The translations under genes and the position numbers were made by a program. A stretch of 64,000 nt of DNA from NCBI RefSeq assembly GCF_000226095.1, contig NC_016472.1, positions 6,262,001-6,326,000 of the forward strand, given 5' to 3'. The DNA comes from Thermothelomyces thermophilus ATCC 42464 (taxonomy: Eukaryota > Ascomycota > Sordariomycetes > Sordariales > Chaetomiaceae). Of this stretch, positions 1 through 64,000 are shown piece by piece; the stretch's first letter is position 1, and each line of letters opens with the position of its first letter. Below the pieces are notes generated by a model. It was not told the origin of the DNA, searched no databases, and saw only the letters and a list, made by a program, of their open reading frames with translations.

Positions 1-804
1 TATAACTTATAAAAGAAAGAAGAACTACATCCTGTCACTCTAATCTATTAGAGTAGACAAGTGTTAAAAAGCTATCTGTTGTCCTTGTCTATCTATCTGG
101 TGCCCTTAGATAGGCAACCCCTATTTATGCCTATCGTATATAGTAAAGCTCTACGGAACTAGAAAAACAAAACTATACCCTATATCCCTCTAGTTATATT
201 AAGAACTTCTAGCCCTAATCTATACTTCCCCTTTGAATTCGCCCTAAGGCTCTTGCTAGCGAATTTGGACCTAAAACCTTACTTACGTTCCTTACGATGC
301 CTAGCCTACTTGGCTTTACTATTTTCTTTAAGTAAGGGCTATTTCTTAGACGCCTAATGCCTTTACTAGGCTTTTACTTTGGTATCTAGCATATCCTAGC
401 CTATAAACTATAGCGGGTACTTAGGAACTAGCTTAAGATCTTTAGGCCCTAAGCGTTCGAATAGTAGGGGTCGAGTCTATTTGGCAGGATCATCGTCAGG
501 ACGACGCTAACGAGCCTGTCCTTTCTTAGCGGCTCGGGTCGAGCGTATCTCCTGTATCTATGCCGGCTTACTCAGCTTTGTCTTGGTCTAACTAGGCGGC
601 CGTCATATTACCAAAGGTACCTACTTGACTAGTTGCTACTACTATAACCCTAAAGACTTTCCTTATCCTTCTATAGCTATGAGTTACTCCTTTACCTGTT
701 TTACTATACGCTAGTAAATAGCTATCCTTGGTTTACAGGGATACTTAAGCGCCTATTAAAGTAGCTAAGGTAGCCTAAGTCCCTTAGGCGCCTTACTAAG
801 GAAC
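1..804. other. RIP-mutated repeat DNA, family not recognised
   Basis: AT-rich, TpA-rich sequence with the same mutational look as the neighbouring retrotransposons. On the minus strand, roughly 230-640, one frame is interrupted only by TAG/TAA stops, as expected of a RIP-killed coding region, but I recognise no domain. It ends where the first LTR begins at 805. Confidence 0.5.
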
Positions 805-1685
805 TGTCACGGATAAGCACATGGACAGCCCGGCAGGCTGCAGCTAGGACACAGGACATTCCGACAGCCAATCACTTAACAGACCAATTAGAAGACTATC
901 ACTGCCAAGACTAAGGTCTTCACTAGTAATAATAACATGTCACCGTCAACAATACAGAATTACAGAATAAAAGAAGAAATGGTACTAGTAATAACTATTA
1001 AAGAGGGACAGATAATTATATATTGTGACGAACCCAACTCAGACTGCTTCTGAAAGGGTCCAGACGGAGGTGGGTTAAGCGGGACAAGCAGGCAGGTCGT
1101 CTGAGGGATTCGGTGAAGCCAAAGGGTTCACAACAACACTTAGAGTTGTCTCTCACAGTAATCAGCAATGCTTGGTATGAGTACTGTGATTGTGATTGTT
1201 ACCACTGGTGAACTCCCAGAGTCCACCATAACGAGTGACTATTTACATGTATATATACTCCTAGGATCACTAGCAGTCGTGGTGATCATTCATACTGGCT
1301 CACCTGGCTCATATCGTGAGCCAGTGATCCTCTGTTGGGATCATTTCTTGCCAAGCGTGATCCCGTCCTGATTGGTCCATCATTCCTTCGGCTTGATTGG
1401 CCCGTTCGTGCCAGTGGCTCAGGCGGCATCTGCATGCATATTTCCGTGACATATATATATAGCTAGCTAGTCACTCGTTATAGTAAACTCTAGGAGTTTA
1501 CTAGTAATAGTAACCTACAATTATAGCACTTATACCAAGTATTGCTAACTATTATAAGAGATAACTCTAGTATTATTATAAACCCTTTGACTTTACCAAA
1601 TCCCTTAGACGACCTATACACTTGCCTTGCTTAATTTACCTCCATCTAAACCCTTTTAGAGGAAGTCTGAGTTAGGTTCGTTATA
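805..1685 (+). repeat. 5' LTR of element A (type 2 U3), split by a solo LTR
   Basis: Begins TGTCACGG and ends CGTTATA, a RIP form of CGTCACA. The two parts, 805-1023 and 1457-1685, give about 448 bp once the insertion and duplicated TATAT are removed, matching the 447-bp LTR at 28679-29125. Confidence 0.8.
1024..1451 (-). repeat. Solo LTR of the element C family inside the LTR of element A
   Basis: 428 bp, the same length as both LTRs of element C and closely similar to them in reverse orientation. It begins TGTGACGAAC and ends CCGTGACA. It is flanked by a perfect 5-bp duplication, TATAT (1019-1023 and 1452-1456). Much less RIP-mutated than its surroundings, so a later insertion followed by LTR-LTR recombination. 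Confidence 0.9.
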
Positions 1686-1712
1686 CGTTGCTATTACTCC
1701 CTTTATTCTATT

Positions 1713-3974
1713 ATAGCTCAGAACAGAGGTAATTTCGACCTTGACATCGATATAGCTACTAACGTCACGGCCGAATAGCTGCTTACCTAGCTTAGTTAAT
1801 TCTAGCAGCAGATCTAGGAGTTAGACTAGAGAGATAAGATTACTTAAGCTCGGATTAAGGAACTCGAGAACGGTGAAAAGCACTTATAGAAGCTAGTTAA
1901 TAAGGCCTACGCCAAAATCAAGGCACTCGAAGGCGCCAAAGCGAGCCGTATTAAGATCGAACTACCTGGTAAATATAGAGGAACTAAGGAGGATCTTGTA
2001 AGATTCCTAATAAACCTCCGATCCTACTTTTGGCTTAATGACGATAAGTTTCTAGATAATAAAGCTAAAGTCCTTTATATAGCTATAAGACTAGAAGGTA
2101 AGGTACTTAGATAGTTCGAGCCTATATAGAATGATTATCTTATTAAGGAAGACGAAGATAACCAAGATATATTTATATAAGTAATCTTTTGATCTTATAA
2201 CCGTTTTAAAGAAGAGCTTTAGAAGGTTTTTAGCGATAAAGATAAGAAGATTTATACGTAAGAAAGACTTACTAATCTCCGATGGACTAAGTTAGTAGCC
2301 TCTTATACTATATAGTTTAGATAGGATATATTTAAGTCTTAGCTTAACGATAAGGTATTAATATAACTATTCTATAATAGCTTAAAAGAAAAGGTTAAAG
2401 ATAAACTATATAAGTACGACTAGCCTAAGACCTTAGATAAATATATTATATAGGCTATTAGAATTAATAATCGACTCTATATATAAGAGTAGTAGAAACA
2501 AGGTTAGATAAACAGAACTACGGTCAAGGCTAATAATAAGAAAAAACGAATATACATTAGCACATTGCATAGGACATATCCTGGAGCTATAGATATAGAT
2601 ATAATATAGAAGTAAGACTAAAAGAAGATAACTAAAGATAAGTCCTATATTACCTACTATAACTATAGAAAGAAAGGGTACTATAAGCGAGAATGTCAAA
2701 GCCTAAAGAAAGACTAGAAACTAGTCCCTAGAAAGGAAATTACGGCTATTAACGAAACCGTTAAAGATATTATCGAAGTAGCGGCTACAAGCTATAAGAA
2801 TAGGAACAGCGACACGGATAGTCTCGGATACGACGGCAATAGTAAAGACGAACAAGCACCGTACTCCGAACTAGTTATAATAGACCTAGAGACAGGTCTT
2901 GCCAAATGGAACATAGTAGGAGAGTATACACTACCAATTTCGATTCTCCTAGCCCTAAGGTAGTAGGGTTTTATAGTTACCTAGAGGTAGGATAGATTAT
3001 AGACGACCGATACCTAAGGAATTAAAAGACCCGGACCTAATGTTCTATTCCTCTAGGAACGAATCAAATGGTACTATAACGAAGTTTTCCGGCTTAATAC
3101 GGAACTATACGAACGGGATAGACGCTTGATTTGACTTGCCTAGTAGAGCGATGAGATAAGGGACGAGATAAGGGAACTCTGACGTATTATAGAAACCATT
3201 AGAGGAGAACGGTCTATAATATACGATAGGCCTAATAGCTATGCTAAGTATTTTAATAATTAGCAACTTAGCTATAATATATAGAACCTAGAGTACTAGT
3301 TTATATATGTAAACTATAGAAAAGATAAACGTATATAGGAAAACTACTAGAAGAAACACTCCTACCTTAGCATTAGAGTACCTATAGTATATATATGGTA
3401 GGAAGGATTTAGAAAAGAATTCTAATACTTTCTAGGCAACGCTATACGACTATACCTATAATATAAGGCATATATACAAGTGCCCTAGTTCTAGTATATA
3501 TTATACGAATATCGATACCACTTTTACGACAAATTCGAAAATAATTACTAGCTAACCTAATAAGAAAATAAGGATAGAAGCCTCTACCCTATAGAATAGG
3601 TCTATAATATAGGAAACAGAGCGGCCGAATTGCTCTAGAAAATCGAAGCCCGCGATCTAGAAAGCATTATAGTAGTTCTAAAACGAGTTTAGCCTAGGTA
3701 CTATAGAACAGGACGAGATATATAGGACTTGTGCCGAAATAACGACTGCCTCTACCACGCGGACAAAAAGAAATCGCAGATCTAGGAACTTTAGATAAAG
3801 CTATAGTATATATGACAGAAAGTAAAACGGACCTAATAGTAAGAAGCTACTAGCACTTAATAGCTTATAGAAATAAGTACAATCGACAAAGCTACTATTA
3901 GCTAAATAACTAAAGAAGTTAGTACTAACCTAGGAAACGGGTCAGGGCCCTTCGAGGGGCCCGAAAACCATTAA
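1713..3974 (+). pseudogene. gag of element A, RIP-inactivated
   Basis: The span is exactly 2,262 nt, the same as gag in elements B, C and D, and ends at the same TAA. The start codon has become ATA, and many in-frame TAG/TAA codons replace Gln or Trp codons. By alignment with element C it contains a retrotransposon gag region, a CCHC zinc knuckle with Cys-to-Tyr changes (about 2660-2700), and a long extension with a charged coiled-coil-like stretch and a C-x4-C-x2-H motif (about 3730-3760). The hairpin GGGCCC-TTCGAG-GGGCCC (3945-3962) lies just before the stop. No functional product is possible. Confidence 0.8.
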
Positions 3975-6900
3975 CGCCCGTATAACGGCGAGTAGTAGCG
4001 TAGTATAGGAGGAACTAGCGTAAGAGACCACTATATCGAGACCTCTTAGCAAAAACATAGGAAATCGCCGTAATCTTTAGACGACGGCGGCAAGATAAGC
4101 GACTATAGATAATAGTACAATAGAGATAGCACGAAATGCTTATACTAGTAGATAGTGGAGCAGAGATAAACCTAATTTTGCCAATACTTGTAAATTAGCT
4201 ATAGATACCCTAGAAAATAAAGCGGAAGTATAGTATAATTAAAGGGCTATTTCCGATGTAATAGGTATATAAGGAGACTAAACCGATCGACATTACTATA
4301 GTAGGAAAGACTATAGTAGTCGTATTTAGCATTATAGACATAGGTAATGATAAAGATATAATATTAAGGTTACTATAGTATGAAGATTATAACCTAGACA
4401 TTAGCTAGAAGAATAGTAGCTACCTATGACCCTAAATAGAGTCGTATTTGACTAGCAAGATAGGGAGCATATAAGGATCGCGAGCAGACGATACTCAGGG
4501 GAAGGCATATCTTACGGATCTACCGTAAGAGATAGACAGTAGTAGGTAGACTACTATAGACTCTAGAAGAAGTAGTATAATGACACTAATATTACAATAG
4601 GAGGAACGAGCTAAACTGCCGATAGCTATTCTCTCTATTAACGAATATAGAGCACTATAAATAGAGTAATAGGTTAAGATAGGAGAAATCGCTAATATTG
4701 CTATAGACGAAACCAAGTTCGTATATTATTAGAAAGCCGAGAGACAAGACAAGACTAGAGAAGTACCGAAGAAATACAAAGGATACCTAGCATTCGAACT
4801 AAAGCATCTAGAAGGGTTACTAGAGCACGGCCTATAGGATTACGAGATCAAGCTTAAGGAAGGAGCATGACTAAAGTCCTTTAAGATTTATTATACGAGC
4901 TAGACATAGAATAAAGAACTTAAGTAATACTTAGAGGAGAATCTTTAAAGAGGATATATCTACCTGTTAACATTACTAGTAGGCTACCTAATCCTATTTA
5001 TACTTAAGAAAGATAGAAAGCTATAGTTATACGTTAACTATTAGTAACTTAACGAATAGATCGTAAAAAACTAATACCTATTACTACTAATCTTATAGCT
5101 CTAAGATTAGTTAGTAAGAGCCTAATATTTTACACGTCTTGACTTACTATTAGCCTATAACTATATATAGATTAAAGAAGGCGACGAGTGGAAAACGGCC
5201 TTTAGAATACCCTATAGCCATTACAAGTACCTTGTTATGCTATTTAGACTTATAAATACGCTAGCAACGTTCTAAGCCCTAATTAATTAAGCTATCTAAT
5301 TCTTTCTTAATGAATTTACAGTATATTATCTTAATAATATACTTATCTTCTCTAAAACGATAGACAAATACCAAAAGTCGTAAGAGTAGTACTAGATGTA
5401 TTATACGCGTACAAGCTATTAATCAATAAGGAAAAGAGCAAATTCTACGTTAGGAAGATAGTGTTTTTAGAATATAAAATATCCCTAGGACAAATCCAGA
5501 TAGAACCTTTAAAGGTCGAAGCTATTAAGGATTAGCTATGACCGATGTCAGTTACAGAAGTATAAAGTTTTATTAGGTTTACGAACTTCTACTAGATATT
5601 TATTAGGAACTTTAGAGCGATTATATGACCTTTATACGAACTTACTAAGAAGAACACTAAATTCCAATAGAAAGAGTAACACAAGTAAGCATTTATATAG
5701 ATTCGCGACGCCATTACTAAAGATCTAGTACTAGTACTACTAGACCCTAAGAAGCTATTTAAGGTGGAAACGGACGCTTCAGACTATGCTATCAGAGGAT
5801 AGTTAGAATAATGAGACGAACAAGGGAAGCTATATCCTATAGCCTTCTTTTTAAAGAAGCTCGACAGACTATATCTTAATTATCTAATCTATAATAAGGA
5901 ACTACTTACGATTATCGAAGCTTTCAAGGAATAGCGACTATACCTTAGTAGTACGATTAAACTAGTATAAATATATACGGATTATAAGAATTTATAATAC
6001 TTTACGATGACGAAGGAGCTTAATAGACGACAAATATAATAGGTAGAATTCCTTATAGAATTTAATTTTGAGATCTGCTATAAGAAGGGTAAAGAGAATA
6101 TATAAGTAGACGCCTTAAGCCGACGAATAGATTATATAGAAGGACGAACGGAAATAACGCCACCGTTATTTAAGGAACGAATAGATAGAACGCTATATCA
6201 CGAAACGTAGATACCTATAGAAGATAACCTACTCGACTCGTTCCTGGAATATTACGTAATCTTTCGAGAAGAAAGGATTAATAAAGTATAGTATTAAGCA
6301 ATACCTAGACTAGTGGTACCTAACGGAGTAGAAGAAAAAGATAGGAAACTCTGGTACCAAGGCAAAGCGTATATCTACGATAAAGATCAATAGCTATAAA
6401 TGATTTAAGGACTTTACAAGTCAAAACTTAGAGGATATAAAGGAGTTACGAAGACTATTATATAAGTCAAAAAACACTACGATTTTCTATACTTAATAAT
6501 ACGAGTCAAGGAAGTTATATAGAGCTATGATATCTATAATCGAAGCAAAACGGCATAATACAAGCTATATAGGCTACTTTAGCTACTATTAATAGCTAAC
6601 AAACTATAGAGTTTAGTTATAATAGACTTTATTACGAAACTACTAGAATCTAAGGATATAGCTATAGGGGTAATCTATAATAGTATTCTTACTATAATAG
6701 ACTGCCTAACTAAATAGGTATACTTCTTTCCCTATAAGGGGTCCTAGATAGCAGAACAGCTAGTAGACGTAATCTATTAGCAAGTCGTATTAGTATACGC
6801 TTGGCTATAAGAATAGATCACTAACAGAGATACTAAGTTTGTATCGAAGTTCTAGCAAGCGTTAATACAACGATTAGGCGTTAATAGCAAGCTATTAACG

Positions 6901-7966
6901 GCATATTACCTACAAACCAACAGACAAACGGAGCGACTAAACCAAGTTATCGAGTAGTACCTCCGTTCTTACGTTAACTACTAGTAGGATGACTAGGTCA
7001 TGCTATTACTAATAGTATAACTCGCTTATAATATAACGCTAACAGAAATGACTAAAGTTATATCGTTCTTCGCAAACTATAGATATAAAGTAGATCTTAG
7101 GCAAGGATTAGAGGTTATAGTGCCGAGAGTAGCAGTCAAAGTAAAACAAATGTATATACTATACGAGAAGCTTAAAAAGGAACTTAAGTTTGTTAGAACT
7201 AGAATAAAGAACTATTATGACAAATATAGGCTTAAGAGACCTTACCTAGAGAGGGGAGACAAAGTTTACCTAATTATATAAAACTTATAAACTAAATGAC
7301 TAAGTACAAAGCTAGACTTTAAAAAGGTTAGACCCTTTATTATTAAAGAACGAATCTTAATATCTAACTATCGACTATTATTACTGTCATCTATATAACT
7401 ATAGACAGATATTTTTTATATTTCACTTCTTAAACTAGTACTAAAGAATGCTAAGGTTACTATATACATCGAAGCAGAGGACGAAGAGGAAGAATAGGAC
7501 GTTAAAGAAATCCTAGATTTATATATTATTAATAAAGAACTATAGTACCTAGTTAAATAGCTTGATTTTAGACTAGAAGATAACTTATAGAAACTAGTTA
7601 AGAACCTAAGTTGCCCTAAGAAATTAGAGTAGTTCTACTAGTAGAATCCTAACCAGCTATAAGAACCGGTTCTAAAGCCTATTCCCTAATAGAAAAAGAA
7701 AAGAACCTACTAGAATTAGGACTAGGATCTAACCTAATTAACTCCTAATCGAGTATATCAAAAGCACCTAACGCCTAAGCCTAACCCGCGAGGGTCTACG
7801 TCTCCGATATCGGCAGAGGAGTATCTAGTTCTTCCTCCTCCTCTAGACAAGCTATACCACGACGAAAAACCTTGGTACTACGATCGTATAGGGATTGCTA
7901 CAAACGACGTAATCGACTTAAACGGCTTAGTGTCTAAGCAAAAAGCGCCTCGGTCTTAGTAATCTC
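3947..7966 (+). pseudogene. pol of element A (PR-RT-RH-IN-chromodomain), RIP-inactivated
   Basis: It starts in the -1 frame relative to gag. An aspartic protease segment lies at about 4133-4170 (D-S-G-A), then reverse transcriptase, RNase H, integrase with a GPF module near 7330, and a chromodomain from 7498. The RT active site reads Y-L-N-N instead of Y-L-D-D, as RIP of GAC codons predicts. Compared with element C, one base is missing near 5376, shifting the frame downstream. There are dozens of TAG/TAA stops. After the chromodomain the frame continues to about 7966 over the antisense gene, and this tail is also found in element D. Confidence 0.8.
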
Positions 7967-8305
7967 TTTTAAAACCTTCTCTTGCTCTAACAAATTTAAA
8001 AGGACTAAGATAGTTAATAACCTAGGACTACGAAGGAAAATAATAAGGAACCTATAGGTATCTGTAACATTTAGGCTACTATATTTCTTACCTATATAAA
8101 TATGGTTTTAATACTTATTTAAACCTTCTATTATTATATAACACTTTTATAGCTTTGTATTCTAATAACGCTTATAAGGTATAGCGACCTTGTAACCCTC
8201 TCGCTTAATCTTAATCGTAATAACGTATTATTTATGCTTAAGATTACAACAGTTCCTAGGAATACAATTAGCTATAGCAGAAGGAAGCTAGTAGAAAAAG
8301 GACGT
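7616..8305 (-). pseudogene. Antisense spliced gene of element A, Cys-cluster plus coiled coil, RIP-inactivated
   Basis: It lies opposite the end of pol and runs away from the 3' LTR. At 690 nt it has the same length as the copy in element D. The ATG has become ACG (8303-8305) and the stop is at 7616-7618. Exon 1 holds a Cys-rich cluster with some Cys codons now TAT; the third position is still TGT here but TAT in D, which shows the Cys ancestry. A 51-nt phase-1 intron can be aligned with D, its donor GT mutated to AT. Exon 2 resembles a charged coiled coil. Function unknown; see the intact-frame discussion under elements B and C. Confidence 0.65.
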
Positions 8306-8360
8306 TACCTATAGGGAAAGAAAAGGGGGTATTAATAGTCTTTAAAACAAGTTATAAGAA

Positions 8361-8390
8361 GCTTTCAGGTCGAAAGCCCTAAAGAGGGGG
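8361..8390 (+). other. Stem-loop and polypurine tract before the 3' LTR of element A
   Basis: GCTTTC (8361-8366) pairs with GAAAGC (8372-8377) around a 5-nt loop, followed by the purine run AAAGAGGGGG (8381-8390), 5 nt short of the LTR. The purine run is the expected plus-strand primer. The stem-loop recurs at the same place in elements B, C and D. Confidence 0.65.
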
Positions 8391-8395
8391 CATCG

Positions 8396-8853
8396 TATCA
8401 CAAGCTAACCATATACCGCGACCTAGTAGGGCATAGCAGGCTAAATGAGCCACCAATCAAGAAGGGCACGAAGCGAGGCTAATATAGGATCGCTAGGGAG
8501 CGTAGGCTACTATGGGCGAACAATTACCAAAAGGGAAAGATAGCGGAGGATAGCTAGCTACTAAAGGCGATCTAAGGATAGGATAGAAGGAGACTATAAG
8601 CAATTAGTAGAAGTATATATATATATAAATAGTTACTCGTTAAGGTAGACTCTAGGAGTTTACTAGTGATAGCAACCTAACCTATAATTACAAGTATATA
8701 TACCAAGTATTACTGACTATTGTAGGAGATGACTCTAGTGTTGTTATAAACCCTTTAGCTTTACCGAATCCCTTAGACGACCTATATACTTGTCCCGCTA
8801 AATTTACCTCTGTCTAAACCCTTTTAGAAGAAGTCTGAGTTAGGTTTGTTACA
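8396..8853 (+). repeat. 3' LTR of element A (type 3 U3)
   Basis: 458 bp, exactly as long as both LTRs of element D and with the same U3. It begins TATCACAAG (RIP form of TGTCAC) and ends GTTTGTTACA. Confidence 0.8.
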
Positions 8854-10770
8854 TTATAACTCCTTTATATCCTCCGAGTTTTGACTTATAGAGGTCTTAA
8901 ATCATTCATAGCTATTAGTCCCTGTTGTAGATATATGCTTTACCTTGGTACTAGAGTTTCCTATCTCTTTTTTCCACTCCGTTAGGTACTACTAGTCTAG
9001 GTACTACTTGATACTATATCTTGTTAATTCTTTCTTCTCAAAAGATTACGTAATATTCTAGGAACGAGTTAAGTAGATTATTTTCTATAGGTATCTACGT
9101 TTTGTAATATAGCGTTCTATCTGTTTGTTCCTTAAATAATAGTAGTATTATTTCCGTTTATCCTTCTATATAATCCGTTTATTAGCTTAAGATGTCCACT
9201 TATACATTCTCTTTGCCCTTCTTATAGCAGATCTTGAAGTTATATTCCACGAGGAATTCTACCTATTATATTTGTCGTCCGTTAAGCTCCTTTGTCGTTA
9301 TAAAGTATCGTAAATTCTTATAGTCTGTATATACTTATACCAGTTTAATTATACCGCTAAGGTATAGTCGCTATTCTTTAAAAGCTTTGACAATCATAAG
9401 TAGTTCCTTATTATAGATCAGATAATTAAGATATAGTCTATTGAGCTTCTTTAAAAAGAAGGCTATAGGATATAGCTTTCTTTGTTCGTCTCGTTATCCT
9501 AATTATCCTCTAATAGCGTAGTCTAAAGTATCCGTTTCTACCTTAAATGGCTTCTTAGGATTTGGTAATACTAGTACTAGATCTTTAGTAATAGTATCGT
9601 AGATCTATATAAATGCTTGCTCGTACTGTTCTTTCCATTAGAATTTAGCGTTCTTCTTTATAAGTTTGTACAAAGGTCGTACGATTGCTCTAAAGTTCCT
9701 GATAAACATTCGGTAGAAGTTTACAAATCTAATAAAGCTTTATACTTCCGTAACTAACGTCAGTCGTAGCCAATTCTTAATAGCTTTAACCTTTAAAGGT
9801 TCTATCCGAATTTATCTTAGGGATATTTCATATCCTAAAAATACCGTTTTCCTAATATAGAATTCGCTCTTTTCTTTATTAACTAATAGTTTATACGTAT
9901 ATAGCGTGTCTAGCACTGCTTTTACGCACTTCTAGTGTTTATCTATTGTCTTAGAGAAGATAAGTATATTATCGAGATAATATACCGTAAATTTGTCAAG
10001 AAAGGGTTAGATAGCTTAATTAATCAGGGCTTAGAACGTTACTAGCGCGTTTATAAGTCCGAATAGTATAACGAGGTATTTATAGTAGCTATAGAGTGTC
10101 CTAAAGGCCATTTTCCACTTATTACCTTCTTTAATCTATATATAGTTATAGGCCGATAGTAAGTCAAGACGCGTAAAATATTAGGCTCTTACTAACTAAT
10201 CTTAGAGCTATAAGATTAGCGGTAATAGGTATTAGTTTTTTATAGTCTGTTTGTTAAGTTACTAATAGTTAATATATAACTATAGCTTTCTATCTTTCTT
10301 AGGTATAAATAGGATTAAGTAGCTTACTAGTAATATCAATAGGCAAATATATCCTCTTCGAAGGTTCTCCTTTAAATATCGCTTAAGTTCTTCGTTCCAA
10401 GTCTAGCTTATATAATAGATCTTAAAGAACTTCAGGCATGCTCCTTCCTTAAGCTTGATCTTGTGATGCTATAGGCCGTATTCTAGTAGTCCTTCTAGAT
10501 ATTTCGGTTCGAATGCTAGGTATCCTTCGTATTCCTTTAGTACTTCCCTAGTCTTGTCTCATCTCTCGGTTTTCTAATAGTATATAAACTTAGTTCCGTC
10601 TATAGCGATACTAGCGATTTCTCCTATCTCAACCTACTACTCTAATTACAGTGCTCCGCATTTGTTAACAGAGAGAATAGCTATTAGCGGTTCGGCTCGT
10701 TCTTCCTATTACGATATCAATATTGTTATACCACCTCTTCTAGAGTCTGTAGTAGTCTGTCTACTACTGT
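8854..10770 (-). pseudogene. RT and RNase H part of pol, element E
   Basis: Minus-strand homologue of 23.4-25.3 kb in element C. The RT active site near 9,975 reads Y-L-D-N, one aspartate lost by RIP. The fragment begins (right side) in the protease-RT spacer at the element B insertion and ends (left side) at the start of the integrase, cut at 8854. Many TAG/TAA stops; no product. Confidence 0.75.
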
Positions 10771-11188
10771 TGTGACGAACCTAACTCAGACTTCTTCTAA
10801 AAGGGTCCAGACGGAGGCAGGCTGAGCGTGACGAGCAGGCGGGTCGTCTAAGGGATTCGGTGAAGCCAAAGGGTTCACAACAACACTAGAGTTGTCTCTC
10901 ATAGTAATTAGCAATGCTTGGTATAAGTACTGTGATTATGATTATTACTACTGGTAAACTCCTAGAGTCCTCTATAACGAGTGACTATCTACATGTATAT
11001 ATAATCCTAGTGATCACTCCTGATCACGGTGATCGTGAGTGATCGCATGGTGGTGATCACCCTGATCGCTGGTGAGCGTAGTGATCACTGTACTTCCTAT
11101 GTTGTAATTGGTCCTTCCGTTCCTTCGGCTTGATTGGCCCGTTTGTGCCGGTGGCCTAGGCAGCATCTGTATACATATTTCCGTGACA
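10771..11188 (-). repeat. 3' LTR of element B
   Basis: 418 bp, TGTGACGAAC to CCGTGACA in plus-strand reading. U3 (11010-11088) carries seven GATC tetramers, mostly within GTGATC or TGATCAC. Next to it lies the polypurine tract, read on the minus strand. Confidence 0.9.
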
Positions 11189-11320
11189 CGCGATGCCCTC
11201 CCTCCGAGGCTTTCGACCCGAAAGCCCTCTTTTTAGGCCGTCTCAAATAGCGCTAACATCCCTCGCGTTCCTTATACGTGTTTTTCTCCTTAGTCCTCGT
11301 TGCCCTTCGTGCTGTTAATC

Positions 11321-11913
11321 ATGCCGTCTAATGTATATAGATCCCTAGTGTCTATTTATCGTGAGCGTTTGGCTTAGTTTATTTCCGATCATAGGTTCGT
11401 AGTGATAGCGTATTCCTATTACACAGAGTATAACCAAGTGTATAAGATGATTGAAAAATCTCGTTACTACGAGGCTTACATGCGTTAGGGTCGTGCTTAC
11501 AATGGTTCCGGCGTTCTAGTTTCTTCTTGTAAGTTCCTATTTTCTTGCGAGGGCACGTCTCTGATCGTAACACAGTAGATCGTATCATACGCGAGCAACG
11601 TCGTTTGAAGGCTGAAGAGAAAGAGGCCGAAGCCTTGCTACGAGAATATTAATATAAAGCTTCTAAGGCGTTGGCCTGTCTGACTCGGGTTCGTGAACAA
11701 CGAGAGTTCCTGGTAGAGAAGGGGGCAGACATGGTTATATAGGGTTTGTCAGATCTAGACAAATTAGAGGCGGTAGAATAGCAGGAATTAGGGGCCGTTG
11801 TGTAACTTAACGGTGGCATTAACGTTATTAACTAGGGCGCTGTTTTCGGTTCTGTCCTAGGTTTGCCTTTAGCCGATCCAGGTTCTGCCGATAGAACTAT
11901 TCTAGTTTCTTAG
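11321..11913 (+). pseudogene. Antisense spliced gene of element B: Zn2Cys6-spaced cluster plus coiled coil, RIP-inactivated
   Basis: Exon 1 is 11321-11528 and exon 2 is 11576-11913. The 47-nt intron has a perfect GTAAGT donor, a CTGAT/GTAAC branch region and a CACAG acceptor, and splicing joins the two open frames in phase 1. ATG start and TAG stop are intact; seven internal TAG/TAA codons come from RIP. Codons 31-59 hold six Tyr codons spaced x2, x6, x8, x2, x6, exactly the Zn(II)2Cys6 pattern if each TAY was once TGY, which is what RIP would do. Exon 2 reads as a Glu/Lys/Arg/Leu-rich coiled coil. The 3' end overlaps the end of pol tail to tail. A DNA-binding regulatory role is inference only. 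Confidence 0.7.
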
Positions 11914-14900
11914 GGTAGTTCAAATTCTTAACTAGTTCCTATAAGTTATCTTCTAGTCCGAAATCAAGCCATTTGACTAAGTACTATAGTTCCCTATTAA
12001 TAATACGTGAATCTAGAATTTCTTTGACGTCCTATTCTTCCTCTTTGTCCTCTGCTTTGATGTGCGTAGTAACCTTGACGTTCTTTGGTGCTGGTTCGAG
12101 AAGTGAAATATGAAAAACATCTATCTGTAGTCGTATAGATGACGGTAACGATAGTCGATAGTTGGATATTAAAATTCGTTCCTTGATAATAAAGGGTCTG
12201 ACCTTCTTAAAGTCTAGCTTTGTGCTTGGTCGTTTGGTTCGCAAGTTTTATATAATTAGATAGACTTTGTCTCCCCTCTCTAGGCAAGGTCCTTCGAGCC
12301 TATGTTTGTCGTAGTAGTTCTTTATTCTGGTTTTGATAACTCGAGTTCCTTCTTGAGCTTCTCGTATAGTACGTACATCTGTTCTACTTTGGCTGCTGCT
12401 CTTGGCACTGTGACCTCTAGTCCTTGCCTAAGGTCTGCTTTATATCTGTAGTTTGCGAAGAACGGTATAACTTTAGTCGTTTCCATTAGCGTCGTGTTGT
12501 AAGCGAGTTATACTATTGGCAATAGTATGACCTAGTTATCTTGCTAGTAGTTAACGTAAGAGTGGAGGTATTGCTTAATAACTTGGTTTAGTCGCTCCGT
12601 TTGTCTGTTAGTCTATAGGTAATATGCCGTTAATAGCTTGCTATTGACGCTTAATCGTTATATTAATGCTTGCCAGAACTTCGATACGAACTTCGTGTCT
12701 CTATCGGTAATCTATTCTTGCGGCTAAGCATGTACTAATATAACTTGCCGATAGATTATGTCTACTAACTGTTCCGCTGTCTAGGACTCTTTATAGGGAA
12801 AGAAGTATGCCTACTTGGTCAGGCAATCTACTATAGTAAGAATACTGTTATAGGTTACTCCTATAGCTATATCCTTAGATTCTAACAGCTTTGTAATAAA
12901 GTCTATCGTAACTAAACTCTATAGTTTGTCAGCTATTAGCAGTAGCTAAAGTAGTCTATACGGCTTATATCGTGCCGTTTTGCTTCGATTGTAGATGTCG
13001 TAGTTCTATACGACTTCCTTAATCTGTACCGTTAACTATAGAAAGTCGTAGTGTCTCTTGACTTGTACAACAGTCTTTATAGCTCCTTTATATCCTCCGA
13101 GTTTTGATTTATAGAGTTCTCGAATCATTTGCAGCTATTGATCTTTATTATAGATATACACTTTGCCTCGGTACTAGAGTTTTCTATCTTTTTCTTTTAC
13201 TCCGTTAGGTACTACTAGTCCGGGTGCTACTTGATACTATACCTCGTTAATCCTTTCCTCTCGAAAGATTACGTAGCATTCTAGGAACAAGTCAAGTAGA
13301 TTATCTTCCACAGGTGTCTACGTTTCGTAGTACAATGTCCTGTCTGTTCGTTCCTTGAACAACAGTAGTATTATTCCCGTTTGTCCTTTCGTATGATCCG
13401 TTCGTTGGCTTAAAATGTCTGCTTGTACGTTTTCTTTGCCCTTCTTGTAGCGGATCTCGAAGTTAAATTCTGTAAGGAATTCTGCCTATTGTATTTGTTA
13501 TCTGTTAAGTTCCTTTGTTGTTGTAAAGTATCGTAAATTCTTGTGATCTATATATACTTATACTAGTTTAATCGTGCTACTAAGGTATGGTCGCCATTCC
13601 TTGAAAGCTTTGATAATCGCAAGTAGTTCCTTATCGTAAATCGGATAATTGAGACATAGTCTATTGAGCTTCTTTGAAAAGAAGGCTATAGGATATAGCT
13701 TCCCTTGTTTGTCTCGTTATCCCAATTGTCCTCTAATAGCGTAGTCTGAAGCGTCTGTTTCTACCTTAAATGGCTTCTTAGGGTCTAGTAGTACTAGTAC
13801 TAGATCTTTAGTAATGGCATTACAGATCTATATAAATGCTTACTCGTGTCGCTCTTCCTATTGGAATTTAGCGTTCTTCTTAGTAAGTTCGTATAAAGGT
13901 TATACGATTGCTTTAAAGTTCCTAATAAACATTTGGTAGAAGTTCGTAAATCCGATAAAGCTTTATACTTCTGTAACTGACGTCGGTCGTAGCTAATTCT
14001 TGATAGCTTTAACCTTTGAAGGTTCTATCCGGATTTGTCTTAGGGATATTTCGTATCCCAAAAAGACTATCTTCCTAATATGGAATTCGCTCTTTTCCTT
14101 GTTAACTAATAGTTTATACGCGTATAGCACGTCTAGTACTACTATTACGTACTTCTAGTATTCGTCTATCGTCTTAGAGAAGATAAGTATATCGTCGAGA
14201 TAATATACCGTAAATTTATCGAGAAAGGGTCGGATAGCTTGATCAATCAAGGCTTAGAACGTTGCCAGCGCGTTCGTAAGTCCGAATGGCATAACAAGGT
14301 ACTTATAGTGGCTATAAGGTATCCTAAAGGCCGTTTTCTACTCGTCGCCTTCTTTGATCTATATATAATTATAGGCTAATGGCAAGTCAAGACATGTAAA
14401 ATATTAGGCTCCTGCCAACTAATCTCGGAGCTGTAAGATTAGTGGTAACGGGTATTGGTTTTTCACGGTCTGTTCGTTAAGTTGCCGATAGTTGATATAT
14501 AACCGTAGCTTTCCGTCTTTCTTAAGTATAAACAGGATTAGGTAGCCTGCTGGCAATATCGACAGGCGGATATATCCTCTTCAAAGGTTCTCCTCTAAAT
14601 ATCGCTTAAGTTCTTCGTTCTATATCTGGCTCGTATAGTAAATCTTAAAGAACTTTAGTCGTACTCCTTCCTTAAGCTTAATCTCGTAATCCTATAGGCC
14701 GTGTTCTGGTAATCCTTCTAGATACTTTGGTTCGAATGCTAGGTGTCCTTCGTATTCTTTCGGTACTTCCTTAGTCTTATCTCGTCTCTTAGTTTTCTAA
14801 TAATATACGAACTTGGTTCTGTCTATAGCGATATTAGCGATTTCTCCTATCTTAACCTACTACTCTAATTACAGTACTCTACATTCGTCAACGGAGAGAA

Positions 14901-15582
14901 TAACTATCGGCGATTTAGCTCGTTCCTCCTATCGTGATATCGATGTCGTTATGCTGCCTCTTCTAGAGTCTGTAGTAGTCTGCCTGCCACTGTCTGTCTC
15001 TTGCGGTGGATCTATAGGATATACCTTTCTCTGAGTATTGTCTGCTTACGATCCTTACGTGCTCCCTATCTCGCTAGTCGAATACGACTCCGTTCGGGGT
15101 CGTAGGTAGCTACCATTCTTCTAGCTAATATCCGGGTTATAATCTTTATACCATAGTAACCCTAATATTATATCTTTGTCGTTGCCTATATCTACGATAC
15201 TAAATATAACTACTATAGTCTTCCTTACTATAGTGATATCGATCGGTTCGGTCTCTCTACGTACCTATTACGTCGGAAATAGCCCTTTGACTATGCTATA
15301 CTTCCGCTTCATTCTCTAGGGTATCCGTAGCTAATTTACAAGTGTTAGCGAAATCAGGTTTATCTCTGCTCTACTGTCTACTAGTACAAGCATTTCGTGC
15401 TGTTTCTACTATGCTATTATCTATAGTTACTTGTCTTACCGCCGTTGTCCAAAGATCGTGGCGATTTCCTATGTTTCTGCCGGGAGGTCTTGGTATAGTG
15501 GTCTCTTATGCTAGTCCCTCCTGTACTATGCTACCACTCGCTGCTACGTAGGCGTTAATGGTTTCTAGGCCCCTCGAAGGGC
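11885..15582 (-). pseudogene. pol of element B (PR-RT-RH-IN-chromodomain), RIP-damaged
   Basis: Read on the minus strand from the gag-pol hairpin (15567-15584): protease near 15.35 kb, reverse transcriptase with an intact Y-L-D-D near 14.19 kb, RNase H, integrase, a GPF-type module near 12.2 kb and a chromodomain at about 11,885-12,033. Several stretches remain open (for example 12032-12244), but many TAG/TAA stops interrupt the frame. Chromodomain elements are known to target heterochromatin through methylated histone H3, which fits their nesting here. Confidence 0.8.
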
Positions 15583-17816
15583 CCTGACCCGTTTCCTAGG
15601 TCAGTGCTAACCTCTCTAATTATTTGGCTAATAGTAGCTTTATCAATTATACTTATTTTTATAAGCTATTAGGTGCTTATAGCTTCCTACTATTAGGTCC
15701 GTTTTGCTTTCCATTATACATACTATAGCTTCATCTAAAGCTCCTAAATTCGTAATTTCTTTTCATCTATATAATAGAGGTAATCGTTACTCTAGCATGA
15801 GTCCTATATGTCTCGTCCGGTTCCGTAGTGCCTAGGCCAGGCTCATTTTAGAACTACTGTAATGCTTTCTAGGTCTCGGGCTTCGATTTCCTAGAGCAAT
15901 TCGGCCGCTCTGTTTCCTACATCGTAGACCTATTCTACAGGGTATAAGCCTCTGTCCCTATTTTCCTGTCGGGTCGGCCAGTGATTATTTTCGAATTTGT
16001 CACGGAAGTGATATCGGCATTTGTGTGCTATACACTGGAACTAGGGCACTTGCGTATATGCCTCGTATCGAGGGTATAGTCGTATAGCGTCGCCTAGGAG
16101 GTATTAGAATTCTTTTCCGAATCCTTCCTACTATACATAGGCCGTAGGTACTCTAATACTAAAATAAGAGTACTTCTTCTAGTAGCTTTCCTATATACGC
16201 TCGTCTTTCCTACGATTTGCTCGTATAAACTAGTATTCTAGGTTCCATACGTCGTTACTAAGTTGCTAATCGTCAAGGTACTCAGCATAGCTATCAGGCC
16301 TATCATATATCACAGGCTATTCTCCTTTGATAGCTTCTACAATACGTCGGAGTTCCCTTATCTTGTCCCTCATTCCATTGCTCTACTAGGTAAGTCAAAT
16401 CAAGCGTTCATCCCGTTTACGTAGTTCTATATTAAGCCAGAAAACTTCGTTACAATACCATTCGATTTATTCCTAGAGGAATAGAACATTAGGTCTAGGT
16501 CTTTCGATTCCTTAGGTGTCAGTTATCCACGATCTATCCCGCCTCTACATGACTATGAAACCCTACTGTCCTAAGGCCAGGAGAATCGAAGCTGGCAATG
16601 TATATTCTCCTGCCATGTCCAATCTAGCAAGACCTGTCTCTAGGTCTATAGTGACTAGTTTGGAGTACGGTACTTATTCGTCTTTACCGTTGCCATCGTG
16701 TCCGAGACTATCTATGTCACTGCCCTTGTCTTCGTAGCTCGTAGCTACTACTTCGATGACGTCTTTAGTGGTTTTGTTAATAGCTATAATTTCCTTTCTA
16801 GGGGCTGGTTTCTATTCTTTCTTTAGGCTCTGGCATTCTTGCTTGTAGTGCCCTTTCTTTCTATAGTTATAGTAGGTAACATTAGACTTATCTTTGGTTG
16901 TCTTCTTCTGGTCCTGCTTCTACGTTACGTCTATATCTATAGCTCTAGGGTATGTTCTATACGAGGTACTAACGTATGCTCGCTTTTTCTTGTCGTTAGC
17001 CTTAACTATGGTTCCATTCATTTGACCTCGTTTCTACTACTCTCGTATATAGAGTCGATCATCGATCCTAATGGCCTACACGATGTATTTATCTAGAGTC
17101 TTAGGCTAATCATACTTATATAGCTCGTCCTTAACCTTTTCCTTTAAGCTATTATAGAATAATTATATTAACGCCTTATCGTTAAGCTAAGACTTAAGCA
17201 TGTCCTATCTAAACTATATAGTATAGGAGGCTACTAACTTAGTCTATTAGAGATTAGTAAGTCTTTCTTACATATAAATCTTCTCGTCTTTGTTACTAAA
17301 AACCTTCTAAAGCTCTTCTTCGAAACGGTCGTAAGATCGGAAGACTACCTATATAAACACGTCTCGATCGTCTTCGTCTTCCTCCGTAAGATAGTCGTTC
17401 TACGTAGGCTCGAACCATCTAAGTGCCTTGCCCTCTAGTCTTATAGCTACATAGAGAACTTTAGCTTTGTCATCTAAAAACTTGTTATCATTAAGCCGGA
17501 AGTAAGATCAGAGGTTTGTTAGGAATCCTACAAGATCCTCCTTAGTTCCTCCGTATTTACTAGGTAATTCGATCTTAATACGCTTTGCTTTAGCGCCCTC
17601 AAGTGCCTCGATTTTGGTATAGGCCTCGTTAACTAACTTCTGTAAGTACTTTTCGCGGTTTTCAAGTTCCTTGATTCGAGCTTAAGCAGCCTTGTCTCTC
17701 TAGTCCAACTCCTAGATCCGCTGCTAGAGTTAACCAAGCTAAGCAAGCAGCTGTTCGGCCGTAACGTTAGTAGCTATATCGATATCAAGGTCGAAGTCAC
17801 CTCCGTTCTAAACCAT
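15555..17816 (-). pseudogene. gag of element B, RIP-damaged
   Basis: 2,262 nt with an intact ATG (17814-17816) and the shared TAA (15555-15557), the same length as in elements A, C and D. Contents, in order: N-terminal coiled-coil-like region, retrotransposon gag domain, CCHC knuckle near 16.86 kb, then a long extension with C-x4-C-x2-H motifs (one intact near 16.02 kb). The hairpin overlapping the 3' end has one RIP change (GGGCCT), which still allows a G-U pair in RNA. In-frame TAG/TAA codons prevent translation. Confidence 0.78.
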
Positions 17817-17843
17817 GACAGAACAAAGGGAGTAGTAACAACG

Positions 17844-18261
17844 TGTGACAAACCTAACTCAGACTTCTTCTGAAAGGGTCTAGACAGAGGCAGGCTGAGC
17901 GTGACGAGCAGGCGGGTCGTCTAAGGGATTCGGTAAAGCCAAAGGGTTCATAACAACACTAGAGTTGTCTCTTATAGTAATTAGCAATGCTTAGTATAAG
18001 TACTATGATTGTAATTGTTACCACTGGTAAACTCCTAGAGTCCTCTATAACGAGTGACTATCTATATGTATATATAATCCTAGTGATTACTCCTGATCAC
18101 GGTGATCGTGAGTGATCGTATGGTGGTGATCACCCTAATTGCTGGTGAGCGTAGTGATCATTGTACTTCCTATGTTGTAATTGGTCCTTCCGTTCCTTCG
18201 GCTTGATTGGCCCGTTTGTGCCGGTGGCCTAGGCGGCATCTGCATGTATATTTCCGTGATA
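17844..18261 (-). repeat. 5' LTR of element B
   Basis: 418 bp, the same length as its partner at 10771-11188, differing mainly by transitions. It ends GTGATA, a RIP form of GTGACA, followed by the ACTGT duplication. Confidence 0.9.
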
Positions 18262-18266
18262 ACTGT

Positions 18267-20049
18267 CTGTCTCTTACGGTAGATCTATAGGATATGCCTT
18301 CCCCTAAGTATTATCTGCTTGTGATCCTTACGTGCTCCCTATCTTGCTAGTCGAATATGACTCCGTTTGGGGTTATAGGTAGCTACTATTCTTCTAGCTA
18401 ATGTCTAGGTTATAATCTTTATACTATAGTAACCCTAATATTATATCTTTATCGTTACCTATATTTACGATACTAAATATAACTACTATAGTCTTCCCTA
18501 CTATAGTAATATTAATTAGTTTAGTCTCCTTATATACCTATTATATTAGAAATAGCCCTTTGACTATGCTATACTTCTACTTTATTCTCTAAGGTATCTA
18601 TAGCTAATTTATAAGCGTCGGCGAAATTAGGTTTATCTCTACTCTACTATCTACTAGTACAAGCATTTCGTGCTATTTCTATTGTGCTATTATCCATAGT
18701 CGCTTGTCTTGCTACCGTCGTCTAAAGATTATAGCAATTTCTTATATTTCTACTAGGAGGTCTCGATATAGTAGTCTCTTACGCTAGTTCCTCTTATACT
18801 ACGCTATTACTCGCTATTACGTAGGCATTAATAGTTTCCAGGCCCCTCGAAGGGCCCTAACCTATTTCCTAGGTTAGTACTAACCTCTTCGGTTATTTGG
18901 CTAATAGCGGCTTTGTTAATCGTGCTTATTTCCGTAAGCCATTAAGTGCTTATAACTTTCTACTATTAAGTCCGTTCTGCTTTCCGTTATACGTGCTATA
19001 GCTTTATCTGAAGCTCCTAAATTCGCGATTTCTTTTTGTCTGCGTGATAGAGGCAGTCGTTACTCTAGTATAAGTCCTATATATCTTGTCCCATTCCGTA
19101 ATGCCTAGGCTAGGCTCGTTTTAGAACTATTGTAATGCCTTCTAGATTATAGGCTTCGATCTTCTAGAGTAATTCGGCCGCTCTATTTTCCATATTATAG
19201 ACCTATTCTATAGGACGTAAGCTTTTGTCCTCATTTCCTTATTAGGTCGGCTAGTAATTATTTTCGAATTTGTCGTAAAAGTGGTATTGGTATCTATATA
19301 CTATATATTAGAACTAGGGTACTTATATATATACCTCGTATTAAGGATATAGTTATATAGCGTTACCTAGGAGGTATTAGAATTCTTTCCCAAATCCTTC
19401 CTATTATATATAGACTATAGGTACCTTAACGCTAAGGTAGGAATATTTTTTCTAGTAGCTTTCCTATATATACTTGTCTTTTCCACCGTTTACGCGTATA
19501 AACTAGTATTCTAGGTTCTATACGTCGTTACTAAATTACTAGTTATTAAGGTACCTAGTATAGCTATTAGGCCTATTATATATTATAAGCTATCTTTCTT
19601 TAATAGTTTCTACAATATATTAGAGTTCTCTCGTCTTATCCCTTATCTTATTACTCTACTAGACAAGTCAAATTAAGCGTCTATCCCGTTTACGTAGTTC
19701 TATATTAAGTTAGAAAACTTTATTATAGTACTATTCGATTCGTTCCTAGAGGAATAAAACATTAGGTCTAGGTCTTTCGATTCCTTAGGTATTAGTTATC
19801 TATAATCCATCCCGCCTCTATATAACTATAAAACCCTACTACCTTAAGGCTAGGAGAATCGAAATTAGCGGTATATACTCTCTTACCGTATTCTATTTGG
19901 CAAGACCTGTCTCTAGGTCTATAGTGACCAGTTCAGAGTACGGTGCTTGTTTGTCTTCACTATTGCCGTCATATCCGAGACTATCCGTATCACTACCCTT
20001 ATCTTCGTAGCCTATAGCTACTACTTTAATAATATCCTTGGTAGTTTTA
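18267..20049 (-). pseudogene. Protease and distal gag of element E
   Basis: Continues element E on the right of the element B insertion: protease region, gag-pol hairpin (18840-18857, one arm GGGCCT), then the C-terminal extension of gag up to the element C insertion. RIP stops throughout. The sequence picks up at 27612 after element C is removed. Confidence 0.8.
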
Positions 20050-20477
20050 TGTCACGGAAATATACATGCAGATGCCGCCTGAGCCACTAGCACGAACGGG
20101 CCAATCAAGCCGAAGGAATGATAGACTAATCAGGACAGGATCACGCTTGGCAAGAAATAATCCCAACAGAGGATCACTGGCTCACGATATGAGCCAGGTG
20201 AGCTAGTATGAATGATCACCACGACTACTAGTGATCCTAGGAGTATATATACATGTAAATAGTCACTCGTTATAGTGGACTCTAGGAGTTCACCAGTAGT
20301 AACAATCACAATCACAGTACTTATACCAAGCATTGCTAATTACTATAAGAGATAACTCTAAGTGTTGTTATAAACCCTTTGGCTTCACCGAATCCCTCAG
20401 ACGACCTGCCTGCTTGTCCCGCTCAACCTACCTCCGTCTGGACCCTTTCAGAAGCAGTCTGAGTTAGGTTCGTCACA
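20050..20477 (+). repeat. 5' LTR of element C
   Basis: 428 bp, TGTCACGG to CGTCACA. It contains a TATATATA segment near 20,244 that could act as a TATA box. Homologous to the solo LTR at 1024-1451. Confidence 0.93.
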
Positions 20478-20504
20478 CGTTGTTACCACTCCCTTTGTTC
20501 TGTC

Positions 20505-22766
20505 ATGGTTCAGAACGGAGGTGACTTCGACCTCGACACCGACATGGCTACCGACGTCACGGCCGAACAACTGCTCGCCTAGCTTGGTCAACTCTAGCAG
20601 CGGATCCAGGAGTTGGACCAGAGAGACAAGGCTGCTCAAGCTCGAATCAAGGAACTCGAGAACCGCGAAAAGTACTCGCAGAAGTTGGTTAACGAGGCCT
20701 ACGCCAAAATCGAGGCACTCGAGGGCGCCAAAGCGAAGCGCATCAAGATCGAACCACCTGGCAAATATAGAGGAACTAAGGAGGATCTCGTAGGATTCTT
20801 GACAAATCTCCGATCCTACTTCCGGCTTAACGACGATAAGTTCCTAGATAAAAAAGCCAAAGTCCTTTACGTAGCCACGAGACTAGAGGGCAAGGCACTT
20901 AGATAGTTCGAGCCTACATGGAACGACTATCTCACTAAGGAAGACGAAGACGACCGAGACGCGTTCACACAGGCAGTCTTCCGATCTTACGACCGTTTCG
21001 AAGAGGAGCTTCGGAAAGTTTTTGGCGACAAAGACGAGAAGATTCATACACAAGAAAGACTCGCCAATCTCCGACAGACCAAGTCAGTAGCCTCCTACGC
21101 CGTATAGTTTAGACAGGACATGCTCAAGTCTTAGCTTAATGATAAGGCATTAATGTAATTGTTCTATAATGGCCTGAAGGAAAAGGTCAAGGACAAGCTA
21201 TACAAGTACGATCGGCCTGAGACTCTAGACGAATACATCGCGCAGGCTATCAGAATCGATAATCGACTCTACACACGAGAGCAGCAGAAACGAGGTCAAA
21301 TAAACGGAACCACGGTTAAGGCCAATGACAAGAAAAAGCGAGCGTACGTCAGTACCTCGTACGGGACACACCCCGGAGCCATAGATGTAGACGCAGCGCA
21401 GAAGCAGGACTAGAAGAAGACGACCAAAGACAAGTCTAATGTTACCTACTATAACTACGGAAAGAAAGGGCACTATAAGCGAGAATGCCGGAGCCCGAAG
21501 AAAGAATAGAAACTAGCCCCTAGAAAGGAAATTACGGCTATCGACGAAACCACTAAGGACGTCATCGAAGTAGCGGCCACAAGCTACGAAGACAAGGGCA
21601 GTGACACGGACAGTCTCGGACACGACGGCAACAGTAAAGACGAACAAGCACCGTACTCCGAACTGGTCACTATGGACCTAGAGACAAGTCTTGCCAAATA
21701 GGACATGGCAGGAGAATATGCACCGCCAGCTTCGATTCTCCTAGTCTTGAGGCAGTAGGGTTTCATAGTCATGTAGAGGCGGGATAGATCGTGGACAACC
21801 GACACCCAAGGAATCGAAAGACCCGGACCTAATGTTCTATTCCTCTAGGAACGAATCGAATGGTACCGTAACGAAGTTTTTCGGCTTAACACGGAACTGC
21901 GCGAACGGGATAGGCGCTTGATTCGACTCGCCTAGTAGAGCGATAAAATGAGGGACGAAATGAGGGAACTCCGACGTATCGTAGAAACCATCAAAGGAGA
22001 ACAGCCTGTAATATACGATAGGCCTGATAGCTACGCCGAGTATCTTGACGGCCAATAACTTAGCAACGACGTACGGAACCCAAAATACCAGTTCATACGC
22101 GCGAACCGCAGAAAAGACGAGCGTATGTGGGAAAGCTACTAGAAGAAACACTCCTATATCAGCACTAGAGTACCTACAGCCTACGTACAATAGGAAGGAT
22201 TCAGGAAAGAATTCCAATACCTCCTAGGCAACGCTACGCGACTGTACCCTCGACATGAGGCACATACGCAAGTGCCCTGGTTCCAGTGTATGGCATACGA
22301 ATGCCGATATCACTTCCGCGACAAATTCGAAAACAATCACTAGCCGACCCGACAGGAAAACGGGGACAGAGGCTTACGCCCTGTGGAATGGGTCTACGAT
22401 GTAGGAAACAGAGCGGCCGAATTGCTCTGGAAGATCGAAGCCCGCGATCTAGAAAGCATTACGGTAGTTCCAAAACGAGCCTGGCCTAGGCACTACGGAA
22501 CCGGACGAGACATATAGGACTCGTGCTAGAGCAACGATTGCCTCTATCACGCGGATGAAAAGAAATTACGAATTCGGGAGCTTTAGATAAAGCTATAGCA
22601 CGTACGATGGAAAGCGGAACGGACCCAATAGTAGGAAGCCGCAAGCACTCAATGGCTCACGGAAATGAGCACGATCGACAAAGCCGCTATGAGCCGAACA
22701 ACCAAAGAGGTCAGCACTAACCTAGGAAATAGGTTAGGGCCCTTCGAGGGGCCCGGAAACCATTAA
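20505..22766 (+). pseudogene. gag of element C with CCHC knuckle and extended Cys/His region
   Basis: The ATG at 20505 and TAA at 22764 frame 753 codons, long for a Gypsy gag. Residues 1-85 are acidic then coiled-coil-like; about 85-260 match a retrotransposon gag domain. A CCHC zinc knuckle follows near 21,450-21,490, its first two Cys codons now TAC. The remaining about 420 residues are an extension with a Glu/Arg-rich helix (about 21,850-22,000) and two C-x4-C-x2-H motifs (22287-22313 and 22524-22550). Internal stops are all TAG/TAA of RIP type. Capsid and nucleocapsid roles for the first part are established for the family; the extension's role is unknown. Confidence 0.82.
22737..22754 (+). 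promoter_or_regulatory. Conserved hairpin at the gag-pol junction
   Basis: GGGCCC-TTCGAG-GGGCCC, a 6-bp GC-only stem 10 nt before the gag TAA. It is present at the matching site in A (3945-3962), B (15567-15584), E (18840-18857) and D (35221-35238). Pol continues in the -1 frame, so a recoding signal is plausible, but I see no standard slippery heptamer. Confidence 0.55.
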
Positions 22767-25700
22767 CGCCCGCGTAGCGGTAAGTGGTAGCGCAGTACAG
22801 GAGGAACTAGCGCAAGGGACCACTATATCGAGACCTCCCGGCAGAAGCATAGGAAATCGCCGCAATCTTTGGACGACGGCGGCAAGACAAGCGACTGTAG
22901 ATAATAGCACAATGGAAATAGCACGAAATGCTCGTACTAGTGGACAGTGGAGCAGAGATGAACCTGATCTTGCCGACGCTTGTGAATCAGCTGCGGATAC
23001 CCTGGAGAATGAAGCGGAAGCATGGCATAGTCAAAGGGCCATTTCTGACGTAATGGGTACGCAGAGAGACCGAACCGATCGACATCACTATGGTAGGGAA
23101 GACTATAGCAGTCGTATTTAGTATCGTAGATATAGGTAACGACAAAGACATGATATTAGGGTTACCATAGTATAAAGATTACGACCCGGACATTAGCTAG
23201 AAGAATGGTAGCTACCTATAACCCCGAACGGAGTTATATTTGACTAGCGAGATGAGGAGCGCGCAAGGATCGCAAGCGGACGATGCTCAAGGAAAGGCAT
23301 GTCCTACGGATCTACCGCAAGAGACGGACAGTGGCAGGCAGACCACTACGGACTCTAGAAGAGGCGGCACAACGACATCGATATTGCGACAGGAGGAACG
23401 AGCTGAATTGCCGATAGCTGTTCTCTCCGTTGACGAATGCGGAGCACTGCAATTGGAGTAGTAGGTTGAGACAGGAGAAATCGCCAGTATCGCTATAGAC
23501 GGAACCAAGTTCGCATACTATCAGAAAACCGAGAGACGAGATAAGACTAGGGAAGTACCGAAGGAGTACGAAGGACACCTAGCATTCGAACTAAAGCATC
23601 TAGAAGGATTACTAGAATACGGCCTATAGGATCACGAGATTAAGCTTAAGGAAGGAGCATGACTAAAGTTCTTCAAGATTTACTATACGAGCTAGACGCA
23701 AAACGAAGAACTTAAGCGATATTTGGAGGAGAACCTTCGAAGAGGATATATCCGCCTGTCGATATCGCTAGCAGGCTACCTAATTCTATTTGTGCCAAAG
23801 AAAGACGGAAAGCTACGGTTATATGTCGACTATCGGCAACTTAACAAACAGACCGTGAAAAACCGATACCCGTTACCGCTGATCTTACGGCTCCGAGATC
23901 AGTTAGCAGGAGCCTAATATTTCATGTGTCTTGACTTGCTATTGGCCTATAACTATATACGGATCAAAGAAGGCGACAAGTGGAAAACGGCCTTTAGGAC
24001 ACCCTATGGCCACTATAAGTACCTCGTCATGCCATTCGGACTTACGAACACGCCAGTAACGTTCCAAGCCCTAATTGATCAAGCTATCCGACCCTTTCTT
24101 GACAAATTTACGGTATATTATCTCGACGACATACTCATCTTCTCTAAGACGATAGACGAACACCGGAAGCACGTGATAGCAGTACTAGACGCGCTACACG
24201 CGTACAAGCTATCAGTCAACAAGGAAAAGAGCGAATTCCACGTTAGGAAGACAGTCTTTTTGGAATACGAAATATCCCCAGGACAAATCCGGATGGTACC
24301 TTCAAAGGTTGAAGCTATCAAGAATTGGCCACGACCGACGTTAGTCACGGAAGTACGAAGCTTCATCGGATTTGCAAACTTCTACCGAATGTTCATCAGG
24401 AACTTTGGAGCGATCGCACGACCTTTGCACGAGCTTACCAAGAAGAATACTAAATTCCAATGGGAAGAGCAACACAAGCAAGCATTTACGCAGATCCGCG
24501 ACGCCATTACTGAAGATCTAGTACTGGTACTGCCAGACCCCAAGAAGCTATTCGAGGTGGAAACGGACGCTTTAGACTACGCTATCGGAGGACAATTGGG
24601 ATAACGAGACGAACAAGGGAAGCTGCATCCTATAGCCTTCCTTTTAAAGAAGCTCGATAGACCACGTCTCAATTATCCGATTTACAATAAGGAACTACTT
24701 ACGATTGTCGAAGCTTTTAAGGAATAGCGACTATACCTCAGTAGCACAATTGAACTAGTATAAGTGTATACGGATCACAAGAATTTACGATACTTCACGA
24801 CGACAAAGGAACTTAACGGACGACAAATACGATAGGCAGAATTCCTCGCGGAATTCAACTTCGAGATCCGCTATAAGAAAGGCAAAGAAAACGTACGAGC
24901 GGACATTTTAAGTCAACGAACGGATCATACGAAAGGACAAACGGGAACAATACCACCATTGTTCAAGGAACGAACAGACGGAACGCTGCATCACGAAACG
25001 TAGACACCTGTGGAAGATGATCCACTTGACTCGTTCCTAGAATACTATGTAATCTTTCGAGAGGAAAGGATCAACGAGGCATAGTATTAAGCAGCACCCG
25101 GACTAGTGGTACCTGACGGAGTGGAAGAGAAAGATGGGAAACTCTAGTACCGAGGCAAAGCGTATATCCACAATAAAGACTAACAGCTACGGATGATTCG
25201 AGAACTCTATAAGTCGAAACTCGGAGGATACAAAGGAGTTACGAAGACTATCGCACAAGTCAAGAAACACTACGACTTTCCATAGTTGACGGCACGAGTT
25301 AAGGAAGTCATACAGAACTACGACATTTGCAATCGAAGCAAGACGGCATGACACAAGCTGTATAGGCTACTTTAGCCACTACCAACAGCTGACAAACTAT
25401 GGAGTTTAGTCACGATAGACTTCATCACGAAGCTGCCAGAATCCAAGGACATAGCCACAGGAGTGACCTACGACAGTATTCTTACTATAGTAGATCGCCT
25501 GACTAAATGGGTATACTTCTTTCCCTACAAGGAGTCCTAGATAGCTAAATAGCTGGCAGATGTAATCTATCGGCAAGTTACATTAGTGCATGCTTAGCCG
25601 CAAGAATGGATCACCGACAGAGACACTAAGTTCGCATCGAAGTTCTGGCAAGCGTTAATGTAACAATTGGGCGTCAACAGCAAGCTGTCAACGGCATATC

Positions 25701-26557
25701 ACCCGCAGACCGACGGACAAACGGAGCGACTAAACCAAGTTATTAAACAGTACCTCCGCTCTTACATCAACTACTAATAAGACGACTAGGTCATGCTGTT
25801 ACTAATAGCACAACTCGCCTATAATACGACGCCGACAGAAACGACCAAAGTTACACCGTTCTTCGCAAACTATAGATATAAAGCAGACCTTAGGCAAGGA
25901 CTAGAGGTTACAGTGCCAAGAGCAGTAGTCAAAGCAGAACAGATGCACGCACTACACGAAAAGCTCAAAAAGGAACTCGAGTTTGTCAAGACTAGAATGA
26001 AGAACTACTACGACAAACATAGGCTCAAGGGACCTCGCCTAGAGAGGGGAGACAAAGTCTACCTGATTACACGAAACTTACGAACCAAACGACCAAGCAC
26101 GAAGCTAGACTTTAAGAAGGTCGGACCCTTCGTTATCAAAGAACGAATTTCGACATCTAACTACCGACTATTGTTACCGTCATCTATACGACTATAGACG
26201 GATGTTTTTCATATTTCACTTCTCGAACCAGCACCAAAGAACGCCAAGGTTGCTACGTACATCGAAGCAGAGGACAAAGAAGAAGAATAGGACGTCGAAG
26301 AAATTCTAGATTTATACATCATTAATAGGGAACTATAGTACCTGGTCAAATGGCTTGATTTTGGACCAGAAGACAACTCATAGGAACTAGTTAAGAACTT
26401 GAACTACCCTAAGAAACTGGAACAGTTCCACCGGCAGAACCCGGATCGACCGCAGGCACTGGCTCGGACAAAACGGCCAAGTCGGCCTCCGACAAATCCA
26501 GGCCCAAAGAGGACCAGTCAAACAGGACGTCAGCACCCCAGGACCGTACATCACTAA
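22739..26557 (+). pseudogene. pol of element C (PR-RT-RH-IN-chromodomain)
   Basis: One frame, -1 relative to gag, runs the whole length with only RIP-type stops. Aspartic protease motif D-S-G-A at 22943-22954. Reverse transcriptase about 23.7-24.4 kb with intact Y-L-D-D at 24119-24130. RNase H to about 24.95 kb. Integrase about 25.2-26.2 kb, with the catalytic Asp, Asp and Glu region near 25.42, 25.62 and 25.72 kb and a G-P-F module near 26.12 kb. A chromodomain at 26291-26440 marks it as a chromovirus. The open stretch 23924-24604 is the longest intact piece. The product would be a polyprotein for cDNA synthesis and integration; premature stops abolish it. Confidence 0.9.
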
Positions 26558-27051
26558 TAACGCGTGCTTCGGACTCCTACACCCTCCGTTCTTCCGCCTC
26601 TATTTCCTCCAGAGACTGCATGCCTCGACGAAACAGCTCGGAACCCCGCTCCTTCAAGAAACGTTTCTGGCGACAAAGACAAGCTAATCGACCGACAGCC
26701 GCCTGAAGTTAAGTCTGAAGGACAAAGAGGGCCTCTTCGGCATTAGCCTCTTCTTGTTCCACACGCTTTTGTTCGGACATAATCTTCGTTACTATAAAGA
26801 ATCAGCCACGAACATTAAGGCAACAAACCAGGTCACAAACAAGCAGACGCTACGTCGGAACCATCGCAAGAACGACCCCGACGTACGTACTTGCTACAGC
26901 GAGAAGAGCCTGACGCCATACGACAAGCCAAGTTCCGCTTAAAATACCACGAACACGGTATGACGTCTACGCTAGAAGAATCAATAAAAGAAGCAAGCGC
27001 GGCACGCTGTTAGGATTTCGAGGATCGGCGCTTAGAAACACGATCTGCCAT
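26409..27051 (-). pseudogene. Antisense spliced gene of element C: Zn2Cys6-spaced cluster plus coiled coil
   Basis: Exon 1 is 27051-26841 and exon 2 is 26791-26409 on the minus strand, together 198 codons with ATG and TAG intact. The 49-nt intron (GTTTGT donor, GCTGATTC branch, TATAG acceptor) sits at the same phase-1 position as in element B, and the flanking residues align. Residues 33-62 show Cys-x2-Tyr-x6-Cys-x8-Cys-x2-Tyr-x6-Cys, the Zn(II)2Cys6 spacing with two Cys lost by RIP; C-D-G follows as the last Cys context. Exon 2 is Glu/Arg/Leu-rich, coiled-coil-like. Only three internal stops (two TAA, one TAG). It overlaps the chromodomain end of pol by about 150 bp, tail to tail. Confidence 0.75.
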
Positions 27052-27142
27052 CTTGTCAGTCGCCAGCAATACGGGAAAAGGGAAAAAATTACAAGGTATA
27101 CGTGGAAAGGATGTTGGCGCTATTTGAAACGGCCTAAAAGAG

Positions 27143-27173
27143 GGCTTTCAGGTTGAAAGCCTCGGAGGGAGGG
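27143..27173 (+). other. Stem-loop and polypurine tract of element C
   Basis: GGCTTTCA pairs perfectly with TGAAAGCC around the loop GGT (27143-27161); element B has GGCTTTCG and CGAAAGCC at the same place, so both arms changed together. The purine run CGGAGGGAGGG (27163-27173) is the likely plus-strand primer, 5 nt before the LTR. The stem-loop is also about 90 bp upstream of the antisense start codon. Confidence 0.65.
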
Positions 27174-27178
27174 CATCG

Positions 27179-27606
27179 TGTCACGGAAATATGCATACAG
27201 ATGCTGCCTAAGCCACTAGCACGAACGGGCCAATCAAGCCGAAGGAATGATGGACCAATCAGGACGGGATCACGCTTGGCAAGAAATGATCCCAACAGAG
27301 GATCACTAGCTCACGATATGAGCCAGGTGAGCCAGTATAAATGATCACTACGACTGCTAGTGATCCTAGGAGTATATATACATGTAAATAGTCACTCGTT
27401 ATGGTGGACTCTGGGAGTTCACCAGTGGTAACAATTACAATCACAGTACTCATACCAAGTATTGCTGATTACTGTGAGAGACAACTCTAAGTGTTGTTAT
27501 GAACCCTTTGGCTTCACCGAATCCCTCAGACGACCTGCCTGCTTGTCCCGCTTAACCCACCTCCGTCTGGACCCTTTCAGAAGCAGTCTGAGTTAGGTTC
27601 GTCACA
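27179..27606 (+). repeat. 3' LTR of element C
   Basis: 428 bp, the same ends as the 5' copy. It differs from it by scattered transitions and is the less mutated of the two. Followed by the TTTTA duplication. Confidence 0.93.
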
Positions 27607-27611
27607 TTTTA

Positions 27612-28678
27612 TCGATGACTGTAATTTCCTTTCTAAGGACTATCTTTTACTCTTTCTTTAGGCTTCGACATTCTTACTTATAGTGCCCTTTCTTTCTATA
27701 GTTATAGTAAGTAACATTAGACTTATCTTTAGTCGTCTTCTTCTAGTCCTGCTTTTATGTTACGTCTATATCTATAGCTCTAGGGTATATTCTATATAAG
27801 GTACTAACGTATACTCGCTTTTTCTTATCATTAGCCTTAACTATAGTTCCATTTATTTGACCTTATTTCTACTACTCTTGTATATAGAGTCGATTATCGA
27901 TTTTAATAGCCTATATAATATATTTATTTAGAGTCTTAGGCTAATTATACTTATATAGCTTATCTTTAACCTTTTCCTTCAAGCTATTATAGAATAGTTA
28001 TATTAATGCCTTATCGTTAAGCTAAGACTTAAGCATATCCTATCTAAACTATATAGCATAGGAGGCTATTAACTTAGTCTGTTAGAGATTAGTAAGTCTT
28101 TCTTATATATAAATCTTCTTATCTTTATCGCTAAAAACCTTCCAAAGCTCTTCTTTGAAATGGTCATAAGATCAAAAGACTACCTATATAAACGCGTCTT
28201 AGTCATCTTTATCTTCCTTAGTAAGATAATCATTCTACATAGGCTTAAACTATCTAAGTACCTTACCCTCTAGTCTTATAGCTATTTAGAAGACTTTGGC
28301 TTTGTCGTCTAGAAACTTGTCATTATTAAGCTAGAAGTAAGATTAAAGGTTTATTAGAAATCCTATAAGGTCTTTCTTAGTTCCTCTATATTTACTAAGT
28401 AGTTCGATCTTAATACGGCTCGCTTTAGCGCTCTTAAGTGCCTTAATTTTGGTATAGGCCTCGTTAACTAGTTTCTATAAGTACTTTTCGCCGTTCTCGA
28501 GTTCCTTAATTTAGGCTTAAATAGCCTTATCTCTCTAGTCTAACTCCTAGATCTACTAATAGAGTTAACTAAGCTAGGTAAGTAGTTATTCGGCTATAAC
28601 GTTAGTAGCTATATCAATATTAAGGTCAAAGTTACCTCCATTCTAAACTATAACAGAATAAAGAGAGTGATAGCAATA
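27612..28678 (-). pseudogene. Proximal gag of element E
   Basis: Rest of the element E gag after the element C insertion is removed: zinc-knuckle region near 27.68 kb, gag domain and N-terminal coiled-coil-like part. The start codon near 28,650 is mutated (ATG to ATA). Heavily RIP-mutated. Confidence 0.78.
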
Positions 28679-29125
28679 TATAACGAACCTAACTTAGACT
28701 TCTTCTAAAAGGGTTTAGACAAAGGTAGATTAAGCAGGATAAGTAGGCAGGTCGTCTAAGGGATTCGGTAAAGCTAAAGGGTTTATAATAACACTAGAGT
28801 TATCTCTTATAGTAATTAGCAATGCTTAGTATAAGTACTATAATTATAGGTTACTATTACTAGTAAACTCTTAGAGTCTACCTAACGATTGACTAGCTAG
28901 CTATATATATATAATTGTCTGTCCCTCTTTAATAGTTATCACTAGTACTATTCCTCCTTTTACTCTATGATTCTGTGTTGTCGATGGTGACATGTTATTA
29001 TCACTAGTGAAGACCTTAGTCTTGGCGGTAATAATCTTCTGATTGGTCTGTTAAGTGATTGGCTGTCGGAGTGTCCCGCGTCTTGGCTATAGCCTGCCAG
29101 GCTATCTATGTGCTTATCTATGACA
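28679..29125 (-). repeat. 5' LTR of element E (type 2 U3)
   Basis: 447 bp, TATAACGAAC (RIP form of TGTGACGAAC) to CTATGACA. Its U3 matches the left LTR of element A and no other LTR in the window. The following pentamer is AGACC; its partner is not in the window. Confidence 0.82.
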
Positions 29126-29400
29126 AGACCCTGTCTAGTTAAGCGAACGGTTATGAAACAAAGAGAAGGTTAATTATCATTACTCCTTTATCTATGTAAC
29201 TAAGGAACTCTAGTAATAGTTCTATAAGACTTACCTATCTAATTAATAGGAAGCTTACCTAGAAGACTAGAGTATAAGAACAATATATATAATGTTTGCT
29301 ATCACTATATAATAGAAAAATACTATATACCTTAGAGTAGCCCTAAATAAGCCGTGTTAGTATATTAATAATCTTACTTACGTTCCTATTAACTAGCAAG
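29126..29400. other. RIP-mutated spacer, nothing recognised
   Basis: AT-rich sequence between element E and the first recognisable Copia reverse transcriptase codons. It may be upstream Copia sequence too damaged to identify. Confidence 0.4.
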
Positions 29401-30328
29401 ACCTATATAACCACCTATTAAGACAATGGTTTAAAGACGTAGCTCGTAAGGAGATATGTAACTTAGAGAGTAAGGGAACGTAGAAGATCGTACTATATAA
29501 GTAGGCGAAAGTATAACCTATCCCGTTAAAATAGGTCTTTATATATAAGTTTGACAAGGACGGTTTCTTAGAGAAGTATAAGGCGAGGATCTACATACGA
29601 GGAAATCTATAAGATATTAGCTTAGTAGAAAGTACGTATATAGCTACTCTAGCGGTATAGTCATTCTATATAATAATGGCGATCGCTATATACTTCGACT
29701 TAGAAGTCAAGTAGTTCGATATAGTACAAGCGTTCCTTAACGCTAAACGACCTAAAGACGATCCTATTGTCTACGAATTGCCAGAAGGATTTAAGTAGCT
29801 AGGGAAATGCGTAGAGTTATAAAGAGCTCTGTATGGCTTGAGAGACTTGCTACTCTTATAGTATAAGGAGTTCTATGAAACGCTTTTAGATCTAGGTATA
29901 GAACTATCAGGCAAAGAGAAGTGCCTCTTCTTAAGCTATGATGAATGAGTCATCCTAATCTTCTATATTAACGACTTCTTAGTCTTCTTCTATAAAAGTA
30001 ACTCTATAGCGGCCAAGCGTATAATAGAAAGAATTAAAGCTTGATATAACGTCTATAAGTAGGGTGATATCGGTTAGTTCCTTAGTATTAGGGTGATTCG
30101 AGACCAACCTATATATAAGATATAGTTAGTTTATAACTAATATATTAGAAAGGTAGTAAGAAGATATAGACTAGATATACCTAGCATATATAAGCTAACT
30201 CCTTTAAGCTATAAAGAACTTGAGAAGTTTAAAGGGAGCATTACTAGTATATAGATCAAAGAGTATTAGGAGCTTATTAGATTAATCTTATACTATATAG
30301 TTATATTATATCTAGATATTATATATAC
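29401..30328 (+). pseudogene. Copia reverse transcriptase, first part
   Basis: Minding RIP stops, one frame reads as the classic Copia RT opening: a Trp-rich start with E-x-x-N-L-x-x-K-G-T-W, then K-W-V-F-type sequence near 29,545, F-L-N-A near 29,733, and a Y-G-L motif near 29,836. The catalytic Y-V-D-D region (near 29,970) is mutated to I-N-D-type residues. Interrupted by element D just after the region matching L-D-I-x-Y-T, typical of the Copia RT-RNase H junction. Not translatable. Confidence 0.75.
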
Positions 30329-30786
30329 TATAACAAACCCAACTCAGACTTCTTCTAAAAGGGTTCAGACAGAGGTAAATTCAGCGGGACAAGCGTACAG
30401 GTCGTCTAAGGGATTCGGTAAAGCCAAAGGGTTTATAATAACACTAGAGTTATCTCCTATAATAGTCAGTGATACTTAGTATACGTACTTATAATTATAG
30501 GTTAGGTTGCTATCACTAGTGAACTCCTAGAGTCTACCTTAACAAGTGACTATTTATATATATATATACTTCTACCGATCGCTTATAGTCCCCTTCTATT
30601 CTATCCTTAGATTGCCTTTAGTAGCTAGCTATCCTCTGCTATCTTTCCCTTTTAGCAATCGTTCGCCCGTAGTAGCCCGTGCTCCCTAGCGATCCTGTGT
30701 TAGCCTCGCTTCGTGCCCTTCTTGATTGGTGGCTTATTTAGCCTGCTATGCCCTACTAGGTCACGGCATATAGTTAGCTCGTGATA
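30329..30786 (-). repeat. 3' LTR of element D (type 3 U3)
   Basis: 458 bp, TATAACAAAC to CTCGTGATA, RIP forms of the family ends. Same U3 as 8396-8853 and 37498-37955. Confidence 0.85.
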
Positions 30787-30876
30787 CGATGCCCCCTCTT
30801 TAGAGCTTTTAACCCGAAAGCTTTTTATAACTTGTTTTAAAGACTATTAATACCCCCTTTTCTTTCCCTATAGGTA

Positions 30877-31566
30877 ATGTCCTTTTTTTGCTAGCTTCCT
30901 TCCGCTATAGCTAATCGTGTTCCTAGGAACTATCGCGATCTTAAGCGCGAACGATATACTATTATAATTAAGATTAAGCGAGAGGGTTATAGGGTTACTA
31001 TACCTTGTAAGCATTATTAGAATATAAAGCTATAAAAGTATTATATAATAATAGAGGGTTTAAATAAGTATTAGAACTATATTTATATAGGCAAGAAGTA
31101 TAGTAGCCTAAACGTTATAGATACCTATAGGTTCCTTATTATTTTTCTTTATAGTCCTAGGTTACTAACTATCTTAGTCCTTTTAAATTTGTCGGAGTAG
31201 GAGAAGGTTTTAAAAGAGATTACTAAGACCAAGGCGCTTCTTGCTTAGATACTAAGCCGTTTAAGTCGATTATATCGTTTATAGCAATTCTTATATGATC
31301 GTAATACCGAGGTTTTTCGTCGTAGCGTAGCTCGTCTAGAGGAGGAAGAAGAACCAGATACTCCTCTACCGATATTAGAGATATAGACCCTCGCAGGTTA
31401 GGCTTAGGCATTAGGTGCTTTTGACGTACTTGATTAGGAGTCAATTAGGTTAGATCCTAGTCTTAATTCCAGCAGGTTCCCCTCTTTTTTTATTAGGGAA
31501 TAGGCTTTAAAGCCGGTTCTTATAGCCGGTTAGAATTCTACTAGTAGAATTGCTCTAGTTTCTTAG
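30877..31566 (+). pseudogene. Antisense spliced gene of element D, Cys-cluster plus coiled coil, RIP-inactivated
   Basis: Exon 1 is 30877-31126 and exon 2 is 31178-31566, 213 codons with an intact ATG and the family's Val-Ser-stop end. The 51-nt intron has its donor mutated (ATAGGT for GTAGGT) but keeps TTACTAAC and TTAG, and lies in phase 1 after the Cys cluster as in B and C. The cluster (codons 44-75) differs slightly in spacing: first gap x2, second x7, third x9, then x2 and x6; the fifth ligand is His in element A and Tyr here. Exon 2 is a long Glu/Leu/Arg-rich coiled-coil-like region. About a dozen RIP stops. Confidence 0.6.
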
Positions 31567-34500
31567 GGTAACTTAGGTTCTTAACTAGTTCCTATAAGTT
31601 GTCTTCTAATCTAAAATCAAGCTATTTAACTAGGTACTATAGTTTTCTATTAATGATACGTTAATCTAGGATTTCTTTAATATTCTATTCTTCCTCTTTA
31701 TCCTCTACTTCAATATATATAGCAATCTTAGCGTTCTTTAGTATTAGTTCGAGAAGTAAAATATAAAAAATATCTATCTATAGTTATATAGATAATGGTA
31801 ACGATAGTTAGTAGTTAGATATCGAGATTTGTTCTTTGATAACGAAGGGTCTAACCTTTTTAAAGTCTAGCTTTGTATTTAGTCGTTTAGTTTGTAAGTT
31901 TCGTATAATTAGGTAGACTTTGTCTCCCCTCTCTAGGCAAGGTCCCTCGAGCCTATATTTGTTGTAATAGTTCTTTATTCTAGTTCTAACAAACTTAAGT
32001 TCCTTTTTAAGCTTCTTATATAGTACGTACATTTGTTCTACTTTAACTACTACTTTCGGCACCATAACTTCTAGTCCTTACCTAAGGTCTGCTTTATATC
32101 TATAGTTCACGAAGAACGGTATAACTTTAGTCGTTTCCGTTAGTATTATGTTATAAGCGAGTTATACTGTTAGTAACAGCATAACCTAGTCGTCCTACTA
32201 GTAGTTAACGTAAGAATGGAGGTACTGCTTAATAACTTAGTTTAGTCGCTCCGTTTGTCTGTCGGTTTATAGGTAATATGCTATTAATAGCTTGCTATTA
32301 ACGCCTAATCATTATATTAACGCTTGCTAGAACTTTGATATGAATTTGGTGTCTCTGTCGGTAATCTATTCCTATGGCCAAGCGTACATTAATGCGACTT
32401 GCCGATAGATTACGTCTGCTAGCTATTCCGCTATCTAGGACTCCTTATAGGGAAAGAAGTATGCCTATTTAATTAGGCGGTCTACTATAGTGAGAATACT
32501 ATTATAGATTACCCCTATAGCTATGTCCTTAGATTCTAGTAGTTTTATAATGAAGTCTATTGTAACTAAACTCTATACTTTGTTGGCTATTAGTAGTGGC
32601 TAAAGTAACCTATATAGCTTATATCGTGCCGTTTTGCTTCGATTGTAGATATTATAGCTCTATATAACTTCCTTGACTTATGTCGTTAACTATAGAAAAT
32701 CGTAGTATTTTTTAACTTATATAATAGTCTTTATAACTCCTTTATATCCTCTGAGTTTCGACTTATAGAGTCCTTAAATTATTCGTAGCTATTGATCTTT
32801 ATCATAGATATACGCTTTGCCTCGGTACTAGAGTTTCTTATTTTTTTCTTCTACTCTATTAAGTACCACTAGTCTAGGTGTTGCTTGATACTATACCTTG
32901 TTAATCCTTTCTTCTCGAAAGATTACATAATATTCTAGGAACGAGTCAAGTAGGTCATTTTCTACGGGTGTCTACGTTTCGTGATATAGCGTTCCGTCTA
33001 TTTATTCCTTGAATAATAGTAGCGTTGTTTCCGTTCGTCCTTCTATATGATCCGTTCGTCGGCTTAAGGTGTCTGCTTGTACGTTCTCTTTGCCCTTCTT
33101 ATAGCAGATCTTAAAATTGAATTCCGTAAGGAATTCTACTTATTATATTCATCGTCTATTAAGCTCCTTTATCATCGTAAAGTATCGTAAATTCTTATAA
33201 TCTATATATACTTATACTAGTTTAATCGTACTACTAAGGTATAGTCGCTATTCCTTGAAAGCTTCGATAATCGTAAGTAGTTCCTTGTTATAGATTAGAT
33301 AATTAAGACGTGGTCTATTAAGCTTCTTTAAAAAGAAGGCTATAGGATATAGCTTCCCTTGTTCGTCTCGTTATCCTAACTGTCCTCCGATAGCGTAGTC
33401 TAAAGCGTCCGTTTCTACCTCAAATGGCTTTTTAGGGTCTAGTAGTACTAGTACTAGATCTTTAATAATAGCGTTACAGATCTATATAAATGCTTACTTA
33501 TATTACTCTTTCTATTAGAATTTAGCGTTCTTCTTAGTAAGTTTATATAAAGGTCGTACGATTGCTCTAAAGTTCCTAATGAATATCTAGTAGAAGTTCG
33601 TAAACCTAATGAAACTTTGTACTTCCGTGACTGACGTCGGTTGTAGCTAATCCTTAATAGCTTTAACCTTTAAAGGTTCTATCTGGATTTGTCCTAGGGA
33701 TATTTTATATCCCAAAAACACCGTCTTCCTAACGTAGAATTCGCTCTTTTCCTTGTTAACTAATAGCTTATATATATATAACGTATCTAATACTACTCTT
33801 ATATGCTTCTAGTATTTGTCTATCATTTTAGAGAAAATAAGTATATTATTAAGATAATATACTGTAAATTTGTTAAAAAAGGATCGGATAGCTTAATTAA
33901 TCAGGGCTTAGAACGTTACTAGCGCGTTTATAAGTCTAAATAGCATAACAAGGTACTTATAGTAGCTATAAGGTATTCTAAAGGCTATTTTCTATTTGTT
34001 GTCTTCTTTAATCTATATATAATTATAGGCCGATAGTAAGTCAAGACGCGTAAAATATTAGGCTCCTATTAACTAATCTCGGAGCTATAAGATTAGTAGT
34101 AATAGGTATTAGTTTTTTACGATCTGTTCGTTAAGTTACTAATAGTCAACGTATAACCATAGCTTTCCATCTTTCTTAGGTATAAACAGGATTAGGTAGC
34201 CTACTAGTAATGTCGATAGGCAGATATATCCTCTTTAAAGATTCTCCTCTAAGTATCGCTTAAGTTCTTCGTTCTATATCTAGCTCGTATAATAAATCTT
34301 AAAGGACTTTAGTCATGCTCCTTCCTTAAGCTTAATCTCGTAATCCTAAAAGCCGTACTCTAGTAACCCTTCTAGATACTTTGGTTTAAATGCTAGATAT
34401 TCTTTATATTCCTTTAGTACTTCCCTAGTCTTGTCTTATCTCTTAGCTTTCTAATAATATACGAACTTAGTTCTATCTATAGCAATACTAGCGATTTCTC

Positions 34501-35236
34501 CTATCTTAACCTACTACTCCATTTATAGTGCTCTGTATTCGTTAATAGAGAGAATAGCTATTAGCGGTTTAGCTCATTCCTTCTATCGTAACGTTAGTAT
34601 CGTTATACTACTTCTTCTAGAGTCTATAGTAGTCTATTTACTACTATCCATCTCTTATAGTAGATCTATAGGACATGCCTTCCCCTAAGTATCATCTACT
34701 CGCGATCCTTATACGCTCCCTATCTCGCTAGTTAAATATAACTTCATTCAGGGTTATAGGTAGCTACTATTCTTCTAACTAATGTCCGGGTCGTAATCTT
34801 CATACTATAGTAACCCTAATATTATATCTTTGTCGTTACCTATATCTACGATGCTAAATATAACTACTATAGTCTTTCCTACCATAGTAATGTTAATTAG
34901 TTCGGTCTCTCTATATACCTATTACATTAGAAATAGCCCTTTGACTATACTATACTTCCGCTTTATTCTCTAAGGTATCTGTAGCTAATTTATAAGCGTC
35001 GGCGAAATCAGGTTCATCTCTACTTTACTATCTACTAGTATAAGTATTTCATGCTATCTCTATCATACTATTATCTATAGTTACTTATCTTACCGCTATC
35101 GTCTAAAGATCACGGCGATTTCCTATATTTCTGCCAGGAGGTCTCGATATAGTAGTCTCTTACGCTAGTTCCTCCTATACTACGCTACTACTCGCCGCTA
35201 TATAGGCGTTAATAGTTTTCGGGCCCCTCGAAGGGC
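31223..35236 (-). pseudogene. pol of element D (PR-RT-RH-IN-chromodomain), RIP-inactivated
   Basis: Homologous along its length with element A pol, including the C-terminal tail after the chromodomain that lies opposite the antisense gene (31223-31444 is still open). The integrase C-terminal region is open at 31808-32065. RT active site Y-L-N-N near 33.85 kb. Protease region near 35.0 kb. Many TAG/TAA stops. Confidence 0.8.
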
Positions 35237-37470
35237 CCTGACCTATTTCCTAGGTCAGTGCTAACCTCTTCGGTTGTTTGGCTAATAATGGCTTCGTCGA
35301 TCGTACTTATTTCTATAAGCCATTAAGTGCTAGTAGCTTTCTATTATTAGGTCCGTTCTACTTTTTATTATACGTACTATAGCTTTATCTGAAGTTCCTA
35401 GATCCGCGATTTTTTTTTGTTCGCGTGGTAGAGGTAGTCGTTATTTTGGCACGAGTCCTATATATCTTGTCCTGTTCTATAGTGCCTAGGCTAGGCTTGT
35501 TTTAGAACTACTATAATACTTTCTAGATCGCGGGCTTCGATCTTCTAGAGCAATTCGGCCGCTCTATTTCCTATATTATAGACCTATTTTACGGGGCAGA
35601 GGCTTCTATCCTTATTTCCTTGTCAGGTTAGCTAGTAATTATTTTCGAATTTGTTGTAAAAGTAATATCGGTATTTATATAATATATATTAGAACTAGGG
35701 CACTTATATATATACCTTATACTATAGGTATAGTCATATAGCGTTACTTAGAAGGTATTAGAATTCTTTTCTAAATTCTTCCTACTATACATATACTATA
35801 GGTACTCTAATATCAAGGTAAGAGTGTTTCTTCTAGTAGTTTTCCTATATATATTCGTCTTTTCCACAATTTACGCGTATAAATTAGTACCCTAGGTTCT
35901 ATATATTATAGCTAAGTTACTAATTGTCAAAATACTTAGCATAGCTATCGGGCCTATCGTATATTATAGACCATTCTCCTCTAATAGTTTCTACAATACG
36001 TCAGAGTTCCCTTATCTTGTCCCTTATCTTATCGCTCTACTAGGCAAGTCAAATCAAGCGTCTATCCCGTTCACGTAGTTCCATATTAAGCTAGAAAACT
36101 TCGTTACAGTACTATTTAATTCGTTCCTAGAGGAATAGAATATTAGGTCTAGGTCTTTCGATTCCTTAAGTATCGGTCGTCTATAATCTATCCTACCTCT
36201 AGGTAATTATGAAACCCTATTGCCTTAGGGCTAGGAGAATCGAAATTAGTAGTGTATACTTTCCTACTATATCCTATTTAGCAAGATCTATCTCTAGGTC
36301 TACCGTAACCAGTTTAGAGTATAGTACTTGTTCGTCTTTATCGTTACTATCGTATCTAAGACTATCTATGTCGCTATCCCTGTTTTTATAGCTCGTAGCC
36401 GCTACTTCGATAATATCCTTAGCGGTTTTATTAATAGCCGTAATTTCCTTTCTAGGGACTAGTTTCTAGTCTTTCTTTAGGCTTCGACATTCTTGCTTAT
36501 AATGCTCCTTCTTTCTATAGTTATAGTAGGTAATATAGGACTTGTCTTTGGTCGTCTTCTTTTAGTCTTACTTCTATGATATATCTATATCTATAGCTCT
36601 AGGATATGTCCTATATAATGTATTGACGTATACTCGTTTTTTCTTATTATTAGCCTTAACTATAGTTCTATTTATCTAACCTTGTTTCTACTACTTTTAT
36701 ATATAAAGTCAATCATCAATTCTAATAGCCTATATAATATATTTATCTAGGGTCTTAGGCTAGTCGTACTTATATAGTTTATCTTTAACCTTTTCCTTTA
36801 AGCTATTATAAAATAGTTATATTAACGCCTTATTGTTAAGCTAAGACTTAAGTATGTCTTATCTAAACTATATAGCGTAGGAGGCTATTAACTTAATCTA
36901 TTAGAGATTAGTAAGTCTTTCTTATATATAAATCTTCTTATCTTTATTACTAAAAACCTTCTAAAGCTCTTCTTTAAACCGATCGTAAGATTAAAAAACT
37001 ACCTATATAAATGTGTCTCGGTCATCTTTGTCTTCCTTAGTAAGATAGTTATTCTATATAGGCTTAAACTATCTAAATACCTTACCTTCTAGTCTTATAG
37101 CTATATAGAGAACTTTAGCTTTATTATCTAGAAACTTGTCATTATTAAGCTAGAAGTAAGATCAGAGGTTCGTTAGGAATCCTACAAGATCCTCCTTAGT
37201 TCCTCTATATTTACTAGGTAGTTCGATCTTAATATAGTTTACTTTAATGCCCTCGAGTGCCTTGATTTTAGTATAGGCCTTGTTAACTAGCTTCTATAAG
37301 TGCTTTTTGCCGTTTTTAAGTTCTTTGATCTGAGCTTAAGTAACCTTATCTCTCTAGTCTAACTCCTAGATCTGCTACTAGAGTTAATTAAGCTAGGTAA
37401 GTAGTTATTTAGCCATGACATTAGTAGCTATATTAATATTAAGGTCGAAATTACCTCTATTCTAAGCTAT
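35209..37470 (-). pseudogene. gag of element D, RIP-inactivated
   Basis: 2,262 nt, ATA in place of ATG at 37468-37470 and the shared TAA at 35209-35211. Zinc-knuckle region near 36.5 kb, Cys/His extension near 35.45-35.7 kb. The junction hairpin (35221-35238) is unmutated although the surrounding sequence is heavily changed. Confidence 0.78.
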
Positions 37471-37497
37471 AATAAAATAAAGAGAGTAATAGTAATG

Positions 37498-37955
37498 TAT
37501 AATAAACCTAACTTAGACTTCTTCTAAAAGGGTTTAGACAGAGGTAAATTTAGCAAGACAAGCGTATAGGTCGTCTAAGGGATTTGGTAAAGCCAAAGGG
37601 TTTATAACAATACTAGAGTTATCTCCTATAATAGTTAGTAATGCTTGGTATATATACTTATAATTATAGGTTAGGTTACTATTACTAGTAAACTCCTAGA
37701 GTCTACCTTAACGAGTGACTATTTATATATATATATACTTCTGCTGATCGCTTATAGTCCCCTTCTATCCTGTCCTCAGATCGCCTTTGGTAGCTAGCTA
37801 TCCTCTGCTATCTTTCCCTTTTAGCAATCGTTCGCCCGTAGTAGCCCGCGCTCCCTAGCGATCCTATGTCAGCCTCGCTTTGTGCCCTTCTTAATTGGTG
37901 GCTCATTTAGCCTGCTATGCCCTACCGGGTCGCGGCATATAGTTGGCTCGTGATA
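37498..37955 (-). repeat. 5' LTR of element D (type 3 U3)
   Basis: 458 bp, TATAATAAAC to CTCGTGATA. Followed by TATAT, the mutated target-site duplicate. Confidence 0.85.
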
Positions 37956-37960
37956 TATAT

Positions 37961-38592
37961 CTATTTAATACTCTCTTAATACCTAACTAACCTAGGACTA
38001 GACTACTTGTTAGAGGTATAGTAAGTAGTAAGATATCTATTTAGGAGCTCTTACCTATTAATCTAATATAGAGGTAAGCAAGTGCTAGAAAGTCTAACGC
38101 TTATAATCGCTAGGGACGCTTTATATATAGATAATCTAGATATATGGTATTTGTTATAAGGATATATCTTCTTCCTATTTAGAGGTCCTATTATATAGAA
38201 GGCATTACACTAGGATACTATTATAATGTCAAGTACTAAAGTAGAACTTCTAACGCTCTCCCTTATAATAAGAGAGGCTATAGCACTTAAAAGGCTATTT
38301 ATACATATCGATCTTAAGCTTAGGGAACCCTAGAACATCTACTATAATAATTAGCAAACTATTTGACTAGTGATAGCTAAGAACGAACGTATCAATACTT
38401 ACCTATAGCATATGGATATCTATAATATATAGTTATACTAGGAAGTAGTAAAAGGGATATTTAAAGCTATATATCTACTAACTAGTTAGATATTAATAGA
38501 TAAGCTTACTAAACGACTTAGCTAATAAGCCTTTAAATGTTAAAGAGCTTTCCTTAATCTTTAAGATATTAATTATAGGCTTATATAATTAG
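37961..38592 (+). pseudogene. Copia RNase H, second part of pol
   Basis: Resumes the Copia frame after element D. It shows the usual run of Copia RNase H features: a G-Y-x-F-x-L-x-x-G-P-I region near 38,155-38,190, S-S-T-x-V/A-E-x-x-x-L near 38,227-38,260, R-E-A-I-x-L, and a final L-T-K-P-L-N stretch before the stop TAG (38590-38592). Several RIP stops. Confidence 0.75.
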
Positions 38593-38744
38593 GGGGTAGA
38601 AAATAAGTTAAATTTACTAAATAAAATACTACCTAATACTCTTTATCTACTACTATTAGCTATCGCTAGGATTAATAGCCTTACCTTTGCCTTTATCCTA
38701 GCTAGGTAACGACATAGTACCTAACGTATCATCGGACACGCTAA

Positions 38745-39339
38745 CACGAGTATTACGAGCCTCCTTAATCTTGCCTAACTAGTAGAAGATGTCGTATACT
38801 AAGCAAGCGATCTTTGTAAAACGCGCGAGTTTAGCCTTATCGAGCTCGTACTTCTCCGTATTGTCTATACTAGCGTGTTTTAGGTCACTCCGAAGAACTA
38901 TACGTAACTTCTTAAGATCCTATACGTAACTGTTAGCGATTTGCCTATACATTAGGGGTAGAGGTTCGGGATCTAGGGACTTATAGAAGCCTTGGCTCTA
39001 TCTAGCAGAGCCTTTGTCAAATCCTTTGCCGACCTAACGTAAGAAGTAAAACTACTATTATAGTTAGTATAAGCATCGCAAGAGCTATCAGACATATAGG
39101 CAATTAGTATATATCTCCTTACACTTATAGGAACCGTAGGTATAATAGTAGTAGTAGGAGCTAGCACCAGAATGATTATAATATTTGCCAAAAGAACGTC
39201 CTACTAGAGCCGACCGTATATATATTCTATAGGGCACCTTGTAAAGCTTGCTAGTAATGATGTCACTATATTTAGTCAGCTCGAACGATCTTAACGTGAC
39301 TAGCAAAGCGCCGAGAAACGGCAAAACTAGCAGGGACAA
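38745..39339 (-). pseudogene. RIP-killed coding remnant, Cys-rich part and charged helical part, family unknown
   Basis: On the minus strand 39,339-39,090 is open and ends in a Tyr-rich segment (Y-Y-Y-Y-Y-T-Y-G-S-Y-K-C) that looks like a Cys cluster converted to Tyr by RIP. From about 39,020 to 38,745 another frame is open except for TAG stops and reads as a charged helical protein (Leu/Lys/Asp/Glu-rich). Together they could be a gag-like protein of another element, with the frame change an intron or a deletion. I do not recognise the family. Confidence 0.4.
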
Positions 39340-39730
39340 CAGGAATACTTATAGTTTAGAAGCTAGTTTAAAAGCTTTAGCGCGCTTACGCTTTCGAGGC
39401 ATTATAGGAGCAGGAATCGACCTACTAGTAGTAGCCGTATTCGTGATAGGCATACTTAACGAGTTATCTATTAATTCAAGCATAAGAGGCGCTATCCTAT
39501 TATTACTATAATTAAAACTAGTAATACTATTACTACTATAGTTATAATAGCTATATTTAATCTATAGCTTTAAAGAAATCGCTCTACTATATTTGACTCT
39601 TTTAGACTTCTAAATACAGAAGGCAGGCCCCTAAAGGAGCTATTAGGGTAAGAGTAACAAAGGATATAACACTAGGAATAGTATTACTACAAAGCGTAGT
39701 TAAACGACTATCGCCTTCAACTAGGGGGTA
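39340..39730. other. RIP-mutated tail of the transposon block
   Basis: AT-rich sequence with no supported gene. It ends in the purine run CTAGGGGGTA (39721-39730), which looks like a polypurine tract directly before an LTR-like sequence. The AT-rich composition stops here. Confidence 0.5.
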
Positions 39731-39981
39731 TGTCAGAAGCTATAGAGCTTCTAAGAGTATTAGCCACATACGTGCTATAGCGTATGAGGCGTCGTTGCCA
39801 ACGCTTTGGCCAGTTCCTTTGTCTATAAATATCAGTCGTTTTGTCTCCTTTGTAGATAGTCTTAATAAGGCACTGTCTCCTTCGTACAGCCACCTACTAC
39901 AAACTGCTTTCAACGCTCCCGAAGCTCCCACTGCGTTCGGCAGACTGCGACATAGAAACTGTCTGCCAAGTTGCGCTAACA
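39731..39981 (+). repeat. Probable 3' LTR of a Copia-like element, not RIP-mutated
   Basis: Begins TGTCAG directly after a purine run and ends CTAACA, short inverted ends typical of Copia LTRs. It contains TATAAATA near 39,824. About 251 bp. No partner LTR or target-site duplicate was found in the window, so the right boundary is uncertain. Confidence 0.5.
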
Positions 39982-40398
39982 CTTCCGAAAATATATGTAA
40001 ACTCTCGAAGCTCAGTACGGGCTTTGCTAGGTTGTCATGTCCATTCTGATGTGTTTAATTAACGAAAGGCATCGACGCATGTTTGATTTCCAGGGCATAA
40101 ACTACCTAATACTCTTATCTTTTGCCTTCTAGACGCTGAATATTACCCTCACATCCGGAAAGCTAAGATAACCCATTTCATTCTCCTGCGAGGGCGGCTT
40201 CTTCTCATTTTCCTTGTCCTCTCTCCACCGTCTCCTAATTACCGACAACATCATGTCAACAACGACCCCCCTGTTAGTTACCACGCCTTGTCCGTCTTTC
40301 CATAGCCAACAAGACACGGGCGCGGCCCAGGAAAGGTTGATAGAAAAACGAGAGAACTACAAGGAAAACCGCCCCTCTCTCTTAATAATCAGAGCAAC
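39982..40398. other. Intergenic, no gene supported
   Basis: Normal-composition DNA between the transposon block and the first gene; probably includes the 3' UTR of the small minus-strand gene. Contains TAATTA motifs at about 40,055 and 40,217. Confidence 0.5.
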
Positions 40399-40867
40399 TC
40401 AGCCGTGAGAGGGCTGGTTCCGCCCACCGTGGGGCGCCCTGTGGTGGTCCCTCCGCTCCTTGCCGCCGGCGCGGCTGTACTTCTGCCCGATGTCCTCGGG
40501 GAGCTCGCCCCCGGCCGCGCTGACCACCTCTCCGAGAGAGGTGGCCCCCAGCTTGCTGTCGTCGAGGCCGGCCCCGGCCGCGCTTCCTTCTGCTGCTCCC
40601 TTCCGGCTCCCCCCTTCGCCGGCCGAGATCACGTTCGGCTTGGCGGCGTCTGCGGAGACTGCGAGTGGGACGGGACGGGTCAGTATTAATTAAGGGACGG
40701 CATGTCAACAGCATAATTACGGGTGGTAATTAATCAAAAAGCGTGGGGTTTCTGGAGAGAGAGAGAGAAAGGGTGTGGAGGTGATGGAGCAGAAAGGGTT
40801 ACAGACTCTTGGCGCCCTCCTTGGCCATATCGAAGAGGTTTCCTCCTTGTGGTTGAGCGTCAGACAT
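40399..40867 (-). CDS. Small two-exon protein of unknown function (106 aa)
   Basis: Exon 1 is 40867-40807 and exon 2 is 40658-40399, with a 148-nt intron between. The acceptor side is good (ACTGAC branch, CGCAG), but the donor GTCTGT is weak. The start is the first ATG. Exon 1 begins M-S-D-A-Q and contains an amphipathic N-L-F-D-M-A-K-E stretch; exon 2 is Gly/Ala/Ser-rich, then ends in a basic His/Arg/Gly tail. There is no signal peptide or membrane segment. Exon 2 is very GC-rich and open in other frames too, so the frame was chosen because it continues from exon 1. I do not recognise a family. An alternative is that the transcript ends at the TAA in the unspliced exon 1 frame. Confidence 0.5.
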
Positions 40868-41332
40868 GGTAGGCTGGACGTTTGTGTGGTAATTATCAAT
40901 TAGGTGTTGTGCTATCGCTAGCTCTTTTTCAATCGGAGAAAGAAGAGCCAATAGCTATTTGGCTGAAGCAGCTTTTCTGTGCGTGTATTATTGAAGGGAA
41001 ACAAAGAGGCCGTTGCGAGTTGGTCTGGAAGACTGTCCCGCCGCTACGTCATCGAACGCTCCGAGGACACTGAACGCTTTGCAATGACGTCTATGTTCGA
41101 GGTTTACATGCCTACACTCGTCTATTATTCACCGAAATAGAGATTCTGAATGTAGGAGTAGAACCCAACTATGAATGATGGAGGCGCAACGGGGAGGAGG
41201 GAGGGGAAAGGGGGGTTAATTAGATCCCAAGTAATAATTAGATCATTTGCCGTCGTTTTGTTCAGTTGCGAGAGAGGTGGTCACACCGTACCCAACCTAC
41301 CTTCGTCATGCGCACTTGATGTTTCTTATGTT
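40868..41332. other. Intergenic, no gene supported
   Basis: Region upstream of the small gene and downstream of the rhodopsin-type gene, both on the minus strand. TAATTA motifs near 40,891, 41,217 and 41,234. No open frame with coding character. Confidence 0.5.
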
Positions 41333-42754
41333 TTAGTCCATTGCTTGAGTATTACTGCTTCTAGTCGCGCTGCTCGTAATCCCGCCACCTCTCTCTGCGA
41401 TTTTCTTTAGGACACACCAGTGACTGTGTTCGACCTCTCTCCTGACGGTCCATCTCCCAGTTTCGGATCCCGCAACCTGGGTTGAATCTCTGCTCCCCTG
41501 AATCTCTCCGCGGAGGGCTATATGTCTCCCTCTGATGCTACGGCAGGTATTCAAAAGCAGCGGGCGCATGAAGGGGATGGAGGCGGCGCTGATGATAACA
41601 GCGGCTTCGGCGGCGGCCCAGATGATCAAGTCTGTAGAAACGTCTTGGGAGAGTTAGCTCGTACTTTTGACAGCCCCATGGGCGAGGACGGGTGTCATGG
41701 ACATGACACACAGGTGAAGTCTGATTTCGGTTTTCCTGCCATTGGCAGGAAGGTTGTCTTGATAACCGCTGTGACGCCAGCCCTAGCAACGATGCGATAT
41801 TATCCGCTATTAGCGCGCGATCCGAAATGGGGGTGTATGGTCATCCATCCTGCACCGTACAGGACTCCTAAACTCATCGCGATGCCGACGCCAATTTTCT
41901 CGGCTGTTTGAATCCTCATGGGCCAAATGAGAACCCAGGGGAATATAGCGAGGGCAAAGTCCATCGCGGCGGACCAAGCTGCTCCAAGATTAAAGCAGCA
42001 AGTCAGCCCACCCGTCCACCAATCGACAGTTGGTTTTAGATTTTGCGACGGATCGGAATGATGCCGAGGGTTAAGGAGAGGTTAAGGACATACAGCCTGC
42101 AAAAATCGAGTAAGCAGTGTAGACGGCTCGTGGCCAGCACGAGCCGTCGAGCTCAACGTCCCACAATTTCTCGGTCGGCTGACACTGGGCGAGGAGCAGG
42201 GCCGCGCACGACCACATGGCCATATTGACGCTCACGATGACACTCCACAGGAAGACTCTGTGCCACCGCTCAAAGGCAAAGCGGAGCAGGGTGACGGCGA
42301 ACGAGGTCTTGCTGACGGCGACGGCCAAGATGGCGAAGAACTCGGCAACGAAGAGCAGTCGTCCGGCCGCGATGGAGTCATCCAACGACACGGAATCCAG
42401 ATGTCGGCCGACTCCCCATCTCGTCGAGGCGATTGTGAGGGCAACGTACAGGGCAAGGAGCATCTGGCAGTGGAGCGCCTCCATCAGCGATGAGCCCGCG
42501 GTGGATCCGGGAACCGGCTACCGATGTATTAAATAGTTCAACGGATGGGGCCAACATACCCAAGAAAATATCAAGATGTAATCGTCCAAACCAATGACCT
42601 TGTGGTATCTCCTCTTACACCAGAAGCGGAGCGCCATAAACAGCAATGACATTGCTGCCATAACCGACATGCATGAGATCAGTTTCCGGGTGTTGGATTC
42701 AGTATTAATATTAGTGGCCATCGACGAAGACTTTGGCTGGCCACGGGTTGGCAT
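41333..42754 (-). CDS. Fungal rhodopsin-fold integral membrane protein (PTH11/SAT4-like), seven TM, 350 aa
   Basis: Five exons on the minus strand: 42754-42560, 42463-42094, 41978-41861, 41782-41712, 41631-41333. Introns of 96, 115, 78 and 80 nt all have GT..AG, and the phases fit. The joined protein has seven hydrophobic segments. After TM1 comes G-L-D-D-Y; TM3 contains A-E-F-F-A; TM4 ends near a C-Q-P; then G-S-C-W, S-W-S-A-A-M-D-F at TM5, G-V-L-A-G at TM6 and I-W-A-A-A-E at TM7, all hallmarks of the fungal 'rhodopsin domain' family. The tail is hydrophilic. Plasma-membrane location is expected; ligand unknown. The start could also be the ATG at 42721. An upstream acceptor for intron 1 would add residues but fits the family less well. 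Confidence 0.85.
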
Positions 42755-43691
42755 GGCCAAATCGGGTTATTTCTGGGCCCTTTCCGGCTCTCGGACGATC
42801 AGCGAGAGCCGTAATTAACTGTTGGGAGGCCGACCGTCGCGTCGCCGCTAACGTGTTGCTCGATCGCTCGCCGAGGGGGTCGCCCTCGGTATATGGGGCT
42901 TCGGGGCAGTATGCCGAAGAGGAGTGCAGGGCATCACGCGCTGGTTGGTTGTCTCTGGAGAAAGCACCCATTTGCCCCGGGGGCGTTGGAGCGGAATGAT
43001 GATGGTCGCGTCATGGGTGCGGAAAGGTCAGCCAAATTTCAGATGGTAAGATGGATCCGAGACAATTCATGATCCATCATCCAATCAAGCAAGTCATAGT
43101 CTGTGCTTTTTTAGGTGAACACCTTCACCGACACTCGCCACATCGTCAGGGCATCAGGACCCAAGTCGCAGACTTGCACTTAAGCAGTGCGCAAAAACGA
43201 CGCCGGGGTTTGGCAGTCGAGTTTTGTGATGGTAGACTCTTCACTGGGGTTGCGAGGTTCCATTGGATGCAGTGGGTTGTCGTGATTGCAATTGGCACGG
43301 GCAAAATCGATGCAGTGAGGCCTACTACTCCGTTAACCACACTGATACCTTCGCCTTTCCATTGGCAGATGACGCCGCGGGAGAATGCGTATTTCATCGT
43401 TGACTGGACGGAAATGTGCCTGGTTGGCCGCGTCAGAACCAGCGTGCCCGATGTTGTCGAGCTTCGCTGGTGAGGCCGAGACGATGGCTACCTAAGGAAA
43501 TAAATAAATAATTAATAACGCGGCAATGCGAGGAGGTATTTATCAGATAATTAGAGGTCAGAGAATCATATTCCGTGGGCCCCCTCCAAGATCTTTGCCC
43601 AGCGTTTGGATATCTGAACGACTCACCGAATCGCGTTCTGGCTGCCTGCCTCGGGGAAACCGCCCGATCAGCGTCTTCTCTTCAGTTCAAC
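42755..43691. other. Divergent promoter region, no gene supported
   Basis: Lies between the rhodopsin-type gene (-) and the zinc-finger gene (+), so it likely holds both promoters. An open frame at 43051-43473 exists but has no recognisable domain and no conserved look. TAATTA motifs at about 42,811, 43,509 and 43,547. Confidence 0.5.
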
Positions 43692-44189
43692 ATGGTCCCT
43701 ACTGCCAAGCGATACAAGCCCAAAGCCCAGAGATATGAGGAGACGACTGCCATGTTCCCCTCCCTCCACGAGGACGTCATGAACGCGCTTGCTGAGTGCT
43801 CGATTGTCCCCGAGCCGTGGTTCAATAACAACGAGACCGACGGGACCGTGATGGAGGACTACTCAACATTCGTCATGGGTCGATTCGACTGTCGCAACCA
43901 AAAATGCCCTCAACGCGGTTGGAGTAGCAAGAAGATTGCCATCTGCATCCGGCGGTTTCCAAACTCCGGCTACAATGCGACCGTTTACAAGCAGCGTTGC
44001 AAGTCCTGCGACAGGCTGGGCACGCTTCGGCTCGACGACAACTCATACGTTGAGAGAGTCGCGTACCGGCTGAAGAAGTGGGCTGGCGTCCCCATGGAGA
44101 TGCCATTGTATCGTGGGATAATATCGGGTGGCCCCCCGCACATGTTTGAGCTTTGCGAAGGGTGCAAAGCGGGACGCTGTCAGGGATAA
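43692..44189 (+). CDS. 3CxxC-type zinc-finger protein (165 aa)
   Basis: Single exon from the first ATG, preceded by AAC. After a basic N-terminus (residues 1-15) it has the features of the fungal zf-3CxxC family: F-D-C followed by K-C and a conserved W-S (residues about 60-72), then Q-R-C-K-S-C (about 99-104), a Y-V-E-R-V-A-Y-R-L-K-K-W-A-G stretch, and a C-terminal L-C-E-G-C-K-A-G-R-C. The Cys pairs probably bind zinc. The biological role of this family is not established. The frame is open upstream to 43575, but only with a GTG. It diverges from the rhodopsin-type gene. Confidence 0.85.
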   Translation: MVPTAKRYKPKAQRYEETTAMFPSLHEDVMNALAECSIVPEPWFNNNETDGTVMEDYSTFVMGRFDCRNQKCPQRGWSSKKIAICIRRFPNSGYNATVYKQRCKSCDRLGTLRLDDNSYVERVAYRLKKWAGVPMEMPLYRGIISGGPPHMFELCEGCKAGRCQG

Positions 44190-45428
44190 TTAGGTGCCAG
44201 ATGTTACGACTTGGTTCGCGGTTTGGGTTCAGTGCACGGATTGTGATCAGGTCGACCCTCGGCAGTAATGAGGGCTGTGGCTCATGAGCCATTCAGGGAT
44301 TTGTCACAGATCGAGCTGGCGAATGTCTGATGTACTGTACAGGTTATACCTCGCTGAAATTGAAAAGGTAGATATGTCGGCAACCGGATACAACGGTTTC
44401 CCCGTCATTTCCCCGTCAAACCTTGCCCGCTTCATCAGATCGATCGCATTGGAAAATGCTTGAGTTACACTAGCTTAGGTATCTGTATTTCGATGTCAAC
44501 GAGAAGGTGTCAATCAGACTAGTCGTCGAACTTTGCCCCTGACACCTAGTGTAGTTAAAAACGGATGGTACAGCTATCTAATCATTCCTTCCTCGGGCAT
44601 GGCTTGATGGATATGTTCATCGTGGGGAGAAAAAGCACAGTGCAAATAAGGTAGCTGGTGAAGCAACTGGCATTTGAGGCACAATCGGCAGCCCAAGTAA
44701 AATAGTAACAAAAATATCTTGTCGTATTCATCTTCTTTCTGAAGAGGAGGGAAATATTGTAAACCACGAAACAGAGAGGGAGAGAAAGTGAAAGATAAGA
44801 GAAGGGGAAGAGTTTGTGACTGATTCTGCGAACAGTTCCCGAACAGTTGGCATCACAAACCATGGCCGATGTCTTATATAATAGGTACAGTACTCCGTAC
44901 ACACGTGTGTGTATGTATGTACATACATACATACATACTTCGTACGGATTAGTAGGTCTGTTAATGTTCCTGGCCAGAAGCACGGTCCTGTGCCGCCGTA
45001 CCGTGTCTGGCCTGTTTCAGGCCCCGCTTGCTTGCTCTCAGGAACCAACAGGCGACTGCCAAACCACGTGAATGGCCGATGCGCGTCGGTTGGGCCCGTT
45101 GTCCCTACAGTAAGGATCTGGAACGCCAGATGCCAACGTCATTTCTCCAGACCCCAGCGCGGCAGGGAACATATCGGTCTTGAGCACAACATCCCCGCTC
45201 TACCCACTCGTCTTGCCTCCACAACGCTGCTTCGACCCCCCTCCGAAGTCCCTACCACTCCACGCCAACCGCGCGCGCGATTGCACTTGGGCATTCTTTT
45301 TTCATTTCATTCTTTTTTCTCCAACAGATTGCGCTCCTTGAAGCTACGACCAGACTTGGATCCGATTCAATACCCGAGCCCAGCCGCTCGACGACGATTG
45401 CTGGTCCGAGGTGGTTCGTTGTCTGACC
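44190..45428. other. Intergenic and 5' UTR of the oxysterol-binding protein gene
   Basis: Contains an inverted repeat around GTAT/ACAT tetranucleotides: TCCGTAC (44894-44900) can pair with GTACGGA (44942-44948). Nearer the gene, a GTAAGG at 45110 and a long pyrimidine tract ending CAACAG near 45,328 could bound a 5' UTR intron. No other gene seen. Confidence 0.5.
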
Positions 45429-48400
45429 ATGCCTGACGCGGGGGAGAGGTAGGCAGCTCTAACCACTCGGATCTTAGCTCTCTGACAGCAGCCAGTGGTG
45501 TGAGCTACTCCGACAAGATGTTGTCTCCCAGACTTTCGATTCTGCCCCGCGCAGGTCGCAGCAAGACGTTGTTGTTGTTGTTGAAACCCCTGGCTAACAC
45601 GACCCTTTTGCGCCCAGCTCCCATCGACGAACTAAATCTTCCACGTTGTCTCTGTTGAGGCGAAAGGGCACCGAGGACGCCATGTCTTCATCCGACAGTG
45701 CCAGGCCCGGCGGTGCGGGCGCAAGCACGACGGCACCAGGAACTAGCGCGCCACAAACAACTTCCGAGGCTGTTGCACATCAACAATCGAACAAGAGCCA
45801 CAGCTCGAAGCTCTCTGTTTCTGGAGCTTCCATCGGCCGAGTACCCTCGAACACCCCCTCGATAGCCGGTGGAAGGTCTCTCAATCCGAATGACAGAGGG
45901 ACCTCGCTCGAATCATCCGTCAGGAAATTCCGCATCGTCGAGGCGTTACGTAACGGCGACACGGCATTCATCTCCAAGGCCATCCGCGAAAGCGCCGACA
46001 ACGGTCCTCGCATGAGCACCTCCTCATTCACCACCCCGTCAGGACCTCTCGAAGATACCACAATACTCCATTTGGCAATCCAGTGCGCTGAACAACCTGT
46101 CGTCGAGTACGTCCTGTCCGACGGCGCCGGCTCGCTCGATATCAATGCGCGGGATAAGGATGGCAACACACCCCTCCATCTGGCGGCGGCCCAGGGCAGG
46201 ACGCAGGTCGTGAGGCTGCTTCTAGAGAACAAAGACATCAACGACGCTATCGCCAACCATCAGGGCCGTCTCCCCATTGACCTTGCCCGAAATCCCGACA
46301 TCTTTCAACAGCTGCAACTTTCGAGGTCTTTGTTCGCCGAAAACAAGGTTCGGCAGGTGCAGGATCTCATCCTCCACGGCGAACTCAAGGTCTTGGAGCA
46401 GGTGTTGGAGGAACCGCGCTTCAAGACGGTCCTGGATATCAACAGCCCCGAGTTTGCTTCGGAACCGACTACGGTGCAAACGGGCGGAACGCTGCTGCAT
46501 GAGGCGGCACGTCGCAAGAACAGCCGCCTGATCCAGGTCTTGCTCCTACACGGCGCCGACCCGTTCCGCCGGGATCGCAAGGGCAGGTTGCCGCAAGACG
46601 TGACAAAGGACGAGATCACACGGGCAATGTTGAAGAAGTCGCCGGCTGCTGTGGCGGCCCAGAGGGGCATCCAGGAGAAGGCCGTCTTGGGTTCCACGGC
46701 GCAAGGTGCGGCCTCGGCGACGCCCGGCGACCCACTTGCCGGGCGCGAGGCGCGGGAGATGAAAGGATACCTCAAGAAGTGGACAAACTATCGCAAAGGA
46801 TACCAGTTGCGGTGGTTCGTCCTGGAGGATGGCGTTCTCAGTTACTACAAGCACCAGGATGACGCCGGCTCGGCCTGTCGCGGCGCCATCAACATGCGCA
46901 TAGCCAAGCTGCACATGAGCCCCGACGAGAAGACCAAATTTGAGATTCACGGCAAGTCTTCCGTTAAATACATTCTCAAGGCAAACCACGAGGTCGAAGC
47001 CAAGCGCTGGTTTTGGGCCCTTAACAACTCGATCCAGTGGACCAAGGATCAAGCCAAGGAGGAGGAACGACAGCGGGCTCGCAACGCTGAGTTGCTGAAG
47101 CAAGCGAAAGCCGAGCACTCCCATTTGGCCGAAACGCCAAGCGAGAACGCTAGCGTTGCTGAAACGTCGCGCAGCAGCATACAGCTCACGCGGATGCACT
47201 CCTCCGCTCGTGCGTCTAGCAAGAGCGGGGTCCAGGCTAGCGGTAGCAACGATGACGATGACCCCGGCGACGCCGCTACGGAGGCAGACAAGACGGATCG
47301 CAACGGCGGCGGAACGGTTGCGGAGGACGACGCCGACGACGACGAGTATGGCGAGGTGTCGAGCGGACAGGATGCCCCCCCGGCGAGCAAGGACGCCTTC
47401 ACCATCACGGCTCAGTCAGCGAAGCTGCAGCTTGAGTCCATGGCTAATGTCACCTCTGCCCTGCTTCTCGAGTCTTCCAAGAACCCCGCACTCACCTTGT
47501 CTGATCCCAAGACGTCGCAAGCTTTGGCGACCTACGACGCCGCCATCCGCTCGCTCACCGGCCTCATCGGGGACCTGCTCCGCATCTCAAAAGACCGCGA
47601 CGCATACTGGCAGTACCGCCTCGACCGGGAGTCTGAGATGCGGCGCATGTGGGAGGAGAGTATGGCGCAGGTCGCTAAGGAGCAAGAAGAGCTCGAGGCC
47701 CGTATCGGCGAGGCCGAGTTAAAGCGGAGGATGACGAAGCGCATTCTTAAGGAGGTCGTCGAGAACGGCATCCTCGAGGGCGGCCAAGTCCCCGCTTCGA
47801 CCGGTCAGGCTGCTGAAGCGGCACTTCAGGAGGGGGCTGACACCGAGGCCCCAGCCGATGGCGTGAGTGCGAAGTCGCCTCCCACCAGCCTGTCAAGGCG
47901 GCAGACTGTGATGACCCAGATGGCGGTCATCTCGGACTCCGAGTCCGACGAGGAAGAGTTCTTCGACGCGGTCGATGCCGGTGAAGTCGAAGTCTCGCAG
48001 CTTCCGCCCTCGGAGGTCACTACCTCCCAGGAGAAGCAGCAGCTGGTCATCTCGGACGCATGTGATATCAGCAGCTCATTCAAGGGATATGAGAACGGGA
48101 TCCGTACGCGGTTGAACTTGGACGCGGATAACCGGCCAAAGATCTCGCTCTGGGTAGGTTCCAGTGGACATTCTGATGGAGGATATCGTTTGCTCACCTA
48201 AGTCATAGGGCATCCTCAAGTCCATGGTCGGGAAGGACATGACGAAGATGACGCTGCCCGTCTCATTCAACGAACCCACATCTCTCCTCCACCGCTGTGG
48301 CGAGGACATGGAGTATTCAGATCTCCTAGATCTTGCGGCCGATCGGGCGGACTCAATCGAACGGCTCCTGTACGTTGCCGCTTTCGCTGCCAGCGAGTAC

Positions 48401-49402
48401 GCGTCTACCATTGGTCGGGTCGCCAAGCCGTTCAACCCGCTGCTTGGCGAGACGTTCGAGTACGCCAGGCCAGACAAGAACTACCGCTTCTTCATTGAGC
48501 AGGTCAGTCACCACCCGCCAATCGGGGCCGCCTGGGCCGAGTCGCCGAAGTGGACCTATTACGGCGAGTCGGCCGTCAAATCCAAGTTCTACGGCCGCTC
48601 CTTCGACATCAACCCCCTCGGCACCTGGTTCCTCAGGCTGCGGCCCACCCACGGCGGCAAGGAAGATTTTTACACCTGGAAAAAGGTCACTTCCTCGGTC
48701 GTCGGCATCATCACGGGTAACCCAGTTGTCGACAACTACGGCCCGATGGAGATCAAGAACTGGACTACGGGCGAGGTCTGCCACCTCGATTTCAAGCCCC
48801 GCGGCTGGAAGGCCTCGAGCGCGTACGGCATCACGGGCAAGGTCGTCGACGCCAGTGGCCGCGTGCGCTTCAGCATCGGTGGGCGCTGGAACTCGAAGCT
48901 CTACGCTCGCTATACCCCGGGCTACGAGGCCACCATCGACGACGCGGCGGCGGCGGCGGCCGACAAAGACAGCTCCGCTGGCAAGGGCGACAGCATCACC
49001 GACCCCAACAAAGCCTTCCTCATCTGGCAGGCCAACCCCCGCCCGGAGGGCATCCCGTTCAACCTCACGCCGTTCGTTCTGACCTTCAACCACATCGACG
49101 ACCAGCTCCGCCCCTGGCTCGCGCCGACCGACTCGCGCTTCCGACCGGACCAGCGGGCCATGGAGGAGGGCGAGTACGACTTTGCCGCGGCGGAGAAGAA
49201 CCGGCTCGAGGAGGCGCAGCGCGCGAGGAGAAGGGCCCGGGAGGCGAAGGGGGAGGAGTTCGTCCCGGCTTGGTTCTACAAGGCCAAGTGCGAGATCACG
49301 GGGGAGACGTACTGGCAGTTCAATGGCGAGTATTGGAAAGTGAGGGAAAGGGCCGGGCCGGGGAGGGAGGGGGTTTGGCAGGGTTTGGAGCCGATTTTCT
49401 GA
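45429..49402 (+). CDS. Oxysterol-binding protein, Osh1/Osh2 type: ANK-PH-FFAT-ORD, 1249 aa
   Basis: Three exons: 45429-45448, 45618-48153, 48209-49402. Intron 1 (169 nt) has GTAGGC, a GCTAAC branch and CCCAG; intron 2 (55 nt) has GTAGGT and TCATAG. The 20-nt first exon was chosen because its ATG joins in frame to exon 2 as M-P-D-A-G-E-S-S-H-R-R; otherwise translation would begin at the ATG 45682. Ankyrin repeats lie at residues about 154-340, a PH domain at 386-480, a FFAT-like E-E-E-F-F-D-A-V-D near 783 for VAP binding at the ER, and the sterol/PI4P-exchanging ORD from 853 with the signature E-Q-V-S-H-H-P-P near 948. This is the architecture and length of yeast Osh1/Osh2, which act at ER contact sites. 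Confidence 0.95.
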
Positions 49403-50497
49403 ACCAAAAAAAAAAATTAAATAAGGTGCGGAGGGGATGGACGGGTCTGGGTGCGAAACCTGTTAAGACGCACGGCGGAGGTTTCGCGGCTGCTGCTATT
49501 GTTGTCGGTTGCGTGTTGCTTCTCGTTCCCGTAGCGACATGTTGTTGGGGGGGGGGGTGGGGGGAGGGGTCGTGAGACGCAGTAGACAGTAGACCTGCTT
49601 TGTTTCTAATTAAATAGATTGCTTCGTATGCATTAATTAGTAGATTTGAAGGGTTAACTAGGTCTTGTAAGTACCCTTTTTGTCAACCAGTAATTACCCC
49701 CTCCAGTCCCGCCGCCGCATTCGTATTTTGTGTGAAGCACACTGTCTTCCCCAATGATTCATTCCTAAGAGAGCGTGGTAGCTAAACTGTTAATTACGTT
49801 CCTAGGTACTCCGCGGGGCTGCCGTGTACATATGTATGTACTGTATGTACTGTACATAATTACATGAGTAGAGCGCCCGTCTAAAGAAAAAGAGCCGCCT
49901 GGCACGCTCCCTTGGCACCTTAATTATTGCACAAAGCCTTGCTCTCTGTGACAGGCCAGCTAAGACATGCTAATTAGCCAATATCAGAGTATCCCGGTCA
50001 ATAAGGAAAGATATTTATTGTCTGTGAACATTATGAGACGTCGAGTTGGACATAAGAGTGAGGATAGGTAAATAGGGATGCGGAGATTGTAATTAATATT
50101 TAGGGGTAGAAGAGTTGTTGTCCCTCGCAACGGAATGGAAGCCTTGCGTAGTAATTAGGTATGTACATACATACATACGAGCCCTCTGAATTTAGAGCGT
50201 TTGTCCTAGAGGTTAGCTTATTAGCATTCTACGGCGTAATTAGGGGACTTGGTAGGAGGCCCGTTATTACAGGGGAATGGAAGGCTTAGAATGGCATTTC
50301 GTATGTCCATTTAGCAACCATTACAGCAGATCATATGGCTGGCCATCATCATCAAATGATGCCGTCTGGTGACGCCAAAGGCACGGGAGCCCTGGATGAT
50401 CTCCCATGACTGCTGTTTGCTGTCCAGAAGGGTAATAGGGTGTTTTCAAAAGGGACAACGGGGAGCCCATTCAATCCTGTTGGTCTTGGCCCGAGTT
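49403..50497. other. Intergenic, 3' of the oxysterol-binding protein gene
   Basis: An A11 run and AATTAAATAA follow the stop codon within 30 nt and may serve 3' end formation. Then the G-rich run at 49547-49569 and many TAATTA motifs. Short GTAC/ATGT repeats occur near 49,828-49,855 and 50,160-50,180. No gene supported. Confidence 0.5.
49547..49569 (+). repeat. G-rich run, possible G-quadruplex
   Basis: G11-T-G6-A-G4, beginning 145 bp after the oxysterol-binding protein stop. Enough G-tracts for a quadruplex on the transcribed strand's complement, within the likely 3' UTR or terminator region. Confidence 0.6.
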
Positions 50498-50752
50498 TGT
50501 TACAGGATTTGACTGTCTGTGGGTCAGATCTGGCTGACCCACCAACAGGGATGACGAGCCAGGGTCAACGTGTATTTAGATAGCTTCTCTGAGTGCCTCT
50601 GGCACTTAGAACAATCAACGCTTTTATCACCTACTTCTGCAGACCGTAACAGTTGGTCCAGGAGTGCCGCCCACGGCGCGAATACCGCTGTGGTGTCGTA
50701 CTTGTTTGCAGCCTCCCAGAGCTGTACTGATTGCAGCCACCGAGCTGTAGCA
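50498..50752 (+). repeat. Solo LTR, 255 bp
   Basis: Starts TGTTACAGG and ends TGTAGCA, with perfect 5-bp duplication GAGTT (50493-50497 and 50753-50757). About 90% identical by eye to 55952-56208 in reverse orientation. Not RIP-degraded. A palindrome GTGGGTCA/TGACCCAC lies at its left end. Confidence 0.88.
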
Positions 50753-53700
50753 GAGTTGCTCAAGCTTCGGGAACTCCAGGCCTTCTCCTCCTCCGATAGG
50801 CTGCTGCAGGGTGCGTTTTCATCGGAAGATTGATCGGTTACGACGCTCGTGCATCAACCTTGTATGCAAATCGCATCGTTCGGAAGCGGTTATCCGTATA
50901 CCTACCTGCATACATCCTCACACCGAGTTTGGACCTACATATCCGGTCACACGACATCCCCCATTCGGAGGGAGTGCCGATGTATAATTACGGATGTATG
51001 TGCATACGTTGGAGCTGGTCTTGCTGCCTTGCTGCCCGCCTTGTCCTTCGCGGGGTCCGGATGCCTTCGCCCCCGATTGGTTGCCCGGCCTCTGGGAGTA
51101 GCATTCCCTACCTAAATGGTGCCGTCAACCGCCACCATGCTAATTCAGCATTATTATCTGGAGTGGGGGCCGAGCACCTCGTCTCTAATTAGCCCGTATT
51201 ATTATGTCGCCGGCGAGTGATTCTTGATTCTAAATACCAGGTAAGCGAGTCAGTCAGTGCAGCACAGAAAGTCTCCTTTCCCAGCCGGAAGTTTGTTGCA
51301 TCTTGTCGGAAGGAACCGGGGAGCACAAGGAAGTGTAGTGAAACTTAGGTACAACATGTTGCCTCGGACTCGAGACGGTATGAGCGCGTGCCGCTGTTAC
51401 ACCGGGCGGATGGTGACACTCGTCCAGGAAGGCTGAGAGCGGGTGGCTGGATTGGTGAAGAACTAGGCGAAAAACAATAGGAGTGGTTGGCGTTGAACCC
51501 CTGCTGTTGCTTGCGCGGGAATAATACCCGAGACAAAAAGGCAGCACCTGATTATTACCTGAGGTAATAGGCAGTTGAGGCTGGGGTTGGGTGTGCTGAG
51601 TACCTAACCTGCACTTTCAAACAAATAGTTAATACTTCATAATTACCCATGAAATGCACGACCCCGGTGTGGGGTATCATCTCGCGTTCATGATCGGACA
51701 TTGAAAGCCGACCCCTGAGCCTCCAGCCTTGCGGGACTTAGCCGCAGGAAGTGCTAATAAGGCGACTACATCCCCCACGGGATGGATGGTTGGTATCACA
51801 GGGCTGCCTTGGCTGGTCGTCCATCTCAGCGTTACCGTGCCGCTCGCTGTAGGAGCCTTGGCGGTTGTTCACCGAAGGCCGAAATCTTGCCGAATATAGT
51901 GTAATCTCCAGCGGCAGCCTGGACCAACACTGCTACGATTAATTACTTCGCCCTGGCTGTCCAGCTAGCCATGTGACGCCAATTAAAGTTGCTTTGCTGC
52001 CAGTATAATCAGTAAGTTTAGGAGATTACCTTAGTTATTAAATCCGCGCATTCCACGCGATTGTCGTCTGTAGGATGCGGAAAACAACGATCTTCGTACG
52101 ACTGCTTATGGAGTTCGATGGAGGAGGAAGAAGGAAGAGGCTGACCAGGGCCATCCTGCAGGAAGATGTGGGTGGCTGCAACCGTGGTGGGGCCGGGAAC
52201 CCTAGTGGGGCCCGGTCCAACCACATCGTCCAAGGCGCAGCCACAAAAGAGTGCGGTGGCCTGTTGCTGTTGAATCACCCTCAATGGTCCGCGCCATGCT
52301 TTCGGTACTTAATTAGGTGCCAACACGTAGTCCGTTATAGTACATTACTTTACACGAACGGAGCACTACACCAAGAAGCGAGGGATCTTCCGGTTGCTAC
52401 CTGGGATGAACCGAGAATGTCCGTACTGCCGAAGGTCGATGAACAGCTGGGTTCCAGGTCGGTCACGTATTTACTATACTATAGAGAATATTTTTAAGGT
52501 ACCGAGTAGAAGCGGAGGCGTCCGGAGCTTTCTGCTCCCGCCTCATGAATGAAGTCCGTCATTCAAGTGAGACGACCTGGCCCTAGGATGACGGCATTTT
52601 TCCAGAGCTTTGGCATGGCTTCGATGTCTGCATAAACGCTTGACGTGCATCTGGAAACTGATGTATTGATTGATCATGCGTTCCGGGTTGATATGAATGG
52701 GCGGGACAGGTACGGAGCAATTACCTACCTAGTGATTGGTTGGCAATAACATCAAGCATCCATCCACTGTGCCCTCCAAGTACCGGTCCTCAAGTACTCT
52801 CCCAAGGCATCTGTATGCTTCGAGAAGTCACGGTCAAACGTTGGGCAACCTCGGAGCCTGCCAAAAGAGCAGAAACACGACAATCAGACGGGACAAGAGA
52901 AGGGTGTCTATGAAACTGTGGCAGAAGCCCAAGATTTCCCGAGGGAGCAAGCTCGCACGGAAGCGATAGAACACTTGCACGAGTACACTGGCCAATGACA
53001 TCCAGACCATTAAATGACGGGTAAGGAGTTCCCAACTCAGTCCAGTAGCTTCCAACTTCGTGTTCCCTTCTGGGTGCCTCACAGTTGAAACTCACATGAT
53101 AGGTGCAGCAGCCCAGCGTTTGCATCTTGTCGGAGAGGCCACGATCGTGGTGTGCAAGTTTTCTGGAGCTCCTCGCTCCAACAAATCAAGAACACATCAA
53201 GTGGCTGGCCAAGGGAAGACCTCGCAGCTAAGTGACACGCACGGTATGACACGTCCCAATCAGCAACTATCAGGTTCTGACAAGTGTCCAGCTCTAAGCA
53301 TATTGATTAATTAGTGCTTGGGCACTGCTTCTGCAGCTGCCTCAACAGGAACTGCCCTCGTTCTGACCTTTCCGCCCGACAGACGATCATCCGACAAAGC
53401 CTCCACTGAGAACCCAAAACATTTACAAAACTAGACCACAGAATTCCTAATTAGCTGCTTCGCAAGAAGCTATGGGGCATATCAATAGTACCCAAGTGGG
53501 GATCCTTTGACGTGGAAGGTTTTCGGGGCTGGTCGAATATGCTTCTTTGGGAGGAGTTGGGCAGATGTGCATGTCTAGCATGAATGAGGGACAGGTTTGA
53601 GGGGCCTGAGAGTATTAGTATTCCTAGCAAACGAATCCGGCATGCTGCAGGACGAGAATGGCCAGACGTAGCAGAAAAGCATCAAGAAGCGGTGTAGTCT

Positions 53701-55951
53701 GTTCACCCATCCGGTACTAGACCCGATTGCCTCGGACTTGCGGTGTGGAGTTTCTCGAGGCGAAAAGCAACACAGAAATCGCCATGATCTGATGGATTGC
53801 TATCCCATCTGTACATACAATTTGCCTTAATTAGAGTCTGACATGGCTCTACACAAGTGTTGAACGCAGCTATTCTCTCCTCCCGCCACATGTCCCGAAA
53901 CATAATTGCATCCGAATTATCATACGCAGTTAGCCACGGTTGGTAAAGGCAATCGTTTCACCTTCCGTCTGATATCAGTTTTCACATTCTACATGCACAA
54001 ACAAAAGAGAAAAAAAGTTTGTGACGCCAGGGGGGAAAGAAAGGGGGCGCAGGGGTGGTTAAGGTCCCTAACATCTAATTAGATTGAGGGAACTTTGATG
54101 GTCCAACAGGGACGAGGCTAGTTCGGGCAACCACGCGGGTGTTGGTGATAGAGAAGGATACCTGCGTTTACAAACAAGCCCAACCAGTCGCATGCCTAAC
54201 TACGTACCTACGGGCAAACAATCACGGCAGTTGTCTAGGTAGATCACAACGCCTCGTTCTTATCAGCTTGGGGCCCAAAATAGAACGGTAAACGAGGCAC
54301 AGTTCCGTATGGTGTCCGGGGGCAAAGGGTAGCAGAACTCTGCGAGACAAGGGACTGTAACTGGAAGAGGCTGTCGAACAATAAAGGCGAGGCATATAAT
54401 AGGCCGTGTGCAGGGCTGAACCACTAAACAGTTTGTTATGTTGCAGGCTGCCATGTGTGTATGTACATCAAGTGTATATGGAGGAAACAAACCTCGGTGT
54501 GTGAACGTGCTCCAGCTTGTGACTGTTTTGAGAAGGGTCCGGTGCGCCGGCGGCAGTTCGGTGAACAGCCAGCCCCGTTGAACTGTTTCGTCAGACAGCC
54601 GTCGGCGTTCATACATATAGTAGGACCTGGTAAACAAGTGCTTTATCCATCAGCAGGGCAACCTCTTTCGCCAAACTAATCCATATCCGACCAACCAGGT
54701 CAACCAACTCTTCCATAACGACACCTCCCTCTCTAGTCCTCTGAGCATTGAGCAACAGAGCTTGTGCCTACAAATAGCAGCAAGCAGCAGGCAGCAGGCA
54801 GCTCATGACTCACCATGCCGTATCGACCTTGGAACCCTTGAGTTAGCTGGACCTTCCTCTACAAAATTGCAAGGCGCGGAGGGCACCATCCATTATCGCC
54901 TATTCGGTGCCCCGGGAAACCTAATCCATGTTGCCGCAATCGCTGGCCATGCAGAAACCGTCCAATTAGGTTATTTGCAGGCCGTCTGCCTTCGGGATCG
55001 CCGCCAGCCTGCCATCGCCCTAGAATGAGAGCATTGGTCGAGAGTTCCCTTTTTGTTCGCCTTCACAATCTTAAGCCGCCCCAGGGGCGCGAGAAGAAAG
55101 CAATAAGGGGCAGCCGGTGGAGAAGGGAGCACTAGCAACGCTCTCTGAATGATGGGTCTCCGAATGCCTGTTCGTCTAACGCTTGACCGCCTCGAGCGGG
55201 AAGACTCCAAGTCCCGGCTCAGGTTAACCACTCTCTCCCTTGCTAAGGTATCGATCAACCATTTTACCACTTCCTAGAGCTCCCCGGAAAAGGTGACTTT
55301 GTCTTCTGTCGCCGGGCCGAAAGGCTGTTTGTGTATGGTGTCGAGTGTTCTGGTCTGCGAGCGCTGATTGGGAACTTCGTTTCTCGAGGAAGCGAGCCGG
55401 AGATGGTGTTACAGCTAAACTTAAAATCTCCCAAAAACCAGAAAGAGTTGAAGCAATTAATTAAGCAACTGAATGTGGCGATCTACTAGTACTCGGGCTC
55501 TGGCTTGGCTGGTTGATAAATCGGTGGCCATTGGGGGGGGGGAGCCCCTAAGCAATTCAATTTTAAAAAGGACTTGTCAGACCCAATTTTGTCGCCATAA
55601 TTAGCACTGAAATGAACTTAGACGGGGCAAAAAAAAAAAAATCCAACTTATCACTGACTGAAGTGGTCTTCTCTCATCGATGAAGATTGATACCTGGCTG
55701 GATCGTCACCTGCACCACAATCAAGGTACCTGAGCAACGCGCACACGCACAAACACCACAGTCTTTGACCATGTTAACGGTCTCGATCACCAGAGAAGAG
55801 ACAAACGAGCCGAACAGCGTCCGTAGCTGGAAACACCCTGGTGCCTGTGTTCTTGGGAGCAGGCTCTTGCCGCGCACAAAAGTTGCGGGCCTGTGCATTG
55901 GAGCGTTCGTCCAAATTCCTGAAGAGCTCTTCTTTCTCAACGAGCTCTACG
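50753..55951. other. Long intergenic region, no gene supported
   Basis: 5.2 kb between the two solo LTRs. Open frames up to 140 codons occur (for example 52075-52497), but none has a recognisable domain or splice-joined extension. The sequence is rich in TAATTA motifs. A stretch near 54,905-54,990 weakly resembles an ankyrin repeat but is broken. Confidence 0.45.
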
Positions 55952-56208
55952 TGCTACAGCTCGGTGGCTGCAAGTCAGCACAGCTCAGAAAAGGCTGCAA
56001 TAATACGACAGCACAGCGGTATTCGCGCCGTGGGCGGCACTTCTGGACCAACTGGTACGGTCTGCAGAAGTAGGTGATAAAAGCGTTGATTGTTCCAAGT
56101 GCCAGAGGCACTTGGAGATGCTGTCTAAATACATGTCAACACCCTGGCTTGTCATCCCTGTTGGTGGGTCAGCCAGATCTGACCCACTGGCAGTCAAATC
56201 CTGTAACA
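55952..56208 (-). repeat. Solo LTR, 257 bp, inverted relative to the first
   Basis: Same family as 50498-50752, reverse orientation. Perfect duplication CTACG (55947-55951 and 56209-56213). No internal retrotransposon sequence of this family is in the window. Confidence 0.88.
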
Positions 56209-56988
56209 CTACGCCCAGCCTCACCAGCCCAGCTTCATAGAATGTAGTTCCAAGATAGGGGCATTGAGTCCTCCGGTCGTACGCAATGCTCTGCCCATCA
56301 ACTCTGGGAAAGTAATCAGTTCACTACTCTGCAGAGCCCCGGCCGGGCGAAGCAGATAATTACAATTTTAGGAACACGCAGAAACGACCACCTCGGCCGT
56401 TAGGCTAGATGGATTTTGCGGCATTCATTAATTCTCATCCTGCTCAATTCATTCTCTAGGGTTGAGTAGAGTCACAGGATAAAACTGGTGGTGGCTTTTT
56501 GAGGGCATGGCATTTGAATTCAATGAAGCTGCTGTGACGTCGGTGAAACTAATGCGGCTCGAATGTTGTTCTAAATCCGGGGGGAGGGGCCGCGGTTTCC
56601 CGCCTGGCCCTAGCGATTCAGCCGCATCCAGTTCGCGCACCACAAGGCAACCACGCGGTGGGGTCGGTGAGAAGAACGAATTAACATCCTCAAAAAGCTG
56701 GCATGCTTGGAGGGGCGCGGCCTCACAAAGTTGACAATGAAAACTCACCCTTCAGTTTTAAACTCAAGGCCTCCTCTCCTCCTCTTGTTAGTTTCTTCCG
56801 AAGCTGCACTGTTCCAACGTTAGGGTACCCGATGTGTCTGCTCTGAGAAGCACCCGCAAGTTCGCCCCGTTCATTGACCCCGCTCTTGGCAACATCCCGC
56901 GGCCCCGAGATTGCCAGATGGTGCAAGACTTGCTTAACACAACACGCCCCACCTCAAAACGAGTCTCGCTCATACCTCTCTCTCTCAA
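56209..56988. other. Promoter and 5' UTR region of the Est1-type gene
   Basis: Non-coding as far as I can see. TAATTA near 56,355 and a pyrimidine-rich stretch just before the start codon (CTCTCTCTCTCAA). Confidence 0.45.
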
Positions 56989-59664
56989 ATGGAGTTGCAC
57001 AAGGGCTGGAACGAGCATCTTCGTCGGGAAGCCCAGAAGAAGTTGAAACCGAGAATCCGATGTCCCGACTGTGGCCATGGCTTCCTCTCTCGCGACGCTC
57101 GGGAGGGTGTCGATGCGCTGTTTGCCGCGTTTGAGAAGCATTACTCCGATTCTCACGCCCCGCTGCTCCTCGAGAAGGGCGAGGAAGCGGACAGGTCCGA
57201 CTTTGTGAAGTCACGATGGGAGAATGCCAAGCAATCGCTCTCGAATGAAAGGTTGGCCGCTTGCTAGTGCTATCGGGCACTGGTCTTCTCGCTCCCCCCC
57301 TACTTGTTCTCGAATCCGAATCCCGGTCGCTGACTCGATATTCAGGGAGTCTGGCAAAGCCCACTCTGCCACTCAGGGGGTTCATCCGGATGCCAACAAG
57401 CGGAATGCGTCACCTCCAGCAGCTGCAGCTGCAGCTGAGGGCCGGAAGAACAAGAGCCCCTCCCCCGGCTTCAAGAGGGAAGGGTCCAGGAGTAGATCCG
57501 TCAGCCCCCCGAAGCGCAAGGCTCGGGCCGCAGCCGCAGCCGCAGCCGCAGCCGCTGACGACGACGACCCGGCAGACTTTGAAAGGGGGGCCTACAAAGG
57601 CAAGCTGTGGACTCCGGACGACGATACTGCTGCTGCTCCCCGTGCCCGCCCGGACAGGTCCAATATCGCCAGCCACCAGCGCCAGCGTCCTTCTTCCGGC
57701 TCGGGCCACAAGCTCCACCGTCAGCCTCACACTCTTCCGGCTCGCGGCCCGGCAGCCCCACCACCAGATGACGACTCGGCTGAGATCATCAAGCAGCCGG
57801 AGACCCGGCCCATCTCCCAGGAACAGCTGGTGGCCGAGGTAAAAGGCATCTACGCCGGTCTGGTCATGGTTGAGAGTAAATGCATTGAAGTGGACAGCAA
57901 CCAGAGCTCGCAGACCGACGCCGGAAAGCTCAACAACGACCAATGGCAGGCCCTGATCGCCCTCCATCGGACCCTGCTTCACGAGCACCACGACTTCTTC
58001 CTCGCCTCCCAACACCCCTCGGCAAGTCCGGCATTGAGGAGGTTGGCTGCCAAGTACGCGATGCCTGCCCGTATGTGGCGCCACGGCATCCACAGCTTCC
58101 TCGAGCTCCTGAGGCACCGCCTCCCGGCAAGCCGGGAGCACATGCTTACGTTCATTTACTTGGCCTACTCGATCATGGCCCTTCTCTATGAGACGGTTCC
58201 TGCCTTTGAGGATACCTGGATCGAGTGCCTCGGCGATCTCGGCCGCTACCGTATGGCGATTGAGGATGACGACATTCGGGACCGCGAGATCTGGACTGGC
58301 GTAAGCAGGCGTTGGTACTCTCAGGCTTCCGACAAGGCTCCGACGACTGGGCGCCTCTACCATCACTTGGCCATCCTGGCCCGGCCTAACATCTTGCAGC
58401 AGCTCTACTACTATGAGAAGTCGCTATGTGTAGAGATACCCTTTCCGTCTACCCGCGAAAGTATCATGACGCTGTTTGAGCCTACCCTGTCCTCTGCGCC
58501 AAATTCGCAGCAAAAGCGTCTCCAGCCGACCGAGGTCTTCTTTGTAAAGACACATGCCATTCTGTTCAGTGGCAGGCAGTTAGAGGAGCTGGACGCTACA
58601 ATGGAGGCCTTTCTCCAGGTCTTGAATAACCATATCGCCCGCTCCACACGTCGATGGCTTGAGCCTGGGTAAGTAAGTTAGAGGGGGGGGACTTGGCTCG
58701 CTAGACCCGGCCCCCTTCTGAATCACGAAACTTGCTTACCATGTCCAGGTACCATATGGCGATCTCCAACATCTGTGCGATCAGCGGTTTTGGCGACGAG
58801 AGTAACCCAATCACTATGGCCCTCAAGGCCTTCTCTCGGGTCAACCACAAGCATGCGACAGATTCGCAAGATCAGCCTATGCAAGACGCTGCCGCCTCGG
58901 AGACCGAAACCACACCCTCCAAGCCCGCGGCCCCGAGCAAGCAGTTCCCCAACGCCCTTTCCTTGTTCACCAAGACATACGATATTGTCTGTCGCCGCTT
59001 TAGCGATCCCAACGTCCTACCCTTTTTGCACGTCACCCTGGTCTTCATTTACCACCTTACATTTTGTCCCGACGCCATGGTCCACGTTGCCCCCCGCTTT
59101 CCCTGGAAGCTTACCGCCCATATGCTTAATACGTTGTTAACGGAACCCGCTACGTCGTCGTCGATATCATCGACCTCTCCAGCTCAGAACGTTTCAGAAT
59201 CCCTGGTTCCTCTCCTTGAGGACGCCCGATTTCCTGGGTTCGAAGAGGTACAGTCCGAGACCGGCGGGCGGGACGCTAAGCACGAGGAGGCTTCTGGCGG
59301 AATCGGTGTCGCCCGGAGGAAGAAACCGTTGGCAGACGATTACGCGATGAGAGGGTTCCCCTGGACCGAGACGTACTTTCCCGATGGTTTCTTCGTCACG
59401 GACGAGAGGATCGATGACGACGAGAAGTATCTTGAGCTCCCCAGCATGCTGGAGGAGAGGCGGCAGCGAGTGGTCTGGCTGGGGTGTCGGATTGCAGGGA
59501 GGGAGGGGGGAAAATGGTTGCGCTTCGACAAGGAGGCTCAAAGATTCGACGTGAATCCGACCTACGACGTCGAGCTGGATCTGGAGATGACAAGCCAGAT
59601 GCCTGCCACGCCCGGGGAGAGTGTGGATTTTGGCGAACTTCCGGATGCTGGGACCGTCACATGA
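56989..59664 (+). CDS. Est1/SMG-type DNA/RNA-binding protein with N-terminal zinc finger, 833 aa
   Basis: Three exons: 56989-57251, 57346-58668, 58749-59664. Introns of 94 nt (GTTGGC, CTGAC branch, TTCAG) and 80 nt (GTAAGT, TCCAG) keep phase. Residues about 24-50 carry C-P-D-C followed by H-Y-S-D-S-H, a C2H2-like finger. Then a basic Ser/Pro/Ala-rich linker with a polyalanine run. From about residue 240 to 560 the sequence follows the Est1 family domain, an alpha-helical repeat with conserved R-L-Y-H-H-L-A-I-L-A-R-P-N (about 422-434), F-P-S-T-R-E-S-I and Y-H-M-A-I-S-N. Relatives (Est1, SMG5-7) act in telomerase recruitment or nonsense-mediated decay; which applies here is unknown. No PIN domain is visible. 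Confidence 0.88.
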
Positions 59665-60433
59665 TTCTGAGGCCTGCTGGAGGGATCCGGGCCTGCAGGA
59701 TGGCCGGTCGAGCCGTCAAACCGACAAGCAGGAAAGTTGGGAAGACGGATCTCGATGCCCGACGAGCCAAGCATGCAAACGGCGCTCTTGGCGCGCACCG
59801 ACCCATACCGGTGGTGTATGGCTCCTCCGCAGAGTCAAAGAGACTCCATCCCAGGTCAGCTGACGAGAGACATCCGGGCCGTCCTGACCGAAAGCCTCAA
59901 GGGTGGCATGGTCGTCATTAACCCAACTTGGGCACGACAGCTTCCTGAATTGCTGCATTCTTTCAACAATGCAGCTCGTCTTCAAAATGGCAAGATACAA
60001 AACAACCTGTGCGATGGACTCGCCAGCTCTGCATCAGAAGTCTTGGGGACACATTGGCCCTCGCGGCAAACGGGCATAAACGAGGCCAGGCATGGACGAT
60101 GGTGGTAGAGGTCGCTGGAGGTTGCTGGCCGCTTGGCACCGGCGTTCTCTAATAACGTCAAAGGTCTCAACGGCCATGGTTCGCGCTCTTCGGGTGGTTC
60201 AGAGCTGGCCATGATGTCGGTGATGTTAAGTCTAGAATTTCCGGAAGGAGGTCAATTCTTCACATGCATGTTGGGCCTCGGCGTTGGAATGAACAGGTGG
60301 GCTACTTGTGTTTTCATTTGTATTCTAGAACTGACCCAGACACCCTCTCACCATTTATGGCTCGAGATCGTGATAGTTGTGGTACTCAAAATTTAGAACA
60401 ATACGTTGCGAGCAGAGAACCCAGTATTAAGTC

Positions 60434-60495
60434 GGACCCCCCCTAGTGGAACCCCCCCTAGTGGACCACCCCTACCTGTGGACCGCCCATTCCCA
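60434..60495. repeat. Imperfect tandem repeat of GGACC-CCCC-TAGT units
   Basis: Four consecutive units beginning GGACC or GGAAC, the first two GGACCCCCCCTAGT and GGAACCCCCCCTAGT, the later ones diverged. The style resembles terminal repeats of fungal DNA transposons, but no partner end or transposase was found. Confidence 0.6.
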
Positions 60496-63400
60496 TACAA
60501 ACTTATTATTAATTATTAGTGTTTGGGTGCGTGGGCTCGATTTCGTCCGAATTCCATGTCCAATCCGTGCATGAACTGTCGATCCACGCGTTAATTAATA
60601 TACCGTATATCTAAGTACTATTTCATACTGCTATAGGTGTATACCTATCATGTATGTACAGGGTTGCACAATCCGTTAAGCAGCGAGGTAATGCTGATAA
60701 TCAGATATGCTCGCTCACATCAACTCCGTAGGAACCTCGCGACTATGTAGGTATCTGGGTAGCTAATGCTATGGATCTAGCCCTCTCTGAGGGAACTCGA
60801 AAGAGACGTGGATTCGGACTGGGCTGCTCTCTAGAATAATCACCTCGCACCCGCTGTGATTGTTGGAGATCTCATAAACTTGTGCCTTTTTTTTAACCCT
60901 CGCTTCATTCCGTCCCCATTAATAGGCAAAAGCGGCTATCTCCAAGAGACCCCGGATCAGCAGGTCGACCCATTTGGCCCCATGACTGCGTGCGCAGAGA
61001 GGACGTCTCAAGGGCGTGTCAGGCGAGCGGGATTTCGAGTCGCGTGCTTTCTCGGTCTCTTGGCCCCCATGCCATGTTTTCAACTCTCTGGTATATTAAG
61101 GCAAATCATCTCACAGATGGTGTGATTTGACAGATCATGTTGTTGCCTATCTCCCATCAATAATACCTCCCAGCGATAAATCAGGCATGGTCATGAGGTA
61201 ATGAGGTGAGAAGCAGTAGTTCATGTTGAGCCTTCCGCGACCTTCCCCCACCCCCTTCCCTCCCTTGTCTGAACATTTACCTCGAGAAAGGAGAGATCGT
61301 CGGAGACGTCCGACGGGGCTTAGCGGGCGGCAGATTTTGTTGTTTCTTTCGCGGGATGATGAGGCTCGGGCCGAGCACCCCAAATCTAAACTGATGTCTC
61401 CCCTAAACGACCCCCACGAAACATGCACACCACGAGCCAATGTTGCATACGCTAAGGCCCTCAAAATTGTTTCAAAGGCGCCCCAGTTCGTGTTTTGGCT
61501 GCCTTGCTAGGCGAGCTGGTACCAAGCACGTCCGTCTGGCCATGTTCGGAATTTGGGGGTTAATTACGGATAGCTACTTACCTATCTGATGTGAACGTCT
61601 CCAGCACAGACTTTCCTAAATTGGCTGGCTGCCTGCCACGCGGTTGGCGGCGTGTAGATCTCCGCCGCCTGTGCTCACTGACGTCTCTCGGTCAACAGGC
61701 TCTCATGATATGTCTTGCGCAAAGCTTGTCTCCGGCAACTGCAGTAATTGACGCCTTGCTCGGGCGCATCTTCAGGCAAGGCTCTCCTGCCACGCCCGTG
61801 GGCAGCTCAAGACGGGATGTTTTCGTGTTCGTGACATCCTTGTTCGGCGATGATTAATTATTATCCAATCGATCCCCTCGCCAGTGGCTGTTGCACAGTA
61901 CGCTGAGGACGGGCAGACGGAAGGCAACATCTTCTCGACTCGAGCAAGCCTCTGAGAGATCTTGACGCCTTGAGGAGTGAATCAAGCCCAGATCGTGATG
62001 GTTATGCGCCGCCCTTTCACATGTGACCAGATGTCGCACACCTGCCCCTTGTTAACGACTCAATTTCAGGGAAGTTCGGAAGTGCCAGTTTGGTACACCG
62101 AGAGAAGGAATTTAAATCATGCTCCATAAGGTTCTTTTTTGCGCCTATACAGCATGCAAGTGCGTGTTTGTACGGGGTTAATAATAGGCAATGTTTGCCT
62201 TGCCCCAGCTTGGCGAGTAGGTACTGTACCTTACTGCGTATTAGTTCCGGTTGGTATGTTCCAGAATCCTGGTTCCCCGCAGTGGTTGCCTTGCGCCGCT
62301 TTTCGCCTCATAATAGGTCGCCTACCTGCCGAAGATTGCAGTGCATTCTTAAATCAGCACATCATTGGTGGCCTGGAGAGAACGTCTCAGACATAATTAC
62401 ACCATTTCTGTATTCTGAACATCTCGGTGGGTGACTTCCTTGCTCCCGAGGTCACACTACTAACATGAAGTCACGCTGCATGAACCGGCCTGTGTGTTGC
62501 TAAGGAAGCTAGCTTCTCGAGTCCTACAGTTGCTGCCTTGGTACCTAGGTATCCGTACCTTAGCTAAGTGGGTCTTCCCATAACCTATCTCGTGTATGTG
62601 TAACGACCCGGGTTCTTTCTCGCAAGACGCCAAGAGCCATTCCGAATCGTGGCTAGCCAAAGTGCTGCAGGATTTAACTAGATGCGGCTCCAAGGCTGAT
62701 CATAAACGGAACTTCGTGCAAGACCCGACCACATTCTGGGGCCCATATGCTCGTCTCTACATGTACGAAGTAATTAGCGTAGTGTAAGTCCAGAGCTCGT
62801 CCTCCATTGGGGCAAGAGGCTGTTCATGGCCGAACGTCTTCTCTCATCCTCGCTAGTGTACTTATCCGTGGAGTACGTACAAAACACCTGTCTGGTCCGC
62901 CTGATACCGGTGGCCACGGCGTTTTGTGCTATTTTCGGATACGCCCTTGAATAAATAATTATCTGATTTGAGAATGCGATTCCAATATTAATATTATCCC
63001 CCTTTTTGGACAAAGCTCAACCTCAAGCAAGGCGCCGCCCTCTCGCTTATGGAAGGACGGATACAATCGGCATCGACTCGGTCACTTGAGTCCGCCACTG
63101 GCAGCCTTGTGCTATGTGTCCTATCACACAAGGCCGCACTTCTAAACCGGCCGGCCGGCTTTGTGCATCTTTGGGCAACAGCAGTGGGGTGCCGCAGAGT
63201 TATCATTGGAGGCAAACCAGCACCCAGTAATCGGGCCTTCACCCGGCATGAAACCTCCCCCAGATCAGGGAGAGGTCAGCCCTAGACGCCCGGTGGGCGG
63301 CTCGGGAGGGAAGGAGGGGAAGGGGGGTTGGTTTTCAAGGCAACGTCACACCTTCCCCCTCCCCAACCCCCCTTCTCGTCTACCCAAAGTTCGGTCCGAG

Positions 63401-63602
63401 GTGTCCGCTGAGAAGGTTCCGGTTATTAGGTTCTGATTCGTCCGGCTTTGCCGTCAGAAACCCATGCGCGCTGTACAGAGTTTACTTCATACCGAATGAA
63501 ACCTTCATTCTGTTCACATCGGTAGGTATTGGAAAGTGGTAGGCAGGCTTGAGGGTCGATGGCTGTGCCTTTGTTAATCCTGCAGGTCCTCGCGAGCCCC
63601 GC

Positions 63603-63620
63603 GGGGGGGGGGGGGGGGGG
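63603..63620 (+). repeat. Poly-G run (18 nt)
   Basis: Eighteen consecutive G residues after GC, followed by ATTCC. Such runs vary in length and are prone to sequencing error. Confidence 0.8.
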
Positions 63621-64000
63621 ATTCCAGGGTCTGACAGCCTCGGAACTGAGAAAGTCGTGACACGGACAAAGTGCAGTTTGATGACGAGGACCTTTTCGTC
63701 CTGCAGGTGTAACAGGATAACCAGATGACGCAACCATACAGTTCCCGTACTACGTTTGAAATAGCCCCCTAGAACGCACAATAGGAACCGCGGATAGAGC
63801 GGAGTCAGCCATGGAGAGCGACGTCTCATCAGTGGCCTGGGCTCTCTTCCAATGAGGCAAGTAGAGGGAATAAAGTTTTTCTTTTCCCTTTGGCGACGGA
63901 AGTTGTCGGCCGTTGTCTCTGGCTCCAAGCCCTCCTCGGGCTCAAGCAGAACTCAGCGGACGCGGCCGCTGAGGGGTCGCTCAACAACAAGGGCTCAGAG

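What the first reader, a model, noticed from the sequence alone, without database searches (positions are those of the whole stretch)
11321..11913. Antisense, spliced Zn2Cys6-like gene carried by the Gypsy retrotransposon (best read in element B)
Seen: opposite pol there are two open frames joined by a 47-nt intron with GTAAGT, branch-like sequence and CACAG, in phase. Codons 31-59 have Tyr at six positions spaced x2-x6-x8-x2-x6. Element C has the same spacing with four Cys and two Tyr. Known: Zn(II)2Cys6 domains have C-x2-C-x6-C-x5-12-C-x2-C-x6-8-C and often precede a coiled coil, as here; RIP turns TGY into TAY. Inference: the ancestral element carried its own fungal-type zinc-cluster protein on the opposite strand, perhaps to regulate the element or host chromatin.
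Basis: partly seen in the sequence, partly recalled or inferred. Interest (0 to 1): 0.88.

Follow-up and report, generated by a model that had tools for sequence, protein, structure and literature searches.

The report
Antisense zinc-cluster-like gene in fungal retrotransposon
A fungal jumping gene carries, on the strand opposite to its own main genes, a small spliced gene for a protein with a conserved six-cysteine cluster; the gene is real and related to one already named in grey mould (brtn), but what it does is still unknown.

Summary
In element B the + strand, opposite to gag-pol, carries ATG 11321, a 47-nt intron (11529-11575) and exon 2 to 11931. Six Tyr codons align with six Cys in homologues. 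This copy is not open: it has eight in-frame stops. It lies mainly between pol and the 3' LTR.
The genome is probably Thermothelomyces thermophilus (contig lengths). It holds 18 copies that after splicing encode one identical 196-aa six-Cys protein; none can be read unspliced. Three of three elements fetched also have open gag and pol and LTRs 99.6-100% identical. In 60 of 60 copies tested, pol lies antisense downstream and an LTR upstream. Of 118 homologues collected, 85 hold the six-Cys spacing.
One homologue is named 'Putative BRTN' (Botrytis), the antisense gene of Boty-like elements: a new member of a known kind. Pfam's Zn2Cys6 model was matched only below its cut-off wherever a score was shown, so it is Zn2Cys6-like, not a proven member. 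DNA binding and self-regulation are inference; expression and function were not tested.

The parts
11321..11528 (+). Element B, antisense gene, exon 1 (ATG at 11321), with Tyr codons at the six Cys positions; two in-frame stops
11529..11575 (+). Element B, intron, 47 nt, GTAAGT...CACAG, phase 1
   Evidence: same site in element C and in 18 stop-free copies
11576..11931 (+). Element B, exon 2 (Glu/Arg-rich, probably coiled coil) to the family's stop at 11929-11931; six further in-frame stops
   Evidence: profile match i-E 1.2e-20
10771..11186 (-). 3' LTR of element B (pol on the - strand), 135 nt upstream of the antisense ATG
   Evidence: repeat pair 10771-11186 / 17844-18259, 94%
26841..27051 (-). 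Element C, antisense gene, exon 1, four Cys and two Tyr
   Evidence: profile i-E 5.1e-25
26792..26840 (-). Element C, intron, 49 nt, same place and phase as in B
26391..26791 (-). Element C, exon 2 with the family's stop
   Evidence: profile i-E 2e-30
7736..7978 (-). Element A, diverged exon 2 remnant, antisense to pol
   Evidence: profile i-E 9.3e-8
31201..31449 (+). Element D, diverged exon 2 remnant, antisense to pol
   Evidence: profile i-E 2.8e-6

Best explanation
Shown: the feature is a RIP-decayed copy of a genuine accessory gene of Ty3/Gypsy elements with a chromodomain, homologous to brtn of Boty-like elements. It sits antisense between pol and the 3' LTR, has one intron, and in stop-free copies encodes a 196-aa protein with a six-cysteine cluster followed by a Glu/Arg-rich, probably coiled-coil segment. 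Inferred: the antisense transcript starts in or near the 3' LTR. Its intron can be spliced only from that transcript, so it survives reverse transcription of the sense genomic RNA. The protein dimerises through the coiled coil and uses the zinc-cluster-like head to bind nucleic acid in the nucleus, most likely controlling the element's own expression or insertion. My odds: about 0.97 that the gene is real and BRTN-related, about 0.4 for a DNA-binding regulatory role; the figure below is for the whole.
For: Homologues with six Cys in several genera; 85 of 118 collected hold the spacing. 18 own-genome copies encode one identical protein after splicing, and 0 of 18 can be read unspliced. Three of three elements fetched have open gag and pol and LTRs 99.6-100% identical (domains). 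60 of 60 loci tested have pol antisense downstream and an LTR upstream. In two other species the annotated protein runs into antisense pol chromodomain sequence. Constraint on the frame between the intact copy and window B (39 synonymous codon changes against 20.3 expected; third-position excess in a codon-blind alignment). Homology to Putative BRTN.
Against: No expression data. Pfam Zn_clus stays below its cut-off in every score shown; the own-genome search with that family at E 0.001 listed 88 places and none of the nine stop-free exon 1 places that one search lists. No fungal zinc cluster among 32 PDB matches. Cys-fixed shuffles beat the profile comparison once in 100. CGG pairs are not enriched in the LTR. 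Against window C the codon-blind test shows no third-position excess (p 0.20 and 0.30).
Confidence: 0.6

Rival explanations
1. The antisense RNA, not the protein, is the working part: it pairs with the genomic RNA and feeds small-RNA silencing or copy-number control, and the frame is secondary.
For: Antisense RNAs as silencing triggers are discussed for such genes (PMC7264820 passages). The gene overlaps the pol end by about 125 nt.
Against: Protein-level constraint, six invariant Cys columns in alignments of 23 and 13 chosen homologues, and one identical protein in 18 copies whose introns vary in length.
Confidence: 0.17
2. A host zinc-cluster gene was caught once, by transduction, and is carried as a passenger without a role for the element.
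For: The six-Cys spacing is typical of fungal regulators; the captured-gene route is known for LTR elements (PMC7264820 passages).
Against: 60 of 60 copies tested carry it at the same place; relatives in many genera, two of them with the same pol neighbour; constraint.
Confidence: 0.12
3. A nucleic-acid chaperone, capsid or integration partner protein, not a transcription regulator: the six Cys act like a zinc knuckle or bind the integrase or chromatin.
For: Weak resemblance to true Zn2Cys6 and no CGG sites in the LTR.
Against: gag already has a CCHC knuckle over its cut-off; separate antisense expression would suit a regulator better than a structural part (inference).
Confidence: 0.08
4. Chance: six Tyr and splice-like signals in AT-rich RIP-mutated DNA.
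For: Window B alone is broken by eight stops.
Against: Homology, stop-free copies and linkage; pattern once against 0.025 expected.
Confidence: 0.01

Closest known systems
brtn / BRTN of Boty-like Ty3/Gypsy elements of Botrytis cinerea (Zhao et al. 2011, paper not held; title seen in reference lists)
   Same: Homologous protein (E 6.9e-35 by profile, 6e-14 pairwise), six Cys in the same order, antisense between pol and 3' LTR (PMC7264820 section 5), element with CHROMO domain (PMC4227169 passages).
   Different: Only 25% identity; a different class of fungi; here with an intron, 18 stop-free copies and RIPped ones. Whether brtn has an intron or was called a zinc cluster I could not check.
Antisense additional ORFs of plant Gypsy elements (Grande gene23, RIRE2, Retand TRP28, PvRetro13)
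   Same: Same place and orientation; one is nuclear, TRP28 is predicted to bind DNA (PMC7264820 and PMC11963269 passages).
   Different: Other protein domains (TRP28, SMC); no six-Cys cluster is mentioned in the passages seen.
Fungal Zn(II)2Cys6 regulators (Gal4 type)
   Same: Cys spacing and a following coiled coil.
   Different: Below Pfam's cut-off in every score shown; the loop between the second and third Cys lacks the usual run of basic residues; encoded antisense in a mobile element.
HBZ of HTLV-1 (works like, not a member)
   Same: Antisense gene at the 3' end of a retroelement, nuclear protein (PMC11963269 passages); spliced, with DNA-binding and coiled-coil parts (recalled).
   Different: bZIP, not a Cys cluster (recalled); no sign of common descent; the fungal protein's function is unknown.

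Membership tests
BRTN family | Sequence homology to BRTN | tested here: met
   Putative BRTN at E 6.9e-35 with profile A5; BLASTP 6e-14, 25% identity, with P0008
BRTN family | Antisense position between pol and 3' LTR of a Ty3/Gypsy element with chromodomain | tested here: met
   60 of 60 loci; three of three elements fetched; domains of one
Zn(II)2Cys6 cluster | C-x2-C-x6-C-x5-12-C-x2-C-x6-8-C | tested here: met
   36 of 62 and, with a slightly wider pattern, 85 of 118 proteins; many of the rest are fragments or decayed copies
Zn(II)2Cys6 cluster | Pfam PF00172 at its gathering score (21 bits) | tested here: not met
   Best score shown 15.4 bits (22 proteins). In the scan of 23 members of A3 nine matched, best E 0.0028, bits not shown
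Zn(II)2Cys6 cluster | Profile similarity beyond the Cys spacing | tested here: inconclusive
   hhalign 66% probability; score reached by 0 of 100 full and 1 of 100 Cys-fixed column shuffles
Zn(II)2Cys6 cluster | Binuclear zinc fold, DNA binding | not testable with these tools
   Structure prediction switched off
Antisense additional ORF (aORF-3R) | Present in most copies, conserved, antisense between pol and 3' LTR | tested here: met
   Four of four Gypsy-like elements of the window. Share of all genomic copies not tested: the 60 loci were found by the gene itself
Expressed, spliced antisense gene | Antisense spliced transcript | not testable with these tools
   No RNA-seq. Indirect: same intron site in B, C and 18 copies, none readable unspliced

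The most novel reading that the evidence does not exclude
Ascomycete chromoviruses have long carried their own zinc-cluster-type DNA-binding protein, made from a spliced antisense mRNA that starts in the 3' LTR, as a self-encoded switch on the element's expression or on the chromatin it sits in: a fungal counterpart, by convergence, of HBZ.
Probability: 0.3. Interest if true: 0.75.

Novelty: new member of a known kind. Interest (0 to 1): 0.45.

Why it matters
It ties scattered 'hypothetical' and 'Zn(2)-C6 fungal-type' proteins of filamentous fungi to one named retrotransposon gene, brtn. It shows that recently moved elements keep the gene intact and that its protein frame is constrained. Annotators may otherwise count such genes as host transcription factors. 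With 18 identical copies beside old RIPped ones, this genome is a good place to test what antisense retroelement proteins do.

Tried and rejected
Chance ORF: rejected. Host gene caught once and carried idly: disfavoured by linkage and constraint. CGG-pair binding sites in the LTR: not enriched. LTR alignment and LTR repeats: nothing I could tie to the protein; the bacterial-type promoter scan found nothing and does not fit a fungus. Selection among C-type copies: all 30 fell in one cluster (all-pair transversions 56, 217, 218 by codon position, dominated by shared sites), no use made of it. B-type subfamilies: 15 of 16 loci matched (L087 did not) and differ from the intact copy by 0-3 transversions each, too few. 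Viral contigs: 35 pattern matches, none a relative. Plasmids: no match. PDB profile search: 32 matches, mostly coiled coils, no fungal zinc cluster. Paper searches led through the review PMC7264820 to brtn; in the listings and passages seen none calls it a zinc cluster, but the brtn paper itself is not held.

Full report
Setting. The window is C1:6262001-6326000 of a 38.74-Mb, seven-contig genome. Five contig lengths equal those behind proteins of Thermothelomyces thermophilus ATCC 42464 (lineage), so that is the likely species; no tool named it outright. Four Gypsy-like elements (about: A 1.45-8.9 kb, B 10.8-18.3, C 20.0-27.6, D 30.3-37.8), with other related pieces between and within them, fill most of the first 40 kb. 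Pol runs + in A and C, - in B and D.

Observation. On the + strand of B a gene-like structure starts at ATG 11321: exon 1 of 208 nt, intron 11529-11575, exon 2 to a stop at 11929-11931, with eight in-frame stops on the way. In C (- strand) the same gene starts at 27051 with a 49-nt intron at the same place and phase. The exact six-Tyr spacing occurs once in the first 40 kb (mean 0.025 in 40 resamplings). Each Tyr, codon TAT or TAC, aligns with a Cys in P0008 and P0017; TGY to TAY is a RIP-type step (established knowledge). A and D hold diverged exon 2 remnants in the same antisense place (i-E 9.3e-8 and 2.8e-6).

Homologues. The C copy, X at stops, found ten proteins (2133 candidates), some with all six Cys, from Parathielavia, Canariomyces and Corynascus among others. 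A profile of six of them found 62, including Chaetomium globosum, Staphylotrichum, Apiospora, Verticillium, Cordyceps, Thyridium and Xylariaceae. A profile of 13 more varied ones found 94, including Fusarium oxysporum, Pseudogymnoascus, Cytospora and a Botrytis protein named 'Putative BRTN' (E 6.9e-35; pairwise 25% identity, 6e-14). Both profile searches scored only the best 8000 candidates. Of 118 proteins collected, 85 hold the six-Cys spacing in a slightly widened form, 57 exactly 2-6-8-2-6; the other 33 include fragments and decayed copies. The six Cys columns are invariant in alignments of 23 and 13 sequences, which I had picked for having them or for length.

Copies in the genome. P0008 gave 217 matches and the C protein 161; these count exons, the two sets may overlap, and only 150 of 985 and 150 of 907 candidates were scored. 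Eighteen listed copies have a stop-free exon 2. After splicing all 18 encode the same 196-aa protein; their introns are 66-80 nt with T runs of 19-33; 0 of 18 can be read unspliced into exon 2. Each has open frames of 767 (gag) and 1264 codons (pol), and LTR pairs 99.6, 99.8 and 100% identical. In the one checked, gag, zinc knuckle, RT, RNase H, integrase H2C2, Asp protease (one of three models), SH3_Tf2-1 and chromo domains pass Pfam's cut-offs; the integrase core scored 30.4 against 32.6.

Linkage. Of the 60 loci brought in by the two searches (the best 30 of each), 60 have pol on the opposite strand downstream of the gene and 60 an LTR upstream; two (L023, L038) also have a same-strand pol match. 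The loci were found by the gene, so this does not say how many elements lack it. In Corynascus similis (P0007) and Staphylotrichum (P0015) the annotated protein runs on into sequence that matches the antisense of the pol chromodomain region of L069 (E 6e-9 and 2e-10 in a search of L069 and one control locus, whose best shown E for P0007 was 2.7; the output was cut before P0014 and P0050 could be seen). DNA of other fungi was not available.

Selection. Between the stop-free copy and window B, differences that RIP cannot make fall 38, 30, 64 on codon positions 1, 2, 3 (187 codons). Synonymous codon changes are 39 of 92 changed codons against a mean of 20.3 when the same changes are placed at random (reached in 0 of 2000), 16 against 8.3 in exon 1 (p 0.0015) and 20 against 8.7 in the exon 2 part outside pol (0 of 2000). 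That alignment was protein-guided. A codon-blind DNA alignment gives 39, 30, 63 (p 0.0004 for third positions) and 31, 19, 44 for transversions alone (p 0.005). Against window C the synonymous excess is weak (29 against 21.0, p 0.03), and the codon-blind alignment shows no third-position excess (p 0.20 and 0.30); at about 54% DNA identity I take that pair as saturated, which is an inference.

What the protein is. The spacing is that of Zn(II)2Cys6 clusters. Pfam Zn_clus (cut-off 21 bits) scored 10.8, 7.5 and 12.4 in three of ten proteins and 12.3-15.4 in six of ten others; two window reads gave no such match; of 23 members of A3 nine matched at E up to 1, best 0.0028, bits not shown. The same family searched in the own genome listed 88 places at E 0.001, none of them one of the nine stop-free exon 1 places. 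A profile comparison with eight true Zn clusters of this genome gives 66% probability; its score was reached in 0 of 100 full and 1 of 100 Cys-fixed column shuffles. No fungal zinc cluster is among 32 PDB matches. So: Zn2Cys6-like, possibly a far member. Exon 2 weakly matches many coiled-coil families.

Intron elsewhere. In five collected ORFs (P0011, P0012, P0013, P0017, P0118) a 15-16-residue insert sits at the intron site, as if an intron had been read through; four further regex matches in the same listing (P0029, P0031, P0054, P0065) I judge to be ordinary exon 2 sequence.

Mechanism. Shown: position, orientation, intron site, stop-free copies, constraint, homology to BRTN. Inferred: antisense transcription from near the 3' LTR, splicing, nuclear nucleic-acid binding, self-regulation. 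An antisense intron is invisible to splicing of the sense RNA, so copies made from genomic RNA keep it, as the 18 copies do (inference). [quoted passage not shown] PMC11963269 passages). CGG pairs are not enriched in the LTR, so a Gal4-type target there has no support.

Known before. [quoted passage not shown] 2011) was seen in reference lists; the paper is not held. Passages of citing papers place brtn in a Boty-like element with a CHROMO domain (PMC4227169) and in BcGypsy1 (PMC8365987), and report a Monilinia transcript similar to truncated Pol and BRTN (PMC5987419). Whether brtn was described as a zinc cluster I cannot say. In the survey of fungal LTR elements PMC3248453 the words 'antisense' and 'zinc' do not occur in the main text.

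Verdict. A perceptive reading of a ruined copy. It is a new member of the brtn kind; the six-Cys cluster across genera, the intron, the stop-free copies and the frame-level constraint are what these calls add.

Noticed in passing
L069:5326-5862 and 5863-6615 (+), likewise in L070 and L071: Two long open frames (178 and 250 codons) lie antisense to gag in the intact elements, in the same frame and parted by one stop; not tested for conservation.
   Followed up: no
L039-L056, intron of the antisense gene: A run of 19 to 33 T in the intron varies between copies that are otherwise identical in the coding part.
   Followed up: partly
P0041, P0047, P0049, P0058, P0113, P0114: Six annotated MYCTH hypothetical proteins of T. 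thermophilus look like mis-modelled or decayed copies of this gene.
   Followed up: partly
P0011, P0012, P0013, P0017, P0118: Collected ORFs with a 15-16-residue insert at the intron site, as if the intron had been read through, so the intron site seems shared beyond this species.
   Followed up: partly
50498-50752 and 55952-56208: A 259-bp inverted repeat pair, 90% identical, in the gene-rich right part of the window.
   Followed up: no
L069:67-71 and 7670-7674: Five-base direct repeat TTATC flanks the LTRs of an intact element, as a target-site duplication would.
   Followed up: no
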